DNA from: Stigmatella erecta
GTDB taxonomy: Bacteria; Myxococcota; Myxococcia; Myxococcales; Myxococcaceae
Length of the DNA: 64,000 nt
Assembly (NCBI RefSeq): GCF_900111745.1
Contig: NZ_FOIJ01000002.1
Span: 310,001-374,000, forward strand
Reading direction: 5' to 3'
Of the stretch, positions 1 to 64,000 are shown in pieces (within the stretch, counting starts at the first letter, position 1; each line of letters opens with the position of its first letter). The notes beneath the pieces were generated by a model that worked only from the letters and a program-made list of their open reading frames with translations, had not been told where the DNA came from and did not search any database. The translations under genes and the position numbers were made by a program.

Positions 1-35
1 TGGCCCACACGCTCCGGTCGGGAATGCGTCGTCAT
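1..35 (-). CDS. rbfA: Ribosome-binding factor A, 5' end only (cut by window edge)
   Basis: Only the first 11 codons lie in the window. They read MTTHSRPERVG, which fits the usual RbfA opening (a short Thr/Ser stretch, then RPERVG). The ATG at 33-35 overlaps the stop of the upstream DUF503 gene as ATGA, so the two are translationally coupled. RbfA binds the 30S subunit during 16S rRNA 5'-end maturation. The position after infB and the DUF503 gene is the classical rimP-nusA-infB-rbfA order. The identification rests on a very short stretch plus context. Confidence 0.75.
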   Translation of the reverse strand, partial: MTTHSRPERVG

Positions 36-631
36 TTCTTCTCCCAATCCCGGGGGTTGCGCAGGGAGCGCGCGCGTGCCCGGGCTTCGTCCAACGTCCG
101 TGGCGCTCCCGCCGGTGGCGCGGGCTTGCTCGCGCCCTCCCGCCCATCGTGCCGCCGCTCCCAGTCACCCAGGCCTTCCGCCTCGGCCATGGACCGCTCT
201 CCCCGGTTCAAGCTGGCAATCAGCTCGTCCGGGCTCAAGCCCTGCGGCTCTGCTTCTGTTTCCCCGCCGTCCTCTTCCTCATCCGCCCCGGCCCCCCGGG
301 AGGACGGGGGCAAGGCCGCCACCTCGTGCGGATAGAGCTGGGCGCCGAAGGCCATCATCTCCTTCTGCCGGGAGATGAGGGGAGCGACGTACATCTCCTC
401 CACGAAGTGGATGATTTTCTCCATCTGCTCATCCACGTGGCGGCTCTCGTTGCCCACCACCGCCAGCGCGATGGACGCCTTCTGCCAGAGGTCCTGGTCG
501 TCGACCTCGGCGACGGCGACGTTGAACCGGGCCTTCACCCGGTCCGTGACGCGGCGGAGCACCTGGCGCTTGGCCTTGAGGGAGCCACTCTCGGGAATTT
601 GCAGCGTCAGACGCGCGACACACACGAACAT
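32..631 (-). CDS. DUF503 (YlxP-like) family protein with acidic C-terminal extension
   Basis: The first ~95 residues (MFVCVARLTLQIPESGSLKA onward) match the DUF503/YlxP family, small proteins commonly encoded between infB and rbfA; their function is not established, though a link to ribosome maturation is often assumed from position. Family members are usually about 95 residues, while this one has 199. The extra half contains an acidic run (ADEEEDGGETEAE) and an Arg-rich tail. I start at the ATG at 631, which has GGAGGG eight bases upstream and begins the conserved domain; an in-frame start ten codons further up lacks support. The stop overlaps the rbfA start. Confidence 0.85.
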   Translation of the reverse strand: MFVCVARLTLQIPESGSLKAKRQVLRRVTDRVKARFNVAVAEVDDQDLWQKASIALAVVGNESRHVDEQMEKIIHFVEEMYVAPLISRQKEMMAFGAQLYPHEVAALPPSSRGAGADEEEDGGETEAEPQGLSPDELIASLNRGERSMAEAEGLGDWERRHDGREGASKPAPPAGAPRTLDEARARARSLRNPRDWEKK

Positions 632-712
632 GAAAAAACCCTCCGCCCGGCGGCGGCACAAGGCCAGCCGCCGGGGCCACCGGTGGACAGCTCCGAAGGC
701 AACAACGAAGGG

Positions 713-3700
713 TTACGTCAGGCTCTGACGGGTCTCCTCGATCTCGTACGCCTCGATGATGTCGCCGGCCTTGAGATCATTGAAGTTCTCGATGCCGATA
801 CCGCACTCGAAGCCCTGAGCCACTTCCTTGACGTCGTCCTTGAAGCGCCGCAGGGACGCCATCTTCCCGGCGAACAGCTGCTTGTTCTCGCGCATGAGGC
901 GCACGAACGAGCCGCGCTTGATGACGCCGTCGAGCACCGCCGCACCGGCGATGGTGCCCAGCTTCGGCACGTTGAACGTGTTGCGGACCTCGGCGCGGCC
1001 CAGCTTCCGCTCGGTGCGAATGGGCTCCAGGAGCTCTTCCATGGACGAGCGCACCCCGTCGATGAGCTCGTAGATGATGCTGAAGCTGCGCAGCTCCACG
1101 CCCTCGGCCTTGGCGGCGGACTCCGCGCCCGACTCCGGCTTGACGTTGAAGCCGAGCACCACGCCCTTGGAGGCGGCCGCACGCATGACGTCCGACTCGG
1201 TGATGGCGCCCACGCCGGTGTCGATGACCTCCACCTTGACCTTGTGGGTGGTGAGCTTCTGCACCGCCTGCTTCACGGCCTCGGCCGAGCCCTGCACGTC
1301 CGCCTTGATGACGACGCGCAGCTCCTTCGGACCGCCGCCCGCCTTCGTCTTGGCGAAGAGCTGATCCAGCGTCTCGCGGCTGACCTTGCTGAGCTCCGTC
1401 TGGCGCGACTTCATGCCGCGGTGCTCGGCGATCTGCTTGGCCGCCTTCTCGTCCGCCACCACGTTGATGGTGTCGCCGGCGGTGGGAACACCGGACAGAC
1501 CGATGACCTCGGCGCAGTAGCCGGGCAGCACTTCCTTCACCGACTCGCCGCGGCTGTTGTTCATGGCGCGCACGCGGCCGTAGTCCGTGCCGGTGACGAC
1601 GGCATCGCCCAGCCGCAGCGTGCCCTCCTGCACCAGCACCGTGGCCACGGGGCCCCGGCCGCGGTCCAGCTTGGCCTCGATGATGGCGCCCACCGCCGGA
1701 CGGCTGGGGTTGGACGTCAGCTCGAGCACCTCGGCCTGGAGGACGACGTTCTCCAGGAGCAGGTCGATGCCCATCTTCTGCTTGGCGGAGACGGGCACCA
1801 TGATGGTGTCGCCACCCCACTCCTCGGGCACCAGCTCGTGGTTGGCCAGGTCCTTCTTCACGCGGTCCGGGTTGGCGCCCGGCACGTCCATCTTGTTGAG
1901 GGCCACGACGATGGGCACCTCGGCGGCCTTGGCGTGCTTGATGGCCTCGATCGTCTGAGGCATCACGCCGTCATCGGCGGCGACCACCAGGATGACGATG
2001 TCCGTCACGTTGGCGCCGCGGGCGCGCATGGACGTGAAGGCCTCGTGGCCCGGCGTGTCCAGGAAGGTGATGTCGCCCCGGGCCGTGGTGACGCTGTAGG
2101 CACCGATGTGCTGGGTGATGCCGCCGGCCTCACCCGAGGCCACGTTGGCCGCGCGGATGGCGTCCAGGAGGCTCGTCTTGCCGTGGTCGACGTGGCCCAT
2201 GACGGTGACCACCGGCGGGCGGGTGCGCACGTCCTCGGGACGGGCCACCACCTCGGGCAGGTAGTCCTCCACCTCGAAGCCCACCCGGTCCACCTTCCAG
2301 CCGTAGTCGCTGGCGATGATCTCCACGGTGTCCGCGTCGACCATCTGGTTGGCGGTGGCCATCTTCCCCAGACCCATCAGCTTCTTGATGATGTCCGAGC
2401 TGCGCACACCCATGCGCTGGCCCAGGTCGGACACGCTGATGCCCTCCTGGAGCTTGATGACCTTCTTGTCCTCGGCCATCTGGGTGATCTGCGTCTTGGC
2501 GCCCTTCTTCGTGGGCTTCTTCTTCTTGCCACGCAGCGGGATGTTGACGCGGCCCCAGGCCAGGTCCGTCAGCTCCTGCTTGGAGATGGACGTGTCGTTC
2601 GGACCGCCCCTCTTGCGCGGCGTCTTGTCCTTGTTCTTCGAGACGTCGACGAGCTCACGGCCGCGGCCCGCATGGTCCGGGACGACCTTGAACTCACGCA
2701 CCTCGCCGATGGCCTTCTTGCCGGGCGCCATCGGGTACTGCTTGGCCGAGGACGTGGTCGGCGTGACGCGGCGCACCTGGATGAGCGGGCGCGAGATGAC
2801 GACGGCCTGGGTGGCCGTGGGGCGCAGCGCGCGGGCGTCCGGCGCGGTGGGCGCGTGCGGGATGCCGCCCACCATGGTGACGTTCTGGGGCTGGCCCGAG
2901 GCCTGCGCGCCCGGAGCCGAGGGCGAACCCGGCGCCGTGGAGACCGTGGGACGCACCGGCCCCTGGCTGCCAGGCCGGTTGCTGGTGTACGGCGGTCCTC
3001 CCGGACGCTGCCCCGGTCCTCCTGGACGTCCGCCGTGCGGAGGTCCTCCCGGACGGCCTCCCGGTCCCGTGGGACGGCCGCCTTGATGGCCGCCAGGGCG
3101 GCCCGGCATACCACCCGGGGGAGGACGGGAAATCACAGTCGCCTGCGTGCCGGGCGTCCGGACGGAGGGCGCTACTGGATTGCGAGGAGGAGGGTTTGAA
3201 GGCAAGTGGGTCCTTTCCTGAACAGGGGAGCGAGGCTGGGCCGCCATGGGCGGCTGCACGGGGGCCGGAGGCGCCGCAGGCGGGGCCACGGGCGCGGCGG
3301 CCCTGGGAGCCTCGGCCGCAGGCTCTGGCGGGGTCACGGGCGCGGAGGCCTTCGGGGCCTCGGCGGCAGGCTCTGGCGGGGCCACGGGCGCGGCGGCCTT
3401 CGGGGCCTCGGCGGCAGGCTCCGGAGGGGTCACGGGTGCGGCGGCCCTGGGAGCCTCGGCGGCAGGCTCCGGCGGGGCCACGGGCGCGGCGGCCCTGGGA
3501 GCCTCGGTCACGGGCTCCGGCGGCGCGGCGGGTGCCGTGTCGGCCACAGGCTCCGGGGCCTCGGTGCTCGGGGCCTCGTAGGCAGGCTCGGGGGGCAGCG
3601 CGGCAGCCTCGGAGGAGGCCTGCTGCGGCTCCTGGGAGGCGTCGTAGGCGCCCGAGCCCGTGGGGGGGCCGACCTTGCGGCGCACCACGAAGCCCTTGGC

Positions 3701-3907
3701 CGTGACGGGCGCGGCGGCCTGCTTCGGCTTGCGCTTGTCCAGGATCTTCTGGACCGCAGCTGTCGCCTGATCGTCATCGAGAGAGGACGAGTGGCTCTTG
3801 ACGTCGTACCCAAGCCCCGCCAGCTCGGTGACGACCTCTTTGTTGTCGAGCTCAATGCCGTGGCCCTTGAGCTCTTTCGCGATTTCGTGAACGCGCTTCT
3901 TCGACAT
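713..3907 (-). CDS. infB: Translation initiation factor IF-2
   Basis: GTPase that brings fMet-tRNA to the 30S subunit and promotes subunit joining. The 1064-residue protein starts with an IF2 N-terminal helical domain (1-60), then a long Pro/Ala/Glu linker (about 100-220) with 16-residue repeats and a Gly/Pro/Arg-rich stretch (about 240-330). A second IF2 N-domain follows, then the G domain with P-loop GHVDHGKT near residue 568, DTPGHEAF (switch II) and NKMD. The beta-barrel, domain III and fMet-tRNA-binding C2 domain follow. It is longer than E. coli IF-2 (890 residues), the difference lying in the linker. It sits between ylxR and the DUF503 gene in the ribosome/transcription operon. Confidence 0.98.
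3283..3526 (-). repeat. 48-bp tandem repeat inside infB (Pro-Ala-Glu linker)
   Basis: About five copies of a 16-residue unit of the form [16 protein letters not shown] occupy IF-2 residues 128-208. The nucleotide copies are nearly identical, which implies recent unit duplication and likely length variation between strains. The unit lies in the linker before the catalytic core, so copy number should not disturb the GTPase. Confidence 0.85.
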
Positions 3908-4006
3908 ACGTTGCTTGGCCTTCTGCTCCGCCGACTCCGGGGCGCAGCACCCTAATCCGAAAATGTGTGCGAGTGGTCTTTAACACCCACTCCCCCACCC
4001 CACCCC

Positions 4007-4318
4007 TCAAGGCCCCGGAACAAGCTCCCACGCCTGCCCGAGCTTCGACGGGTCAACCTTGCCCGCCTTCCCACGAAAAGCACGCCCGAAGGCCTTTCGT
4101 TTGAGCGCTGCCGTTAGACATCCGGCACCGCAGAGGTAGGAGCCCCGGCCGGGCAACCGCCTCTCCTTGTCCACCACCACCTCGCCCGCTGGGTCCAAGG
4201 CGACCCGGGTCAACTCGGCCTGGGCCTTTCGACTCCCACAGCCAATACAACTGCGGATGGGCCCCTCAAAAAGCGAGCCCTGCGGAGGGCCGGAACGGGA
4301 CTTCGAGCGCGTTCCCAT
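4007..4318 (-). CDS. ylxR: YlxR family RNA-binding protein (DUF448)
   Basis: 103-residue protein with the YlxR core: RSCIGCGSRK near the N-terminus, followed by LTRVALDPAGEVVVD and GRGSYLC. The family folds as a small RNA-binding domain and is nearly always encoded between nusA and infB, as here. In Bacillus it has been linked to RNase P and nucleoid-associated regulation. It follows nusA by 16 bases and precedes infB by 99 bases. The N-terminal tail and the C-terminal Arg/Lys-rich helix are typical. Confidence 0.93.
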   Translation of the reverse strand: MGTRSKSRSGPPQGSLFEGPIRSCIGCGSRKAQAELTRVALDPAGEVVVDKERRLPGRGSYLCGAGCLTAALKRKAFGRAFRGKAGKVDPSKLGQAWELVPGP

Positions 4319-4334
4319 GGTCCGGCCCGGGAGT

Positions 4335-6032
<1,698 letters not shown>

Positions 6033-6092
6033 GATTCTCTCCTAAATGTTCCACGGGCCCGCCGAAACGGGCGCGCCCTGTATGTGGGACGG

Positions 6093-6578
6093 CTAGAACT
6101 CGAACTCCAGGTTCGCCTTGGCAATGTCCGTGAAGGGGATGCGGAAAGCGCCCGCCCCCTCCACCTCGACCGCGATGTGCTCCCCCGTCACCTCGGTGAG
6201 GGTGCCAGAGAAGTTCTTGCGGGGCGGGTCACCGATGGGGCCAAAGGTCTTCACCTTCACCTTCTGCCCCTTCACCCGCTCGTAGTGCGACGGCTTCTTC
6301 AGCGGCCGGTTCACCCCGGGGCTGGAGACTTCCAGGCTGTACTCGTTGGGGACCAGATCCTCGACGTCCAGCGCCGGATCCACCGCGCGGGACACCTGGC
6401 TGCACTCGTCCAGCCCCACCCGGCCGCCCGGCTTGTCGATGAACAGGCGAAGCACCCACCCCTCACGCTCACGGACGAACTCGAGATCCACCAGTTCGAG
6501 CCCCTCGCCCGCAACGATGGGCTCCAGCAGGCTCATCGCCCGGGCCTCCACCGTCTGCTTGAAGTTGCTTTCCGCCAT
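6093..6578 (-). CDS. rimP: Ribosome maturation factor RimP
   Basis: 161 residues, normal for RimP, which assists 30S subunit assembly. The N-terminal domain shows the family pattern GLELVDLEFVREREGWVLRL followed by IDKPGGRVGLDECSQVSRAVD, and the C-terminal Sm-like barrel has SLEVSSPGVNRPLKKP. It is the first gene of the operon running left through nusA and infB. The promoter should lie in the 214-base divergent gap up to 6793, where I could not place it with confidence. Confidence 0.96.
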   Translation of the reverse strand: MAESNFKQTVEARAMSLLEPIVAGEGLELVDLEFVREREGWVLRLFIDKPGGRVGLDECSQVSRAVDPALDVEDLVPNEYSLEVSSPGVNRPLKKPSHYERVKGQKVKVKTFGPIGDPPRKNFSGTLTEVTGEHIAVEVEGAGAFRIPFTDIAKANLEFEF

Positions 6579-6757
6579 ACGCGTCCGGTCTACCTGGCTC
6601 CAAAAAAAGAAAAGCGGGCACGGCGGCCCACTTTTCGAAAAACGGCCATCGAAAAATGTCGGGCGGGTCCCCTACCACACGGCCTGACGGAGTGTAAAGG
6701 ATGACGCGCCCACGTGCCGGGGAGAACAGAGCACTCAAGGACAATGATTCCCAAGGG

Positions 6758-6786
6758 TTCCATGCCTACCGGACACCTTCTATAAG
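6758..6786 (+). promoter_or_regulatory. Possible sigma70-type promoter for the amidase gene
   Basis: A TATAAG hexamer at 6781-6786 is preceded at 17-base spacing by TTCCAT at 6758-6763. The -10 ends only six bases before the ATG at 6793, so transcription from it would give a leaderless or nearly leaderless mRNA; no Shine-Dalgarno sequence is seen. A similar TATAAG lies ahead of the cystathionine synthase gene at 33589. The -35 is weak, so this is an inference from spacing. Confidence 0.35.
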
Positions 6787-6792
6787 GCCCCC

Positions 6793-7599
6793 ATGCACCT
6801 CATCGCCGCCGCTCAAATGGTGTCGACCGCAGACAAGGCCCACAACCTGGAGGTGGCCACCCGGCTCGTCCGGCAGGCCGCCAAGCTGGGCGCCCGCCTG
6901 GTCGGGCTGCCGGAGAACTTCAGCTGGATGGGCTCCGAGTCCGAGCGCGCCTCGGCCGCAGAGTCCCTGGAGGGCCCCACCCTCGCGCGCATGGCGGAGC
7001 TGGCGCGGGAGCTGCGCATCACCGTGCTCTCGGGCTCCCTCCTGGAGACCGGGGCCCCCGGGGGGCGCCTGTACAACACCAGCGTCCTCTTCGGCCCCCA
7101 GGGCGAGCGGCTCGCCGTCTACCGCAAGATGCACCTGTTCGACGTCGAGGTGGGAGATGGGGCCACCTACCACGAGTCCGCCGCGGTGGCCCCGGGCACG
7201 GAGGTGGTCGCGGCAACCACCGAGGTGGGCCGGCTGGGGCTCTCGGTCTGCTACGACTTGCGCTTCCCGGAGCTCTACCGGCGCCTGTCCCGGGAGGGGG
7301 CCACGCTCTTGGCCGTCCCCGCCGCCTTCACGCTGATGACCGGCAAGGACCACTGGGAGGTGCTGCTCCGGGCCCGCGCCATCGAAAACCAGTGCTACGT
7401 GCTCGCCCCCGCCCAAGGTGGGCGCCACTCCGACAAGCGCATCACCTATGGCCATGCCATGGTGGTGGACCCCTGGGGGCTGGTGACGGCCCGTGCCTCG
7501 GAGGGCGAAGGGCTGGCCCTGGCCCCGGTGGATGCCGAGTTGCAGCAGCGCATCCGCCGCAACCTCCCCTGCCTCGAACACCGCCGCCTGCTGGACTAG
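6793..7599 (+). CDS. Carbon-nitrogen hydrolase (Nit/omega-amidase family)
   Basis: 268-residue nitrilase-superfamily amidase. The catalytic triad is visible: Glu41 (GLPENFSW), Lys112 (YRKMHLFD) and Cys153 (SVCYDLRFPELYRRL). The C-D-L-R-F-P-E-L-Y-R context and the length fit the Nit1/YafV branch, which includes deaminated-glutathione amidase and omega-amidase; these hydrolyse alpha-ketoamide by-products of transaminases, a metabolite-repair role. The exact substrate cannot be told from sequence. It is cytoplasmic, transcribed away from rimP, and 68 bases ahead of the FecR lipoprotein gene. Confidence 0.9.
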   Translation: MHLIAAAQMVSTADKAHNLEVATRLVRQAAKLGARLVGLPENFSWMGSESERASAAESLEGPTLARMAELARELRITVLSGSLLETGAPGGRLYNTSVLFGPQGERLAVYRKMHLFDVEVGDGATYHESAAVAPGTEVVAATTEVGRLGLSVCYDLRFPELYRRLSREGATLLAVPAAFTLMTGKDHWEVLLRARAIENQCYVLAPAQGGRHSDKRITYGHAMVVDPWGLVTARASEGEGLALAPVDAELQQRIRRNLPCLEHRRLLD

Positions 7600-7667
7600 C
7601 AAGGGCCTCCCCCCGGCACGTGCGAGCGGGGATGAACCCCGGCTAGACTCCGGACCCGGAACCGCTC

Positions 7668-8141
7668 GTGAACGGACGCTGGACCTACATGCTCATGGCC
7701 CTTGCGCTCTCGGCCCTCCCCGCCGGCTGTAGCCCCGACGGGAAGCCGCAGGCGTCATCTCCCCCTGCTCCCCCCCTCCGGCCCCCCACGCCGCATGCGC
7801 ACCTCAAGGAGGTGAAGGGGGACGTGAAGCTCAAGCGCGCCTCGGGCGACGAGTGGCTGGCCGCGCGCGAGGGGCTGCCCCTCTTCGAGAACGACAAGGT
7901 GAGCACCGCCGGCGGCGCCAGCGCGCGCATCGTGTTCACCCACGGCGGCTCAGTGAACCTGGCGGAGGATGCGCTCATCGGCATCGCCGAGACGCGGCCG
8001 AGGCCCGGGCAGGGGCGCACCGACGTCACGGTGCTCAAGGGCAAGGTGGATGCCACCCTGGAGGCCCCCGCCACCCAGACGCTCTCCGTCTCCACGCCTT
8101 CGGCCACCATCCAGGCCGGCCGGGAGATCGTCTTCCAATGA
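7668..8141 (+). CDS. FecR-domain lipoprotein
   Basis: 157 residues. A GTG start gives a short hydrophobic signal ending PAGC, with the likely lipidated Cys at 21, followed by a Pro-rich spacer. Residues about 44-150 read as a FecR fold: KGDVKLKRASGDEWL, FENDKVSTAGGASARIVF, GSVNLAEDALIGI, VTVLKGKVDATLEAP and SVSTPSATIQAGREIVF. FecR domains in myxobacteria usually sit in the envelope without an iron-sigma system, and no sigma factor is nearby. The stop overlaps the next start as ATGA, so it is coupled to the LysM-like gene. An internal ATG at 7689 is a weaker start because it would lose the basic N-region. Confidence 0.82.
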   Translation: MNGRWTYMLMALALSALPAGCSPDGKPQASSPPAPPLRPPTPHAHLKEVKGDVKLKRASGDEWLAAREGLPLFENDKVSTAGGASARIVFTHGGSVNLAEDALIGIAETRPRPGQGRTDVTVLKGKVDATLEAPATQTLSVSTPSATIQAGREIVFQ

Positions 8142-9040
8142 AAACCGCACTCCTGCTCCTGGCCTCGCTCTGTGCCACCCCCTCGGGGACCGAGGTGGTG
8201 GTGGGCGAGCGCGAATCGCTGGCCCAGCTCGCCGAACGGCTGCTGGGAGATCCCCTGGGCGCCAGCGAGCTGAAGGCCCTCAACGGGCTCACCTCCGATG
8301 CCGTCCCGGCGGGCACCGTGCTCAAGCTGCCGCCCGAGGCCGACCGCGCCAAGGCGCTCGGGGCGCTCACGGCCGCGCGCCAGGCCATGGCCCAGGCGGG
8401 CACCGAGGCCGCGAAGCACGAGGAGGCCGCCACGCGGCTCCGGGAGGCCGAGGCCCACTTCCAGACCGCCCAGTACCAGTCCGCGGCCCACGCGGCCGAT
8501 GGGGCCTGGCGGCTGCTGACCCCGGCCCTGGCGGGCCGCTCGTCCTTTCAGGTGTCGGTGGATGCGGAGGGCGCCACCACCGTGGCCGTCCAGACCGGTC
8601 CCGCCGTGCGAGTCACGGCCGAGAACGTCACCCAGCCGGTACACGCCGGCGAGGAGGTGCGCGTGGAGAAGGGCCAGCCCCCGCCCGCGCCCCGGCGCCC
8701 GCTGGCGGCCCCCGCGCTGCGCAAGCCCGACGCGAACGCCCGGCTCAAGCTCGTGCCCGTGCGCGGAAAGCTTGGCCCGGTGACACTCTCGTGGACCGCC
8801 GTGCAGGGTGCCACCGGCTATGAGGTGGACGTACTCTCGGCACAGGGGACGCCTGTCCACCACGGCGCGGTCGCGCCGGCACAGTTGCAGCTGGAGTTGC
8901 CGCCGCTGCCGGCGGGCCGTTACCGGTGGAGTGTCAGGGCGCTGAGCGAAGGCCAGAAGCCGGCCCCCGCTGCCGAGCGCCTGTTCGAGCTGGTGGAAGA
9001 TGCGGTGAAGCTCCAGGTCGGAAGTCCTGCCTGGAAGTAG
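8138..9040 (+). CDS. Secreted LysM-like envelope protein
   Basis: 300 residues with a short signal peptide (MKTALLLLASLCATPSG). Residues about 18-65 resemble a LysM module (VVGERESLAQLAERLLGDPL, then LKALNGL and AVPAGTVLKLPP), which would bind peptidoglycan. An Ala-rich helical segment (70-125) follows. The C-terminal 90 residues (TLSWTAVQGATGYEVDVL, LPAGRYRWSVRAL) look like the Fn3-like fold found at the end of many FecR proteins. Its ATG overlaps the stop of the FecR lipoprotein, so the two probably form one surface complex split over two genes. The HD-GYP receptor gene starts 20 bases downstream. Confidence 0.7.
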   Translation: MKTALLLLASLCATPSGTEVVVGERESLAQLAERLLGDPLGASELKALNGLTSDAVPAGTVLKLPPEADRAKALGALTAARQAMAQAGTEAAKHEEAATRLREAEAHFQTAQYQSAAHAADGAWRLLTPALAGRSSFQVSVDAEGATTVAVQTGPAVRVTAENVTQPVHAGEEVRVEKGQPPPAPRRPLAAPALRKPDANARLKLVPVRGKLGPVTLSWTAVQGATGYEVDVLSAQGTPVHHGAVAPAQLQLELPPLPAGRYRWSVRALSEGQKPAPAAERLFELVEDAVKLQVGSPAWK

Positions 9041-9060
9041 TCCCAAGGGGTTGACACCAC

Positions 9061-10758
9061 GTGCGCCTGTTCAAAGCCATCCTCCTTTTGATGCTGGTGG
9101 CCAGCATCATCCCCACGGTGATGGTGGGCTGGCTGTCCGTGTCCCACACCCGGGAGCTGCTCGTGCGCGATGCGCAGGAGCTGGCTCAAGAGCGGGTCAA
9201 GCAGCTGCGGCTGAAGCTGGAAGATGTCCTGTCCGGCCCGGTGCAAGCCGTGGTGGACCTGACAAACACCCCCTTCTTCGCGAAGTCTCCCGCCGAGCAG
9301 CAGGCGCTCATCGCCTCGGTGCTCACCCAGCGCCGCGACGTGCTGGCCATCACCGCCTTCTCGGCGCAGAAGGAGCGGCTGCCCGGGCTGCAGGCCTTCG
9401 CCGTCCATGAGCTGCCGCCCAGCGCGGTGGGCGAGCACGAGGCGCGCGCGCGCGCCCTGCTGGAGGGGCTCAACGGCCTGCGCTACGGCGAGGTGGCCCC
9501 TCAGGCCCAGGGCGCCCCGGTGATGACGCTGGCCCTCTCCGTGGGGGAGCCCGTGAAGGGCTACATCGCCGCGGATGTGTCCCTCGCGGGGCTCCAGGAG
9601 ATGCTCCAGCAGGAGCGCGTGGGCTCCAACGGCTTCTTCTATGTCGCCGACCGCCACGGCCGCGTCGTCGCGGGGGGCGCGGGGCTGAGCCCCGGCACGG
9701 ACGTGTCCCAGCGCGGCCCGGTGAGCCACCTGCTGGAGCAGGTGGCCCACTCGCCGGACGCCGAGCACTTCCACGTGGGCAACTTCGGCCAGGGCACGGA
9801 CGCCACGGTCTCCGCCTACAACCTGGTGCAGGACCTGGGCTGGACCATCTTCTCCGAGCAGCCCGTGGTGCAGGCCTACCGCCAGGTGCAGGTGATGGAG
9901 GACCGCATCCTGCTGGGGCTGGGCGGCGCCATCCTGGTGGCGGTGGCGCTGGCGTACACCTTCTCGCGCAACCTCACCCGGCCGCTGAAGAACTTCACCG
10001 CCAAGGCGCTGGAGCTGGCCAACGGCAACTTCGGCGCCGAGGTGAGCCTGCCCCAGAAGAACGAGCTGGGGGAGCTGGCGCAGACCTTCAACTACATGAG
10101 CAAGCAGCTCATGGCCTATGACATGGAGAACCGCCGCCTCTACGAGAGCCTGGAGCAGGGCTATCTGGAGACCATCGTCGCGCTGGCCAACTCCATCGAC
10201 TCCAAGGACGCGTACACCCGCGGCCACAGCCAGCGCGTGGGCGACGTGGCGGTGGAGATCGGCAAGGAGCTGAGCCTGCCCGAGCGCCAGCTCAAGCAGC
10301 TGCAGTACGGCGGCATCCTCCACGACATCGGCAAGATTGGCATCGCCGAGTCCATCCTCTGCAAGCAGTCGCGGCTGACCGACGCGGAGATGGAGATCAT
10401 GCGCGAGCACCCGGGCATCGGCGACTCCATCATCGGCGCGGTGAGCTTCCTCACCGGGGTGCGCGCCTGCGTGCGCAACCACCACGAGCGCTGGGACGGC
10501 ACCGGCTACCCGGACAAGCTCAAGGGCGAGGACATCCCCATGCTGGCGCGCATCGTCGCGTGCGCGGACACCTTCGATGCCTGCACCTCCACGCGGCCCT
10601 ACCAGAAGGCCATGCCGCTGGAGCAGGCGGTGCAGATCCTCGACAAGCTCAGCGGGGCCCAGTTGGATCCCGCCGTGGTGGAGGCCCTGCGCCGGGTGCT
10701 GCAGAAGAAGGGCGTCCGCCTGGAGGGGCACCGCCAGCCGGTGAAGCTCGCCTCCTGA
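9061..10758 (+). CDS. Membrane HD-GYP phosphodiesterase with Cache sensor and HAMP
   Basis: 565 residues. One TM helix (about 7-25), a periplasmic double-Cache-like sensor (30-280), a second TM (about 282-300), HAMP (about 303-360) and a C-terminal HD-GYP domain. The catalytic signatures are intact: HSQRVGD with His389, HDIGK at 421-425, HHERWDGTGYP with GYP at 482-484, and ACADTFDA. Such enzymes linearise cyclic di-GMP, so this is probably a ligand-sensing receptor that lowers it. The start is GTG, with AAGGGG about 14 bases upstream. Close spacing to the FecR and LysM-like genes suggests that those envelope proteins may feed it a signal. Confidence 0.9.
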   Translation: MRLFKAILLLMLVASIIPTVMVGWLSVSHTRELLVRDAQELAQERVKQLRLKLEDVLSGPVQAVVDLTNTPFFAKSPAEQQALIASVLTQRRDVLAITAFSAQKERLPGLQAFAVHELPPSAVGEHEARARALLEGLNGLRYGEVAPQAQGAPVMTLALSVGEPVKGYIAADVSLAGLQEMLQQERVGSNGFFYVADRHGRVVAGGAGLSPGTDVSQRGPVSHLLEQVAHSPDAEHFHVGNFGQGTDATVSAYNLVQDLGWTIFSEQPVVQAYRQVQVMEDRILLGLGGAILVAVALAYTFSRNLTRPLKNFTAKALELANGNFGAEVSLPQKNELGELAQTFNYMSKQLMAYDMENRRLYESLEQGYLETIVALANSIDSKDAYTRGHSQRVGDVAVEIGKELSLPERQLKQLQYGGILHDIGKIGIAESILCKQSRLTDAEMEIMREHPGIGDSIIGAVSFLTGVRACVRNHHERWDGTGYPDKLKGEDIPMLARIVACADTFDACTSTRPYQKAMPLEQAVQILDKLSGAQLDPAVVEALRRVLQKKGVRLEGHRQPVKLAS

Positions 10759-10836
10759 GCGGCGTGCGTGCTCCCGCCCCGTGCCCGGGGGTGGTAAGCA
10801 CCCCTCAACGCCATTGTGGCGCGGAAAGGTGAACCG

Positions 10837-11175
10837 TTGAGCTTCTGGGATCGCATCAAACCCGCCCCCAAGCCCATCTCGGCCACGGATGTCCGGCTCT
10901 CGCCGGACGGGGCCCGGCTGACGCTGGTCTGGGACGATGGGACGAGTACCTCCGCCACCGCCCAGGTGCTGCGCCAGCAGTGCCCCTGCGCGGGGTGCGT
11001 GGACGAGTGGACGAACCAGCGCACGTTGGACCCGTCGCGCGTGCCCGCGGAGCTGCGCATCCAGCAGCTGCACCCGGTGGGCAACTACGCGCTCAGCCCC
11101 GTCTTCAGCGATGGCCACGCCACGGGCATCTACCCCTGGCCCCTGCTCCGGGACCTCACCCAGCCGGCGAGCTGA
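10837..11175 (+). CDS. DUF971 family protein
   Basis: 112 residues. The DUF971 (gamma-butyrobetaine hydroxylase N-terminal-like) fold is recognisable from ISATDVRLSPDGARLTLVWD, the zinc-binding-like QQCPCAGCVDEWT, IQQLHPVGNYALSPVFSDGH and GIYPWPLLRDL. Stand-alone bacterial members sometimes accompany Mrp/ApbC iron-sulfur carrier proteins. I start at TTG 10837, which has AAAGGTGA at a good distance; an in-frame GTG at 10816 would add seven residues. It is convergent with sspB. Confidence 0.82.
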   Translation: MSFWDRIKPAPKPISATDVRLSPDGARLTLVWDDGTSTSATAQVLRQQCPCAGCVDEWTNQRTLDPSRVPAELRIQQLHPVGNYALSPVFSDGHATGIYPWPLLRDLTQPAS

Positions 11176-11360
11176 GCCCGGACGCGGCCCATGAACGGCC
11201 GCTCCCGGCGCCGGGGCCGAAGTCCACGACTCCCGCCCGGTTGAGCAGGTGGCCCGGGAGGCTCCCGCCAACCCTGGCGGGCGACAAGCCGTGGAAGGGC
11301 TCCTTCACCGGGGGCGCGCCGGGCACGCTCGACGTGCGCCTCCAGAAGCGCGGAGGCGGC
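11176..11360. other. Intergenic gap between convergent DUF971 and sspB genes
   Basis: 185 bases with no complete gene. A stretch at about 11265-11350 has very high GC3 and would encode GDKPWKGSFTGGAPGTLDV on the plus strand, so it may be a remnant of a lost gene. There is no start or stop context and no family I recognise. A perfect 12-base palindrome (cccggcgccggg) lies near 11204-11215 and could help terminate transcription from both sides. Confidence 0.3.
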
Positions 11361-11897
11361 TCACTTCACCAGGCGCAGGTGGCCCCGGCGCGGAGACGGC
11401 GACGGGGGCTCGTCCCGGGGCTCCTCGGAGGGGGCCTGGGGCTCTTCCGGCGCGGGGTCCGTCCGCTCGCCGGGCACCTCCCGGAGAAACGTGCGCGCCC
11501 GGGGCTCCACCGGGGGGGCCGGGGGCGGCGCTGCCGCCTCGGGCAGGGGGGCCTTGGACGTCACCATGGTCTGCTGGAGGAACTCCACGGGGATGTCATC
11601 CGGGTAGAGCCAGAACTCCTTCGTCACGTGGCTGGTGATGGCGAACAGCGCGGACCAGGGCACGGCCACGGTGAACCGGCTCCCGGAGAAGCTGAGCGTG
11701 GAGCGCACGCCCCACTCGCCTACCGCCAGGTCCGGCGGATCGAACCGGTAGGAGATGTTCAGACGCAGGTGGGCTTCGTTGCGCAGGTGCTGCGGCACGA
11801 GCACCCCAGGGCGGCGAGCGTCCAGGTGGACCATCACCAGCCCTTGCTCGAGCGCCGCCAGCAGCCGCTCTTTCTTGTCGGGAACCGTCTTGTCCAT
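11361..11897 (-). CDS. sspB: SspB-like ClpXP adaptor (stringent starvation protein B family)
   Basis: 178 residues. The first ~100 match the SspB fold: LLAALEQGLVMVHLDARRPG, VLVPQHLRNEAHLRLNISYRF, WGVRSTLSFSGSRFTVAVPW and SALFAI. SspB tethers ssrA-tagged proteins to ClpX. The remainder is a Pro/Glu-rich tail ending RRGHLRLVK; in characterised SspB proteins a flexible tail ends in the short ClpX-binding XB motif with basic and hydrophobic residues, which this end resembles. The gene lies 29 bases after smpB, the SsrA-binding partner, so the tagging and delivery parts of trans-translation are co-transcribed. Confidence 0.85.
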   Translation of the reverse strand: MDKTVPDKKERLLAALEQGLVMVHLDARRPGVLVPQHLRNEAHLRLNISYRFDPPDLAVGEWGVRSTLSFSGSRFTVAVPWSALFAITSHVTKEFWLYPDDIPVEFLQQTMVTSKAPLPEAAAPPPAPPVEPRARTFLREVPGERTDPAPEEPQAPSEEPRDEPPSPSPRRGHLRLVK

Positions 11898-11926
11898 CCT
11901 GCTGTTCGCGGGGGAAGCCCGGGGCC

Positions 11927-12412
11927 CTAACGGCGGCGCACGGCGCGATCCATTTCCCGCTTTGTCTCCCGTTCCTTGATGTCCTGGCGCCGATCCTCGT
12001 GCGTCTTGCCCCGGCAGAGCCCCAGCTCCACCTTGGCCCGCCCGTTCTTGAAGTACAGCATAAGCGGGATGATGGAATAACCCCGCTCACGCACCTTCGC
12101 TGCCCATCGCTCGATTTCCTCCCGGTGCAGGAGCAGCTTGCGCCCCCGGGTGGGCTCATGCGTGAACACATTGGCGGGCCTGTAGGTGCCAATGTGGGCA
12201 TTGAGCAAATACAGCTCGTTGCCCTTGGGCAGGGCGTAGGCGTCCGACAGGTTGGCCGTGCCGTCGCGCAGGGACTTCACCTCGCTGCCGAGCAGCTGCA
12301 GGCCCGCCTCGAGCTTCTCGTCCACCGAGTAGGCCGCGCGCGCCTTGCGGTTCTCGGTGATGATTTTCACCCCGGACGCGCCCCCTGCCCCTTTCGCCTT
12401 ACCACCCGACAT
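11927..12412 (-). CDS. smpB: SsrA-binding protein SmpB
   Basis: 161 residues, typical for SmpB, which carries tmRNA to stalled ribosomes. Visible family motifs: ITENRKARAAYSVDEKLEAG, LLGSEVKSLRDGTANLSDAY, ELYLLNAHI, EPTRGRKLLLHREEI and VELGLCRGKTHEDRR, with the basic C-terminal tail (KERETKREMDRAVRRR) that enters the decoding centre. I start at the ATG at 12412 (MSGGKAKG). Upstream lies panC at 14 bases; downstream is sspB. Confidence 0.97.
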   Translation of the reverse strand: MSGGKAKGAGGASGVKIITENRKARAAYSVDEKLEAGLQLLGSEVKSLRDGTANLSDAYALPKGNELYLLNAHIGTYRPANVFTHEPTRGRKLLLHREEIERWAAKVRERGYSIIPLMLYFKNGRAKVELGLCRGKTHEDRRQDIKERETKREMDRAVRRR

Positions 12413-12426
12413 AAGTTGATGTTCCC

Positions 12427-13281
12427 CTAACCGCCCAGAGGCTGGTTGTCGATGAGCCGTGTCGCCCCACAGAAGGCGGCCACCAACAGACGCGCGGGCT
12501 GGCCGGGCCGGACAGAAGCCAGGGGGGTCAGCCGCTCCGCGTCGACCAGCTCCACGTAGTCCTCCCGGAGGTCCGCGGCCCGCAGCTCCTCGCGGATGGC
12601 CTCCAGCAGCGCGGGGGCCTCCCCGGTGCCGGCCCGGAACAGGGCCTGGGCCTTGCCCAGCCCGCGCGAGATGGCGAGCGCCCGCTTGCGCTCGTCCGGC
12701 GAGAGGTAGGCATTGCGGGAGCTCATCGCCAGGCCGTCCGGCTCGCGCACCGTGGGCATGCCGACGATGTCCACGCCCAGGTGCAGGTCCCGGTTCAGGG
12801 CCCGGATGACCTGGAGCTGCTGGTAGTCCTTCTCCCCGAACAGGGCCACCTCGGGGCGGAAGAGGCACAGCAGCTGGGTGACGATGGTGGCCACACCTCG
12901 GAAGTGCCCGGGGCGCCGCGCCCCGCACAGCCCCTGGCTCACCTCCGTCACCTCCACATAAGTCTCATACCCCGGCGGGTACATGACGGAGGGCTCGGGG
13001 GCGAAGACGGCGTCCACCCCGGCGCTGGCGCACCGCGCCAGGTCACCTTCCCAGTCCCGCGGGTAGCGCGACAGGTCCTCCTTGGGACCGAACTGGGTGG
13101 GGTTGACGAAGATGGAGGTGGCGACCCCGTCCGCGCGGCGGCGCCCCTCGCGCATGAGCGAGAGGTGCCCCTCGTGCAGGTACCCCATCGTCGGAACGAG
13201 CGCGAGCGTGCGCCCGTCCCGGCGCAGGGCCGCCCCCCACGCCTTCACCTCGGCCACGGTACGAAGAACCTGGGGGGCCAT
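12427..13281 (-). CDS. panC: Pantothenate synthetase (pantoate--beta-alanine ligase)
   Basis: 284 residues. It catalyses the ATP-dependent condensation of pantoate and beta-alanine, the last step to pantothenate (coenzyme A precursor). Signatures: LVPTMGYLHEGHLSLM (HxGH nucleotide-binding site), FVNPTQFGPKEDLSRYPR, FGEKDYQQLQVI and a KMSKS-like MSSRNAYLSPDER. The ATG at 13281 begins the conserved domain; the frame extends 18 codons further without support. Its start is four bases from the panB stop, so panBC form an operon. Confidence 0.97.
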   Translation of the reverse strand: MAPQVLRTVAEVKAWGAALRRDGRTLALVPTMGYLHEGHLSLMREGRRRADGVATSIFVNPTQFGPKEDLSRYPRDWEGDLARCASAGVDAVFAPEPSVMYPPGYETYVEVTEVSQGLCGARRPGHFRGVATIVTQLLCLFRPEVALFGEKDYQQLQVIRALNRDLHLGVDIVGMPTVREPDGLAMSSRNAYLSPDERKRALAISRGLGKAQALFRAGTGEAPALLEAIREELRAADLREDYVELVDAERLTPLASVRPGQPARLLVAAFCGATRLIDNQPLGG

Positions 13282-13285
13282 GGGA

Positions 13286-14185
13286 CTAGACGGGGACCCC
13301 GTAGACAGGGCCCACCTTCTCCGCGGGCTCGGCAAGCTCCAGCTCCGGGGCGGCCTTGCTGGCCACCAGCCGCAGCGTCTTCGAGTGGAAGGAGTGCTCC
13401 GCGTCCGGGAAGGCGCCCGCGCGAATCTCGGAGAAGAACGCGCCCGCCGCCTCGGTGATGGAGCCGTGCATGTTCGCGTAGCGCTTGACGAACTTGGGCT
13501 TGAAGTCCGGGTTCATGCCCAAGAGGTCGTAACAGACGAGCACCTGGCCATCGCAGTGCACGCCGGCGCCGATGCCGATGACGGGGATGCTCAGGCGCTG
13601 GGTCACCTGCTGGGCCAGCTCCGTGGGCACCCCCTCCAGCACCAGCGCGTAGGCCCCGGCGCGCTCCAGCGCGAGCGCGTCCTGGAGGATCTTCACCGCG
13701 GCCTGCTCGTCCTTGCCCTGCACCACGTAGCCGCCCATCTTGTGCACCGACTGGGGGGTGAGCCCCAGGTGCCCCATGACGGGGATGCTGGCGCGGGTGA
13801 TGGCGGCCACCGCGTCGGCGAACTCCGCGCCGCCCTCCAGCTTCACGCTGCCCACGCCCCCCTCGGCCACGAGCCGGCCGGCGTTGCGCACCGCGCTCTC
13901 CACCGACGTCTGGTAGCTCATGAAGGGCAGATCCCCCACGATGTGGGACCGCTTGGCGCCGCGGCTGACGGCGGCGCAGTGATAGACCATCTGGTCCATC
14001 GTCACGGGGAGCGTGGAGTCATGGCCCTGGAACACCATGCCCAGGGAGTCGCCCACCAGCAGGACGTCCGCACCGGCCTGATCCAGGATGTGTGCGAAGG
14101 TGGCGTCATAGGCGGTGACCATGCAGATCTTCTGGCCGCCCTGCTTCATGCGCTTCAGGGTATGGATGGTGACCTTGTCCTTCAC
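13286..14185 (-). CDS. panB: Ketopantoate hydroxymethyltransferase
   Basis: 299 residues, slightly longer than the usual 265. It transfers a hydroxymethyl group from 5,10-methylene-THF to alpha-ketoisovalerate, the first committed step of pantothenate synthesis. Signatures: [65 protein letters not shown] and [18 protein letters not shown]. The start is GTG with an almost perfect AAGGAGGTGA ribosome-binding site five bases upstream, which settles the start. The ketopantoate reductase gene (panE) is not in the window. Confidence 0.97.
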
Positions 14186-14345
14186 GGTTCACCTCCTTGT
14201 GGGGTGAGGGGTGTCAGGTGCTGCGATGTCGGCCTTCGCCGTCCTTGTGGGATCCGCGAGGCTTCCAGCCGCACTCTAACGCCCTTCCGGGCCCGCTGGG
14301 GGTTTCTCTCGCCACCACGCCCCCCGGGGCACCGCCCTCCCGGTG

Positions 14346-14993
14346 CTACGCCCGCTTGCCTGTCCCCGCCTCGTGGTGGTGGATGCCCGGCTGGCGCGCG
14401 TTCTGGATGGACTGGATGAGCGCTTCCCGGTCTGTCTCGCTGTTCACGAAATCGATGTCCGAGGTATTCACCACGAGCAGCGGCGTCTCGGTGTAGTGCG
14501 AGAAGAACTCGTTGTAGGCGTGCACCAGCTCTTCCAGGTACCCGGCGTCGAACTTGCGTTCGAACTCCCGGCCGCGCTTCTTGATCCGGTGCAGCAGCAC
14601 GTCCAGGCGGGCCTGCAGGTAGATGACCAGGTCCGGCTTGGTCACCCGGGGCCCCAGCGCCTCGAAGACCCGGTCATAGAGCGCCAGCTCCTGGGGGTCC
14701 AACGTGAGGCAGGCGAAGATGCGGTCCTTGGCGAACAGGTAGTCGCTGACCGTCACCGAGCTGAAGAGATCCTGCTGGAAGAGCTCCTGCTGCTGGCGGA
14801 AGCGCGACAGCAGGAAGAACGTCTGCGTCTGGAAGGCGTACTTCTGCCGGTCCGTGTAGAAGTGCGAGAGGAACGGGTTCTCTTCCACCACCTCCAGCAC
14901 CCGGCGCGCGCGGAAGCGCTCGGCCAGGAGGTTGGAGAGGCTCGTCTTGCCCACGCCGATGGGCCCTTCGACGACGATGTAGCGATTGTCCAT
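14346..14993 (-). CDS. Deoxynucleoside kinase (deoxyadenosine/deoxyguanosine kinase type)
   Basis: 215 residues. P-loop GPIGVGKTS at about 10-18, then VVEENPFLSHFY, the SDYLFAKDRIFACL segment that replaces the DRS motif in bacterial dAK/dGK, and a LID region IKKRGREFER. These kinases salvage deoxynucleosides to dNMPs. The ATG at 14993 (MDNRYIVVEG) sits directly before the P-loop strand; an upstream in-frame extension of 52 codons has no family similarity. It is divergent from the small gene at 15097. Confidence 0.92.
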   Translation of the reverse strand: MDNRYIVVEGPIGVGKTSLSNLLAERFRARRVLEVVEENPFLSHFYTDRQKYAFQTQTFFLLSRFRQQQELFQQDLFSSVTVSDYLFAKDRIFACLTLDPQELALYDRVFEALGPRVTKPDLVIYLQARLDVLLHRIKKRGREFERKFDAGYLEELVHAYNEFFSHYTETPLLVVNTSDIDFVNSETDREALIQSIQNARQPGIHHHEAGTGKRA

Positions 14994-15096
14994 CTGCGGC
15001 ACCACAAAGCACGGGGCCGCTTTTCCAGCAACTTTCCTGGGTTCTTCGGGCCCGCGCTTGACGCTCGCGGGGACTGTTCCGTAGGGTCCGCCGGCG

Positions 15097-15378
15097 ATGC
15101 GCGGAAAGCAGCGGGCCAAGACGGTGGTGAACCTGGAAGCGCCGCGCAAGGCCGCGCCGCCCCAGAAGGCGCCGCCCCCGCCCCCCGGCGAGACGGATCC
15201 GCTCTACGGCGTGGTGCTGCTCAAGGTGGCGCTCGAGCTCAAGCGCCGCAAGGAGGGCTCCGTGGAGGAGATCCTCCGCGGCGTGCTGGCCCGCATGCGC
15301 ATCCCGGAAGCCGAGTTCCAGGCCTTCCTGAAGCAGCAGGGCGGGCGGCTGAAGGAACTCGGGCTGGGCGAGCGGTAA
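15097..15378 (+). CDS. Small conserved-looking protein of unknown function
   Basis: 93 residues. The first 30 are basic and Pro/Ala-rich and probably disordered; residues 33-93 (from DPLYGVVLLKVALELKRRKE on) are predicted helical and amphipathic. No signal peptide or TM segment is seen. Codon use matches the neighbours, which supports it as a real gene. It is transcribed divergently from the deoxynucleoside kinase and converges on rsmA with a nine-base gap. I do not recognise a family. Confidence 0.6.
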   Translation: MRGKQRAKTVVNLEAPRKAAPPQKAPPPPPGETDPLYGVVLLKVALELKRRKEGSVEEILRGVLARMRIPEAEFQAFLKQQGGRLKELGLGER

Positions 15379-15387
15379 CGGCCCCGC

Positions 15388-16224
15388 TCAGGCCCCTTCC
15401 GCCAGGGGCCCCAGGCCCCGCTCCAGCGCGGCGAACTCCTCGGGCGACAGCGTCTCCGCGCGGCGCATCGGGTCGATGCCGGCCGTCTCCAGGGCCTTCA
15501 CGTACTGCTCGGGCGTGGCCAGCGTCCGGTCGGACTTGAGCGAGTTGAGCAGCGTCTTGCGGCGGTGGGCGAAGGAGGCCTTCACCACGCGCGTGAAGCG
15601 CTCCTCGTCCACCACCGGGGCGAGCGGCGAGGCCCGCCGCGTGAGCCGCACCACCGCCGAGTCCACCTTGGGCGGCGGGTGGAACAGGTGGGACTCCAGC
15701 GTGAAGAGGTGCTCGATGCCGAAGTGGAGCCCCAGGAGCACGGAGAGCAGCCCGTAGTCCCGTGTGCCCGGCTCGGCGGCGAGGCGCTCCACCACTTCCT
15801 TCTGGAGGGTGAAGACGGCCCGGGACACCTTCGCGCGCTGGTCCAGCACCTGGAAGAGGATGGAGCTCGTCAGGTGGTACGGCAGGTTGCCCACCACGGC
15901 CACCTGCGGCACCCCGGCCACCTGGGCGAAGTCCACCGTGGCGGCGTTGCCCGCCACCACGCGCACGCCGGGGATGGCCTCCTTCTCCAGCACGGAGATC
16001 ATGTCCCGGTCCCGCTCCACGGCGGTGACCTGCGCCCCGGTGGCCGCCAGGAACCGCGTGAGGTGCCCCAGCCCGGGACCCAGCTCCACCACGGGCTCGC
16101 CCGCGCGGAGCGCCAGCGCATCGGCGATGTCCTCGAGCGCCTGCGCGTCCCCGAGGAAGTTCTGCCCCCAGCTGTACTTCGCGTGCAGCCCGTGCCGCTT
16201 GAGAATGTCGCGCGGAGATTCCAC
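15388..16224 (-). CDS. rsmA: 16S rRNA (adenine1518/1519-N6)-dimethyltransferase
   Basis: 278 residues (KsgA). It dimethylates two adenines in helix 45 late in 30S assembly. Signatures: YSWGQNFLGD, VVELGPGLGHLT (SAM motif I), VTAVERDRDM, and the catalytic VVGNLPYHLTSSIL (NLPY). The C-terminal helical domain has RRKTLLNSL. I start at GTG 16224, with AAAGGA five bases upstream, giving a Bacillus-like N-terminus; a longer version starting in the tsaD gene is less likely. The tsaD stop is 11 bases upstream. Confidence 0.96.
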   Translation of the reverse strand: MESPRDILKRHGLHAKYSWGQNFLGDAQALEDIADALALRAGEPVVELGPGLGHLTRFLAATGAQVTAVERDRDMISVLEKEAIPGVRVVAGNAATVDFAQVAGVPQVAVVGNLPYHLTSSILFQVLDQRAKVSRAVFTLQKEVVERLAAEPGTRDYGLLSVLLGLHFGIEHLFTLESHLFHPPPKVDSAVVRLTRRASPLAPVVDEERFTRVVKASFAHRRKTLLNSLKSDRTLATPEQYVKALETAGIDPMRRAETLSPEEFAALERGLGPLAEGA

Positions 16225-16235
16225 GTGTTCCTTTC

Positions 16236-17234
16236 TTACATCCGCCACGCCGGATCGGCGGCGAGCCGGACATCGCCGCGAAGCCCGCGGCGCCACGCCT
16301 CATACCCCGCAACGGCGATCATCGCGCCATTGTCCGTGCACAACCGCACGGGCGGCAGGTAGAGCCGCAGCCCCCGCTCCTGGGCCCGCTCCAGGCACAG
16401 CGAGCGCAGCCGCGAGTTGGCCGCCACCCCGCCGCAAATCACCAGCCGCTGGAGCCCCAGCCGCCGGGCCGCGGCGACGAACTTGCGCGACAGGGCATCG
16501 GCCACCGCCTCCTGGAACGAGGCGCACAGGTCCGCGAGCGCCTGCCCCTCGGGCACGCCGTGCTTGCGCACATGGTTCAGCACGGAGGTCTTCAGCCCCG
16601 AGAAGGACACGTCCAGGGTGTCCTGCTGGGGCAGCGCCCGGGGAAAGTGGATGGCCTCCGGGTTGCCCTTCTGCGCGAGCTGATCGATGGGCAGCCCTCC
16701 CGGGTACGGCAGCCCGAGGATGCGCGCCGTCTTGTCGTAGGCCTCGCCCGCCGCATCGTCGCGGGTGCTGCCCACCAGCCGGTACCGGCCGTAGTCCTGA
16801 ACCTCGTAGAAGCTGGTGTGCCCGCCGGAGACCACCAGGCCGAGAAACGGCGGCTCGGGCGCATCCTCCAGCAACCGGATGGCCAGCAGGTGCCCTTCCA
16901 GGTGGTTGGCGCCCACGAACGGCTTGCCGGTGGCGAAGCTGAGCGACTTGGCCACCTGCACCCCCACCAGCAGGGCGCCGATCAGGCCCGGCCCCGAGGT
17001 GACGGAGATGAGGTCCACGTCGTCGAGCGTCTTGCCGGCCCGGGTCAGCGCCTCGTGCAGCACCGGCATGACCTGGACGATGTGGTTGCGGCTGGCGAGC
17101 TCGGGCACCACCCCACCCCACCGCCGGTGAATGTCCACCTGGGTGGAGACGACATCCGAGAGCACGCGGCGGCCGTCCTCCACGAGGGCGGCGGCGGTCT
17201 CATCACAGCTGGTTTCCAGTCCGAGTACGAGCAA
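16236..17234 (-). CDS. tsaD: tRNA N6-adenosine threonylcarbamoyltransferase TsaD
   Basis: 332 residues of the Kae1/TsaD family, the catalytic subunit that puts the threonylcarbamoyl group on A37 of ANN-decoding tRNAs. The ASKHA fold motifs are visible: VLGLETSCDETAAALV, VTSGPGLIGALLVG, the metal-binding NHLEGHL, LVVSGGHTSF, VICGGVAANSRLR and CTDNGAMIA. The start is TTG at 17234 with GGGAG about eight bases upstream. It is followed closely by rsmA and preceded by the DUF4388 response regulator gene 44 bases away. Confidence 0.96.
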   Translation of the reverse strand: MLVLGLETSCDETAAALVEDGRRVLSDVVSTQVDIHRRWGGVVPELASRNHIVQVMPVLHEALTRAGKTLDDVDLISVTSGPGLIGALLVGVQVAKSLSFATGKPFVGANHLEGHLLAIRLLEDAPEPPFLGLVVSGGHTSFYEVQDYGRYRLVGSTRDDAAGEAYDKTARILGLPYPGGLPIDQLAQKGNPEAIHFPRALPQQDTLDVSFSGLKTSVLNHVRKHGVPEGQALADLCASFQEAVADALSRKFVAAARRLGLQRLVICGGVAANSRLRSLCLERAQERGLRLYLPPVRLCTDNGAMIAVAGYEAWRRGLRGDVRLAADPAWRM

Positions 17235-17278
17235 GGCGGCGATCTCCCAGGCCCTCCAGGGCCCGAGCCCTCCGCCGC

Positions 17279-20140
<2,862 letters not shown>

Positions 20141-20230
20141 TCATGCCCCCTCTCCGGGCATGTCAATGGTTTGAGCCCCCCGGACACCCCGCCGCTCTGG
20201 CCGGCGAACAGGCGGCCAGGCGGCGATTGT

Positions 20231-23200
20231 TCAGCGGAAGAGCCCCTTCTTGGGCGGAGGGGTGTTCTTCTTCCGCATTTCAATCAACCGGAGCTCCTGG
20301 TTGGCCTCCAGGTGCTTCGGGTTGGTGCGCACCGCCTCGCGGAAGTGGCGCTCGGCCCGGTCCATGTCCCCCTCCACCCGGGCGATGACGCCCAGCTGGT
20401 AGTGGGCCCGGTCACACTGTGGGTCCGCCTGGACCGCATCGGCCATCATCTGCTTGGCCTTGGCCACCTCGGCCTTGCGCTGGGGGTCCATGTAGAGCGC
20501 CCAGGCCCGGGCAGCCAGGTACAGGGCCTTGGGCGCCAGCGCGTGGGCGCGCTCGTAGTGCTCGGCCGCCGCCACGAAGTCGCGCTTGCGGAAGTAGACC
20601 TCGCCCATCTTGAACAGGTCGTCCGGGTTGTCGCTGGGGCCCGAGCGCACCGCGGGCGCGGGGCCCGTGCCCGCGAACTTGGACGCCGCGGCCTTCGCCT
20701 TGAGGCCCTCCACGTAGGAGGCCCGCTTGGCATCGTCGTGGAGCACCTCGTAGGCCTCGCGGATGGCATCGAAGACGGCGGTCATCTTCGGCGCCAGGTG
20801 CACCAGCGACGGGGGCAGCCGGTCCGGGTGGAACACCTTCGCCATGCTCAGGAAGGTGGCCTTCACCTGATCCTTCGGGGTGTCCTGGGGAATCCCCAGC
20901 ACGGTGAAGTGGTCCTTTCGGCTCTGCAGATCGGCGTAGCGCTGTTCGATCTGCTGCGCCAGCCCCAGCTCCGCGGCGCTCGGGGCCGACGCAGGGGCCT
21001 CGGGGGCGCTGGCCACCGGCACGGGGCTCTCGGCCACGGCGCCAGAGGGGCTCTCGGGCCGCGCCCCCAGGGCCCCCATGTTCTCCATGGCCCGGCGCAG
21101 CAGGCGCTGGCGCCGCAGCTTGGCCTCGTCGTCCGGATTGGAGGGATCTCCCGCCACGTCGTCCTCGTTGAAGTCCCAATCATCCAGACCGCTCAGGTCA
21201 TCATCGGCGTCTTGAGCGATTCCGGCAGGGGTAGCCGGTGCAGTCTGTCCAGTTGCCGTTCCCTTGTCATCAGGAGGCAACAGGAAACCTCCAGGCGCGG
21301 GCTCGGCCGCCGCCTCGACGGTGGCCTCCACGGGCAGCTCGAACCCGGCCGCCCCCGCGTTGACCAGGCTCTCCAGGTGGGAGTCCACCTGACTCAACGC
21401 GGCCTCGAAGGAGGACGAGAAGTCCTCGGGGCCTTCGCCCTCCTCGAAGGTGACGATGCGCCAGAGGTCATCCTCCCCGGCACGGGCAGGCATCCCGCCC
21501 GCCTTCGAGGCAGGGGGCGCCGGGGCCACGTCCGCGGAGGCTGTCTCCGGCGGCGCGAGGACCGCCGCTGGGGGGGGAGGGGCCGGCGGGAGGGGAGCCG
21601 GGGACGCCGCGTCCTCACCAGGGGGGACCAGGTCGCTCCACACGTCCTGTTCCAGGTCGACTTCCCCGGGGGCCAGGGACGAAGCGCTGCGGGGAGGAGG
21701 CGGCGGGATGCTCCCGGCGGCGGAGGACGGATCCCCATCGTCGATGAGCCACTCCTCGGCCGGGGAGGCCACCAACCGGCGCTGCACTTCCTCCATGTCA
21801 TGGAGCAGTTCGTTCTCCGCCCACTGCCGTGCCAGACGCAGGGCCTCCCGGTCCTCCGGGGGCAGCACGTCCTGGGGCTGCTCCGGCGCGGGAATGGCAT
21901 CGGACCAGGAGAAATCGGTGATGGGCTCCGCCGCGAGCGGGGGGGGCGCGGGCGCGCCTGAGGGCAGAGGTGCCTCCTCGACCAGCAGGAACTCCTCATC
22001 GAGCGAGGGCGCCTCTGGCGCCGCCGGGGGGCTTTCCGCCTGGCGGGCCCCATCGGCCTGCTGGGCCTCTTCCATCAAGAGCATCGTGTCATCGAGGGAC
22101 ACCTCCTCGATGACGCGCCCATTCTGCTGCTGCTGGGCCTCTTCCGCGAGGCGGGCCGCCTCGGCCGCCTGACGGGCCTTCTCCGCCAGGCGGGCCTCCT
22201 TGGCGCGGCGCCGCTCTTCGATCCGGGCCTCTTCCTGCCGGTGTGCATCCTCGGCGGGGTTCACTTCCGCGGCGGGGGCGTGGGACTCCGCGAGCTGGCG
22301 AGCCTCCGCGGCCAGACGCAGCTCCTCGGCCAGACGCTGCTCTTCGGCCAGGCGCGCCTCCTGTGCCTGACGGGCCTCTTCCGCGAGGCGAGCTTCCTCC
22401 GCCAGCCGCTGTGCCTCGGCGAGCGCGGCTTCCTCGGCCCTGGGAGCCTCCTGCACCAGGGGAACCGGCTCGGGCGCTGGCTCTCGCGCGTCTTCCGCCT
22501 CGCGAGGAGCCAGGGCCGCGGCCCTGCGGGCCTTCTCCGCCAGCCGGGCCTCCTTGGCGCGGCGCCGCTCTTCTTCCAAGCGGGCTTCCTCGTCCAACCC
22601 AAGCCCCGCGGGGGCCTCCGTGGGCTCGAAGGGGCGGGCGGCCTCTGCCATTTGGCGGGCCTCTGCCGCCTGGCGCAGTTCCTCGGCCAACCGGTCTTCC
22701 TCGGCCCGCCGAGCCTCCTCGGCCAGCCGCGCTTCCTGAGTCAGACGTTCCGCTTCGGCTTGCCGTGCATCCTCTTCAAGAGCGGCGGCTTCGATGCGGC
22801 GGGCCTTCTCCGCCAGCCGGGCCTCCTTGGCGCGGCGCCGCTCCTCTTCCACGCGGGCTTCCTCGGCCTGACGCGCCTCCTCGGCCAAGCGCGCCTCTTC
22901 ATGGCGGGCGTTTTCCTGAGCGTGGCGCGCTTCAGCGGCGAGGCGCAGCTCTTCCGCGAGCCGGACCTCTTCATCCCGGCGAGCTTCCTCCGCGAGCCTC
23001 GCTTCCTCGGCCAATCTCGCCAGCTCAAGGGAGCGTGCCTCTTCGGCCCGACGCGCCTCTTCAGCGAGGCGTGCCTCTTCGGCCAGCCGCGCCTCCTCCG
23101 CCAGGCGAGCCGCTTCGGCCAGCCGCGCCTCTTCCGCCTGTCGCGCCTCTTCAGCGAGGCGGGCCTCTTCGGCCAGCCGAGCCGCTTCGGCCAGCCGAGC

Positions 23201-25882
23201 CTCTTCAGCGAGGCGGGCCTCTTCGGCCAGCCGAGCCTCTTCAGCCAGCCGAGCCTCTTCAGCGAGGCGGGCCTCTTCGGCCAAGCGGGCCTCTTCGGCC
23301 AGCCGAGCCTCTTCAGCCAGTCGCGCCTCTTCCGCCTGTCGCGCCTCCTCCTCCAGGCGAGCCGCTTCGGCCAGCCGCGCCTCTTCAGCGAGGCGTGCCT
23401 CTTCGGCCAGCCGGGCCTCTTCAGCCAAGCGGGCCTCTTCTTCGGCCAGCCGCGCCTCTTCAACGAGGCGAGCCTCTTCGGCCAGCCGAGCCTCTTCGAC
23501 CAGCCGCGCCTCTTCAGCGAGGCGGGCCGCCTCGGCCAGCCGAGCCTCTTCAGCGAGGCGGGCCTCTTCGGCCAAGCGGGCCTCTTCAGCGAGGCGGGCC
23601 TCTTCAGCGAGGCGGGCCTCTTCAGCGAGGCGGGCCTCTTCGGCCAAGCGGGCCTCTTCAGCCAGCCGCGCCTCTTCAGCCAGCCGCGCCTCTTCAGCGA
23701 GGCGGGCCTCTTCGGCCAGCCGCGCCTCTTCGGCCAGCCGCGCCTCTTCGGCCAAGCGTGCCTCTTCAGCCAGCCGAGCCTCTTCAGCGAGGCGGGCCTC
23801 TTCGGCCAACCGTGCCTCTTCGGCCAGCCGCGCCTCTTCGGCCAGCCGCGCCTCTTCCGCCTGTCGCGCCTCCTCCTCCAGGCGAGCCGCTTCGGCCAGC
23901 CGCGCCTCTTCAGCGAGGCGGGCCTCTTCGGCCAGACGCGCCTCTTCGGCCAGCCGAGCCTCTTCAGCGAGGCGTGCCTCTTCAGCGAGGCGTGCCTCTT
24001 CGGCCAGCCGGGCCTCTTCAGCCAAGCGGGCCTCTTCTTCGGCCAGCCGTGCCTCTTCAACGAGGCGAGCCTCTTCGGCCAGCCGAGCCTCTTCGGCCAG
24101 CCGAGCCTCTTCGGCCAGCCGAGCCTCTTCGGCCAGCCGAGCCTCTTCAGCGAGGCGTGCCTCATCAGCGAGACGGGCCTCTTCAGCGAGACGGGCCTCT
24201 TCGGCTAGCCGTGCCTGTTCAGCCAGGCGGGCCTCTTCTTCGGCCAGCCGCGCCTCTTCAACGAGGCGAGCCTCTTCGGCCAGACGCGCCTCTTCGGCCA
24301 GCCGCGCCTCTTCAGCGAGGCGGGCCTCTTCCGCCAGTCGCGCCTCTTCCGCCAGGCGAGCCGCTTCGGCCAACCGCACCTCTTCAGCGAGGCGTGCCTC
24401 TTCAGCGAGGCGTGCCTCTTCAGCGAGGCGTGCCTCTTCAGCGAGGCGTGCCTCTTCAGCGAGACGGGCCTCTTCGGCTAGCCGTGCCTGTTCAGCCAGG
24501 CGGGCCTCTTCTTCGGCCAGCCGCGCCTCTTCAACGAGGCGAGCCTCTTCGGCCAGACGCGCCTCTTCGGCCAAGCGGGCCTCTTCGGCCAGCCGCGCCT
24601 CTTCAACGAGGCGAGCCTCTTCGGCCAGCCGAGCCTCTTCGGCCAGCCGAGCCGCTTCGGCCAGCCGCGCCTCTTCAACGAGGCGAGCCTCTTCGGCCAG
24701 CCGCACCTCTTCAGCGAGGCGAGCCTCTTCAGCCAGCCGTGCCTCTTCGGCCAGCCGCGCCTCTTCGGACAGCCGCGCCTCTTCCGCCAGGCGCGCCTCT
24801 TCGGCCAGCCGCGCCTCTTCCGCTAGCCGTGCCTCTTCCGCTAGCCGTGCCTCTTCCGCCAGCCGTGCCTCTTCCGCCAGCCGCGCCTCTTCGGCCAGCC
24901 GCGCCTCTTCCGCCAGCCGTGCCTCTTCCGCCAGCCGTGCCTCTTCCGCCAGGCGCGCCTCTTCGGCCAGGCGCGCCTCTTCGGCCAGCCGTGCCTCTTC
25001 CGCTAGCTGTGCCGCTTCCGCCAGGCGGGCCTCTTCGACTAGCCGTGCCTCTTCGGCCAGGCGCGCCTCTTCGGCCAGCCGTGCCTCTTCCGCTAGCTGT
25101 GCCGCTTCCGCCAAGCGGGCCGCTTCCGCCAGGCGTGCCTCTTCGGCCAGCCGGGCCTCTTCCGCTAGCTGTGCCGCTTCCGCCCGCCGCGCCTCTTCGG
25201 CCAGCCGTGCCTCTTCCGCCCGCTGCGCCTCTTCAATCCGAGCGCGCTCACGGGCCTCCCACTCTTCCACGCGAAGTGACTCGACGAGCCCCTCGCGCTC
25301 AAGCAGGTGGAGCAAGGCCTCCTGTCCGGCCTCCGCCGCCTCCAGCGCCCGGAAATCCGCGAGCGACTCCAGGAGCGCCCGCTCCTCTTGCCGGGCCAGC
25401 CACGGTTCACATGCCGTCACCTCGACACAGCGGTACACCCGTGAAGGCCCCGCCCTGCCCTGCACCGACTCCAGGGCGGCCCGGACCACCCGGGTCCCCG
25501 CGATGGGCCGGAACATCTCCTCCACGCCCCCGGGCTCGAACGCGGACCGCTCGGCGAGCTGGCTCAGCCTCCGGACATGCGCGAGCACCTGGCACTCGGT
25601 CACCGCGTCCGTCCCCACCCCGAGGGCCTCCAGGAGATCCTCGTCCGGCGTGCCCGCGCCGCCCCGGGCCCAGAGCGCATCCAGCGCCTCGGCGCCCATG
25701 CGCCCGGACTGCAACAGCGCCTGGGCGGGGCTCTGGAAGCCAAACCCGAGCCGCGTGCCGACCAGGTTCCCCTCCTGCAGGAACAACCGCGACTCGCGCC
25801 CTCCCGCATGGAGCGTCAGCTGCCCCGTGGCCCGGGACTTATGAGCGGAGTACAGCGCTTCGGCGACGGACGAGGTCGTCAT
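20231..25882 (-). CDS. Giant DUF4388 - heptad-repeat - DnaJ - TPR protein
   Basis: 1883 residues. The N-terminus (1-90) is a DUF4388/PATAN-like module (VAEALYSAHKSRATGQLTLH, SRLFLQEGNLVGTRLG). Residues about 215-1252 are almost entirely a seven-residue repeat of EEARLAE type, which should form a very long charged alpha-helix or coiled coil. An acidic Pro-rich region follows. A J domain spans about 1650-1725 (DHFTVLGIPQDTPKDQVKAT and an intact HPD in KVFHPDRLPPS), and TPRs (about 1754-1860) close the protein. An intact HPD implies it can stimulate an Hsp70. I start at ATG 25882. It neighbours another DUF4388 gene. No signal peptide or TM is seen. The biological role is unknown. Confidence 0.85.
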   Translation of the reverse strand: MTTSSVAEALYSAHKSRATGQLTLHAGGRESRLFLQEGNLVGTRLGFGFQSPAQALLQSGRMGAEALDALWARGGAGTPDEDLLEALGVGTDAVTECQVLAHVRRLSQLAERSAFEPGGVEEMFRPIAGTRVVRAALESVQGRAGPSRVYRCVEVTACEPWLARQEERALLESLADFRALEAAEAGQEALLHLLEREGLVESLRVEEWEARERARIEEAQRAEEARLAEEARRAEAAQLAEEARLAEEARLAEAARLAEAAQLAEEARLAEEARLAEEARLVEEARLAEAAQLAEEARLAEEARLAEEARLAEEARLAEEARLAEEARLAEEARLAEEARLAEEARLAEEARLAEEARLAEEARLAEEARLSEEARLAEEARLAEEARLAEEVRLAEEARLVEEARLAEAARLAEEARLAEEARLVEEARLAEEARLAEEARLAEEARLVEEARLAEEEARLAEQARLAEEARLAEEARLAEEARLAEEARLAEEARLAEEVRLAEAARLAEEARLAEEARLAEEARLAEEARLAEEARLVEEARLAEEEARLAEQARLAEEARLAEEARLADEARLAEEARLAEEARLAEEARLAEEARLAEEARLVEEARLAEEEARLAEEARLAEEARLAEEARLAEEARLAEEARLAEEARLAEEARLAEAARLEEEARQAEEARLAEEARLAEEARLAEEARLAEEARLAEEARLAEEARLAEEARLAEEARLAEEARLAEEARLAEEARLAEEARLAEEARLAEEARLAEEARLAEEARLAEEARLAEAARLAEEARLVEEARLAEEARLVEEARLAEEEARLAEEARLAEEARLAEEARLAEAARLEEEARQAEEARLAEEARLAEEARLAEEARLAEEARLAEEARLAEEARLAEEARLAEAARLAEEARLAEEARQAEEARLAEAARLAEEARLAEEARLAEEARRAEEARSLELARLAEEARLAEEARRDEEVRLAEELRLAAEARHAQENARHEEARLAEEARQAEEARVEEERRRAKEARLAEKARRIEAAALEEDARQAEAERLTQEARLAEEARRAEEDRLAEELRQAAEARQMAEAARPFEPTEAPAGLGLDEEARLEEERRRAKEARLAEKARRAAALAPREAEDAREPAPEPVPLVQEAPRAEEAALAEAQRLAEEARLAEEARQAQEARLAEEQRLAEELRLAAEARQLAESHAPAAEVNPAEDAHRQEEARIEERRRAKEARLAEKARQAAEAARLAEEAQQQQNGRVIEEVSLDDTMLLMEEAQQADGARQAESPPAAPEAPSLDEEFLLVEEAPLPSGAPAPPPLAAEPITDFSWSDAIPAPEQPQDVLPPEDREALRLARQWAENELLHDMEEVQRRLVASPAEEWLIDDGDPSSAAGSIPPPPPRSASSLAPGEVDLEQDVWSDLVPPGEDAASPAPLPPAPPPPAAVLAPPETASADVAPAPPASKAGGMPARAGEDDLWRIVTFEEGEGPEDFSSSFEAALSQVDSHLESLVNAGAAGFELPVEATVEAAAEPAPGGFLLPPDDKGTATGQTAPATPAGIAQDADDDLSGLDDWDFNEDDVAGDPSNPDDEAKLRRQRLLRRAMENMGALGARPESPSGAVAESPVPVASAPEAPASAPSAAELGLAQQIEQRYADLQSRKDHFTVLGIPQDTPKDQVKATFLSMAKVFHPDRLPPSLVHLAPKMTAVFDAIREAYEVLHDDAKRASYVEGLKAKAAASKFAGTGPAPAVRSGPSDNPDDLFKMGEVYFRKRDFVAAAEHYERAHALAPKALYLAARAWALYMDPQRKAEVAKAKQMMADAVQADPQCDRAHYQLGVIARVEGDMDRAERHFREAVRTNPKHLEANQELRLIEMRKKNTPPPKKGLFR
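22130..25237 (-). repeat. 21-bp tandem repeat array encoding EEARLAE heptads
   Basis: Roughly 3.1 kb of 21-base units (about 148 heptads), purest between about 23050 and 25230. The plus strand reads as repeated gcctcttcggccagccgc-like units. Variation is mostly Glu/Ala/Val at single positions. Some units carry one extra Glu (EEEARLAEQ), which shifts the heptad phase. Longer blocks are duplicated: 24177-24300 and 24450-24573 are identical over 124 bases, 273 bases (13 units) apart. Such arrays change length by slippage and recombination and are hard to assemble from short reads. Confidence 0.95.
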
Positions 25883-25916
25883 AACCCCACCGAGTCTAGC
25901 CCCTCCCCCCCGTCCC

Positions 25917-26420
25917 TCAACTTGTCGGGAACGCTTGACCGGCCGCCCTGCCCAGCTGGACCTGCCGGAGTGCCTCATAGGTGGCAATCCCCACCGAGGT
26001 GGAGAGGTTGAGGCTGCGCCGCGCCTCCAACATGGGAATCGTCACCGCCTGCCCGGAGCCCCCCTCCATCACCTCGGGCAGCAGCCCCGTCACCTCCGAG
26101 CCGAACACCAGGTGGTCCCCCGCCTCGAACCGGGCGGCGTAGAGCGAGGTGGAGGCCCGGGCCGAGAACAGCCACCGCCGGGCGTCCGGGAACTCCTCCA
26201 GGTAGGCTGAATAAGTCGGGTACAGCTTGAGAAACACCTTGTCCCAGTAGTCCAGCCCGGCCCGCTTGAGGTCCCGGTCGGCGATGGAGAAGCCCAGGGG
26301 CTCGACCAGGATGAGCCGGCTGCCCGTCACCGCGCACAGGCGGGCGACGTTGCCCGTGTTGGGGGGAATCTGGGGGGAGACCAGGACCAGGTGCAGCGGA
26401 CGCGCCAGCGGCTCAAGCAT
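25917..26420 (-). CDS. trmL: tRNA (cytidine/uridine-34-2'-O)-methyltransferase TrmL
   Basis: 167 residues, a minimal SPOUT methyltransferase consisting only of the catalytic domain, as in TrmL/YibK. It methylates the ribose of the wobble base in some leucine tRNAs. Signatures: LVLVSPQIPPNTGNVARLCA (motif 1 with Asn/Arg), FGSEVTGLLPEV (motif 2) and IPMLEARRSLNLSTSVGIA (motif 3 trefoil knot). It is 34 bases downstream of the giant repeat gene's start, on the same strand, and divergent from the DUF192 gene. Confidence 0.94.
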   Translation of the reverse strand: MLEPLARPLHLVLVSPQIPPNTGNVARLCAVTGSRLILVEPLGFSIADRDLKRAGLDYWDKVFLKLYPTYSAYLEEFPDARRWLFSARASTSLYAARFEAGDHLVFGSEVTGLLPEVMEGGSGQAVTIPMLEARRSLNLSTSVGIATYEALRQVQLGRAAGQAFPTS

Positions 26421-26437
26421 GGGGTAGAACCCTCCGC

Positions 26438-26815
26438 ATGCGATGGAAGGTGAACAACCTCACCCGGGGCAAGCTCCTGGCGGACCGCGCCGAGCGGGCC
26501 ACCTCGTTCGTGGACCGCTTCCTGGGGCTCATGGGCCGCGGCTCGCTGGCCTTCGGCGAGGGCATGCACATCGTGCCGTGTAACTCCATCCACACCTTCT
26601 TCATGCGCATCCCCATTGACGTGGCCTTCCTGGATCCGGAAGGCACCGTCGTCAAGCAGCTTCTGGCGATGCCCCCCTGGCGCGTGAGCTCCCTCGTCTT
26701 CAAGGCCCACTCGGTGCTGGAGCTGCCCGCGGGGACGCTGGCGGCCAGCGGGACGCAGGAAGGCGACCGGCTCGCCTTCGAGCCTGGGGCCGCGGAGGAC
26801 CCGAAGCCCCTCTGA
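26438..26815 (+). CDS. DUF192 family protein
   Basis: 125 residues. It has the DUF192 pattern: LADRAERATSFVDRFLGLMG, MHIVPCNSIHTFFMRIPIDV, AFLDPEGTVVKQ and the closing VLELPAGTLAASGTQEGDRL. The family is a small beta-rich fold of unknown function, often secreted, but this copy has no obvious signal peptide. It is divergent from trmL with 17 bases between starts, so their promoters overlap. Confidence 0.88.
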   Translation: MRWKVNNLTRGKLLADRAERATSFVDRFLGLMGRGSLAFGEGMHIVPCNSIHTFFMRIPIDVAFLDPEGTVVKQLLAMPPWRVSSLVFKAHSVLELPAGTLAASGTQEGDRLAFEPGAAEDPKPL

Positions 26816-26927
26816 GGAAAGAGCGGGGGCCGCACTTGATGGGTTTTGCCCCCATCCGGGCGCTTTGTTAACCTGCCCGGCGTTTTCCACGCGTCCATCG
26901 TCACGCGTTGACTGCGAGTTCCCGCGC

Positions 26928-27692
26928 ATGCGTATCGAAGTAGCCGGCATCACCCACGTCGGGATGAAGCGCAACCACAACGAGGACAACTACCTCCTGT
27001 TGCCGGAGGAGAACCTCTGCTGCGTCGCGGACGGGATGGGCGGGCACTCCTCCGGAGAGATCGCCTCCAAGATCGCGGTGGACGAGCTGGGGGAGTTCTT
27101 CCGGATGACGTCCCGGGACGCGGAGGCGACCTGGCCGTTCAAGATGGACAAGACGCGCAACTACGACGAGAACCGCCTGGCCACCGGCATCAAGCTGGCC
27201 AACGCGAAGATCTTCGAGCGGGCCAGCAGCGACACGAAGTACAAGGGCATGGGCACCACCATCGTGACCGTGTACTTCGCCAACGCCACGGCCTACGTGG
27301 GGCACGTCGGCGACAGCCGCGTCTACTTCTTCCGCGAGGGCACCCTGCGGCAGATCACCGAGGACCACTCGCTGCTCAACGACTACCTCAAGGCCAAGAA
27401 GCTCTCGCCCGAGGAGATCGAAAACTTCCCGCACAAGAACGTCATCGTCCGCGCCCTGGGCATGAAGGAATCCGTCCTGGTGGACGTGGCCCGGCTGGAG
27501 CCCAAGGACAACGACGTCTTCCTGCTCTGCTCGGACGGCCTGTCCGGCATGGTGACGGATCCGCAGATCCAGGAGGTGCTCAGCCGCACCTCGGAGCTGG
27601 AGAAGGCGTGCTCCCAGCTCATCGACCTGGCCAACGCCGCGGGCGGCAACGACAACGTCACCTGCGTGCTGGCGCGCTACCACGGCGAGTGA
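26928..27692 (+). CDS. PP2C-family protein serine/threonine phosphatase
   Basis: 254 residues, a stand-alone cytoplasmic PP2C (Stp1/PrpC type). Metal-binding motifs are intact: RNHNEDNYLL, CCVADGMGGHSSGE, GMGTTIV, VGHVGDSRVYFF, EDHSLL, LLCSDGLSGMV and GGNDNVTCVL. It would reverse Ser/Thr kinase signalling, which is abundant in myxobacteria, though no Hanks kinase gene is in the window. ATG 26928 starts the domain. The sequence between the DUF192 gene and this one holds a GC-rich hairpin (GATGGG...CCCATC at 26838-26856). Confidence 0.93.
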   Translation: MRIEVAGITHVGMKRNHNEDNYLLLPEENLCCVADGMGGHSSGEIASKIAVDELGEFFRMTSRDAEATWPFKMDKTRNYDENRLATGIKLANAKIFERASSDTKYKGMGTTIVTVYFANATAYVGHVGDSRVYFFREGTLRQITEDHSLLNDYLKAKKLSPEEIENFPHKNVIVRALGMKESVLVDVARLEPKDNDVFLLCSDGLSGMVTDPQIQEVLSRTSELEKACSQLIDLANAAGGNDNVTCVLARYHGE

Positions 27693-27713
27693 GCCTCCGG
27701 GGCGAGGGGCACC

Positions 27714-28650
27714 GTGCCCCTCCCCCCCGAGGTCATCGCCGTGGGGCTGGAGGTGCCCTGGGGCATCGCCTGGCTGCCCGGATAGGACGCGCTCGTCACC
27801 GAGCGGCCGGGCCGCATCCGGCTCCTGCGCGGCTTCGTGCTCCAGCCCACGCCCGTGGCCACCCTCCAGGTTGGGGACAGCACCGAGGGAGGGCTGCTCG
27901 GCATCGCGGCCCCCCCACTTCGCGGACAACCGGCAGTTCTGCGTCTACGTCACCCACGAGGACGGGGAGGAGACGCGAAACCGCGTCGAGCGGCGGGTGC
28001 TCTCCGAGGGCCCCCAGCGCGCCACCTTCGAGCGCGTCATCTTCGGCGGCATCCGCGCGGCCCAGAACCACAACGGGGGCCGCCTGCGCTTGGGCCCGGA
28101 TGGCAGGCTCTACGTGGGCACGGGGGACGCGAAGGACCCGGACCGCGCCCAGAACCCGGACGTGCCCGAGGGCACACTCCTGCGCCTGACGCCCGAGGGC
28201 GAGGTGCCCTCGCACAACCTCACCGGCCACGGGCCCAGTGGCGAGCGGACGCTCCGCGGCCATGACGAGGTGAGCGTGGCGCGGCTGGGGGCCAACCTCG
28301 GCTGGCCCACCGTCTACCGCTGCGAGTCCAGCGAGGGGCTCGTCACGCCCGCGCTCACCTGGCACGACGCGGCGCCCCCGGGAGGCGCCGCCCTCGACAC
28401 GGGCAGCGCCATCCCCGAGTGGAAGGGCTCCCTGCGCTTCGGCCCGCTCGGCGCCCAGCACCTGCACCGCGTGGGGTTCTCCGCGGAGAGCCCCACCCAA
28501 GTGGCCCAGCACGAGGTGTACCTGAACAACACCCACGGCCGCCTGCGCGAGACGCTCATGGGGCCCGGCGGCCACCTCTACGTCACCCCCAGCACCTGTG
28601 ACGGCCGCGGCGGCCCGAGCAAGGATTTGATTCTTCGCGTGCGCCGGTAA
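27714..28650 (+). pseudogene. Decayed PQQ-dependent glucose/sorbosone dehydrogenase-like gene
   Basis: Reading from GTG 27714 gives VIAVGLEVPWGIAWLPG, then an in-frame TAG at 27783, then DALVTERPGRIRLLRG, a typical opening for soluble aldose dehydrogenases (YliI/GSDH family). The frame is lost at a run of seven C at 27910-27916; removing one C restores GIAAPPHFADNRQFCVYVTH. The rest is open to 28650 and shows NHNGGRLRLGPDGRLYVGTGD, GHDEV and GANLGWP. A segment expected between the DNLTG and HGPSGE parts (the GHRNPQG region) is missing. One stop, one frameshift and a deletion mark it as a pseudogene unless there are sequencing errors. Confidence 0.8.
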
Positions 28651-28942
28651 GCCGCTTCGGCCCGCAAACGTTTCAATTCCTCTCAAGCCCGCCGCAAACG
28701 TTACAATTGTTTGTTCTCCGGCTCGCCCGCGCCTTTTTGAAACACTGGCACCCCGATGACGCGGCGCACCAGCCATGGCGCATCGCGCAAACCCAAGCGG
28801 AACGCGTGAGGACTTCGTCTGCCGTCCGACATCCCGCTGGCTTGTTTTACTCATATGATTGTTATTTCGGTGGTATCCTCTCTCTTTCCAGTGGCAGAAG
28901 TTTCCCTGCTACCGGCTTGAAAGCACTTCCAGCGAGAACTCC
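28651..28942. other. Upstream region of the di-haem protein gene
   Basis: 292 bases, more A+T-rich than the surroundings and without a supported gene. It holds a pair of direct 17-base repeats (28662 and 28692). Further down is an AT-rich stretch (about 28838-28880) containing TATGAT at 28854-28859 that may be the promoter; no convincing -35 was found. Confidence 0.5.
28662..28708. promoter_or_regulatory. Two direct 17-base repeats, possible operator
   Basis: CCGCAAACGTTTCAATT (28662-28678) and CCGCAAACGTTACAATT (28692-28708) differ at a single base and are exactly 30 bases apart, about three helical turns. The first contains the palindrome AAACGTTT. Same-face spacing suggests a site for a dimer pair controlling the di-haem gene at 28943, though the distance (about 235 bases) is long. 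No regulator gene is adjacent. Confidence 0.45.
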
Positions 28943-31222
28943 ATGAAACTCCACTCCTCTGGGGCGGCCATCCTCCTCGTGGCCGCTGTCCTGTTGGCCA
29001 GCAATTCGATGGCCGCCACCACCGGCGTCACGCCCTCGGGCTCCTCCGCCATCTTCTATGTCGACACCACGTCGTGGGCCGACATCCACTACAAGGTCAA
29101 CGGCGGCGCACAGCTCAACGTGCGGATGACCGTCACCCAGAACCGCAACCAGTTCACGGTGACGGGCCTGAGCTCGGGCAACACCGTCGACTACTCCTTC
29201 ACGTACTGGGACACCTCCTGCAACTGTGCCCGCGACACGGCGTGGGCTGTTTACACTCATGGCAGCACCCCCCCGGACGCGGGCGTGGACGCGGGCACCC
29301 CGGACGCCGGTGTGGACGCGGGCACCCCGGACGCCGGTGTGGACGCGGGCACCCCGGACGCCGGTGGCGGCGTCGACGCGGGCAACATCGTCCCCCTGTT
29401 CAACAGCAGCACGTCGCTGGAGCCGGCCACGGTGCAGAACACCGCGCAGGCCATCATCACCCGCGTGGGCGAGCGCGTGCGCGACCGCCATGCCCGCGAG
29501 TTCGAGTTCCAGGCGTACGACCATTACCTGTCGCTGTATTTCGAGAAGCGGACCTTCTACGTCGAGATCATCGACGAGGTGGCCAAGGGCGGCAGCCAGA
29601 TCAAGGTCAACCTCTTCACGACGGCTCCCCACTCCGGCACGAACTTCCGCGCGTTCTTCCGCGGCATCAACACCTCGGCCGAGTACTTCCACAACGGCAC
29701 GTTCACCCAGACCGGGACGAACACGTACACCGCCAGCGTCAACTACAACGCCAAGGAGAGCCGGGCCATCAAGATTGGCGACCGGATGGAAATCGAAGTG
29801 GGCGTGTTCCTGACCCAGCCGGTGGAAGGCCGCTTCAACTACTACTCGCGCGCGTGGCTGTACATGGTGGGCCAGGGCGGCATCGTCCCGTTCGAGGGAC
29901 AGGGCAGCACCCGGGACTCCTTCCCCATGCCCGAGGCGGGCTGGAGCGGCGGACGGACGACGCTCAACGCCCCCTTCTCGGATGAGCCGGACAACCGCTT
30001 CATCCAGATGGCGCTGAACATGGCGCCCGTGAACACCCAGACGTTCGTCGAGGGCCGGCGCATCCACCACACCGACTTCGGCAATGGCAGCCACTCCGAG
30101 CCGAACAACCCCGCGCTCACCGAGCACCAGAACAAGCTCGGGCCCGACTATGTCTCGCGCTCCTGCGTCGCCTGCCACGTGCAGAACGGCCGTGGCCTGC
30201 CGCCCACCACCACCAACACCACGCTGAGCAACTACGTGGTCAAGGTCGGCAAGTCCAACGGCGCCATCGATCCGAGCCTCGGCTTCAAGCTGCAGCCCCG
30301 CCGCACCAGCGGCACCCCCGAGGCGGATGTCCGCATCTCCGGCTGGACGACCACCTCCGGCACGTTCAAGGACGGCAGCGCCTACCAGCTGCGCCGCCCT
30401 ACCTACAGCTTCCTGAACGTCATCCCCACCAACTACTCGGCGCGCATCACCCCGCAGCTGGTCGGCATGGGCCTGCTGGAGGCGGTGCCCGAGAGCGCCA
30501 TCGCGGCGCTGGCCGATCCGAACGACAGCAACGGTGACGGCGTGTCGGGCCGGCTCCAGGCCGTGAGGGATCCGGAGACGGGCGTCACGCGGCTGGGCCG
30601 CTTCGGCTGGAAGGCGGGCTCGGCGCGCGTGAAGCACCAGGTCGCCGAGGCCCTCAACGGGGACATGGGCGTCACCTCGTCCATCTTCCCCACCCTGGAC
30701 TGCGGCACCTCGCAGACGGGCTGCTCGGGCTCCAGCACGGAGCTGGACGCCACGTCCCTGGACAAGCTCACCCGCTACGTGTCGCTGCTCGGCGTGCCGG
30801 CGCGCCGCGACCTGACCAACACCCAGGCGCTGCAGGGGGAGACGCTGTTCAAGAACTCCGGGTGCGACAAGTGCCACACCCCGACGCTGACCACCAGCGC
30901 CTACCACCCGCACGCGGAGCTGCGCAGCCAGACCATCCACGCCTACACGGACCTGCTGCTGCACGACATGGGCACGGGGCTGGCCGACAACCTGCCCGAG
31001 GGCCAGGCCTCCGGCGCCGAGTGGCGCACGCCGCCCCTGTGGGGCATCGGCCTGACGGCGGGTGTCAGCGGCGGTGAGGCGTACCTGCACGACGGCCGGG
31101 CCCGCACGCTGTCCGAGGCCATCCTCTGGCACGGCGGCGAGGGCGAGGCCGCCAAGCAGAAGTTCATCAACCTGTCCGCCGCCGAGCGGGAGGCGCTGCT
31201 GAAGTTCCTGAAGTCCCTCTGA
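28943..31222 (+). CDS. Secreted CBM56-like / DUF1111 di-haem oxidoreductase-like protein
   Basis: 759 residues. Signal peptide 1-24 (ends SMAA). Residues 25-106 resemble a beta-glucan-binding CBM56 module (IFYVDTTSWADIHYKVNGG, FTVTGLSSGNTVDYSFTYWD). A DAGVDAGTP repeat linker follows (111-147), then an unrecognised beta-rich region (150-345). Residues about 350-759 match DUF1111, di-haem cytochrome c peroxidase-like proteins, with haem sites CVACH (408-412) and CDKCH (641-645), a DPNDSNGDGVSGR Ca-binding-like loop, and EWRTPPLWGIGL plus FLHDGRARTL-like motifs near the end. It is probably a periplasmic or extracellular redox enzyme docked on polysaccharide. Its substrate is unknown. Confidence 0.85.
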   Translation: MKLHSSGAAILLVAAVLLASNSMAATTGVTPSGSSAIFYVDTTSWADIHYKVNGGAQLNVRMTVTQNRNQFTVTGLSSGNTVDYSFTYWDTSCNCARDTAWAVYTHGSTPPDAGVDAGTPDAGVDAGTPDAGVDAGTPDAGGGVDAGNIVPLFNSSTSLEPATVQNTAQAIITRVGERVRDRHAREFEFQAYDHYLSLYFEKRTFYVEIIDEVAKGGSQIKVNLFTTAPHSGTNFRAFFRGINTSAEYFHNGTFTQTGTNTYTASVNYNAKESRAIKIGDRMEIEVGVFLTQPVEGRFNYYSRAWLYMVGQGGIVPFEGQGSTRDSFPMPEAGWSGGRTTLNAPFSDEPDNRFIQMALNMAPVNTQTFVEGRRIHHTDFGNGSHSEPNNPALTEHQNKLGPDYVSRSCVACHVQNGRGLPPTTTNTTLSNYVVKVGKSNGAIDPSLGFKLQPRRTSGTPEADVRISGWTTTSGTFKDGSAYQLRRPTYSFLNVIPTNYSARITPQLVGMGLLEAVPESAIAALADPNDSNGDGVSGRLQAVRDPETGVTRLGRFGWKAGSARVKHQVAEALNGDMGVTSSIFPTLDCGTSQTGCSGSSTELDATSLDKLTRYVSLLGVPARRDLTNTQALQGETLFKNSGCDKCHTPTLTTSAYHPHAELRSQTIHAYTDLLLHDMGTGLADNLPEGQASGAEWRTPPLWGIGLTAGVSGGEAYLHDGRARTLSEAILWHGGEGEAAKQKFINLSAAEREALLKFLKSL
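29275..29380 (+). repeat. 27-bp tandem repeat in the linker of the di-haem protein
   Basis: Three full copies and one partial copy of a unit encoding DAGVDAGTP, at 29275-29301, 29302-29328, 29329-29355 and 29356 onward. Asp/Ala/Gly/Pro-rich linkers of this type are common between domains in secreted myxobacterial proteins. Confidence 0.9.
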
Positions 31223-31232
31223 TGTCCCCACG

Positions 31233-31260
31233 CCGGGCAGGACGTCGCGGTCCTGCCCGG
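31233..31260. terminator. Perfect 11-bp hairpin between convergent genes
   Basis: CCGGGCAGGAC, a six-base loop (gtcgcg), then the exact complement GTCCTGCCCGG. It lies ten bases after the stop of the di-haem protein gene. No clear T run follows, but the stem strength and position between convergent genes suggest a bidirectional terminator or mRNA end. Confidence 0.6.
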
Positions 31261-31264
31261 TGCG

Positions 31265-31293
31265 CCCCGCCCCTTCCTTAAAGAGGGGCGGGG
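31265..31293 (-). terminator. Hairpin with the nucleotidyltransferase stop codon in its loop
   Basis: CCCCGCCCCT, a nine-base loop, then AGGGGCGGGG; the TAA stop of the minus-strand nucleotidyltransferase (31278-31280) lies in the loop. Together with the hairpin at 31233 it makes a tandem structure in a 55-base convergent gap. Confidence 0.5.
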
Positions 31294-32300
31294 ATGCGGT
31301 GAGGCCCCCAGGCCAGCACCTCTTCCAGCGTCTCGCCCGGGGCCACCTGGGTGTCCTCGAAGAGGGCCACGCGCTGAAGCCGCGCCCCCTGCCCCACCCG
31401 CGCCCGTGCCCCCACCGCCACGGCGGAGCCCACGTGCGCGCCCTTCTCCAGGACGCAGCCCGCTCCCAGGTACGCCGGGCCCTCCACCCGGGCCTGCCCC
31501 GGGTTCGCCTCCGGATGGACCCAGCTGCCGCCGGGCCCCCGGGCAAGCCCCGTGAAGGGCGCCGCGTCCCCCAGACCCTCCAGCGGCACCTGTCCCAGGA
31601 GCACGTCGCGCACCGTGGCCAGGTAGCGCGAGGGCGTGCCCAAGTCGGACCAGTACGCCCGCACCACCTCCCCGCGCACGGACTGCCCGGCCTCCAGGGC
31701 CCGCACGTAGACCTCGCGGTTGATGTCCTCGGGGCCCTCGGGCGACATGAAGCCGAAGATGCGCGGGGACATGACGTGGACGCCGGTGAAGTGCCACGGG
31801 CTCAGCGCGGGGCCGCCCGGGCCCCGGCCGGCAATGCGCCGCACCTGGCCCCCGGCCTCCATTTCCACCGCGGCATACGTCTCGCCGGGCGGCATGGGCA
31901 TGAGCACCATCGTGGCCACGGCCCCCGAGCGCCGGTGCGCCGCGGCCACCGGCCGCAGGTCCACCGGGAAGAGGATGTCCCCGTTGAAGACGAGGAAGTC
32001 GTCTCCGGCCAGGAAGTCCTTCAGGCCCCGGATGCCGCCGCCCGTGCCCTGGATGACGGGCTCGTGCACCACGTGCAGCGGCAGCCCCACGCGCTCGCAC
32101 TCCGCGCGGGCGGTGGCCGCCATCACCTCGGGCAGGTGGTGGGTGTTGATGCCCACCGCGGTGACGCCCGCAGCCTTCAGCACCGCCAGGTGGTAGCGCA
32201 GCAGGGGCGGGCCCAGGAACGGCAGCGCCGGCTTGGGCCAGCGCTCGGTGAGCGGGCGCAGGCGCGTGCCCAGCCCCGCGCAGAGGATCATCGCCTTCAT
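31278..32300 (-). CDS. Sugar-1-phosphate nucleotidyltransferase (MurU-like, with hexapeptide tail)
   Basis: 340 residues. The nucleotidyltransferase signature GLGTRLRPLTERWPKPALPF starts at residue 9, followed by VFNGDILF (metal-binding Asp) and YWSDLGTPSRYL. The core fits MurU-like enzymes, which make UDP-MurNAc from MurNAc-1-phosphate and UTP. The C-terminal ~90 residues add left-handed beta-helix hexapeptide turns (GPAYLGAGCVLEKGAHVGSA), which Pseudomonas MurU (about 225 residues) lacks, so a mannose-1-phosphate guanylyltransferase is an alternative. The adjacent AmgK-like kinase, ten bases upstream, favours the peptidoglycan-recycling role. Confidence 0.8.
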   Translation of the reverse strand: MKAMILCAGLGTRLRPLTERWPKPALPFLGPPLLRYHLAVLKAAGVTAVGINTHHLPEVMAATARAECERVGLPLHVVHEPVIQGTGGGIRGLKDFLAGDDFLVFNGDILFPVDLRPVAAAHRRSGAVATMVLMPMPPGETYAAVEMEAGGQVRRIAGRGPGGPALSPWHFTGVHVMSPRIFGFMSPEGPEDINREVYVRALEAGQSVRGEVVRAYWSDLGTPSRYLATVRDVLLGQVPLEGLGDAAPFTGLARGPGGSWVHPEANPGQARVEGPAYLGAGCVLEKGAHVGSAVAVGARARVGQGARLQRVALFEDTQVAPGETLEEVLAWGPHRIPAPL

Positions 32301-32310
32301 GGAGGCCCCC

Positions 32311-33351
32311 TCAGGCGGCGAGCTCGGGAACGTACCGGGCGATCAGGTCCTGCAGCGGGCGCAGCTCCGGGCGCCGCACGAAGGCCGCCTTCACGTAGCG
32401 CAGCGAGGCCGGGATGGAGACCAGGAAGCCCGGGTTGCCCTTCACGCGGTTGATGAACTCGAAGCGCCCCGCGTCCTTGAGCTTGCGCTGGATGGTGAGC
32501 AAGTCGAAGAAGTCCTTGAAGGGCCCCGGCTCGATGCGCTCACCCCCAGCCTCGTGGAAGGCCTGGATGTAGCGGTCCAGCATCTGGTCCACGAAGTTGC
32601 GGTCCAGCTCCACGTAGCTGTCGCGCAGCAGGGCCACCAGGTCGTACTGCCGGGGCCCCTGCAGCGCGTCCTGGAAGTCGATGACCACCAGCTCGCCGTC
32701 CTTCACCATGATGTTGCGGCTCTGGTAGTCGCGGTGGGTGAAGCCGCGCGGGGCGGCCGCGAGCGTGCGGGCGATCTCCCGGAAGGTCCGGTCCAGCTCG
32801 GCCCGCTCGGCGTCCGTGGGCTTCTTCCCGCTCCAGGCCTCCAGGCCCCACTCGCGGAAGTGGTGCAACTCCCAGTCGTACAGGTCCTCGTCGAAGGCCC
32901 GGGTGAAGGCCAGGCACTCGGGGTCCGCGTTCCGCTCCGCCTGAACGCGCAGCCGCGCCAGCAGCTCCACGGCCCGCCCATAGAGCGCTTGCTGGTTCTT
33001 GCCGCCCTCCAGGGCCGCCTCGAAGGTGAGGTCCGTCAGGTCCTCCAGCACCATCATCCCCGCGGGCTCGTCGTAGCGCACGATGCGCGGCACCCGCACC
33101 CCGAGCTTCTCCAGGTAGCGGTGGACGTTGACGAAGGGCAGTTCCTTCGGAGGCTCGCCCTTGGTGGCCTCCTCGCTCTTCTTCGTCGCGTCCAGGGGCA
33201 TCACCATCACCACCCAGCTCTCCGGGGGCTTGCCGACGCGGTAGTAGGAGCGATTGCTCGCATCCCCCTTCAGCTTCTGAATGGGGGCCTGGGGAAAGGG
33301 ACGGCCAACAGCCTGACCCACCTGGTCGCGCAGGGCGGCCTCAAGTTCCAT
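32311..33351 (-). CDS. amgK: AmgK-like N-acetylmuramate/N-acetylglucosamine kinase (APH fold)
   Basis: 346 residues with the aminoglycoside-phosphotransferase fold. Motifs: LKGDASNRSYYRV (nucleotide loop), VLEDLTDLTFE, catalytic HRDYQSRNIMV and metal-binding VIDFQDALQGPRQYDLVALLRDSY. The HRDYQSRN and DFQDALQGP combination is typical of AmgK, which phosphorylates the anomeric carbon of MurNAc or GlcNAc released by cell-wall turnover. The next gene encodes a MurU-like nucleotidyltransferase, reproducing the amgK-murU pair of Pseudomonas that bypasses de novo UDP-MurNAc synthesis (and the fosfomycin target). I start at ATG 33351; a GTG 11 codons upstream is possible. Confidence 0.82.
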   Translation of the reverse strand: MELEAALRDQVGQAVGRPFPQAPIQKLKGDASNRSYYRVGKPPESWVVMVMPLDATKKSEEATKGEPPKELPFVNVHRYLEKLGVRVPRIVRYDEPAGMMVLEDLTDLTFEAALEGGKNQQALYGRAVELLARLRVQAERNADPECLAFTRAFDEDLYDWELHHFREWGLEAWSGKKPTDAERAELDRTFREIARTLAAAPRGFTHRDYQSRNIMVKDGELVVIDFQDALQGPRQYDLVALLRDSYVELDRNFVDQMLDRYIQAFHEAGGERIEPGPFKDFFDLLTIQRKLKDAGRFEFINRVKGNPGFLVSIPASLRYVKAAFVRRPELRPLQDLIARYVPELAA

Positions 33352-33564
33352 CGAAAACGCACTCCGGAGAGGTTGGAAGACCACCTCACACTACCCAAGT
33401 CCCCAGGAGATGGGTCAAAAGAGGCGATGACGGCCCGGCCAGCAGGCATCCAGGCTGACCGTTACGCGACATGTCATCCGGCCTCGCCGCCTGGGGAGAA
33501 GATGTGTGCCGGCCGGGCGGAAGGGACCTGGCCCCCAGCGTGTTCCCCCCGGACGGGCGGACTA

Positions 33565-33594
33565 TCGACCCACTCCGGGTTCGCGGCGTATAAG
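33565..33594 (+). promoter_or_regulatory. Possible promoter of the cystathionine beta-synthase gene
   Basis: TATAAG at 33589-33594 with TCGACC at 33565-33570 (18-base spacing) matches a loose sigma70 pattern. It would put the transcript start about 30 bases before the ATG at 33631, leaving room for the AGGAAA ribosome-binding site. The same TATAAG hexamer is used ahead of 6793. Confidence 0.4.
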
Positions 33595-33630
33595 GCCCGA
33601 CGCGCAGCAGTATCCCCTCAGGAAACCACG

Positions 33631-34998
33631 ATGGACATCCACGAGAACATCCTTTCCGCAATCGGTCACACGCCGCTGGTCAAGCTCAACAAGCTCGTCG
33701 GGCCCAACGACGCAACGGTGCTCGTCAAGTGCGAGTTCATGAACCCCGGCGCGTCCATCAAGGACCGGATGGCGCTCTACATCCTCGAGAAGGCCGAGCG
33801 GGAGGGGAAGCTCAAGCCCGGCGGCACCATCGTGGAGAACACCTCGGGCAACACGGGCATGGGCGTGGCCCTGGCCGCGGCGGTGAAGGGCTACAAGTGC
33901 ATCTTCACCATGCCGGACAAGATGTCGCTGGAGAAGATCAACCGCCTGAAGGCCCTGGGCGCCCAGGTGGTGGTGACGCCGACGAACGTGCCGGCCGAGG
34001 ATCCGCGCAGCTACTACGAGACGGCCAAGCGCATCCACCGCGAGACGCCCGGCGCGTTCATGCTCAACCAGTACCACAACCCCGACAACATCGAGGCCCA
34101 CTACAAGATCACCGGCCCCGAGATTTACGAGCAGACCGAGGGGAAGCTGGACTACTTCGTCTCGGGCCTGGGCACCGGCGGCACGATGAGCGGGGCGGGC
34201 AAGTTCCTGAAGGAGAAGGTGCCCGGCCTGAAGAACGTGGGCGTGGACCCAATGGGCTCGGTGTACGAGGGCTACTTCAAGACGGGCAAGCTCACCACGC
34301 CCCACGTCTACAAGGTGGAGGGCATCGGCGAGGACATGCTGTGCGGCGCCATGGACTTCAAGGTGGTGGACGACGTGCGGCAGGTGGATGACAAGCAGTG
34401 CTTCATCGCGGCGCGGCGGCTGGCGCGCGAGGAGGGCATCTTCGCGGGCGGCTCGGCCGGCGCCGCGGTGCACGTCGCCGTGCAGCTCGCCAAGGAAGTG
34501 GGCAAGGGCAAGACCATCGTCGTCGTGCTGCCCGACTCCGGCATGGTCTACATCAGCAAGTTCCACTCGGACGAGTGGATGCGCGACAACGGCTTCCTCG
34601 AGGAGAAGGGCGCGGGCTCCGTGCGCGACCTGCTCGGGGACAAGCGGCGCGAGGTGCGCACCGCGCGCAAGGGCGACCGGGTGGACCGCGTGGTCGAGGA
34701 GATGCGCCAGCACGGCATCAGCCAGATGCCCGTGCTGACCGCCGAGGGCCAGGCCGTGGGGATGATCCACGAGTACGACTTGCTCAACGCGCTGGTGGCG
34801 AACAAGACGCGGTTTGGCGACAGCATCGACGCCATCGTGACGCCGCTGCAGGGCGTGGTCTCTCCGGACACGAGCCTCAACCGGCTGCGGGAGATCTTCG
34901 CGCAGGACAACGTGGCGGTGGTGAAGGAGGGCGAGAAGATCGTCGGCATCCTCACGAAGATCGATCTCATCGACCACCTGCACCGCAGCGCCGCCTGA
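33631..34998 (+). CDS. Cystathionine beta-synthase (PLP enzyme with CBS pair)
   Basis: 455 residues. The PLP fold shows IGHTPLVKLNKL, the lysine site NPGASIKDRMALY, NTSGNTGMGVALA (phosphate loop) and GLGTGGTMSGAG. The C-terminal ~125 residues form two CBS domains (RTARKGDRVDRVVEEMRQHG, MPVLTAEGQAVGMIHEYD, and VSPDTSLNRLREIF). A CBS tail separates true cystathionine synthases from cysteine synthases; it condenses homocysteine and serine in reverse transsulfuration, with the tail as a likely regulator. The N-terminal haem-binding region of animal enzymes is absent. The ATG at 33631 has AGGAAA upstream. Confidence 0.93.
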   Translation: MDIHENILSAIGHTPLVKLNKLVGPNDATVLVKCEFMNPGASIKDRMALYILEKAEREGKLKPGGTIVENTSGNTGMGVALAAAVKGYKCIFTMPDKMSLEKINRLKALGAQVVVTPTNVPAEDPRSYYETAKRIHRETPGAFMLNQYHNPDNIEAHYKITGPEIYEQTEGKLDYFVSGLGTGGTMSGAGKFLKEKVPGLKNVGVDPMGSVYEGYFKTGKLTTPHVYKVEGIGEDMLCGAMDFKVVDDVRQVDDKQCFIAARRLAREEGIFAGGSAGAAVHVAVQLAKEVGKGKTIVVVLPDSGMVYISKFHSDEWMRDNGFLEEKGAGSVRDLLGDKRREVRTARKGDRVDRVVEEMRQHGISQMPVLTAEGQAVGMIHEYDLLNALVANKTRFGDSIDAIVTPLQGVVSPDTSLNRLREIFAQDNVAVVKEGEKIVGILTKIDLIDHLHRSAA

Positions 34999-35070
34999 GT
35001 CCAGGCAGCACCATCCGATGAGAGGCCGGGACCGCGCGCAGCACCCCACGACCGAAGAGGAACTGCGCGC

Positions 35071-35406
35071 GGCAACCCTCTGGAAGCGGCGGGCTACCGG
35101 CTCCTCCTTCGCGAGCCCGCCTGGGAAGAGCACCGGCTGCTCAAAGGGAGCCAGCCCGGCGTGAACCTGCACGTCTTCTCCGCCGGCGCGCGCGACATCC
35201 CCCTCATGCTGCGGATGCGGGACTGGCTGCGCGCGAACGACGCGGACCGCGCGCTGTACGCCGCCACCAAGGCGCTGGCCGCGCGCACGTGGAAGTACGT
35301 GCAGCACTACGCGGACGCCAAGACGGCGGTCATCTCCGGGATCCTGGCCCGCGCCGAGGCTGCGGCTCCTTCGACCGGCGGGGGGGCAACGCGAGCCGGG
35401 CGATGA
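35071..35406 (+). pseudogene. GrpB/UPF0157 family C-terminal fragment
   Basis: The frame reads LEAAGYRLLLREPAWEEHRL, then VNLHVFSAGARDIPLMLRMR, DWLRANDADRALYAATKALA and YADAKTAVISGILAR, a close match to the C-terminal half of GrpB (UPF0157), a nucleotidyltransferase-fold family. The N-terminal half, with the PYDPxW opening, is missing. A GTG at 35161 could only start an 81-residue piece. Upstream at 35021-35075, plausible GrpB-like codons run in another frame, consistent with an additional frameshift. It overlaps the stop of the convergent membrane protein gene by 77 bases. Confidence 0.7.
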
Positions 35407-36895
35407 GCAGGGCGGCCACCGCGTTGCCCACGTACCAGCTCAGCGCATGGACCGGAGGAATCAGCGGCACGGGGACGGCCGCGAGCGCCTTCACCGCGAG
35501 GTAGGCACTGAAGCCCACCCCCAACCCCGCCGCGAACGGCCGCAGGAACCGCACCGGCGCCGACAGGAGGGCAAAGACCAGGGGCACCGCCGCGCTCAGC
35601 GCCACGGTCTGCGCCACGGGGTAAGCGACGAAGCGGTGCCACTCGGGCATCGGCAGGGCGAGCACGTCGAACGCGCCGCCCGCGTGGCCCGTCCACCGGA
35701 ACACGAACACGCCCAGGGTCGAGGCGAGGAACGGCAGCAGGAAGAGCGGGTGGAACAGCACGTTGAACATGCCCGGCCGGGTCTGGGCGCCCATCGTCAC
35801 CAGCGCGAACACCAGCAGGACCAGCCCGAGCACGGGCGGCTTCCAATCCAAGTGCACGGGCGCCCCGGCGGTGGTGGCGGCCACCGGGGAGGACACCGCC
35901 GGCGGGGAAGCAGCGGGGGGCGCTCCATTCGCGGCCGGCGCCCCTCCCTCGAAGAGCCGGAGCCACTTCTGGAGCGGCTCCGGGGCGGAATACCGGGAGA
36001 GGTTCCCGGAGGCCTGCTCCGTCAGCGCATGGGGAAAGCGGATGAAGCCTCGCACCCGGCCCTGGGCATCCGTCTCCAGCGTGGCCGACTCGAGGGAGGC
36101 GCGCAGCGTGCGGCCCTCGGCGGTCGCATCCAGCGCCGCGCTCAGGAGCAGCGCCTTGCGCGCCACCTCCAGCGCCGCGCGCAGCAACTCCGCCTGGATC
36201 CGGCCATTGGTGCTGGCGATGCCGCGCACCTCGGCCCCTTCCGCGTTCACGTCGAGCACGCCCAGGAGCGACTCCGCCCGCAGGGCCACGGCCTCATGGA
36301 CGAGCGACAGCAGCGGGCCGGACACCATGCCCCCGAGCATGGCGTGCTCCCAGCCCAGCTCATCCAGCGCCTTCACCATGGGGCTGCCGTTCCCCAGGCC
36401 CTCGCCCTGCCGCTTGCGCGAGAGGGCCAGCTCCAGTTCCCCCTGCGGACCGAGCAGCAGGTAGCGCCCATCGAGGGCCACGTCCACCGCCTCGGACTTC
36501 ACCGCCGCGGGCACGCCGCCCAGCGTGGTGAGCGAATACCCCTGGGATTGGAGGTGGGCCGAGAGCCGGTCCCAATCGAAGCGTCCCCGCACGGCGGCCA
36601 GCCCCAGGGACATGCCGGCCGCGTCCACGTCCCTGCGCACGTCGATCCCCGTCTTCGCATGGAACTCCTGCAGCTGCCGCGCGAGCTCGGCCTGGGACTC
36701 CGCCGAGACCCGGAGGTCCAGCTGGGTCGCCTGCACGAGCAGCCACTCGCTGGTGTCCGGCCGGAAGTAGGCCAGCAGCGCCGGATCCTTGGGAATGAAC
36801 CGGGGGCCCTGCCACCAGCGCGTCAGGTAGCCGAAGTGATACGCGGCGCCAGCACCCAGGGCCAGCAGCACGGCGAACACCCACACCTTCTTCAT
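35330..36895 (-). CDS. Membrane protein of unknown function
   Basis: 521 residues. A single N-terminal TM helix or uncleaved signal (VWVFAVLLALGAGAAYHFGY) is followed by a large soluble part (about 28-350) and an Ala/Pro-rich spacer. The C-terminus has about five TM helices (380-505) beginning PPVLGLVLLVFALVTM. The soluble part carries regularly spaced hydrophobic strands and looks like a secreted alpha/beta domain, but I recognise no family. The ATG at 36895 starts directly before the first TM. It is divergent from the membrane glycosyltransferase at 37026. Confidence 0.7.
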   Translation of the reverse strand: MKKVWVFAVLLALGAGAAYHFGYLTRWWQGPRFIPKDPALLAYFRPDTSEWLLVQATQLDLRVSAESQAELARQLQEFHAKTGIDVRRDVDAAGMSLGLAAVRGRFDWDRLSAHLQSQGYSLTTLGGVPAAVKSEAVDVALDGRYLLLGPQGELELALSRKRQGEGLGNGSPMVKALDELGWEHAMLGGMVSGPLLSLVHEAVALRAESLLGVLDVNAEGAEVRGIASTNGRIQAELLRAALEVARKALLLSAALDATAEGRTLRASLESATLETDAQGRVRGFIRFPHALTEQASGNLSRYSAPEPLQKWLRLFEGGAPAANGAPPAASPPAVSSPVAATTAGAPVHLDWKPPVLGLVLLVFALVTMGAQTRPGMFNVLFHPLFLLPFLASTLGVFVFRWTGHAGGAFDVLALPMPEWHRFVAYPVAQTVALSAAVPLVFALLSAPVRFLRPFAAGLGVGFSAYLAVKALAAVPVPLIPPVHALSWYVGNAVAALLIARLALPPRRSKEPQPRRGPGSRR

Positions 36896-37025
36896 GGTCC
36901 TCGGCTCCTCGGGCGATACCGCCTCATCCCTCTCCAGAGCGTACGCGAAAAGGCCCGGAAGATTGCATTCTCGCGGAACAGGCCTCGATAGGGCCCGCAC
37001 CGGCCTGTGGTATCTCCGCTTTCTT

Positions 37026-38684
37026 GTGACGATCAGGAACCCAGTAGAGGGCGCGGACGCCCGGGCGCGGCTTCTCGTGGGCGCTGGGCTCGCAGGGCTC
37101 TGGGTGGGCCACTTCGCGCTCGCCGTGGCGCTGCGGTGGAACTGGCTGCGCGCGGACCTGGATGCGCTCGTGGCCGGAGTCGTCCCCGACGATGCCTTCT
37201 ACTACTTCCAGATCGCCCGCCGGGTCTGGGCCGGCCAGGGGATGACGTTCGACGGAACCGCTCCCGCGACAGGGCTGCACTACCTGTGGCTGCTGCTGCT
37301 GCTGCCGGTGTTCGCCTTCTCGGAGGTGGGGGACCCGCAGGCGGTGACGGGCGCCCTGTGGCTGGGCACGGGCTTCCTCGCGCTCGCCTCCGTGTGCGTC
37401 ACGCTCATCGTGCGCGCCTGGACGCGGAGCTGGCTCCTGGCGCTCGTGTTGGGGGCATGCCTGGGGGCCAATCCCTGGGTGGTCCGTGAATCCCTCAATG
37501 GATTGGAGACCGCCCTGTCCCTGGCCTGCATCGCCGGGAGCGTGCTGGCCCTGGTGCATTACCTGGAGGCGCCCTCCTCGCGGCGGACCTGGGGGCTGAC
37601 GCTGCTCCTGGTGCTGACCCTCCTGGCGCGCTCGGATGCCCTGGTGGTGCTCGCGCCCGCCTGCGGGGTGCTTCTGCTGCGCCGCGCGACGTGGCCGGAC
37701 GCGGTGCGCGTCGCGGGAGGCACCGCGGCCGGGGTGCTCCTCTTGAGCCTGACCCATTGGCTGCGGACCGGCTCATGGCTTCAGAGCAGCGCCACCGCCG
37801 TGCCCTGGCTGTTCCATGCCAACTGGAAGCGCATCCATCCGGGCGCCAGCGCCGAGCAGTTCCATCAGCACGGCCTCGACGTCTTCGCCGATGCGCTGCG
37901 CCTCACCCAGAACCTCCTGGGAGACTCCCAGATGGCGCTGCTCGGGCTGTGCGCCCTGGCGTCCATCGGGGTGCTGCTCGTCCAGGCGTGCCGCCAGCGC
38001 CTGGCCGAGCCGCGCGGCGCCTGGGCCACGGCCCTCGTGCTGGGGCTGGCCGTGGGGCTCTTCGGGCTCCACTTCATCCATGGTTACGCGCGGTGGTTGC
38101 CCCGGCCCTGGTACTTCCCTTCCGTGTCGCTCGTGGCGTGTCTGGCCCCGGCCGCCCTCTTCCGGTTGGGCCTGCCCTCCTCCGCGCCCCGGGGACTGTC
38201 CTTCGGCCTGGTCGCGCTGTTCCTGGCGGCCAGCGGGGCCACCCTCTTCCGCGACGTGTCCCAGACGCTCGCCACCCGGCAGAACCCCGCCTACCCCTGG
38301 CAGGCGGAGATGCTGTCCGCGGGCCGGGGGCTCTCCCAGAGCGTGCCACCCGGCACGGTGGTGGGCGCGTTCAACTCCGGCATCATGGGGTACGTGAGCC
38401 CCCTCACCGTGGTGAACCTCGATGGGGTGGTCAACGAGGACGCCGCACGTGCCCTGAAGCAAGGCGCGCTGCTCCGGTACATGCAGGACCGGCAGGTGGG
38501 CTACCTGCTGGACTACCCCGTCATGTGGCGGGACAGCCCCTTCATCCACTGCACCTGGCCCTACTGGGGCCCCGGCGCGGCCCCGCCCCGGGAACTCCAG
38601 CGCATGGACCTTCCCGGCGTCGGCTGGCCCGGTCCTGGGGACGCCATCGTCTTGGCCGAGGTCCCCAAGGCCCGGACGCCCTGA
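37026..38684 (+). CDS. Polytopic GT-C type membrane glycosyltransferase (putative)
   Basis: 552 residues with about 11-12 predicted TM helices. The first periplasmic loop has VPDDAFYYFQIARRVWAGQG followed by FDGTAPATGLHYLW, the acidic DD motif and layout of GT-C enzymes that use polyprenyl-phosphate sugars. The C-terminal ~130 residues are soluble. No sugar specificity can be given. The GTG at 37026 has no clear Shine-Dalgarno site; the frame stays open 44 codons upstream without family similarity. It is convergent with the duplicated secreted protein gene. Confidence 0.72.
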   Translation: MTIRNPVEGADARARLLVGAGLAGLWVGHFALAVALRWNWLRADLDALVAGVVPDDAFYYFQIARRVWAGQGMTFDGTAPATGLHYLWLLLLLPVFAFSEVGDPQAVTGALWLGTGFLALASVCVTLIVRAWTRSWLLALVLGACLGANPWVVRESLNGLETALSLACIAGSVLALVHYLEAPSSRRTWGLTLLLVLTLLARSDALVVLAPACGVLLLRRATWPDAVRVAGGTAAGVLLLSLTHWLRTGSWLQSSATAVPWLFHANWKRIHPGASAEQFHQHGLDVFADALRLTQNLLGDSQMALLGLCALASIGVLLVQACRQRLAEPRGAWATALVLGLAVGLFGLHFIHGYARWLPRPWYFPSVSLVACLAPAALFRLGLPSSAPRGLSFGLVALFLAASGATLFRDVSQTLATRQNPAYPWQAEMLSAGRGLSQSVPPGTVVGAFNSGIMGYVSPLTVVNLDGVVNEDAARALKQGALLRYMQDRQVGYLLDYPVMWRDSPFIHCTWPYWGPGAAPPRELQRMDLPGVGWPGPGDAIVLAEVPKARTP

Positions 38685-38701
38685 GCCCGCAGCTCAGGGC
38701 G
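38677..38701. terminator. Bidirectional hairpin containing both stop codons
   Basis: CGCCCTGAGC, a five-base loop (ccgca), then GCTCAGGGCG make a perfect ten-pair stem. The TGA of the plus-strand gene (38682-38684) lies in the left arm and the TGA of the minus-strand gene (38694-38696) in the right arm. The two convergent genes therefore share one terminator that overlaps their codons. Confidence 0.65.
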
Positions 38702-40124
38702 AGAGCACTTCGCGCTGAATCGTGAAGCTGTCCATGCCAACGGCCTGGACGGAGACGTTGCCGAGCTTGGACGACTTGAACTTCACCCCCTCGGGCTCGA
38801 AGGTGACGAGATCCACCGCCGCCGTCTCCCCGAAGTCCGGCAGGCGGATCGGCTTGGTCCACGGGAAGTCCAGGGTCGGCGTGCAGCCACCCGGTCCCGC
38901 GATGCCGTGGATGCTGCCCCAGGGGCCCGGGAAGGAGAACAGCTGGGCCGAGGGCACGCCCTCACCGATTTGCTCGCGGACCGGCGCCACGTGGGCGTGC
39001 TCGAAGACCAACTTGCCCTGGGCATACCCCCTCACGGTGTAGGTGGAGGCGCCATGGACCGACGGATCCACGTAGAGGGCGCCCTGGCCCTGCTCCGGAG
39101 AGAAGGCCACGGCCATCCGCTCCCGCACCTCCTGCGCCCCGTCCGGGAGCGCCCCCCGGAAGGTCATCTCCATCCGGCTGTTCTCCTTCGGCTCCAGGGG
39201 GGTCAGCCAGGCATCCCAGCCGGACGCCTCCGCCGTGTCGATGCGCACCCCGGCGCCCTGCCCATCCTTGCTCCTGACGGTCAGCCCCTCGTCCGTGTGC
39301 TCCAGCACGGAGGCTCCCAGCGCGCAGTGGTCCATGCCGGAGAAGCGCGTGCAGTCCAGATCCTCGCGGACGATGTGGAACTCCTTGAGGTGGGTGCCCG
39401 TGAGCTCGGTGGCCTCGAGCTCCGTGGCCCGGACCTCCGCATGGTCCGGAGTGAACATCATCAGGTCGGCCACGCACGACTTCTCGCCCTTCTTGCCCGT
39501 CTTGACGGTGGCCTTGCCGTTCCAGCTCACGCCCCCGGACCAGCCCTCCTTCTGGCTGTACTCCACATGACCATCCGCGTGGTTGAGGATGTAGATGCCC
39601 ACGGGGATCAGCCAGAACGGGAGCGTCTTCCCGGGCCGGCCGGCCGTGGTCATCGCCGAGAGGCCGCTTTCCTCACAGACCAGTTGTCCTTGCAGGTAGC
39701 CGCGGTAGGAGAACGTCTGGGAACGGCTCGCGGACAGATCCAGATAAATGATCTTCTCCTCGGGAGCGGCCGGATCACTGGCCACCGCCACTTCGGCCAC
39801 CGGCGCGATGACACCATCGTCCTGGCGCCCGTATCCCCGGATACGCATGGAGGCGCCCTTCTCCAGCGCGACCGGCTCGAACTTGGCGCCCCAGGAGCGC
39901 AGCCCCGGGGTCGCGATGCGGACACCGGCGTCCTCGCCGTGGATCTCCACGGCCAGTCCACCCTTCGTGGGCTGCAAGGACGCCTCGCCCACGGCGCAGT
40001 GCTGGAGGCCCGCGAACTCCTGACACTCCGCGGCGGCGCTCGGCGTCGCGGTGAGCAGGAGACCGGCACCGAGTCCAAGCGCGGTCCAGGCAGGTGAAGG
40101 GCTCTTCTTCCATTTCGTGTTCAT
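38694..40124 (-). CDS. Secreted protein with two tandem copies of an unknown ~217-residue domain
   Basis: 476 residues with a signal peptide (1-32, ends PSAAA). Residues 34-250 and 258-474 are homologous copies. Matching pieces are CQEFAGLQHCAVG / CTRFSGMDHCALG, EDAGVRIATPGLRSWGAKFEP / QGAGVRIDTAEASGWDAWLTP, YRGYLQGQLVCEE / VRGYAQGKLVFEH and LKEFHIVRE / MDSFTIQRE. Each copy begins with a CxxFxGxxHCAxG cysteine pair, probably a disulfide. The copies have diverged, so the duplication is old. I recognise no family. The ATG at 40124 precedes a basic N-region, and about 330 bases of non-coding DNA lie upstream. Confidence 0.78.
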   Translation of the reverse strand: MNTKWKKSPSPAWTALGLGAGLLLTATPSAAAECQEFAGLQHCAVGEASLQPTKGGLAVEIHGEDAGVRIATPGLRSWGAKFEPVALEKGASMRIRGYGRQDDGVIAPVAEVAVASDPAAPEEKIIYLDLSASRSQTFSYRGYLQGQLVCEESGLSAMTTAGRPGKTLPFWLIPVGIYILNHADGHVEYSQKEGWSGGVSWNGKATVKTGKKGEKSCVADLMMFTPDHAEVRATELEATELTGTHLKEFHIVREDLDCTRFSGMDHCALGASVLEHTDEGLTVRSKDGQGAGVRIDTAEASGWDAWLTPLEPKENSRMEMTFRGALPDGAQEVRERMAVAFSPEQGQGALYVDPSVHGASTYTVRGYAQGKLVFEHAHVAPVREQIGEGVPSAQLFSFPGPWGSIHGIAGPGGCTPTLDFPWTKPIRLPDFGETAAVDLVTFEPEGVKFKSSKLGNVSVQAVGMDSFTIQREVLSP

Positions 40125-40455
40125 GAGTGGCGCTCCGGGAAGGTCAGCGGGTGATGCGGAGAGGGATTGCATTCCCCGTGCCCGTTTTTCCCGGAAGGCT
40201 CTCAAGACGGAGACTGATGGATTTGTAGCTTGATGTGTTGCAAATCCGCGTTCCGCTGTGGCCCCGGGCGCTACATATTTTGATATTGCTGCTCGGTGGC
40301 TTGCTGACCAGGCTGGCCTATTGCACACCTCAAGCCAAGACTGTGATTGAGTCAGCGGCTGTCCAAGCAAGGGCACGGCTCCGCGGTGAGAGCTGCTCCT
40401 TGAGCGTTCTGCTCAGCGCTTGCGTGCTCTAAGCTGGCCAGAAGGACACACGGAC
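40125..40455. other. Divergent intergenic region
   Basis: 331 bases between the divergent duplicated secreted protein gene and the RlmK-type gene; it should hold both promoters. It is AT-richer at about 40215-40290 (atttgtagcttgatgtg, catattttgatattg). No convincing -35/-10 pair was found. A small hairpin (TGAGC...GCTCA, 40401-40415) lies before the RlmK-type start. A 65-codon open frame at 40235-40432 looks spurious. Confidence 0.4.
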
Positions 40456-41460
40456 ATGACTCCTCCCCCCGAGCCCCCCTCCCCTCCCTCGCCAGACGGC
40501 ATGTTCGAGAACCGGCTGCGCAAGAATGCCCGGCACTTCCGCAAGTGGGCGCAGGCCCGGGGCCTCACCTGCTTCCGCGTCTATGACCGCGACATCCCCG
40601 AGTACCCCTACGCGGTGGACCTGTACGGGGACCGGATCCACCTCGTGGAGTACCCCCGCCGGCGCGCCCTCAAGACGGGCGCGGTGGAGCAGCAGCGCGA
40701 GGAGGTGCTCGCCTCGGTGTCGAGCGTGCTCGAGACGGCGCCGGCGAACATCTTCGTCAAGACGCATACGCCCCAGCCCTGGGGCCGCCAGCAGTATGAG
40801 CGGATGGGCCAGGGCGGCGAGCGCTTCGTGGTGGAGGAGCAGGGGCTGAAGTTCTGGGTGAACCTCGGCGACTACCTCGACACGGGCCTCTTCATGGACC
40901 ACCGGCTCACGCGCGCCCGGGTCCGGTCCGAGGCGCGCGGCAAGCGCTTCCTCAACCTCTTCGCGTACACGGGCGCCTTCACCGTCTACGCCGCCGACGG
41001 GGGCGCCGCGCGCACCGTCACGGTGGACCTGTCCAACAACTACCTCGACTGGGCGGAGGAGAACCTGGCCCTCAACAGCCTGGCCCACGCGAACCACGCG
41101 CTCATCCGGGCCGACGTCCCCGCCTGGCTCGAGGCCCAGCGCGACGAGCCGGACCGCTACGAGCTCATCGTCTGCGATCCCCCCTCCTTCTCCACCTCCA
41201 AGCGCATGAGCGGCTCCTTCAACGTCCAGCGGGACCAGTCCCGGCTGCTGGAGGCCCTCCAGGCCGTGCTCGCCCCCGGGGGCGTCCTCTACTTCTCCAC
41301 CAACTTCCTGGGGTTCACGCTCAACGCGGCCGCCGTCCGGAACCTGGAGATCGAAGAGCTGACCCCCGCCTCCATTCCCGAGGACTTCCAGCGCAAGGAG
41401 ATCCACCGCTGCTGGCGCATGGTGGCCCCCGGCGTCACCTCCCGGGCTTCTCCTCGGTGA
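40456..41460 (+). CDS. Stand-alone RlmK-type 23S rRNA (m7G2069) methyltransferase
   Basis: 334 residues aligning with the C-terminal (RlmK) half of E. coli RlmKL: FENRLRKNARHFRKWAQARG, CFRVYDRDIPEYPYAVDLYG, LNLFAYTGAFTVYAADGG (SAM motif I), CDPPSFSTSKRM (motif IV) and VQRDQSRLLEAL. The THUMP and RlmL half is absent, so here the m7G2069 activity is a separate enzyme. The ATG at 40456 has AAGGA ten bases upstream. Its 3' end overlaps the convergent fxsA gene by 26 bases. Confidence 0.9.
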   Translation: MTPPPEPPSPPSPDGMFENRLRKNARHFRKWAQARGLTCFRVYDRDIPEYPYAVDLYGDRIHLVEYPRRRALKTGAVEQQREEVLASVSSVLETAPANIFVKTHTPQPWGRQQYERMGQGGERFVVEEQGLKFWVNLGDYLDTGLFMDHRLTRARVRSEARGKRFLNLFAYTGAFTVYAADGGAARTVTVDLSNNYLDWAEENLALNSLAHANHALIRADVPAWLEAQRDEPDRYELIVCDPPSFSTSKRMSGSFNVQRDQSRLLEALQAVLAPGGVLYFSTNFLGFTLNAAAVRNLEIEELTPASIPEDFQRKEIHRCWRMVAPGVTSRASPR

Positions 41461-41929
41461 ACTCGGCGTCCACCTCCCCGGGCAGCCGGGACGTAGGCGC
41501 GGCCTCGCGGGGGGCAGGCCCCCGGAACCCGCCCCAGCCATAGGAGGAGACCCGCACCGAGCCGTTGCGCATCCCCCGCTCGAGCGACCCACGGAGCCGG
41601 GCGGCCACCCGCCGCCGAACCGCGGGAACCAGCAGGACCAGCCCCACCACATCCGTGAGAATGCCGGGCAGGACGAGCAGCAGACCGGCCAGCAGCACCA
41701 AGGCCCCGCTCAGAATGCCCTCCTCTGGCGGCCGGCCTTGCGCCATGGCCTCCTGCCAGCGCCGGACGACCCGGAGCCCCTCCCGCCGGGCCAGGGAGGC
41801 CCCGATGAGCCCCATCGCCACGACGAGCGCCAGGGTGGGCAGCCACCCCAGGTGCCGGCCGATGCCGACGAGGAGGTACAGCTCCAGAAACGGGACGGTC
41901 ACCAGGGCGAGGAGAAGGTATTTGGCCAC
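41435..41929 (-). CDS. fxsA: FxsA family membrane protein
   Basis: 164 residues with about three TM helices in the first 105. The FxsA core is recognisable: LLLALVTVPFLELYLLVGIG, GWLPTLALVVAMGLIGASLA, ARREGLRVVRRW and a GALVLLAGLLLVLPGILTDV segment. FxsA was named for suppression of phage T7 exclusion by the F plasmid; its normal function is unknown. The start is GTG, with a purine-rich AGGGTGAAGGG directly upstream. The tail beyond residue 130 is Pro/Arg-rich. It overlaps the RlmK-type gene tail to tail. Confidence 0.9.
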   Translation of the reverse strand: MAKYLLLALVTVPFLELYLLVGIGRHLGWLPTLALVVAMGLIGASLARREGLRVVRRWQEAMAQGRPPEEGILSGALVLLAGLLLVLPGILTDVVGLVLLVPAVRRRVAARLRGSLERGMRNGSVRVSSYGWGGFRGPAPREAAPTSRLPGEVDAEFTEEKPGR

Positions 41930-41991
41930 CCCTTCACCCTAATGATTCGCCCCTCGATTTTCCGCTCTCCCGGCAGGGCCCCCCGGGCGGC

Positions 41992-42507
41992 CTACCCCCG
42001 GAGCTTTCCCAGCAGGAACGACACCACGAGGTACAGGAAGGCGAACGCTCCCAGCAGGGCCAGCAGCACCTTGGTGCCTGCCTGCATCCCCTCGGGCGGC
42101 GCCGCATAGCGGGCCCCCACCGCCTCCGGCAGCCCCAGCATCTCACCCGCGTAGCGCGCCGTGCGCAGGAACTGCTCCGCCACCGGCCCGTCGTCCTGGA
42201 GGGACACCGTGCGGCCCAGCTGGGGGTCCACCAGCCGGACCTCCGCCAGCGCGGCCAGCATGAGGGCCTCCCCCACGGCCTCGCGGACCAGCTCGGTCTT
42301 CTCGGAAAGCGGGACCCGGAGCTCCGTGGCCACGAGCTGGCCGTTCTCCCGCAGCTCGCCGAGCTCCACCTCGCCCGCCTTGAGGGGCCACACCCGGGTT
42401 CCATCCGGACGCGCCCGGGCTCCCCGCTCCGCCAGCAGCGCGTCCACCCGGGCCCCATCGTAGGGCATGCCAGGCGCCATTGTCTGAAGGAGCAACTCGT
42501 ATCTCAC
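41992..42507 (-). CDS. Unknown protein with C-terminal TM anchor
   Basis: 171 residues. A soluble N-terminal domain (1-125), starting RYELLLQTMAPGMPYDGARV and holding VDALLAERGA, is followed by a linker and a single TM (about 148-167, LLALLGAFAFLYLVVSFLLG), so it is probably tail-anchored with the domain in the cytoplasm. I start at GTG 42507, where the conserved-looking part begins; the frame extends to 42561. It is divergent from the RlmI-type gene and precedes fxsA by 62 bases on the same strand. No family recognised. Confidence 0.65.
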   Translation of the reverse strand: MRYELLLQTMAPGMPYDGARVDALLAERGARARPDGTRVWPLKAGEVELGELRENGQLVATELRVPLSEKTELVREAVGEALMLAALAEVRLVDPQLGRTVSLQDDGPVAEQFLRTARYAGEMLGLPEAVGARYAAPPEGMQAGTKVLLALLGAFAFLYLVVSFLLGKLRG

Positions 42508-42538
42508 GCGGGTTGGCAGTATACGCCGCGCCACGACC

Positions 42539-43822
42539 ATGCCCATGAAGCCCGGAGACAAGAGGCCCAGGCCCCCCCGCTCACATCCTGGCCGGGGGAA
42601 ACCCCACCGCCCGGAGAAACCGGCGCCGGACCGCGAGGTGCCGGACCGGGGCCCGGATGGCCTGCCCCAGGTCTCGCTCCTGCGCCGCGGCGTCGAGCGC
42701 TGGCAGGCGGGCCACCCGTGGATCTACCGCGCGGACCTCAACGGGGCGCCGGGGCTGAACCAGGGCGAGGTGGTGCGCGTCACGGATGGCCGGGGCTGGT
42801 TCCTCGGAAAGGCCTTCTACTCGCCCCACTCCAAGATCGCCCTGCGCTGGCTCTCCTACGAGGACGTCGCGGTGGACGAGGACTTCTTCCGGCAACGGCT
42901 GGCCGCCGCCAACGCCCTGCGGCGCCACGCCCTGCCGGGCGAGAGCACCTACCGGGTGGTCCACGGCGAGGCGGACCAGCTGCCCGGCCTGGTGGTGGAC
43001 CGGTATGGCGACTACCTGAGCGTGCAGTTCCTCGTGCCCGCCATGGAGGCGCGCAAGGCGCTCATCGCGGACCTGCTCACCGAGCTGTTCAAGCCCCGGG
43101 GCATCGTCAACCGCTCGGATGTCGGGGTGCGCAACCTGGAGGGGCTGGTCCCCGAGAAGGGCCTGCTGCGTGGAGAGCTGCCCGGGCCCATCTCCTTCGA
43201 CGAGGGGCTGGTGCGCATGCGCGCGGACCTGCTGGAGGGCCAGAAGACGGGCGCCTTCCTGGACCAGCGCGAGAACCACGTGCTGGCCGCGCAGTACGCC
43301 TCGGGCGAGGCCCTCGACTGCTTCGCCTACGTGGGGGGCTTCGCCCTGCAGCTCGCCACGCGCGCCCAGCGCGTCACCGCCGTGGAGATCTCCGAGGCCG
43401 CCGCCGCCCAGCTCCGGGACAACGCCGCCGCCAACCGCCTGAGCAACCTGGAGGTCGTCACCGCCAACGCCTTCGACTTCCTGCGCGACGCGGTGGATGA
43501 AGGCAAACGTTTCGATACCATCGTCCTGGACCCGCCCTCCTTCGCGAAGAACAAGGACGCGGTGGCCGCCGCGCTGCGCGGGTACAAGGAAATCAACCTG
43601 CGCGCCATGCAGCTGCTCCGGCCGGGCGGTTTCCTCATCTCCGCCAGCTGCACCTACCATGTGGACGAGCAGGCTTTCGAGGACATGCTTGCTTCGGCCG
43701 CCGCCGATGCCCGCCGCCGCGTGCAAATCATTGAGCGGAGGGGCGCTGGCAAGGATCACCCGGTAATCCTGAATTTAAGGGAGACCCGGTACTTGAAATG
43801 TTTCGTCCTGCGGGTCTTGTGA
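42539..43822 (+). CDS. RlmI-type class I SAM-dependent rRNA methyltransferase
   Basis: 427 residues. A basic Pro-rich tail (1-40), a PUA domain (about 42-125, SLLRRGVERWQAGHPWIYRA, GWFLGKAFYSPHSKIALR) and an EEHEE linker lead to the Rossmann methyltransferase: TGAFLDQRENH, LDCFAYVGGFALQLA (motif I), LDPPSFAKNK (motif IV) and SASCTYHV near the end. This is the layout of RlmI, which makes m5C1962 in 23S rRNA. SASC carries a Cys; the LDPPSF motif lacks the first-half PC cysteine of RsmB enzymes, as expected for RlmI. It lies about a kilobase from the RlmK-type gene. Confidence 0.88.
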   Translation: MPMKPGDKRPRPPRSHPGRGKPHRPEKPAPDREVPDRGPDGLPQVSLLRRGVERWQAGHPWIYRADLNGAPGLNQGEVVRVTDGRGWFLGKAFYSPHSKIALRWLSYEDVAVDEDFFRQRLAAANALRRHALPGESTYRVVHGEADQLPGLVVDRYGDYLSVQFLVPAMEARKALIADLLTELFKPRGIVNRSDVGVRNLEGLVPEKGLLRGELPGPISFDEGLVRMRADLLEGQKTGAFLDQRENHVLAAQYASGEALDCFAYVGGFALQLATRAQRVTAVEISEAAAAQLRDNAAANRLSNLEVVTANAFDFLRDAVDEGKRFDTIVLDPPSFAKNKDAVAAALRGYKEINLRAMQLLRPGGFLISASCTYHVDEQAFEDMLASAAADARRRVQIIERRGAGKDHPVILNLRETRYLKCFVLRVL

Positions 43823-43872
43823 CACGGTTGGGTTCGACCGAGCCCCCCGGGTTGTGAGAAAAGAAGAAATGG

Positions 43873-44373
43873 ATGTTACCCCGGGACTGGGACGACGAGG
43901 ACGAGGCCCCGCAGGCCCATGAGGCGCGCCGGGAGGCGCGCGCGCTCCAGGAGCTGCGGGTCCTCTACCGCCAGGCGGATGCCGCCTACGCCCCCTTCTC
44001 GTGCCCGGCCAGCGGGGAGTGCTGCCAGCTGGCCCGGACGCAGCGCCAGCCCTGGCTCTGGTACCCGGAGTGGCGGCTGCTGACGCGCCACCATCCCCTG
44101 CCCCCGGCCCGCGCCGATGGGGGCTGCCCCTATCTGGATGCCACCGGGAAGCGGTGCTCCGTCTATGCGGACCGGCCCTTCGGCTGCCGGACCTTCTTCT
44201 GTGAGCGCATCCAGGGCCCCGCCCGCCAACCCGCCGAGGCCGTCGACAGGCTCTTGCGCCGGCTGGAGCGCGTCTCCCAAGCCGTGAGGCCCCTCCAGAC
44301 CGGGCCTCGGCCCCTGATGGAATGGCACGCCACCGCCCTCGTGGCCTCTCAACAGGAGAGTACCGAACCGTGA
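43873..44373 (+). CDS. YkgJ-type cysteine-cluster protein
   Basis: 166 residues. The cysteine pattern of the YkgJ (zinc/iron-chelating) family is present: CPASGECCQLA, GGCPYLDATGKRCSVYADRP and FGCRTFFCERI. The family is proposed to bind a metal or Fe-S cluster; function is not established. Its TGA overlaps the GTG of the glycerate kinase gene as GTGA, so the two are translationally coupled. The ATG at 43873 has AAGAAG upstream; an ATG four bases earlier is in another frame. Confidence 0.87.
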   Translation: MLPRDWDDEDEAPQAHEARREARALQELRVLYRQADAAYAPFSCPASGECCQLARTQRQPWLWYPEWRLLTRHHPLPPARADGGCPYLDATGKRCSVYADRPFGCRTFFCERIQGPARQPAEAVDRLLRRLERVSQAVRPLQTGPRPLMEWHATALVASQQESTEP

Positions 44374-45542
44374 TCCCTCGCTGGCTGGTCGCCCCCCAGG
44401 AATTCAAAGGTACCCTCACCGCCGCCGAGGCCGCCCAGGCCATGAAGGCGGGTCTTCGCGAGGCGGCCCCCGAGGTGCTGCTGGATCTTGCCCCTCTGGC
44501 GGATGGGGGGCCTGGAACGGTGGATGCGCTGCTGACGGGAACCCCGGGCGAACGGCGGGTGATGACGGTGCAAGGCCCCCTGGGCACCCCCGTGGAGGCC
44601 GCCTACGCCCTTCTGGAGTCCGGCCAGACGGCGGTCATCGAGATGGCCACGGCCTCGGGGCTGTCGCTGCTGGACGCGGAGCAGCTGGACGTCCGGCAGG
44701 CCTCCACCTACGGCACGGGGGAGCTGATGCGCGCCGCGCTGGACTCGGGCTGCACGCGCATCATCGTGGGGCTGGGCGGCAGCGCGACGAACGACGCGGG
44801 CACCGGGGCGCTCACCGCCCTGGGCTACCGCTTCCTGGATGCCCAGGGCCGCGTGCTCCCCCCGGGAGGGGCCGCGCTGCGGCACCTGGCCCGCGTGGAG
44901 ACCGAAGGGCAGCACCCCCGGCTCGCCGAGGTGGAGCTGCTGGCCGCCACGGACGTCACCGCCCCCCTGCTGGGCCCGAACGGCGCCTCGCGGCTGTTCG
45001 GCCCCCAGAAGGGCGCCGGCCCGGACACCGTGGAGGAGCTGGAGGAGGCGCTCACGCACTTCGCGCGGACCGTGGGCCTGGAGTTCGTCCGGATGCCCGG
45101 CATGGGCGCCGCGGGAGGGCTGGGGTACGGGCTGGCGGTGCTCGCCAGCGCCAACATCGTCTCGGGGTACGAGCTGGTGGCCCAGGCGCTCCACCTCGAG
45201 CGGCGCATGGCGGTGGCGGACATGGTGCTCACCGGAGAGGGCCGCTATGACCGGCAGACCGCGCTGGGCAAGGGGCCCGCGGCCCTGGCCTACTCGGGCC
45301 GCGCGCTGGGCCGGCCCGTGGTGCTCTTCGCCGGCTCGGTGCAGCGGGAGAAGGGGTTGGATCTGTCCCTGTTCAGCACCATCGTCGAGGCGGGCAGCCG
45401 TCCCCTGACCAAGGCCGCCGCGGCCCAGGCCCTCCAGGCGGCCACGGCCCGGTGGGCCGCCACCGCCCGGCACATCAAGCCCTACGACGCGCGCGACACG
45501 GTGTACGCCGAGGAGGACTCCGCCAGCACGTGGACGTCCTAG
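44370..45542 (+). CDS. Glycerate kinase (GarK/GlxK, type I)
   Basis: 390 residues of the type I glycerate 2-kinase family. Motifs: VAPQEFKGTLTAAEAAQAM, PLADGGPGTVDALL (usually DGGEGT, so Pro replaces Glu), GLGGSATNDAGTGAL, ATDVTAPLLGPNGA, FGPQKGA and LTGEGRYDRQTALGKGPAAL. It phosphorylates D-glycerate to 2-phosphoglycerate, feeding glycolysis from glyoxylate or serine catabolism. The start is GTG 44370, which overlaps the previous stop and has AGGAGAG upstream. It is convergent with the nicotinamidase-like gene, only seven bases apart. Confidence 0.92.
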   Translation: MIPRWLVAPQEFKGTLTAAEAAQAMKAGLREAAPEVLLDLAPLADGGPGTVDALLTGTPGERRVMTVQGPLGTPVEAAYALLESGQTAVIEMATASGLSLLDAEQLDVRQASTYGTGELMRAALDSGCTRIIVGLGGSATNDAGTGALTALGYRFLDAQGRVLPPGGAALRHLARVETEGQHPRLAEVELLAATDVTAPLLGPNGASRLFGPQKGAGPDTVEELEEALTHFARTVGLEFVRMPGMGAAGGLGYGLAVLASANIVSGYELVAQALHLERRMAVADMVLTGEGRYDRQTALGKGPAALAYSGRALGRPVVLFAGSVQREKGLDLSLFSTIVEAGSRPLTKAAAAQALQAATARWAATARHIKPYDARDTVYAEEDSASTWTS

Positions 45543-45549
45543 GCCCCGC

Positions 45550-46521
45550 TCAGGGCTCGAGGACATCCTGCGTGCGCACCACCCGCATGCCCGCCTCGCG
45601 CAGGGTGCGCAGGGCCGCGTCCGCCACGCGCGGGAAGTCGAGCGCGGGGGGCAGCGGCTTCAAGGGGGGCGCGGGCACGGGGCTCATCGCGTCCTCCAGG
45701 ATGAAGATGCGCCCCATCTTCGAGCGGTCCGTGCGCTCGATGTGCTGGCGCAGGTCCATCAGCGTGGACAGCACGCAGTGGGACTTGGCCTGCCCGAACA
45801 CGTACACCCGGTCGAAGGACATGAGGTGCTCGAACAGGCGCGTGTTGAACTCGCCCACCTTCTGGCCCCGCACCTCCGTCACCTCGGGCGCCATCACGGA
45901 GTAGTTCTCCGTGAGGGGGTGCTCCCCCTTGAGCTCGAACCACGTGGGCGTATCGCGCACGAGCGCGTGGAAGAGGCTGGCCTCGTACATCGCGGGGGCC
46001 AGCGCATGGCTCAGCCCGCCCAGCAGCGCGTGGTACGGCCAGATGGTGAGCACGTACCGGCCGCTCGACTCCAGGCGCTCGCAGTAGGCCAGGCTCTCCT
46101 CGGGGTAGCGCGTGGGGCGCCAGCGCCCCGAGCGCACGTCCGCGGGGGAGATGACCGTCAGCGGCGGCGGCGGCCGGCCCTCGGCATCCTGCCACCAGGC
46201 GGGGTGGAAAATCTGGAAGGCGCGGTGGGTGTCGAGCGAGAAGACGAGCTCCGTCACCCGGTCCAGGGCGCCATAGAGCCAGCGCAGCGTGCGCTGGGTG
46301 TCCTCCACCGCGCCCGGGACGAAGAGGCTCGCCCCGGGGCTGCAGAAGGCCACCTGCACGTCGATGCCGAAGGCGGCGATGCGCACCCGGTCCTCGCGCG
46401 CGGGGCGGATGCGGTGCTCGGCGGCATAGCGCCGGGCCTCCTCGGCGACCAGGGCCCCGCGCTCCAGGTAGAGCTGGCCCGCGAGGGCGTCCTCATGAAA
46501 GCGCGGCGGGGGCAAGGGCAT
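45550..46521 (-). CDS. Nicotinamidase-like cysteine hydrolase
   Basis: 323 residues of the isochorismatase-like fold, longer than usual PncA (about 200). Likely catalytic triad: Asp54 (FGIDVQVAFC), Lys198 (ELKGEHPL) and Cys249 (GQAKSHCVLSTL). A metal site like PncA's is suggested by Asp97, His99 and His106 (SLDTHRAFQIFHP). Extra segments lie at 110-160 and at both ends. It is 33 bases after the nicotinate phosphoribosyltransferase gene, so nicotinamide deamidation in NAD salvage is the best guess. A hairpin (CCCAGGC...GCCTGGG) spans the upstream gene's stop. Confidence 0.8.
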   Translation of the reverse strand: MPLPPPRFHEDALAGQLYLERGALVAEEARRYAAEHRIRPAREDRVRIAAFGIDVQVAFCSPGASLFVPGAVEDTQRTLRWLYGALDRVTELVFSLDTHRAFQIFHPAWWQDAEGRPPPPLTVISPADVRSGRWRPTRYPEESLAYCERLESSGRYVLTIWPYHALLGGLSHALAPAMYEASLFHALVRDTPTWFELKGEHPLTENYSVMAPEVTEVRGQKVGEFNTRLFEHLMSFDRVYVFGQAKSHCVLSTLMDLRQHIERTDRSKMGRIFILEDAMSPVPAPPLKPLPPALDFPRVADAALRTLREAGMRVVRTQDVLEP

Positions 46522-46554
46522 GGCGGACTCCGGCGGAAAGCCCAGGCGGCCGTG

Positions 46555-47997
46555 TCAGCCGGCCTGGGGAAAGTGACGGCGGCGCAGCGCATCGACGAGC
46601 GCCTGCGTGGCCGGGGTGACGCCCACCCGGGCATCCTGGGCCGCGGCGTCCGAGGCCACGAACGAGGGGGTCTCGGGCGCACTGCCGGTGAGCGGGAAGT
46701 AGCCCTCGGGCACCGGCTCGCCCTCCTGGCCGATGAGCCCCACGGGGCCCGAGCCGTGCCGGCGCCGGAAGAGAATGGGCCTGCCGGGGATGCTCTGCTT
46801 GCCCTCGGCCAGCTCGTTGCCGAACTTCATCGTCGGCTGGGGGCCCGTCTGCGACAGCTTGAAGATGGCCGCCACCCGGTCGCGCGTGAAGGCGCACCCC
46901 ATGGTGCGCGAGACGATGTGGCCCCCGTAGCCGTAGAACTGCTCCGAGGGCTCCCAGCCCACCTGGCGCCGCAGCTCCTCGAACTCGCGCGTCGTGGCGG
47001 CATCCAGGCCGTCCTCGATGATGAGCACCGGGTGAATCCCGAGGTCCCTCGCCTGCGTCACCGCGTAGAGGTACTGGAGCTTCTTGTTGCCCGAGTCGAA
47101 GCGGATGGAGTCCCTGGCGCCCGGATCCTCGCGGATGAGGCGGAAGGCGGCGGGCAGGCCCGAGTTCAGCGTGTCATAGGTGTCCAGCAGGTAACTGGAG
47201 CGCTGGGGCCTGCGCTCGCGGATGGCCCGGAAGGCCGCGTCGTCCGAGCCGTAGCGCTGGACATGCTCGTGCCCCATGGTGCCCACCGGGAGCATCCCCA
47301 GCTTCCGGGCCCCCTCCACGTTGCTGGTGCGCAGCACGCCCGCTTCCTTGCAGGCGCGCAGGGCCAGCTCGTGCTGTTCCAGGCAGGTGGCGGCGCGCAG
47401 CCCCACCTCGAAGATGCGGCTCGGATCCTCGACGATGTCCACCAGCTCGCGCACCTGGGCGAGCACGCGCTGATAGTACCGCTCGGAGTCCACGCGGATG
47501 GGCACGCCCTTGACGCCCACCGCGTCCAGCGTCTCCAGCGCGATGCGCTTCTGCTCCTCGCAGGTGACGGACGCCAGCTCCCTTGCCAGCCCCTCCCGGT
47601 CCATCAGGGCCTGCGTGGCCACCTGGATGCGGAAGTTGAGCTGGATGAGCAGCGGCTCCACCCAGGAGACCAGCGCCGAGCAGCCCGTGAGCGAGAGCAC
47701 CGGCTCCTTCGGGTAGAAGAGCGCCCCGCGGGGGATGGCCTTGACGGTGAGCCGCTCCTTGCGCTGGATGGCGGCCTTGAAGCCCACCCCCATCTCGTAG
47801 TCATTGCTGGAGAGAAACTCGTAGTCCTCGGGCTTCGGCTCGGGCAGCAGGCTCTGCACGAAGGACGCCACATCCAGGGGCATCACCTGGAGTCCGCCCT
47901 TGCGGTGCGTGTAGTAAAACGTCTCCTGGCGCAGGGGCCACCCCGCCTCCGCCATGCTGAACTTGTAGCCGTCCGTCGCGAGCAGCGAGGTCCCCAT
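46555..47997 (-). CDS. pncB: Nicotinate phosphoribosyltransferase
   Basis: 480 residues. NAPRTase features: LLATDGYKFSMAEAGWPLRQ at the N-terminus, the His-containing VGTMGHEHVQ (phospho-His loop of the family), LLDTYDTLNSGLP and SIRFDSGNKKLQYLYA, then VLIIEDGLDAATTREFE and a GYGGHIVSRTMGCAF tail. It forms nicotinate mononucleotide from nicotinate and PRPP. The paired gene downstream encodes a nicotinamidase-like enzyme that would supply its substrate. A nicotinamide-specific enzyme is the main alternative, but the motifs favour nicotinate. Confidence 0.88.
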   Translation of the reverse strand: MGTSLLATDGYKFSMAEAGWPLRQETFYYTHRKGGLQVMPLDVASFVQSLLPEPKPEDYEFLSSNDYEMGVGFKAAIQRKERLTVKAIPRGALFYPKEPVLSLTGCSALVSWVEPLLIQLNFRIQVATQALMDREGLARELASVTCEEQKRIALETLDAVGVKGVPIRVDSERYYQRVLAQVRELVDIVEDPSRIFEVGLRAATCLEQHELALRACKEAGVLRTSNVEGARKLGMLPVGTMGHEHVQRYGSDDAAFRAIRERRPQRSSYLLDTYDTLNSGLPAAFRLIREDPGARDSIRFDSGNKKLQYLYAVTQARDLGIHPVLIIEDGLDAATTREFEELRRQVGWEPSEQFYGYGGHIVSRTMGCAFTRDRVAAIFKLSQTGPQPTMKFGNELAEGKQSIPGRPILFRRRHGSGPVGLIGQEGEPVPEGYFPLTGSAPETPSFVASDAAAQDARVGVTPATQALVDALRRRHFPQAG

Positions 47998-48028
47998 CGA
48001 TGTATCTGCCTCCTGACGGCGCAGCGTA

Positions 48029-48047
48029 TCAGGGGGCAGCCCCCTGA
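48029..48047 (-). terminator. Possible terminator after the chitinase gene
   Basis: TCAGGGGG, a three-base loop (cag), then CCCCCTGA form a perfect eight-pair stem in the gap between the chitinase stop and the nicotinate phosphoribosyltransferase start. There is no T run, so it may act only as an mRNA 3' structure. Confidence 0.3.
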
Positions 48048-48122
48048 GTACGGCAGGACGCCCAGATTTCTTCGAAGCGGCCGAGGGCCTCGCCCCCCGG
48101 CCGTCCGGATCCGTTCCCCGCC

Positions 48123-50114
48123 TTACGGAGCGAGCGCCGTTTTCATCGCGGCGACCAGCGAGCCCTGGGCATCATCACTGCTCAAGTCCCAGAACATGGC
48201 GCCGCCGAGCTGGCGGGTGTTGATGTATTGCCCTTTCACGCCGATGGAGACCGGATCGTCGTAGCTCACCCACAACCCGGAGGCGGGATTGTAGAGGTAG
48301 GGCACCTGCGCTTCCGGGTGGCGGCGCTTCACCCCGGCGGGCTCCAGCACGTTCTTGATGTAGTAATAGTCGAACATCCCGGAGTTGCTGTAGACGTCCC
48401 AGTTCCCCCAGGCCGCGCCCGAGGTGTTCTGGTAGAGCCCATCCCCCGTGGGCCCCGCCTGGGTGCCCTGCCAGCCCCGCCCGTAGAGCGGAACGCCCAG
48501 CACGAGCTTCGCCGGGGGCACGCCCGCGTCCAGGTGTCCCTGAATCGCCTCGTGCGTGCTGTCACGCCGGGCCTTCGAGGGATTGGCCGCCTGGTTGTAG
48601 AGCGCCGCGTGGAAGTTCGCCGTGGGGTCCCACCCGCCGTGCATGTCGTAGGTCATCACCGTGATGAAATCGAGGTACGTGGGCAGCACGCTGAGCTGAA
48701 TCTTCGAGAACACCTCCGAGGACGAGCCCGAGGCCATGGTCAGCAGCAGCCCGGGGCGGACCGCGTCGAGCTGGCGGCGGAACTCCGCCATCATCTCCGT
48801 GAAGTTCGCCGTGTCCTCGGGCCGCCCCGGCTGGCCGCCCCAGTTCACCGCGGGGAACTCCCAGTCCACGTCGATGCCGTCGAAGATGCCCGAGGCCACC
48901 CCGGCCCCCGCCGGCAGGTTGCCGCGGATGTAGGCATCGATGCAGGACTGCACGAAGACGCGCCGCTTGTCGGCGGTGCTCACCGCGTCGGAGAAGCCCG
49001 TGGACCACTCCGCCCCCCCCAGGGAGATGAGCACCTTCAGGTGGGGATACTTCGCCTTGAGCTTCTTGAGCTGGTTGAGGTTGCCCCGGAGCGGCTGGCC
49101 GTTGTCCGCCACGCCATCCACGCTCATCGCCGCGGTGTGGTGCCAGGTGTAGTCCGCCTCGGGGTTGCCCGCGGCCACGTCACACCGGCCATTGACCACC
49201 CGGCCAAAGGCATAATTCAGGTGGGTGAGCTTCGCCGCCGTGCCCGTCGTGTCCAGGTTCTTGGCGTAGAACTGTCTTTGATAGATGCCCCAGCTGACGA
49301 AATAGCCCACCATCCGCTTGGGGGCCGCCAGGGGCTCGGTGCTCACGGTCAGCGGGGCGCTGGCCGCGGAGCGGTTTCCCGCCGCGTCCCGCGCCTTCAC
49401 GGTAAAGACATAGGAGGTGCCCGGCTGGAGCCCACCCACGCTCACGCTGGTTCCCGAGGGGGTGGCCACGGCCGCGGCGGCGCTGTTCTGAAATACCTCA
49501 TAGCCGGTGACGCCGACATTGTCGGATGCGGCCTGCCACGCCAACTCGATGCTCTGCGCCGTCTTGCTCACCACATTCAAGCCCTGCACCACCGAGGGCG
49601 CCTGGAGGTCCGAGGGCGGCGGGGGCGGCGGGGGGGTGGTCCCCACCGGCTCGGAGTTGAGCGTGTAATTGAACGGCGCGCTCACCGTGCCCGTGTGGTG
49701 CCCACAGAACGAGAAGGATGCCGTCCCGCCCACGGGCACCGCGCCATTCCAGCCTTGATCCGTGACGAGGTGTACCTGCCCCTGGGCGGACCACTGGCCA
49801 TTGGACAGGGACGTGATGCGCATGCCGGGCGCCAGCTCGAACGTCACCGTCCACCGGGCCAGGGCCGCCCCGGAGGTATTGGTGAAGCGCAGCTGGGCGC
49901 AGTAGCCCGTGGCCCAGGTGGACGTCGTCTGGAAGGTGAAAACGCCCGCAGCCAATTCCTGCGAATGCATAGAAAAAGACGCCGGGGTCTCTTCAGGGAA
50001 AACATCCCCCGTGCACGCAGGTCCTGAACCGACGCTCAAAACCAATAGAAGCAACGGAAGAACAGCAGTTCGACAGAACTGCCGTTCCGGCCAAGACAGG
50101 ACCATGGTGGCCAT
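48123..50114 (-). CDS. Secreted GH18 chitinase with CBM2-like and fibronectin III domains
   Basis: 663 residues. A signal peptide (1-33) is followed by a Cys at 34 that could be lipidated, though GPAC is a poor lipobox. Then come a CBM2-like cellulose/chitin-binding module (58-155), a Pro linker, a fibronectin III domain (172-260) and a GH18 catalytic barrel (267-660). The GH18 active-site signature FDGIDVDWEF is intact, with Glu419 as acid, and YDMHGGWD gives the substrate-binding Tyr. It hydrolyses chitin during predation or saprophytic growth. The ATG at 50114 is used; an ATG three codons in has better AAGG spacing. Confidence 0.93.
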   Translation of the reverse strand: MATMVLSWPERQFCRTAVLPLLLLVLSVGSGPACTGDVFPEETPASFSMHSQELAAGVFTFQTTSTWATGYCAQLRFTNTSGAALARWTVTFELAPGMRITSLSNGQWSAQGQVHLVTDQGWNGAVPVGGTASFSFCGHHTGTVSAPFNYTLNSEPVGTTPPPPPPPSDLQAPSVVQGLNVVSKTAQSIELAWQAASDNVGVTGYEVFQNSAAAAVATPSGTSVSVGGLQPGTSYVFTVKARDAAGNRSAASAPLTVSTEPLAAPKRMVGYFVSWGIYQRQFYAKNLDTTGTAAKLTHLNYAFGRVVNGRCDVAAGNPEADYTWHHTAAMSVDGVADNGQPLRGNLNQLKKLKAKYPHLKVLISLGGAEWSTGFSDAVSTADKRRVFVQSCIDAYIRGNLPAGAGVASGIFDGIDVDWEFPAVNWGGQPGRPEDTANFTEMMAEFRRQLDAVRPGLLLTMASGSSSEVFSKIQLSVLPTYLDFITVMTYDMHGGWDPTANFHAALYNQAANPSKARRDSTHEAIQGHLDAGVPPAKLVLGVPLYGRGWQGTQAGPTGDGLYQNTSGAAWGNWDVYSNSGMFDYYYIKNVLEPAGVKRRHPEAQVPYLYNPASGLWVSYDDPVSIGVKGQYINTRQLGGAMFWDLSSDDAQGSLVAAMKTALAP

Positions 50115-50292
50115 CCTTGAAAGGCTCCAGCCGCAAGGGCGGAGCGCATCCTCAAGGATGACCCAGGAGCCAAATTCCTGTCACTGAGATTCGCCCAGAA
50201 AGCGACAGTTCCTGGTTTTCATCTCGTTTGATGTCCGGGATGTTTCACTCCCAGCAAATCCCACAGAGGGAATGATCCCACCCAAGACGACA

Positions 50293-51249
50293 CTAGGCGA
50301 TGATGGCCGGCTTGCTTCGCGCCAGGACCTCGCGCCCCGTCAGCCAGGCCTGGTACAGCGGCGCAAAGCCAAACACCGAGAAGGTCAGCACCGCCATGAT
50401 GCCGCTGAAGAGCCACAGCCCCATGAGCAGGCCGATGCCCAGGTGCAGCCCCAGGGTGAGCGCCACCCACAACAGGCGCGTCTGGCGCGGCCAGACAAAC
50501 AGCGGATAGCCAATCTCAATCACCAGCGTGCTCCAGGTGACGAGCTTCGTGAGCAGCGGCACCGAGGCCATCCAGGCGAAGTCGAACTGCCCATACAGCG
50601 GCTGCATCAGGGCCTTCCATAGCGCCTCCCCGTCCTGCCACTGCTGGCCCAGCGCCTTCTCGACGCCCGTCGAGAGGTAGACGAGGCACAGGTGGAACTG
50701 GAGCACGCGCAGCGCCAGCGTCGCCAGGGGCGAGGGCGCATCGGACTCCCGCCCGGCCTTCACATCGAGCGAGAACGCGCTGCCCACGGGCATGATGACG
50801 CAGTAGGCAAGGCTGATGTGGGCGAAGATCTCCACCCCGTAAGCGAACATGCCCCCGCTGTTGATGAGCGTGGTGTGGGTCAGCCAGGCCACGAACGCGG
50901 ACAGCCGCGTCCGCCACCCGAGCAGCAGCCCCACGAGGCTCAGCACATACAGGACGCCCACCCCGTAGACGCACTCATCCGCGGAGAGGCCAAAGCGTTG
51001 CAGCACGGGCGCCAGGGTGCCCACCCGGGGCAGCCACGGGGCCGCCATCGGCTCGGAGATGGCCCACTGGATGAGCCCCTTGCTGCCGAAGAGCGCCAGC
51101 GCGCTGTCCGACAGCATCCACGTCTGGGCCAGCAGGATCAGCGCCACGCCTATCCGGAAGGCGCCCAGCGGATGGGGCGAGGAAGGGGCCAGCGCGAACT
51201 GGACGAGCCGCGGCCGGACCACCTGGGAGAACGCGTGTCGAAGGGTCAT
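50293..51249 (-). CDS. HTTM-domain membrane protein (vitamin K-dependent carboxylase-like)
   Basis: 318 residues with about six to eight TM helices. The HTTM (horizontally transferred transmembrane) pattern is seen in PLGAFRIGVALILLAQTWML, FGSKGLIQW, TLINSGGMFAYGVEIFAHIS and RVLQFHLCLVYLSTGVEKAL followed by GQQWQDGEALW. HTTM is shared with vitamin K-dependent gamma-glutamyl carboxylase, but bacterial stand-alone members mostly have no known activity, and this copy lacks the long luminal domain of the animal enzyme. Its ATG overlaps the stop of the preceding gene as ATGA, so the two are made together. A small secreted peptide is encoded upstream. Confidence 0.83.
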   Translation of the reverse strand: MTLRHAFSQVVRPRLVQFALAPSSPHPLGAFRIGVALILLAQTWMLSDSALALFGSKGLIQWAISEPMAAPWLPRVGTLAPVLQRFGLSADECVYGVGVLYVLSLVGLLLGWRTRLSAFVAWLTHTTLINSGGMFAYGVEIFAHISLAYCVIMPVGSAFSLDVKAGRESDAPSPLATLALRVLQFHLCLVYLSTGVEKALGQQWQDGEALWKALMQPLYGQFDFAWMASVPLLTKLVTWSTLVIEIGYPLFVWPRQTRLLWVALTLGLHLGIGLLMGLWLFSGIMAVLTFSVFGFAPLYQAWLTGREVLARSKPAIIA

Positions 51250-51788
51250 GGGACCACCGGGGCCAGGGAAGCACTGCGGGAGGAGGGACGGCGCTCGAGC
51301 ACGGCCCGGTACTGCTCCTTCCACTCGGGGCGCTCACCGGCGCGGTAGCCCTCCATCGACGGAAGGGCGAACGCATACACGATGACGGTGACCGAGCGGG
51401 CATCCGGGTGGCGCCCGAACATCGCCGCGCCCCAGGAGCGGGCCAGGGAGTCCTGGATGTCCTTCAGGGCGAAGCGGATCATCATCGAGTGAACCCGCAG
51501 GTTCATCTCCTCGTTCTCGGAGGTGAAATCATCCTGGATGATTTCACCCGAGGCCTTGCGGACCTCGAATGAGACTTTCGTCTCCGGGGCCACCCCGGGG
51601 GCGAAGAAGCTGAAGCGGCTGCTGGCTCCAGTCAACTGGGCATACGCCTGGACGAACCGTCCGGGAGTGCCCCAGTCCTTGAAAGGTTTCAGGTTGGCGG
51701 CGCTACACACCGCCAGGGCCAGATGAACCCCGGCGAGGAGCACCGCGACTTGATACTTGAGGGGGACCACGCTGCGGGGGGAGCTCAT
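51246..51788 (-). CDS. Unknown protein with N-terminal TM, partner of the HTTM protein
   Basis: 180 residues. A hydrophobic N-terminal helix (VAVLLAGVHLALAVCSAANL, about 14-33) anchors a soluble domain (35-165) containing FSFFAPGVAPETKVSFEVRK and LRVHSMMIRFALKDIQDSLA. HTTM genes are often paired with short TM-anchored proteins that have an F-x-F-F-A-P-type element, such as the DUF5819 group; this may be a distant member, but I cannot confirm it. The stop overlaps the HTTM start by four bases (ATGA). Upstream are a perfect hairpin and the peptide gene. Confidence 0.7.
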   Translation of the reverse strand: MSSPRSVVPLKYQVAVLLAGVHLALAVCSAANLKPFKDWGTPGRFVQAYAQLTGASSRFSFFAPGVAPETKVSFEVRKASGEIIQDDFTSENEEMNLRVHSMMIRFALKDIQDSLARSWGAAMFGRHPDARSVTVIVYAFALPSMEGYRAGERPEWKEQYRAVLERRPSSRSASLAPVVP

Positions 51789-51807
51789 GGCTGCTCCAAG
51801 TTCCGCA

Positions 51808-51838
51808 CGCCGGCGGGTGGAGGTCTCACCCGCCGGCG
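51808..51838 (-). promoter_or_regulatory. Perfect 11-bp hairpin between the peptide gene and its downstream genes
   Basis: CGCCGGCGGGT, a nine-base loop and ACCCGCCGGCG form an uninterrupted inverted repeat with 11 G/C-rich pairs. On the minus strand it lies about 70 bases after the peptide stop and 20 bases before the next ATG. No T run follows. Such hairpins can stabilise the upstream mRNA or act as partial terminators, giving more peptide than downstream protein. Confidence 0.6.
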
Positions 51839-51909
51839 CACAGGAAATCAGTTCATTTCAAAGCGGAGGGACTGCCAGCGTGCAGCGATTGTGTTTTCCG
51901 CGGCGCGCC

Positions 51910-52161
51910 TTACAGGGCGCCGAGGAAGTTGCCGATCAGCGTGCCGAGGAAGTTGCCGATCAGGTTGCAGCCCACCACGTTGCACTCGGGGAAATCGTCA
52001 CCCGTGGAGACAGGCTCCGTGCCCTCGGCGGTCTTGGAGACGAGGACCACCTCCTCGACCGGCACCGCCTCGCTGGACACGGGCGACTGGGCCATCACCG
52101 TCGTCGCACCGAACACCGCGCAAGCCACCGCCACCGACTTCCAGTTCTTCATCGCGTTCAT
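51910..52161 (-). CDS. Small secreted peptide with a duplicated hydrophobic C-terminus
   Basis: 83 residues. Signal peptide 1-24 (ends TTVMA/Q), leaving a mature 59-residue peptide. The first 30 mature residues are acidic and contain EAVPVEEVV and TGDDFPE. The end is CNVVGCNLIGNFLGT followed by LIGNFLGAL, an eight-residue duplication whose DNA is nearly identical. Two Cys (CNVVGC) could form a small loop. The AGGGAGGA ribosome-binding site ends seven bases before the ATG. It is followed by a perfect hairpin and then the TM-anchored and HTTM genes on the same strand. No family recognised. Confidence 0.68.
   Translation of the reverse strand: MNAMKNWKSVAVACAVFGATTVMAQSPVSSEAVPVEEVVLVSKTAEGTEPVSTGDDFPECNVVGCNLIGNFLGTLIGNFLGAL
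51919..51963 (-). repeat. Direct 21-base duplication in the peptide gene
   Basis: The 21-base sequence gccgaggaagttgccgatca(g) occurs at 51919-51939 and again at 51943-51963, a 24-base period. It encodes the duplicated LIGNFLG of the peptide. The near-identity of the two DNA copies indicates a recent duplication. Confidence 0.9.
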
Positions 52162-52300
52162 TGCCTATCCTCCCTGTGGATAAAGGCAAAGCAATGATGG
52201 TAATCGGGGGAATGCGCGACAATCGCCCTCATGTCGCGCCGTCTGTCCTCCCCGAACCGCGGCCCCCCCGGGCATGAATCCGTTCAACGGCGGATTTGTT

Positions 52301-52975
52301 TCACCGCTTTTTGCGGCGCGTTTTCGAGGCCTTCGGCGCCGCCGCCGGCGCATACAGGCGCTGGTAGTCCTTCATGCTGCGGCGGATGACTTCCAGGGCC
52401 TCGGGCCGGTCATACACCTCGGCGATCTCCACCCGGCGCTTGCCCTCTCCCGGAATCTGCTTGTACGTGAGGAAGTAGTGCTTGAGCCGGTCTACCATGG
52501 CGCGCGGGCACTGGGCCACGTGCTGCATCTCGCCGTAGACGAGATCCGACTCCAGCACGGCGAGGATCTTGTCGTCGGCCTCCTCGCCGTCGATCATCCG
52601 GAAGCCGCCGATGGGCACCGCGCGCACCAGCAGGTTGCCGCTGGTGATGGACTTCTCGGTCAGCACGCAGATGTCCATCGGATCCCCGTCGCCCTGGATG
52701 TCCCGGCGGCCGGTGCGGTCGGCGGCGCGCTGGGCCACCTGCTCGCCACAGTACGTCTGCGGGATGAAGCCGTAGAGCGTGGGGCACTGGCTGGAGAACT
52801 GCTGCGGCCGGTCCAGCATCAGGATGCCGGTCTCCTTGTCGATTTCATACTTCAGGGCATCCGTGGGGACGATCTCGATATAGGCCGTGACGACTTCGGG
52901 TGCCGATTCGCCAGCGCTAACGCCGTGCCAGGGATGGGCCTGGTAAGCCATGGGGGGTGACTTCGGCTTTTTCAT
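52301..52975 (-). CDS. ppa: Inorganic pyrophosphatase (family I)
   Basis: 224 residues. It hydrolyses pyrophosphate to phosphate and so drives biosynthetic reactions. Motifs: KYEIDKETGILMLDRPQQFS, YGFIPQTYCGE, the metal-binding GDGDPMDICVL (DPMD) and VGGFRMIDGEEADDKILAV. The C-terminal helical region ends in a Lys/Arg-rich tail (KASKTRRKKR), an extension over the ~175-residue E. coli form. The ATG at 52975 has AAGGGG directly upstream; the internal ATG at 52951 has none. Stand-alone and downstream of epmA. Confidence 0.94.
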   Translation of the reverse strand: MKKPKSPPMAYQAHPWHGVSAGESAPEVVTAYIEIVPTDALKYEIDKETGILMLDRPQQFSSQCPTLYGFIPQTYCGEQVAQRAADRTGRRDIQGDGDPMDICVLTEKSITSGNLLVRAVPIGGFRMIDGEEADDKILAVLESDLVYGEMQHVAQCPRAMVDRLKHYFLTYKQIPGEGKRRVEIAEVYDRPEALEVIRRSMKDYQRLYAPAAAPKASKTRRKKR

Positions 52976-53005
52976 GCGCCCCTTCTACCCGCATCCGAAA
53001 CAGGC

Positions 53006-54013
<1,008 letters not shown>

Positions 54014-54043
54014 GAGCGCGGCGGAAGTTACATTGCGCCCCCC

Positions 54044-55780
54044 ATGCTCCCAAGGGTTCCCTGCTTCCTCGCCGCCGCGCTCTGCCTCACCGCCTGTCTC
54101 AAGGCACCGCCCGTCTCCCCGCCGGCGCCCCCCACCGAGGCGCAGCGCCTCGCCACCGACGTGAAGGACCTGTCCGCCCAGGCGCGCGCGCTCCTGGAGA
54201 TGCAGGACCGGCTCGTCTGGGAGCACTGGACGGAGGGCAAGCCGGTGGACATCGCCGCCACCTACCGGGGCAAGGAGGGGCTCTTCAGCGTGGAGAACAT
54301 CCGGAAGATCGACCGGCTCCGCCAGCTCACCCAGGACGCGCGGGAGCTGCGCGCCCTCACCGCCCTGCAGTCCCACTTCGCCGGCGAGTACCTCTCCCAG
54401 GCCCTGGCCGAGACGAACGAGGCCATCGCCAACCTGGAGGCCTCGCTCACCTTCACCGTGGGCGGCCGGGAGGTGCGCTACCGGGATCTGGAGCGGCTCT
54501 TGGCCAACGAGAAGAGCGCGCTGAAGCGGCGCGCGCTCTCCGAGGGCGCCCTGCCCGCCCTGGAGCGGCTCAGCCAGTCCTTGCGCCGCCGCGAGGAGCG
54601 CACCGCGGAGCTGGTGAAGGAGCTGGGCTACAGCTCCTACGAGGCCTTCGGCGGGGAGCTGCGCCAGGCGGATCTCGCCCAGCTGAGCATCCTGGCGGAG
54701 GAGATTCTTCAGGCCACTCAGGAGCCCTACAAGACGGTGATGGAGCGGCTGGCGCAGCGCGAGCTGGCGCTGCCGTTCTCGAGCCTCACCCGCGCCGACA
54801 TCCCCCGGCTGTTCCGCGCCCGGGAGGTGGAGGATGCCTTCCCGAAGGAGGAGCAGCTCCTGCGGGTGCACACCTCGCTCCAGGGCCTGGGCATCGACCT
54901 GAGCGCGATGCCCAACATCTACCTCGACTCCCGGGAGCTGGCCCGGAAGAACCCCCGCTCGCTCACGCTGCCCATCGAGGTGCCCGCGGACGTGCGGCTG
55001 TCCTTGAAGCCGGGCTCCGGCGTCCTCCAGCAGGCGCGGCTGATGCACGAGGTGGGGCACGCGCTGCACTACGGCTTCACCCGTGAGCCACGCTTCGAGC
55101 TGGCCAAGCTGGGCAACCCCACCGTGGGCGAGGCGTACGGGGCGCTCCTGGAGGACCTGCTGGAGGATCCCGTCTGGCTGGAGGAGCACGCGGGCGTGCG
55201 GGGCGAGGAGCGCGCGCAGTACCTGGCGGCCTCCAGCGCGCACAAGCTGTTCCTCATCCGCCGCGCCGCCGGGCGGCTGCTCTATCAGCTCGAGCTCCAC
55301 CGCCAGCCGGGGGCCGAGCCGCGCGCGCTGTACCGCGCCATCATGGAGCGCACGGACGCCATCCCCCTGCGGCCCGAGGATGAAGCGCGCTACCTCGTGG
55401 ATCAGGAGGACTTCTTCCAGTCCGCGGACAACTTCCGGGCGTGGTTCCTGGCGGGCCAGCTCCAGGCACAGCTCAAGGGCCGCTTCGGGCCCGCGTGGTG
55501 GCGCAGCACCGAGGCCGGCGAGTTCCTCAAGGGGCTCTGGGCCCACGGCAACGCGCTGTCCGCGCGCGAGGTGGCCCAGGCCATCGGCGAGAAGGGCCTC
55601 GCGCCCGACGTGCTGCTGCTCCGCCTGGGCACCACCCTTCAGGTCCCCATCACCCTGGACGTGAAACCGGCCGCGGAGAGCCCCGCGCCGCCCGCGCCCC
55701 CCGCCCCCGAGGCCCCCGCGCCCGAGGCGCCCGCCCCCACGCCTACGCCCGAGGCCCCGGCGCCGGAGACCGGCCCCTGA
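54044..55780 (+). CDS. M3-like zinc metallopeptidase lipoprotein
   Basis: 578 residues. A lipoprotein signal ends LTAC with Cys18 as the probable lipid site. A helical body follows, with an HExxH zinc motif (MHEVGHALHYGF, His335-Glu336-His339) and a downstream EAYGALLEDLLE that may supply the third ligand, as in M3 oligopeptidases. Residues 560 on are a Pro/Ala/Glu-rich tail (APAPEAPAPTPTPEAP). It is probably an outer-membrane-anchored oligopeptidase facing the periplasm or medium. It is convergent with the AlkB-like gene, three bases apart. Confidence 0.85.
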   Translation: MLPRVPCFLAAALCLTACLKAPPVSPPAPPTEAQRLATDVKDLSAQARALLEMQDRLVWEHWTEGKPVDIAATYRGKEGLFSVENIRKIDRLRQLTQDARELRALTALQSHFAGEYLSQALAETNEAIANLEASLTFTVGGREVRYRDLERLLANEKSALKRRALSEGALPALERLSQSLRRREERTAELVKELGYSSYEAFGGELRQADLAQLSILAEEILQATQEPYKTVMERLAQRELALPFSSLTRADIPRLFRAREVEDAFPKEEQLLRVHTSLQGLGIDLSAMPNIYLDSRELARKNPRSLTLPIEVPADVRLSLKPGSGVLQQARLMHEVGHALHYGFTREPRFELAKLGNPTVGEAYGALLEDLLEDPVWLEEHAGVRGEERAQYLAASSAHKLFLIRRAAGRLLYQLELHRQPGAEPRALYRAIMERTDAIPLRPEDEARYLVDQEDFFQSADNFRAWFLAGQLQAQLKGRFGPAWWRSTEAGEFLKGLWAHGNALSAREVAQAIGEKGLAPDVLLLRLGTTLQVPITLDVKPAAESPAPPAPPAPEAPAPEAPAPTPTPEAPAPETGP

Positions 55781-55783
55781 GCC

Positions 55784-56350
55784 TCACCGCGCCTTCAGCG
55801 TGCGGAAGGTGATGGAGTACCGCGCCTGCTTCACGGCAGGAATGCTGTGCTGCCACACGCTCCGGGCCTCGCCGCCCAGCACATAGGCCGAGCGCGGCGC
55901 CAGCTCCTGGGCATACACGCGCCGCGCCTCGCCCTGGCCCCGCTGGAAGCGCATGCGGCACGCGCCTCCCAGCGAAACGCCCACGACCTGAGGGCCGAAC
56001 ATGGGCGCGTCCCGGTGCCAGCCGATGGTGGCGCCCGGCGGGTACTCGCTCAGCAGCGCCTCCACGAGCTGCTCCGGGGGTTCCGCCATCAGCGCCGCGC
56101 ACCGGTTCCTCAGCGGTAGGAGAAAGTCCGGCAGGGCCGGGCCGGGCTCCACCTTCCAGCTCTCGTATCCGTAGAGCCAGCCGAAGTGCGCCGTGCGCCT
56201 CCGGGCTACCTGCCCGTGCATCCGGATCTCCGAGAAAGTCAGACCGCGCAGGTGCTCCAGCAGCAGTGCCTCCTCGGCCTCCGTGAGGAAGTCCGGGACA
56301 TAGATGAGGCCCTCGGGCCGCTCCCCTTCCCGTCCAGGCATGGCGTCCAC
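55784..56350 (-). CDS. AlkB-like 2OG-Fe(II) dioxygenase
   Basis: 188 residues. The double-stranded beta-helix iron-binding triad is visible: His112 and Asp114 (GWHRDAP) and His168 (VWQHSIP), with the 2-oxoglutarate-binding Arg set in RYSITFR (177 and 183). It fits the compact AlkB family that repairs alkylated DNA or RNA bases; RNA or protein substrates cannot be excluded. The start is GTG 56350; an ATG at 56341 is possible. It lies convergent to the M3-like peptidase gene. Confidence 0.88.
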   Translation of the reverse strand: MDAMPGREGERPEGLIYVPDFLTEAEEALLLEHLRGLTFSEIRMHGQVARRRTAHFGWLYGYESWKVEPGPALPDFLLPLRNRCAALMAEPPEQLVEALLSEYPPGATIGWHRDAPMFGPQVVGVSLGGACRMRFQRGQGEARRVYAQELAPRSAYVLGGEARSVWQHSIPAVKQARYSITFRTLKAR

Positions 56351-56427
56351 CTCTGTGAAGCCCTCCAGGGCCCTCCTCCCTGGAAGGATAGGAATGGCCC
56401 CGGCCTCTGGCAGCCGCGCGGGGCGGC

Positions 56428-57639
56428 TCAGTAGTTCGTGTAGAGCAGTCGGTTGGCCGAGCCCGCAGGCACCCCGGTCAGCACGCCCGGGGTGGCATTG
56501 AGGCTCAGGACCGAGCTTGCCGCAGCAGGCGAAGCCCCGGGGTTGCCCTGCAGATAGAGCGCCATCACCCCCGTCACGAAGGCCGTGGCGGGCGTGCCTC
56601 CGGTGAGCGTCTGGTAGGCGGTATCGCTGGTGTGCCAGGCGGCGGTCGCCACCCCAGGCGCGTAGAGGTCAATGCAGCTTCCGAAGTTCGATAAGGTGAG
56701 CACGGTGTCGTTGGTGTTGCTGGCGGCCACGGTGATGGCCTGAGGGACGCGGCCCGGCGAGAAGTTGCACGCGTTCGCGCCGCTGTTTCCCGCAGCCACC
56801 ACGACGGGCACGCCCGAATTGATGAGGTTCACCACCGCGCTGTCCAGCGCGGCGGAGCCCGCTCCTTCGATGGCAAGCTGGACCACCGCCGGGCTGAGGC
56901 GGTTGACCGCGACCCAGTTCAGTCCCGAGATGATCCGGGACGTGGTCGAGCCCCCCTGGCAATCGATGATCTTGACCGCCCAGAGTTTGACCCCCTTCGC
57001 CACGCCGTACTGGGCGCCGCCCACGATCCCCGCCGAGTGCGTCCCCACGCCCGCGCAGTCGCTGGCATCCCCGCCCGGGGTGACGGCGTCGTAGCCCGGC
57101 ACGGCCTGATTCGGCTGGAACTCGACGTGCGTCTTCCGGATGCCGGTGGACAGGATGTACGCGTGCACGCCCGCGCCGGTCTGGACATAGGTGAAGGTGC
57201 CGTTCAGCGGCAGGGTGTGCTGATCAATCCGGTCCAGCCCGGCGCTCGACGTCGGCTGGACCGTCTGGAGCGAGAAGCCCTCCTCCACCTCCTGGAAGCG
57301 CCCATCCTCCTCGACGAGCGCCACGCTGGGGTGGCGCGCCAGGGACTTCGCGGCGGCCTCGGACATGCGGACGGCGAAGCCACGCGCCACGCGCGTGTAG
57401 ACCTCGAAGACCTCGCCCCCATACCGGCGCGAGAGCTCCTTCGACACGGCCTCCACCTCGCCCGTGCCCTCCTTGAGCATCACGACGTACTGCCCGGCAA
57501 CGGCCCGCTCCGACCGCAGGAAGTTCTCCACGGTGCCCACCGCGGAGGGCGGGGTGGCTTCTCCCGCCGGCACGTCCTGGCCACAGGCCACCAGCGACAC
57601 CAGCGACAGGCTCACCAACGACTTCTTCGAGAAGCTCAT
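56428..57639 (-). CDS. Subtilase-fold (S8) lipoprotein with all catalytic residues replaced
   Basis: 403 residues. The lipobox SLVAC (Cys19) is followed by an inhibitor I9 propeptide-like domain (about 49-116, GQYVVMLKEGTGEVEAVSKE) and a proteinase K-type S8 fold (135-403). The expected Asp motif (DTG) reads STG at 164; the expected His of GHGTH reads GVGTH with Val198; the expected Ser of GTSMATP reads GTPATA with Pro350. The oxyanion Asn is kept (AAGNSGAN, Asn285). Codons at these places are clear, so the changes are not reading errors of a single base pair only. It is probably an inactive scaffold or receptor rather than a protease. Confidence 0.85.
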   Translation of the reverse strand: MSFSKKSLVSLSLVSLVACGQDVPAGEATPPSAVGTVENFLRSERAVAGQYVVMLKEGTGEVEAVSKELSRRYGGEVFEVYTRVARGFAVRMSEAAAKSLARHPSVALVEEDGRFQEVEEGFSLQTVQPTSSAGLDRIDQHTLPLNGTFTYVQTGAGVHAYILSTGIRKTHVEFQPNQAVPGYDAVTPGGDASDCAGVGTHSAGIVGGAQYGVAKGVKLWAVKIIDCQGGSTTSRIISGLNWVAVNRLSPAVVQLAIEGAGSAALDSAVVNLINSGVPVVVAAGNSGANACNFSPGRVPQAITVAASNTNDTVLTLSNFGSCIDLYAPGVATAAWHTSDTAYQTLTGGTPATAFVTGVMALYLQGNPGASPAAASSVLSLNATPGVLTGVPAGSANRLLYTNY

Positions 57640-57699
57640 GGGGCAACTCCGGGAGAAAGGGGAGGCCCATCTTGAAAGGAAGCCGCAAAAACCGCCAAG

Positions 57700-57741
57700 G
57701 TTGAAAACGAAGAGGCCCCCACCGCGTTCACGGTGGAGGCC
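57700..57741 (-). terminator. Rho-independent-type terminator after the SPFH gene
   Basis: On the minus strand a stem of about ten pairs with one mismatch (57714-57724 pairing with 57731-57741) has a six-base loop and is followed by TCTTCGTTTTC. It lies 27 bases past the SPFH gene stop at 57768 and separates that gene from the S8-fold gene downstream. Confidence 0.7.
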
Positions 57742-57767
57742 CCGGGTTCAGCCCAGCCGGTGCGCGG

Positions 57768-58823
57768 CTACAGGAGCTTCATCAGCTCCGCGCGCTTGGC
57801 GCTGTACTCGTCGTCGGACAGGACGCCCGCCTTGTGCAGCTCGTGCAGCTCCTTCAGGCGCTGCGCGGGGCTGCGGGAGTCGCCCCCACCCGCGGCCTCG
57901 GGCGGCGGACCCTGGGGGGCCTGGCGCGCCTGCTGCTGGTTGTTCGCGAACATCTGCGCCATGCCCATGCCCATGCCGAGCCCCATGCCCTGGAGCGCGC
58001 CATCCGAGCCGCTGCCGTGGCCGCCGCCCTTCGCCATGCCCTCGGAGGCGCCCAGCATCGCCTGGCCCTGGGCGTAGTTCTGGAAGCCGCCCGCCATGCG
58101 CGAGTAGGCCGCGTCCTTGGAGAACTTCTTGAGCGTGAGCTCGTCCTCTTCCTTGATGCTCACGTGGAAGTTGCCCAGGCGCACCACGGTGAGGCCGTAG
58201 CCATCCACGTGCGGCTTGAGCCCGGAGATGACCTCGGTCTCGATCTCCTCGGTGTACGCGCCGCTCGTCACGTCCAGCAGCGGCCAGCGCTTCTTCACGA
58301 GCAGCTCGGCGATGCGGTCCCGCGTCACCTTGAGCACCTGGCCCTTGAACCAGCCCAGGAAGTCCTCGTTGCTGGAGCGGCCCATGCCCACCAGGCCCAC
58401 CACCAGCCGCTCGGGCTCCGTCACGCGGATGGAGAAGTCGCCGTACACCATGGTGCCGATGCCCAGGCCCGTCTCCGGATCCCTCACGTCGCCGATGGGC
58501 CCACCGAACTTCACGCCGGTGTGCTCGCGCGTGGAGACGAAGAAGATCTCCGAGATGAAGAGGTTGCCGCCGGTGAAGCCCTCCACCAGGCGGGACAGGA
58601 ACGGGATGTTCTTCGTGTCCAGCGAGTGGCGGCCGGGGCCCAGCTTGCCCTCGACCTTGCCGTCCTTGACGAAGAGGGCCACCTCATCCGCGTCCACGGT
58701 GAGCTGGGTGAGCATCCGGACGTTCTTCTCCGGATACTTGTAGATGATCTCTCCCTTGGCCTCGTCCGCGCGGGCAATGAAGTTGCGCTTCGTCTCGCCT
58801 TTGATCGTGTCGAAAAGACCCAT
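57768..58823 (-). CDS. SPFH-domain protein with C-terminal SHOCT motif
   Basis: 351 residues. The N-terminal domain (about 20-220) is SPFH-like, of the virion-core/YdjI type: VRMLTQLTVDADEVALFVKDG, GPGRHSLDTKNIPFLSRLVE and FGGPIGDVRDPETGL. A Gly/Met/Gln-rich linker follows (250-300). The last 30 residues are a SHOCT motif (QRLKELHELHKAGVLSDDEY). SPFH proteins form membrane-associated oligomers; this group has no obvious TM helix. Function is unknown. Transcription runs away from the ABC exporter genes' end, and a hairpin terminator lies just downstream. Confidence 0.88.
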   Translation of the reverse strand: MGLFDTIKGETKRNFIARADEAKGEIIYKYPEKNVRMLTQLTVDADEVALFVKDGKVEGKLGPGRHSLDTKNIPFLSRLVEGFTGGNLFISEIFFVSTREHTGVKFGGPIGDVRDPETGLGIGTMVYGDFSIRVTEPERLVVGLVGMGRSSNEDFLGWFKGQVLKVTRDRIAELLVKKRWPLLDVTSGAYTEEIETEVISGLKPHVDGYGLTVVRLGNFHVSIKEEDELTLKKFSKDAAYSRMAGGFQNYAQGQAMLGASEGMAKGGGHGSGSDGALQGMGLGMGMGMAQMFANNQQQARQAPQGPPPEAAGGGDSRSPAQRLKELHELHKAGVLSDDEYSAKRAELMKLL

Positions 58824-59000
58824 CTTGCTCGCTTAGCCTCCGTCCGGACCGCGTCACCTACCAGAACCCACGCCGCCGTGCCTTCCATACGGATAGCGGC
58901 CAGGGGGATTGCATGCTCGCCCTTCGGCGGGCCTTTGCCTATCCGCAAGATGCCATTTTTATTCGAAATCGCCTAGGCGGCCCAGCAGGCCGCCCCCCGC

Positions 59001-59801
59001 TTACCCCCACCGGCTGATGAGCCGCTCGCGGTCCAACAGGCGGATGCTGGCCACCAGCAGCGCCACATCCAGCAGGAGCACCACGGCGCCCTGCAAGGCG
59101 TAGTAGCCCACCCCCGCGTGGAGCCACCCCGCCACCTGCCCGCCCACCAGCCCCACCAGCGGCAGCACCACCAGGGCCGAGAGCTGCTGCGCGGTGCGCG
59201 CCTCGGACACGCGCGCGGAGAGCAGCACCGCCACCCCGTTGCCAAAGAAGGCGAACAGGGGCGCGAGGATGAAGATGCCGAAGGTCCACAGGGCATTGGG
59301 CATCAGCGGCGCGTGCACCAGCGGCCAGGCCACCACGTCCACGCCCACGCAGAACAGGAAGAAGGCGAGCCAGGAGATGCCCACCGCGGGCACCAGCGAG
59401 GCGAGGCTCTTGCCCGCCACCAGCTCGGCGGCCGTCACCGGCGAGGAGAGCAGGGGCTCCAGCGTGCGCCGCTCCTTCTCCCCCGCCACGCTCTGCGAGG
59501 AGATGAGGATGGGGACGAAGACGGGCATGACCAGGAACATGCCGAACCAGTCGGTGAGCGTCCGCTCGATGAGGAACAGCGCCGCGTTGGCGCCCAGGGG
59601 CAGCTCCCGGTTGTAGTACTGGGCGATGACCCGCAGGTTGGGATCCTCCGGCCGCGCCGCGTACGCCCACACCACGCCGATGGGCACCAGGATGAACACC
59701 AGGGGCAGCACCCCCATGGACAGCAGCAGCCCCACGTTCTTGCGCAGGTCCAGGAAGTCCTTCCAGAAAATGGCCAGGGCGCGCTTCGGCCGGAACGCCA
59801 T
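59001..59801 (-). CDS. ABC-2 type permease (NatB-like)
   Basis: 266 residues with about six TM helices and a large periplasmic loop early on (RPEDPNLRVIAQYYNRELPL). The family's soluble signature SSQSVAGEKERRTLEPLLSSPVTAAELVAGKSLA is present at about 110-140. It would pair with the adjacent ATPase (two bases apart) as an ABC-2 exporter, in the NatAB manner. The substrate is unknown, though a linked family 39 glycosyltransferase gene hints at a lipid-linked glycan or antibiotic-type efflux. Confidence 0.85.
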   Translation of the reverse strand: MAFRPKRALAIFWKDFLDLRKNVGLLLSMGVLPLVFILVPIGVVWAYAARPEDPNLRVIAQYYNRELPLGANAALFLIERTLTDWFGMFLVMPVFVPILISSQSVAGEKERRTLEPLLSSPVTAAELVAGKSLASLVPAVGISWLAFFLFCVGVDVVAWPLVHAPLMPNALWTFGIFILAPLFAFFGNGVAVLLSARVSEARTAQQLSALVVLPLVGLVGGQVAGWLHAGVGYYALQGAVVLLLDVALLVASIRLLDRERLISRWG

Positions 59802-59803
59802 GT

Positions 59804-60721
59804 TCACACCCTCCCCTGCCGGATGAGCTCCAGGTAGACCTCTTCGAGCGGCCGGTGCGCGGGCACGGCGCTGTGCACCCGCGCCCCGGCGCCCACCAGG
59901 CAGGAGAGCACATCCGGGGCCTGGGCATCCTCGGTGAGCAGCACCCGCAGCTTGCCGCCCTCGCTCAGCACCGTGGGCTGGAAGGGCAGCGCCTCCAGCA
60001 CCGCCCGGAAGCGCTCCCCCTCCCCATCCACCCGCACCTCCAGGGACTGGCCCGCGCGCCGCAGCTCCTTGAGCGGGGCCAGCGCCAGCAGCCGGCCCTG
60101 AATGACGGCCACGCGCGAGCACAGCCGCTCCACCTCGGCCAGGTTGTGCGAGCAGAGCACGATGGTGCGCCCCTCCGAGGCGAGCTCCGCCACCGCGTCG
60201 CGCACCGCGCGCGCCGACTCCGGATCCAACCCGGAGGTGGGCTCGTCCAGGAAGATGACCCGGGGGCCGTGCACGAGCGTGCGCACGATGGCCAGCTTCT
60301 GGCGCATGCCCTTGGAGAACCCGCCGCAGGCCTCATCCTCCCGCCCCGCGAGCCCGAAGCGCTCCAGGTAGGACTGGATGCGCGGCCACACGGCCGCCTC
60401 GTCCAGCTCGTGCAGCTTGATGAAGAAGCGCAGGTTCTCCCGGGCCGTCAGCCGGTCGTACAGCCCGGGCTGCTCCGTGAGCAGGCCCACCGCGCGGCGC
60501 AGCGCCTCGCCATCGGTGCGCACGGAGTGGCCCCCCACGATGGCCTCCCCCGAGGAGGGCTGGAGCAGCCCGGTGAGCATGCGCACCGTGGTGGTCTTCC
60601 CGGCCCCGTTGGGCCCCAGCAGGCCGAACACCTCGCCGGGCTGGACCTCGAACGTCAGCCCCTCCACCGCTGGGCGCGTTCCGAACCGCTTGGCCAGCTC
60701 CCGAACCTGAATGCCGCTCAA
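59804..60721 (-). CDS. ABC transporter ATP-binding protein (NatA-like)
   Basis: 305 residues. Walker A (GPNGAGKTT), a degenerate signature GGFSKGMRQK, Walker B (VIFLDEPTSGLDP) and the switch His in SHNLAEVE are all present. The C-terminal ~80 residues are a substrate/regulatory-type extension, as in NatA/CcmA. The start is TTG, overlapping the upstream glycosyltransferase stop as TTGA, with GGTGA upstream; this fixes the operon order glycosyltransferase-ATPase-permease. It would energise the ABC-2 permease immediately downstream. Confidence 0.93.
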   Translation of the reverse strand: MSGIQVRELAKRFGTRPAVEGLTFEVQPGEVFGLLGPNGAGKTTTVRMLTGLLQPSSGEAIVGGHSVRTDGEALRRAVGLLTEQPGLYDRLTARENLRFFIKLHELDEAAVWPRIQSYLERFGLAGREDEACGGFSKGMRQKLAIVRTLVHGPRVIFLDEPTSGLDPESARAVRDAVAELASEGRTIVLCSHNLAEVERLCSRVAVIQGRLLALAPLKELRRAGQSLEVRVDGEGERFRAVLEALPFQPTVLSEGGKLRVLLTEDAQAPDVLSCLVGAGARVHSAVPAHRPLEEVYLELIRQGRV

Positions 60722-63009
60722 TCGATGGTCACCAGGATGAACTTGTTGTTGATGTCGCGGTCGATGACCTTGACGTTCTTGCCCGCGCCGACCGCGTTGG
60801 TCAGCACGCTGAGCCGGTTGTGCTCCACGAGCGCCCACTCCCGGCCGGGCTGCGCCGCGTAGTTGCGCATGCGCGTCGAGGAGTCGCCGCCCCGGAACTG
60901 CTCCACCGTGTTGCGCGAGTAGAACGTCTCGCCGCGCCAGTTCATCATGAACGCCGCGATGGGCTCGCCCGGCTGGCGCTGGCCATAGTAGCGCCAGAAC
61001 AGGTCCCGCTGCGTCCAGTGGTGGGACAGGGTCACCCAGTGGTGCCAGTTGAACCAGACCGCGAAGATCAGCGCGAACAGCCAGAAGCTGCCGAAGAGCA
61101 CCCCGCGCGTCTGCCGCAGCGCCGCCACCACGCACAGCCCGCCGCTCAAGGCGAAGGCGAACCCCAGCCCCTTCTTCACGTTCACCGGCTCCATGAAGGC
61201 GCGCAGCAGCGCGTCCTCCCCGGCCCCGCCCCGGAAGCCCCGCCAGCAGAGCAGCACTCCCGCCAGGGCATAGAGGCCGGTCAGTAGCAGCAGGCCCTTG
61301 CGCTCCTCGCGGCCCTTGGTCAGGGCGTGCCAGACGGTGAACGCGCCCACCCCCAGCAGGGCCGCACCGGCCAGCCCCAGCGCGGACACGCTGCCCCGGA
61401 GCACCACCGCCGTCAGGGCCCCGGCCCCCGCCAGCACCAGCAGCACGGCGATGGCCTGCCCCGCGTAGGACTTCTCCTTCGAGGTAATCGCGTCCAGCGC
61501 CAGGTAGGCCCCCACCACCAGCAGCACCGCGGTGATGAGGTCTCCCATCCACAGCGGCCGGGAGGCGAACAGGGTGATGGGCTTGGTGACGAGGTCCACC
61601 GGATAGAGCCGGTCGTAGTTGTAGACGAAGAGGTCCGTGAAGTTCTTCGGTTGCTCGGCCAGGTCCTTGCCCACCAGCACGAAGAGGACCAGGCCGAAGA
61701 GCAGGCTCACCGCGTGCTCCGAGGGCCCGTCCTGCCACAGCCGGTCGATGAAGAGGGCGATGAGGACGGCCAGCCCCGGCAGGATGGGGAATACGTAGTG
61801 GTGGAACTTGGTGGCGCTGGAGCCCAGCAGCCAGAAGGTGAAGGCCACCCACAGCACGGCGATGAGCGCCAGGTGGTCCGCCCGCGAGGCCGAGCGCAGC
61901 TTGAGCCGGGACACCACCGCGAACGCGCCCGGCACCAGCGCCACCCACGGGAAGATGGCGTAGCCGCCCTGCTCGATGAAGTAGATGAAGGTGCCGCCCG
62001 GCGTGGTGGTGTGCACCCCCGCCGTGAGCCGGTTCAGGTGATCATGGATGAAGAAGCGGTAGAAGAACCCCTTGCCCTCGTCATCCACCCCGTCGAACAG
62101 GCTCAGGGTGAGGTACCAGGGCACCGCCACCGCCGCGAACACGAGCACCCCGGTGCCCAGCCGCATGCGGAACATCTGGCCCCACAGCACGGGCATGGGC
62201 TGGCGGCCCTCGCGCACCTCCTTGCGGAAGGCGCGGGACACCAGCCACTTGCCGTGCGCCCGGAGCGCCTCCAGGCTCCAGGGGATGACCGCCAGCAGCG
62301 CGTAGAGCAGCAGGATGACGGCCGGCAGCCCCACGCCCAGCAGCCCTTTGGCCAGCACGGACAGGCCACAGAAGATGTAGAAGGCGTACCACCAGGCGGC
62401 CCGGTGCTTCGTGGTCTCGTCGAGCTGGCCGATGAGCGCGCACGCCATGGCGCAGACCAGCGTGGTGACGAACGGCGTGTCCGTCACCGTCTGCCGCGTG
62501 AGCAGGTAGTACAGCGGCATGGTGGCCAGCACGAACCCCGTGGCCAGGCCCGCCCGCAGGGTGGCGATGCGCGCCACCGCCAGCGACAGCAGCACCACCG
62601 CGGCGATGCTCAGCAGGGCGAACGGCACCCGCATGCCCCACTCGGTGTAGCGGCTCAGCTCCCCGGGCGCGTCCAACGAGCCCACCACCTTCATCCCCAG
62701 CGCCTGGAGCCACATCGTCATCGGCGGCTTGGAGAAGAACCACGCGCTCTCCCAGAAGGGGTACACGTAGTCGTTGCGCTGCACCATCATGCGCGCCACT
62801 TCCCCGTAGTGCGTCTCCCACGGGTCCCACAGCCCCACCGCGCCCAGGTATGGCAAGAAGAGGAACGCCGCCAACCCCGCTGTCACCAGCACCACCCGGG
62901 CCGTCAGCGGCAGCGCCACCCAGCGCTTCACCCACGCCTCGTCATGGAGGCGCTTTCCGCCCAGCATGGCCTCGGCGAAGGTGTCTGCCTGCTCGTTCTT
63001 GTCACTCAC
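60718..63009 (-). CDS. Family 39 (ArnT/PMT-like) membrane glycosyltransferase
   Basis: 763 residues with about 12 or more TM helices. The periplasmic loop after the first helix holds the catalytic acidic motif in GLWDPWETHYGEVARMM, then WFFSKPPMTMWLQALG, a pattern of GT39 enzymes such as ArnT, which transfer a sugar from an undecaprenyl-phosphate carrier. A large C-terminal part alternates TM helices and a soluble tail. I start at GTG 63009 (SDKNEQADTFAEAM); an ATG at 62967 is possible. Its gene is translationally coupled to the ABC exporter ATPase, so the glycosylation and export steps may be linked. Confidence 0.87.
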   Translation of the reverse strand: MSDKNEQADTFAEAMLGGKRLHDEAWVKRWVALPLTARVVLVTAGLAAFLFLPYLGAVGLWDPWETHYGEVARMMVQRNDYVYPFWESAWFFSKPPMTMWLQALGMKVVGSLDAPGELSRYTEWGMRVPFALLSIAAVVLLSLAVARIATLRAGLATGFVLATMPLYYLLTRQTVTDTPFVTTLVCAMACALIGQLDETTKHRAAWWYAFYIFCGLSVLAKGLLGVGLPAVILLLYALLAVIPWSLEALRAHGKWLVSRAFRKEVREGRQPMPVLWGQMFRMRLGTGVLVFAAVAVPWYLTLSLFDGVDDEGKGFFYRFFIHDHLNRLTAGVHTTTPGGTFIYFIEQGGYAIFPWVALVPGAFAVVSRLKLRSASRADHLALIAVLWVAFTFWLLGSSATKFHHYVFPILPGLAVLIALFIDRLWQDGPSEHAVSLLFGLVLFVLVGKDLAEQPKNFTDLFVYNYDRLYPVDLVTKPITLFASRPLWMGDLITAVLLVVGAYLALDAITSKEKSYAGQAIAVLLVLAGAGALTAVVLRGSVSALGLAGAALLGVGAFTVWHALTKGREERKGLLLLTGLYALAGVLLCWRGFRGGAGEDALLRAFMEPVNVKKGLGFAFALSGGLCVVAALRQTRGVLFGSFWLFALIFAVWFNWHHWVTLSHHWTQRDLFWRYYGQRQPGEPIAAFMMNWRGETFYSRNTVEQFRGGDSSTRMRNYAAQPGREWALVEHNRLSVLTNAVGAGKNVKVIDRDINNKFILVTID

Positions 63010-63103
63010 CTCGGACGACAAGGATGCCTCCGGCTCCGGCCCGCGCCCGTCACGGGTGGCGGGTCTTATAGCCGCCGCCCGGTCCTGGGTCGACCACCGC
63101 GGC

Positions 63104-64000
63104 TCAGGGGCCCGGGACGACCGTGGCGCGCAGCGCGGCCTCCGCGGCCCGCAGCCGCGAATCCAGCGGGGCGATCCGCCGCGCGGCCTCCAGCCGCCGC
63201 AGCGCCCCCTCGGCATCGCCCCGGGCCAGCTCGCAGCGCACCCCCGCCTCCAGGGCGATGGCCTCGGTGGGCCCGTAGACCTGCGCCTCCTCCGCCGCGC
63301 GGCACCCCTCCTCCACGCGGCCGGACTCGAAGAAGGCCCGCGCCAGCTCCACCCGCGTGCCCACCCACGCCGGCGACAGCTTCACGGCCGCCTCCAGCGG
63401 CGCCACGGCCTGCGCGGGCCGCCCCCACCGCCGCAGCGCCGTCCCCAGCGCGTGCAACGGCTCGCCCGCCCCCGGCACGAGCAGGGCCCGCGCCCGGGCC
63501 TCGCGCAGCACCGCCGGCTCATCCAGGCGCAGCTCCGCCACCATGCGCTCCACCACCCGGGCATAGCCGGGAAAGGCCCCGGGCCAGGTGAAGACGAGCT
63601 GGTAGACGAAATCTCCCTGCGGCACGAAGAACGCCATCAGGTGCGTGAGGCCCCCGGGCCCCGGAAGCTCCGCCCGAACGCGCAGGGCCCGCTGGCCGTT
63701 CACCCGCGCAGGCTCCGGCCCCTGGCTCCGGACCGGAAGCTCCCCGGCCCCCCCTGGCACGAGCACCGTCTCCAGGAAGCGCCGCGCCTGGGGCTCCCCA
63801 TCCCCGGGCTCGCCCATGTCGAGGGCCTCCGCGGCGAAGCTGGCCCGCCCCAGGCCCGGCAGTCCATTGGAGAAGGCCACCCGGCCAAACCGGTCCGCGC
63901 CCTGGCGCCACCCCTGGGGCATGGACACCGACACGCCGAACACGCCATCCCGCTCCACCCGCCACGTGGAGCGGCCCCACACCCCGAGCGCCGCGCCCCC
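63104..64000 (-). CDS. TPR-containing protein of unknown function, 5' end outside window
   Basis: The reading frame stays open to the right edge, so the protein continues beyond it; about 298 residues are visible. An N-terminal beta-rich part (VFGVSVSMPQGWRQGADRFG, LTHLMAFFVPQGDFVYQLVF) resembles lipoprotein-like modules that read stress or damage, but no family is clear. The C-terminal half (about 165-290) has TPR-like helical pairs (LGTALRRWGRPAQAVAPLEA, ARAFFESGRVEEGCRAAEEA). A GTG at 63982 is a possible internal start. It is 94 bases ahead of the GT39 gene. Confidence 0.55.
   Translation of the reverse strand, partial: GGAALGVWGRSTWRVERDGVFGVSVSMPQGWRQGADRFGRVAFSNGLPGLGRASFAAEALDMGEPGDGEPQARRFLETVLVPGGAGELPVRSQGPEPARVNGQRALRVRAELPGPGGLTHLMAFFVPQGDFVYQLVFTWPGAFPGYARVVERMVAELRLDEPAVLREARARALLVPGAGEPLHALGTALRRWGRPAQAVAPLEAAVKLSPAWVGTRVELARAFFESGRVEEGCRAAEEAQVYGPTEAIALEAGVRCELARGDAEGALRRLEAARRIAPLDSRLRAAEAALRATVVPGP

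Follow-up and report, generated by a model that had tools for sequence, protein, structure and literature searches.

What do HTTM membrane proteins do in bacteria, and on what do they act? SdpB-type and other bacterial HTTM proteins are related to the carboxylase of human clotting factors. In Stigmatella erecta (NZ_FOIJ01000002.1), a 64,000-nt stretch of DNA, here called the window, to whose positions all coordinates refer, contains an HTTM gene preceded by the genes of a membrane-anchored partner and a small secreted peptide, which raises the question of whether the two membrane proteins mature the peptide. A sequence-only reading of this locus had described the order of peptide, hairpin, TM protein, and HTTM gene, the latter two with an ATGA start/stop overlap, and all of these elements were located as described on the minus strand (Table 1; overlap at 51246-51249). 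Judging from the translations, the cassette is presumably flanked upstream by the gene of an inorganic pyrophosphatase and downstream by that of a GH18 chitinase. The answer that we favor, with somewhat more confidence than doubt, is an Sdp-like peptide-maturation cassette, in which the pair matures motif-bearing, membrane-active peptides, partly in trans.

Table 1. Features of the cassette in the S. erecta window
Feature	Position	Strand	Basis
Peptide precursor gene, 83 aa and stop	51910..52161	-	ORF; homologues with conserved motif and variable tail; dN<dS
Signal sequence for Sec export, residues 1-24, with VMA preceding the predicted cut	52090..52161	-	Charged start, hydrophobic core, AxA-like site, by eye
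Recognition-like motif EAVPVEEVVLVSK, residues 31-43	52033..52071	-	Best-conserved stretch among 18 precursors; nonsynonymous changes 0 (4 genomes)
Candidate mature peptide (residues 59-83): ECNVVGCNLIGNFLGTLIGNFLGAL, a hydrophobic tail with glycine zipper	51913..51987	-	Gly spacing 4 enriched
RNA hairpin, 17 pairs, 7-nt loop	51803..51843	-	Directly upstream of the partner gene's Shine-Dalgarno; T-run absent
FFAP protein gene, 180 aa, one N-terminal TM helix	51246..51788	-	ORF, AlphaFold model, adjacency to HTTM gene
HTTM/SdpB-like polytopic membrane protein gene, 318 aa	50293..51249	-	TIGR04033 match; model; PDB matches
Lys198 codon, aligned to human GGCX catalytic base Lys218	50656..50658	-	Sequence alignment; numbering checked

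The precursor combines a conserved motif with a hypervariable tail

As noted in the earlier reading, the 59 residues that follow the VMA cut have an acidic first half and end with the repeat LIGNFLG-T-LIGNFLG. The signal-sequence pattern was retained in all precursors compared, and in the window's clade it is followed by an (E)AVPxEEVVLVSK motif and a hypervariable tail. The dN/dS of the peptide gene was well below 1 overall, and the 13-codon motif showed four synonymous codon changes and no amino-acid change between the window and its same-genus relatives (four genomes). The peptide thus evolves as a coding gene, and the motif is under purifying selection. The segment EAVPVEEVV had been regarded as part of the mature product, which our comparison did not uphold, as this stretch belongs to the conserved recognition-like motif and the hypervariable part is the tail.

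Glycines in GxxxG spacing occurred 153 times in the tails, versus 94.4 ± 6.6 in shuffled sequences (z 8.9; 20 precursors, which are related and not independent). Tail composition differed widely among precursors, some Corallococcus tails consisting of Thr/Asn/Gly repeats, and one common membrane activity is therefore not assured. In three Corallococcus precursors (L067, L068, L069), the long tails are strikingly regular xxGN/xxGT tetrapeptide repeats (NTTGNTSGNTTGN...).

Searches of Pfam and NCBIfam with the peptide gave no match, SdpC included. An SDP-like C-x4-C disulfide was dropped as a candidate feature because it is not conserved and some precursors are free of cysteine. Weak matches (E about 1e-3 to 1e-2) of the peptide profile in other genera were discarded, as little aligned beyond the signal sequence.

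Distant kinship of the HTTM protein with SdpB

Among the NCBIfam families, the HTTM protein matched SdpB (TIGR04033) with an E-value of 2.7e-12, its 46.9 bits lying far under the cut-off of 178.4 bits. All 15 aligned homologues, which come from three phyla, matched SdpB, and six of them matched PF05090 (HTTM); a Pfam search with the three S. erecta cassette proteins gave no match. An hhalign comparison of the HTTM family with SdpB of the sdp operon from the same genome and its relatives yielded 97.3%. By these sequence comparisons, the HTTM protein is related to SdpB, though divergent from it. The earlier reading had overlooked this relationship, as well as the additional precursors encoded outside the cassette and the second substrate class, both described below. 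Named matches of the HTTM family are from Corallococcus, Citreicoccus, Planctomycetes, and Bacteroidota. The same genome also carries a canonical sdpC-sdpA-sdpB operon on another contig (C19, about 59.9-62.2 kb; SdpB 375 bits, SdpA 173 bits).

A predicted GGCX-like fold with the conserved lysine

The AlphaFold model of the HTTM protein (pLDDT 91.4) was compared with the PDB by Foldseek, and the top 15 matches were all GGCX, with E-values from 5.4e-7. A VIA structure alignment superimposed residues 9-310 of the model on residues 32-327 of human GGCX (Z 21.9, 275 residues). As the HTTM alignment, when used as a profile against PDB sequences, gave no match, the link to GGCX rests on the predicted fold and one sequence alignment. 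In the latter, which covers GGCX 156-320, Lys198, invariant in 17/17 HTTM/SdpB sequences, is aligned to GGCX Lys218, which acts as the base in the deprotonation of vitamin K hydroquinone (PMC12589487). W223, G226, and H287 of GGCX were also invariant, and the position of Phe299 was matched, too. The counterpart of GGCX Lys217 is Glu197. N158/N159 have no conserved counterpart, and H160 has an ambiguous one, which one alignment places at H125. The connection to gamma-carboxylase that had been drawn from the sequence is thus in agreement with both the predicted fold and the retained lysine.

The HTTM protein stops at about GGCX residue 327, where the transmembrane domain of GGCX ends. It therefore has neither the propeptide-binding luminal domain nor Y395 and R436, which in GGCX assist in holding the substrate backbone and the side chain of Glu (PMC12589487). 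In comparison with GGCX, the transmembrane fold and the base Lys218 are present, and the full set of Glu-binding residues and the luminal domain are not.

These data bear on the possibility that the HTTM protein is a bacterial vitamin K-type carboxylase that converts the Glu residues of EAVPVEE to Gla. Such an activity would fit the fold and the conserved base, the retention of the second motif Glu in 17/18 precursors, and the fact that GGCX likewise recognizes its substrates through a propeptide (PMC12589487). However, besides the missing luminal domain with Y395 and R436 and the lack of a conserved counterpart of N158/N159 and of an unambiguous one of H160, several precursor tails contain no Glu or Asp at all, and the SdpB relatives are known for toxin processing, with no mention of Glu modification in the excerpts of PMC6818787 considered here. 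We regard Glu modification, which the sequence-only reading had brought up as the HTTM activity, as improbable.

Menaquinone, in chemical terms a form of vitamin K, is used by myxobacteria, which makes a GGCX-like quinol/O2 reaction possible. As the GGCX base for vitamin K hydroquinone is kept, the maturation chemistry may possibly depend on menaquinol and O2.

FFAP is an obligate neighbor, and the pair occurs with unrelated secreted proteins

The partner was predicted to consist of its N-terminal TM helix and a periplasmic alpha/beta domain (AlphaFold pLDDT 80.7), and is named FFAP here after a conserved F-F-A/S-P motif. No family of Pfam or NCBIfam includes it, and a comparison of its model with the PDB gave no fold match with an E-value below 0.001. 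Homology to SdpA was considered and rejected, since TIGR04034 gave no match (E up to 10; 15 homologues, E up to 1) and hhalign against a shallow SdpA profile yielded 0.1%. In our survey of 96 genomes of the family, 29 FFAP genes and 29 HTTM genes of this type were found in the same 20 genomes, and they were adjacent in 29/29 cases.

Seven of the FFAP/HTTM pairs (six from Corallococcus, one from a genome of another genus) constitute a second clade and follow a gene for a secreted protein of about 150 aa that is unrelated to the zipper precursor and has the signature DFTQxDVDxIV...TFYIRLPTF...GTLP. Relatives of this protein also precede FFAP/HTTM genes in a planctomycete (E 5e-22) and in Pedobacter (E 1e-6, small set). 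Because the second clade pairs with an unrelated secreted protein, FFAP/HTTM seems to serve whichever secreted protein is encoded upstream. A further candidate substrate, again unrelated, is a secreted Gly/His-repeat protein (GHGHGHG...) encoded upstream of FFAP/HTTM in a planctomycete (L088).

Obligate adjacency alone would also fit an immunity or an export/anchoring device in place of a maturase. We give this alternative little credence, as the relationship to SdpB, the retained base Lys of the GGCX enzyme, the precursors' own Sec signals, and the presence of the same pair next to an unrelated secreted protein in the second clade all argue against it.

A broader reading, which we put forward tentatively and would rather bet against, is that FFAP/HTTM pairs are a general class of periplasmic peptide-maturation enzymes in Myxococcota, Planctomycetota, and Bacteroidota. 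In such enzymes, the HTTM subunit would modify or cleave different secreted precursors by menaquinol/O2 chemistry at the conserved lysine, much as GGCX employs vitamin K, and in the genus of the window one pair would reach several dispersed precursors through their common EAVPxEEVVLVSK motif.

Co-occurrence and stand-alone precursors

A secreted precursor is encoded directly upstream in 20/22 HTTM loci of the window's clade, which agrees with the compact cassette described earlier; with HTTM pairs lacking the peptide amounting to 2/22, peptide and HTTM gene are co-conserved among the relatives. At the genome level, the HTTM clade and the precursor were found together in 19 genomes, only as a relic in 1, and neither was found in 76 (n=96; Fisher p 3.6e-19, the kinship of the genomes being ignored). 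In the relic, from Corallococcus (G073, contig C144, L066), the precursor start is fused in frame to an HTTM fragment, and one deletion therefore took out the tail, the partner, and most of the enzyme. In two loci, no precursor was detected upstream of the FFAP/HTTM pair. In L018/L086 and L043 (Citreicoccus second copy), the pair follows an RND efflux gene and may act in trans on a precursor.

Four genomes of the same genus, that of S. erecta included, have two extra precursors each, away from the cassette. Their neighborhoods, read in two genomes, are conserved and contain no FFAP/HTTM genes nearby. Within the genus, the extra precursors are confined to these four genomes, which have the pair, and no precursor was found in three same-genus genomes without it. 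Upstream of the stand-alone precursors (L099, L100, L102, L103), the 5' sequences are alike within each type (ATAGTG..., GAGAGGACCCACACATG) and could possibly contain shared promoter or leader elements.

Profile searches for the immunity protein SdpI (PF13630) found none in the S. erecta genome nor in 8/9 other genomes, with control genomes positive, and beside the cassettes examined there was neither an immunity gene nor any neighbor conserved between genera. YIT relies on an immunity protein other than SdpI, and the absence of SdpI is therefore not strictly decisive for Sdp likeness. The pair could, in principle, mature peptides that are not toxins, namely surface, adhesion, surfactant, or developmental-signal peptides. 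The missing immunity genes would suit such products, as would the Thr/Asn/Gly-rich tails, and stand-alone precursors with one common maturase resemble a bacterium's own structural or signal set more than toxin-immunity units. Hydrophobic glycine zippers and SdpB kinship, however, suggest membrane-active peptides, and we consider non-toxin products unlikely, though deserving of attention.

Comparison with known systems and proposed mechanism

SdpC is secreted, and its processing to a hydrophobic toxin, which derives from the C-terminus, requires SdpA and SdpB; homologues of SdpC differ in this C-terminal domain (PMC6818787). The conserved motif and variable tail of the cassette precursors are, by analogy, reminiscent of SdpC. 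Like sdpABC and yitPOM of B. subtilis, which encode the SDP and YIT toxins, the cassette has three genes, among them those for a secreted precursor with a variable hydrophobic C-terminus and an SdpB-like membrane protein, and it shares the order of secreted precursor, TM protein, and SdpB-like protein with the canonical sdp operon of its own genome. Unlike in sdpABC and yitPOM, the precursor is unrelated in sequence and has a short pro-region, the middle gene is not recognizably sdpA, the HTTM protein remains far under the SdpB cut-off, SdpI is missing, and additional precursors are encoded elsewhere. As the features of SdpA and SdpC are thus not found and SdpI is absent, we do not assign the cassette to Sdp. 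Neither do we assign it to the carboxylases, where the Glu site and the luminal domain are lacking: with GGCX (PF05090 HTTM) it shares the transmembrane fold, the lysine, the positions of W223/G226, His287, and Phe299, and a substrate recognition segment, but in place of a luminal propeptide-binding or arch domain it has a separate TM-anchored partner. HTTM proteins are also encoded with ribosomal peptide precursors in linaridin clusters, for example CrdG of corynaridin (PMC9927463). Those clusters have dedicated modification enzymes, whereas the cassette has a Sec signal, the FFAP partner, and no other modification gene.

The best reading, by analogy, is that the cassette works like Sdp. The precursor would be exported by Sec and stay on the periplasmic side of the inner membrane, where the FFAP/HTTM pair would recognize the EAVPxEEVVLVSK motif from the periplasm and process or modify the precursor, thereby releasing or activating the glycine-zipper tail. 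As an antimicrobial peptide, or one of the cannibalism type, the tail would then act on membranes, and in this genus the single pair would also serve, in trans, the two further precursors elsewhere. The SdpB kinship, the sdp-like gene order, the co-occurrence, the distribution of the stand-alone precursors, and the zipper enrichment speak for this mechanism; the FFAP protein that does not resemble SdpA, the precursor outside all NCBIfam families, the lack of SdpI and of a conserved immunity neighbor, the heterogeneous tails, and the two pairs without an upstream precursor speak against it.

A search of the literature, preprints and subscription journals being outside its reach, found nothing on the cassette and no paper linking SdpB and HTTM. 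HTTM and SdpB are known families; new are the precursor family and FFAP, which are absent from Pfam and NCBIfam. With a short precursor, an obligate candidate-enzyme pair, and an invariant predicted catalytic lysine, the cassette is a small test system, in which the two extra precursors would allow action in trans to be addressed and related genomes lack everything. If the proposal is true, predatory bacteria have a further, new family of peptides, and the motif together with the FFAP/HTTM pair provides a handle for genome mining that present family libraries miss.

A conserved hairpin separates the precursor from the membrane pair

The hairpin between peptide and pair had been described as perfect with 11 bp. 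Its existence and conserved location were confirmed, and its size was revised to 12 Watson-Crick pairs (51808-51819/51827-51838), or 17 pairs when G-U pairs are counted (51803-51843). The 121-nt intergenic region has an MFE of -58.6 kcal/mol (z -3.9). A function as an intrinsic terminator was rejected, as there is no T-run and a terminator scan found none. We rather suggest that the hairpin would keep the precursor mRNA in excess of the FFAP/HTTM mRNA.

Each of the 17 pairs is retained across the four genomes of the genus, and seven of them vary, one by a two-sided change; with these four sequences, a shuffle control cannot distinguish the covariation from chance. GC-rich hairpins of unrelated sequence occupy the place between precursor and FFAP in 13/13 loci from four genera. 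When compared with 40 shuffles each, ten of these 13 exceeded all in stability, and the other three were beaten or equaled by 1-2 of 40. As variable pairs stay paired and all 13 loci have a positional equivalent, the hairpin is more than a chance feature. The loci of the second clade have almost no intergenic space at this position, and the hairpin therefore belongs to the small-peptide type of cassette.
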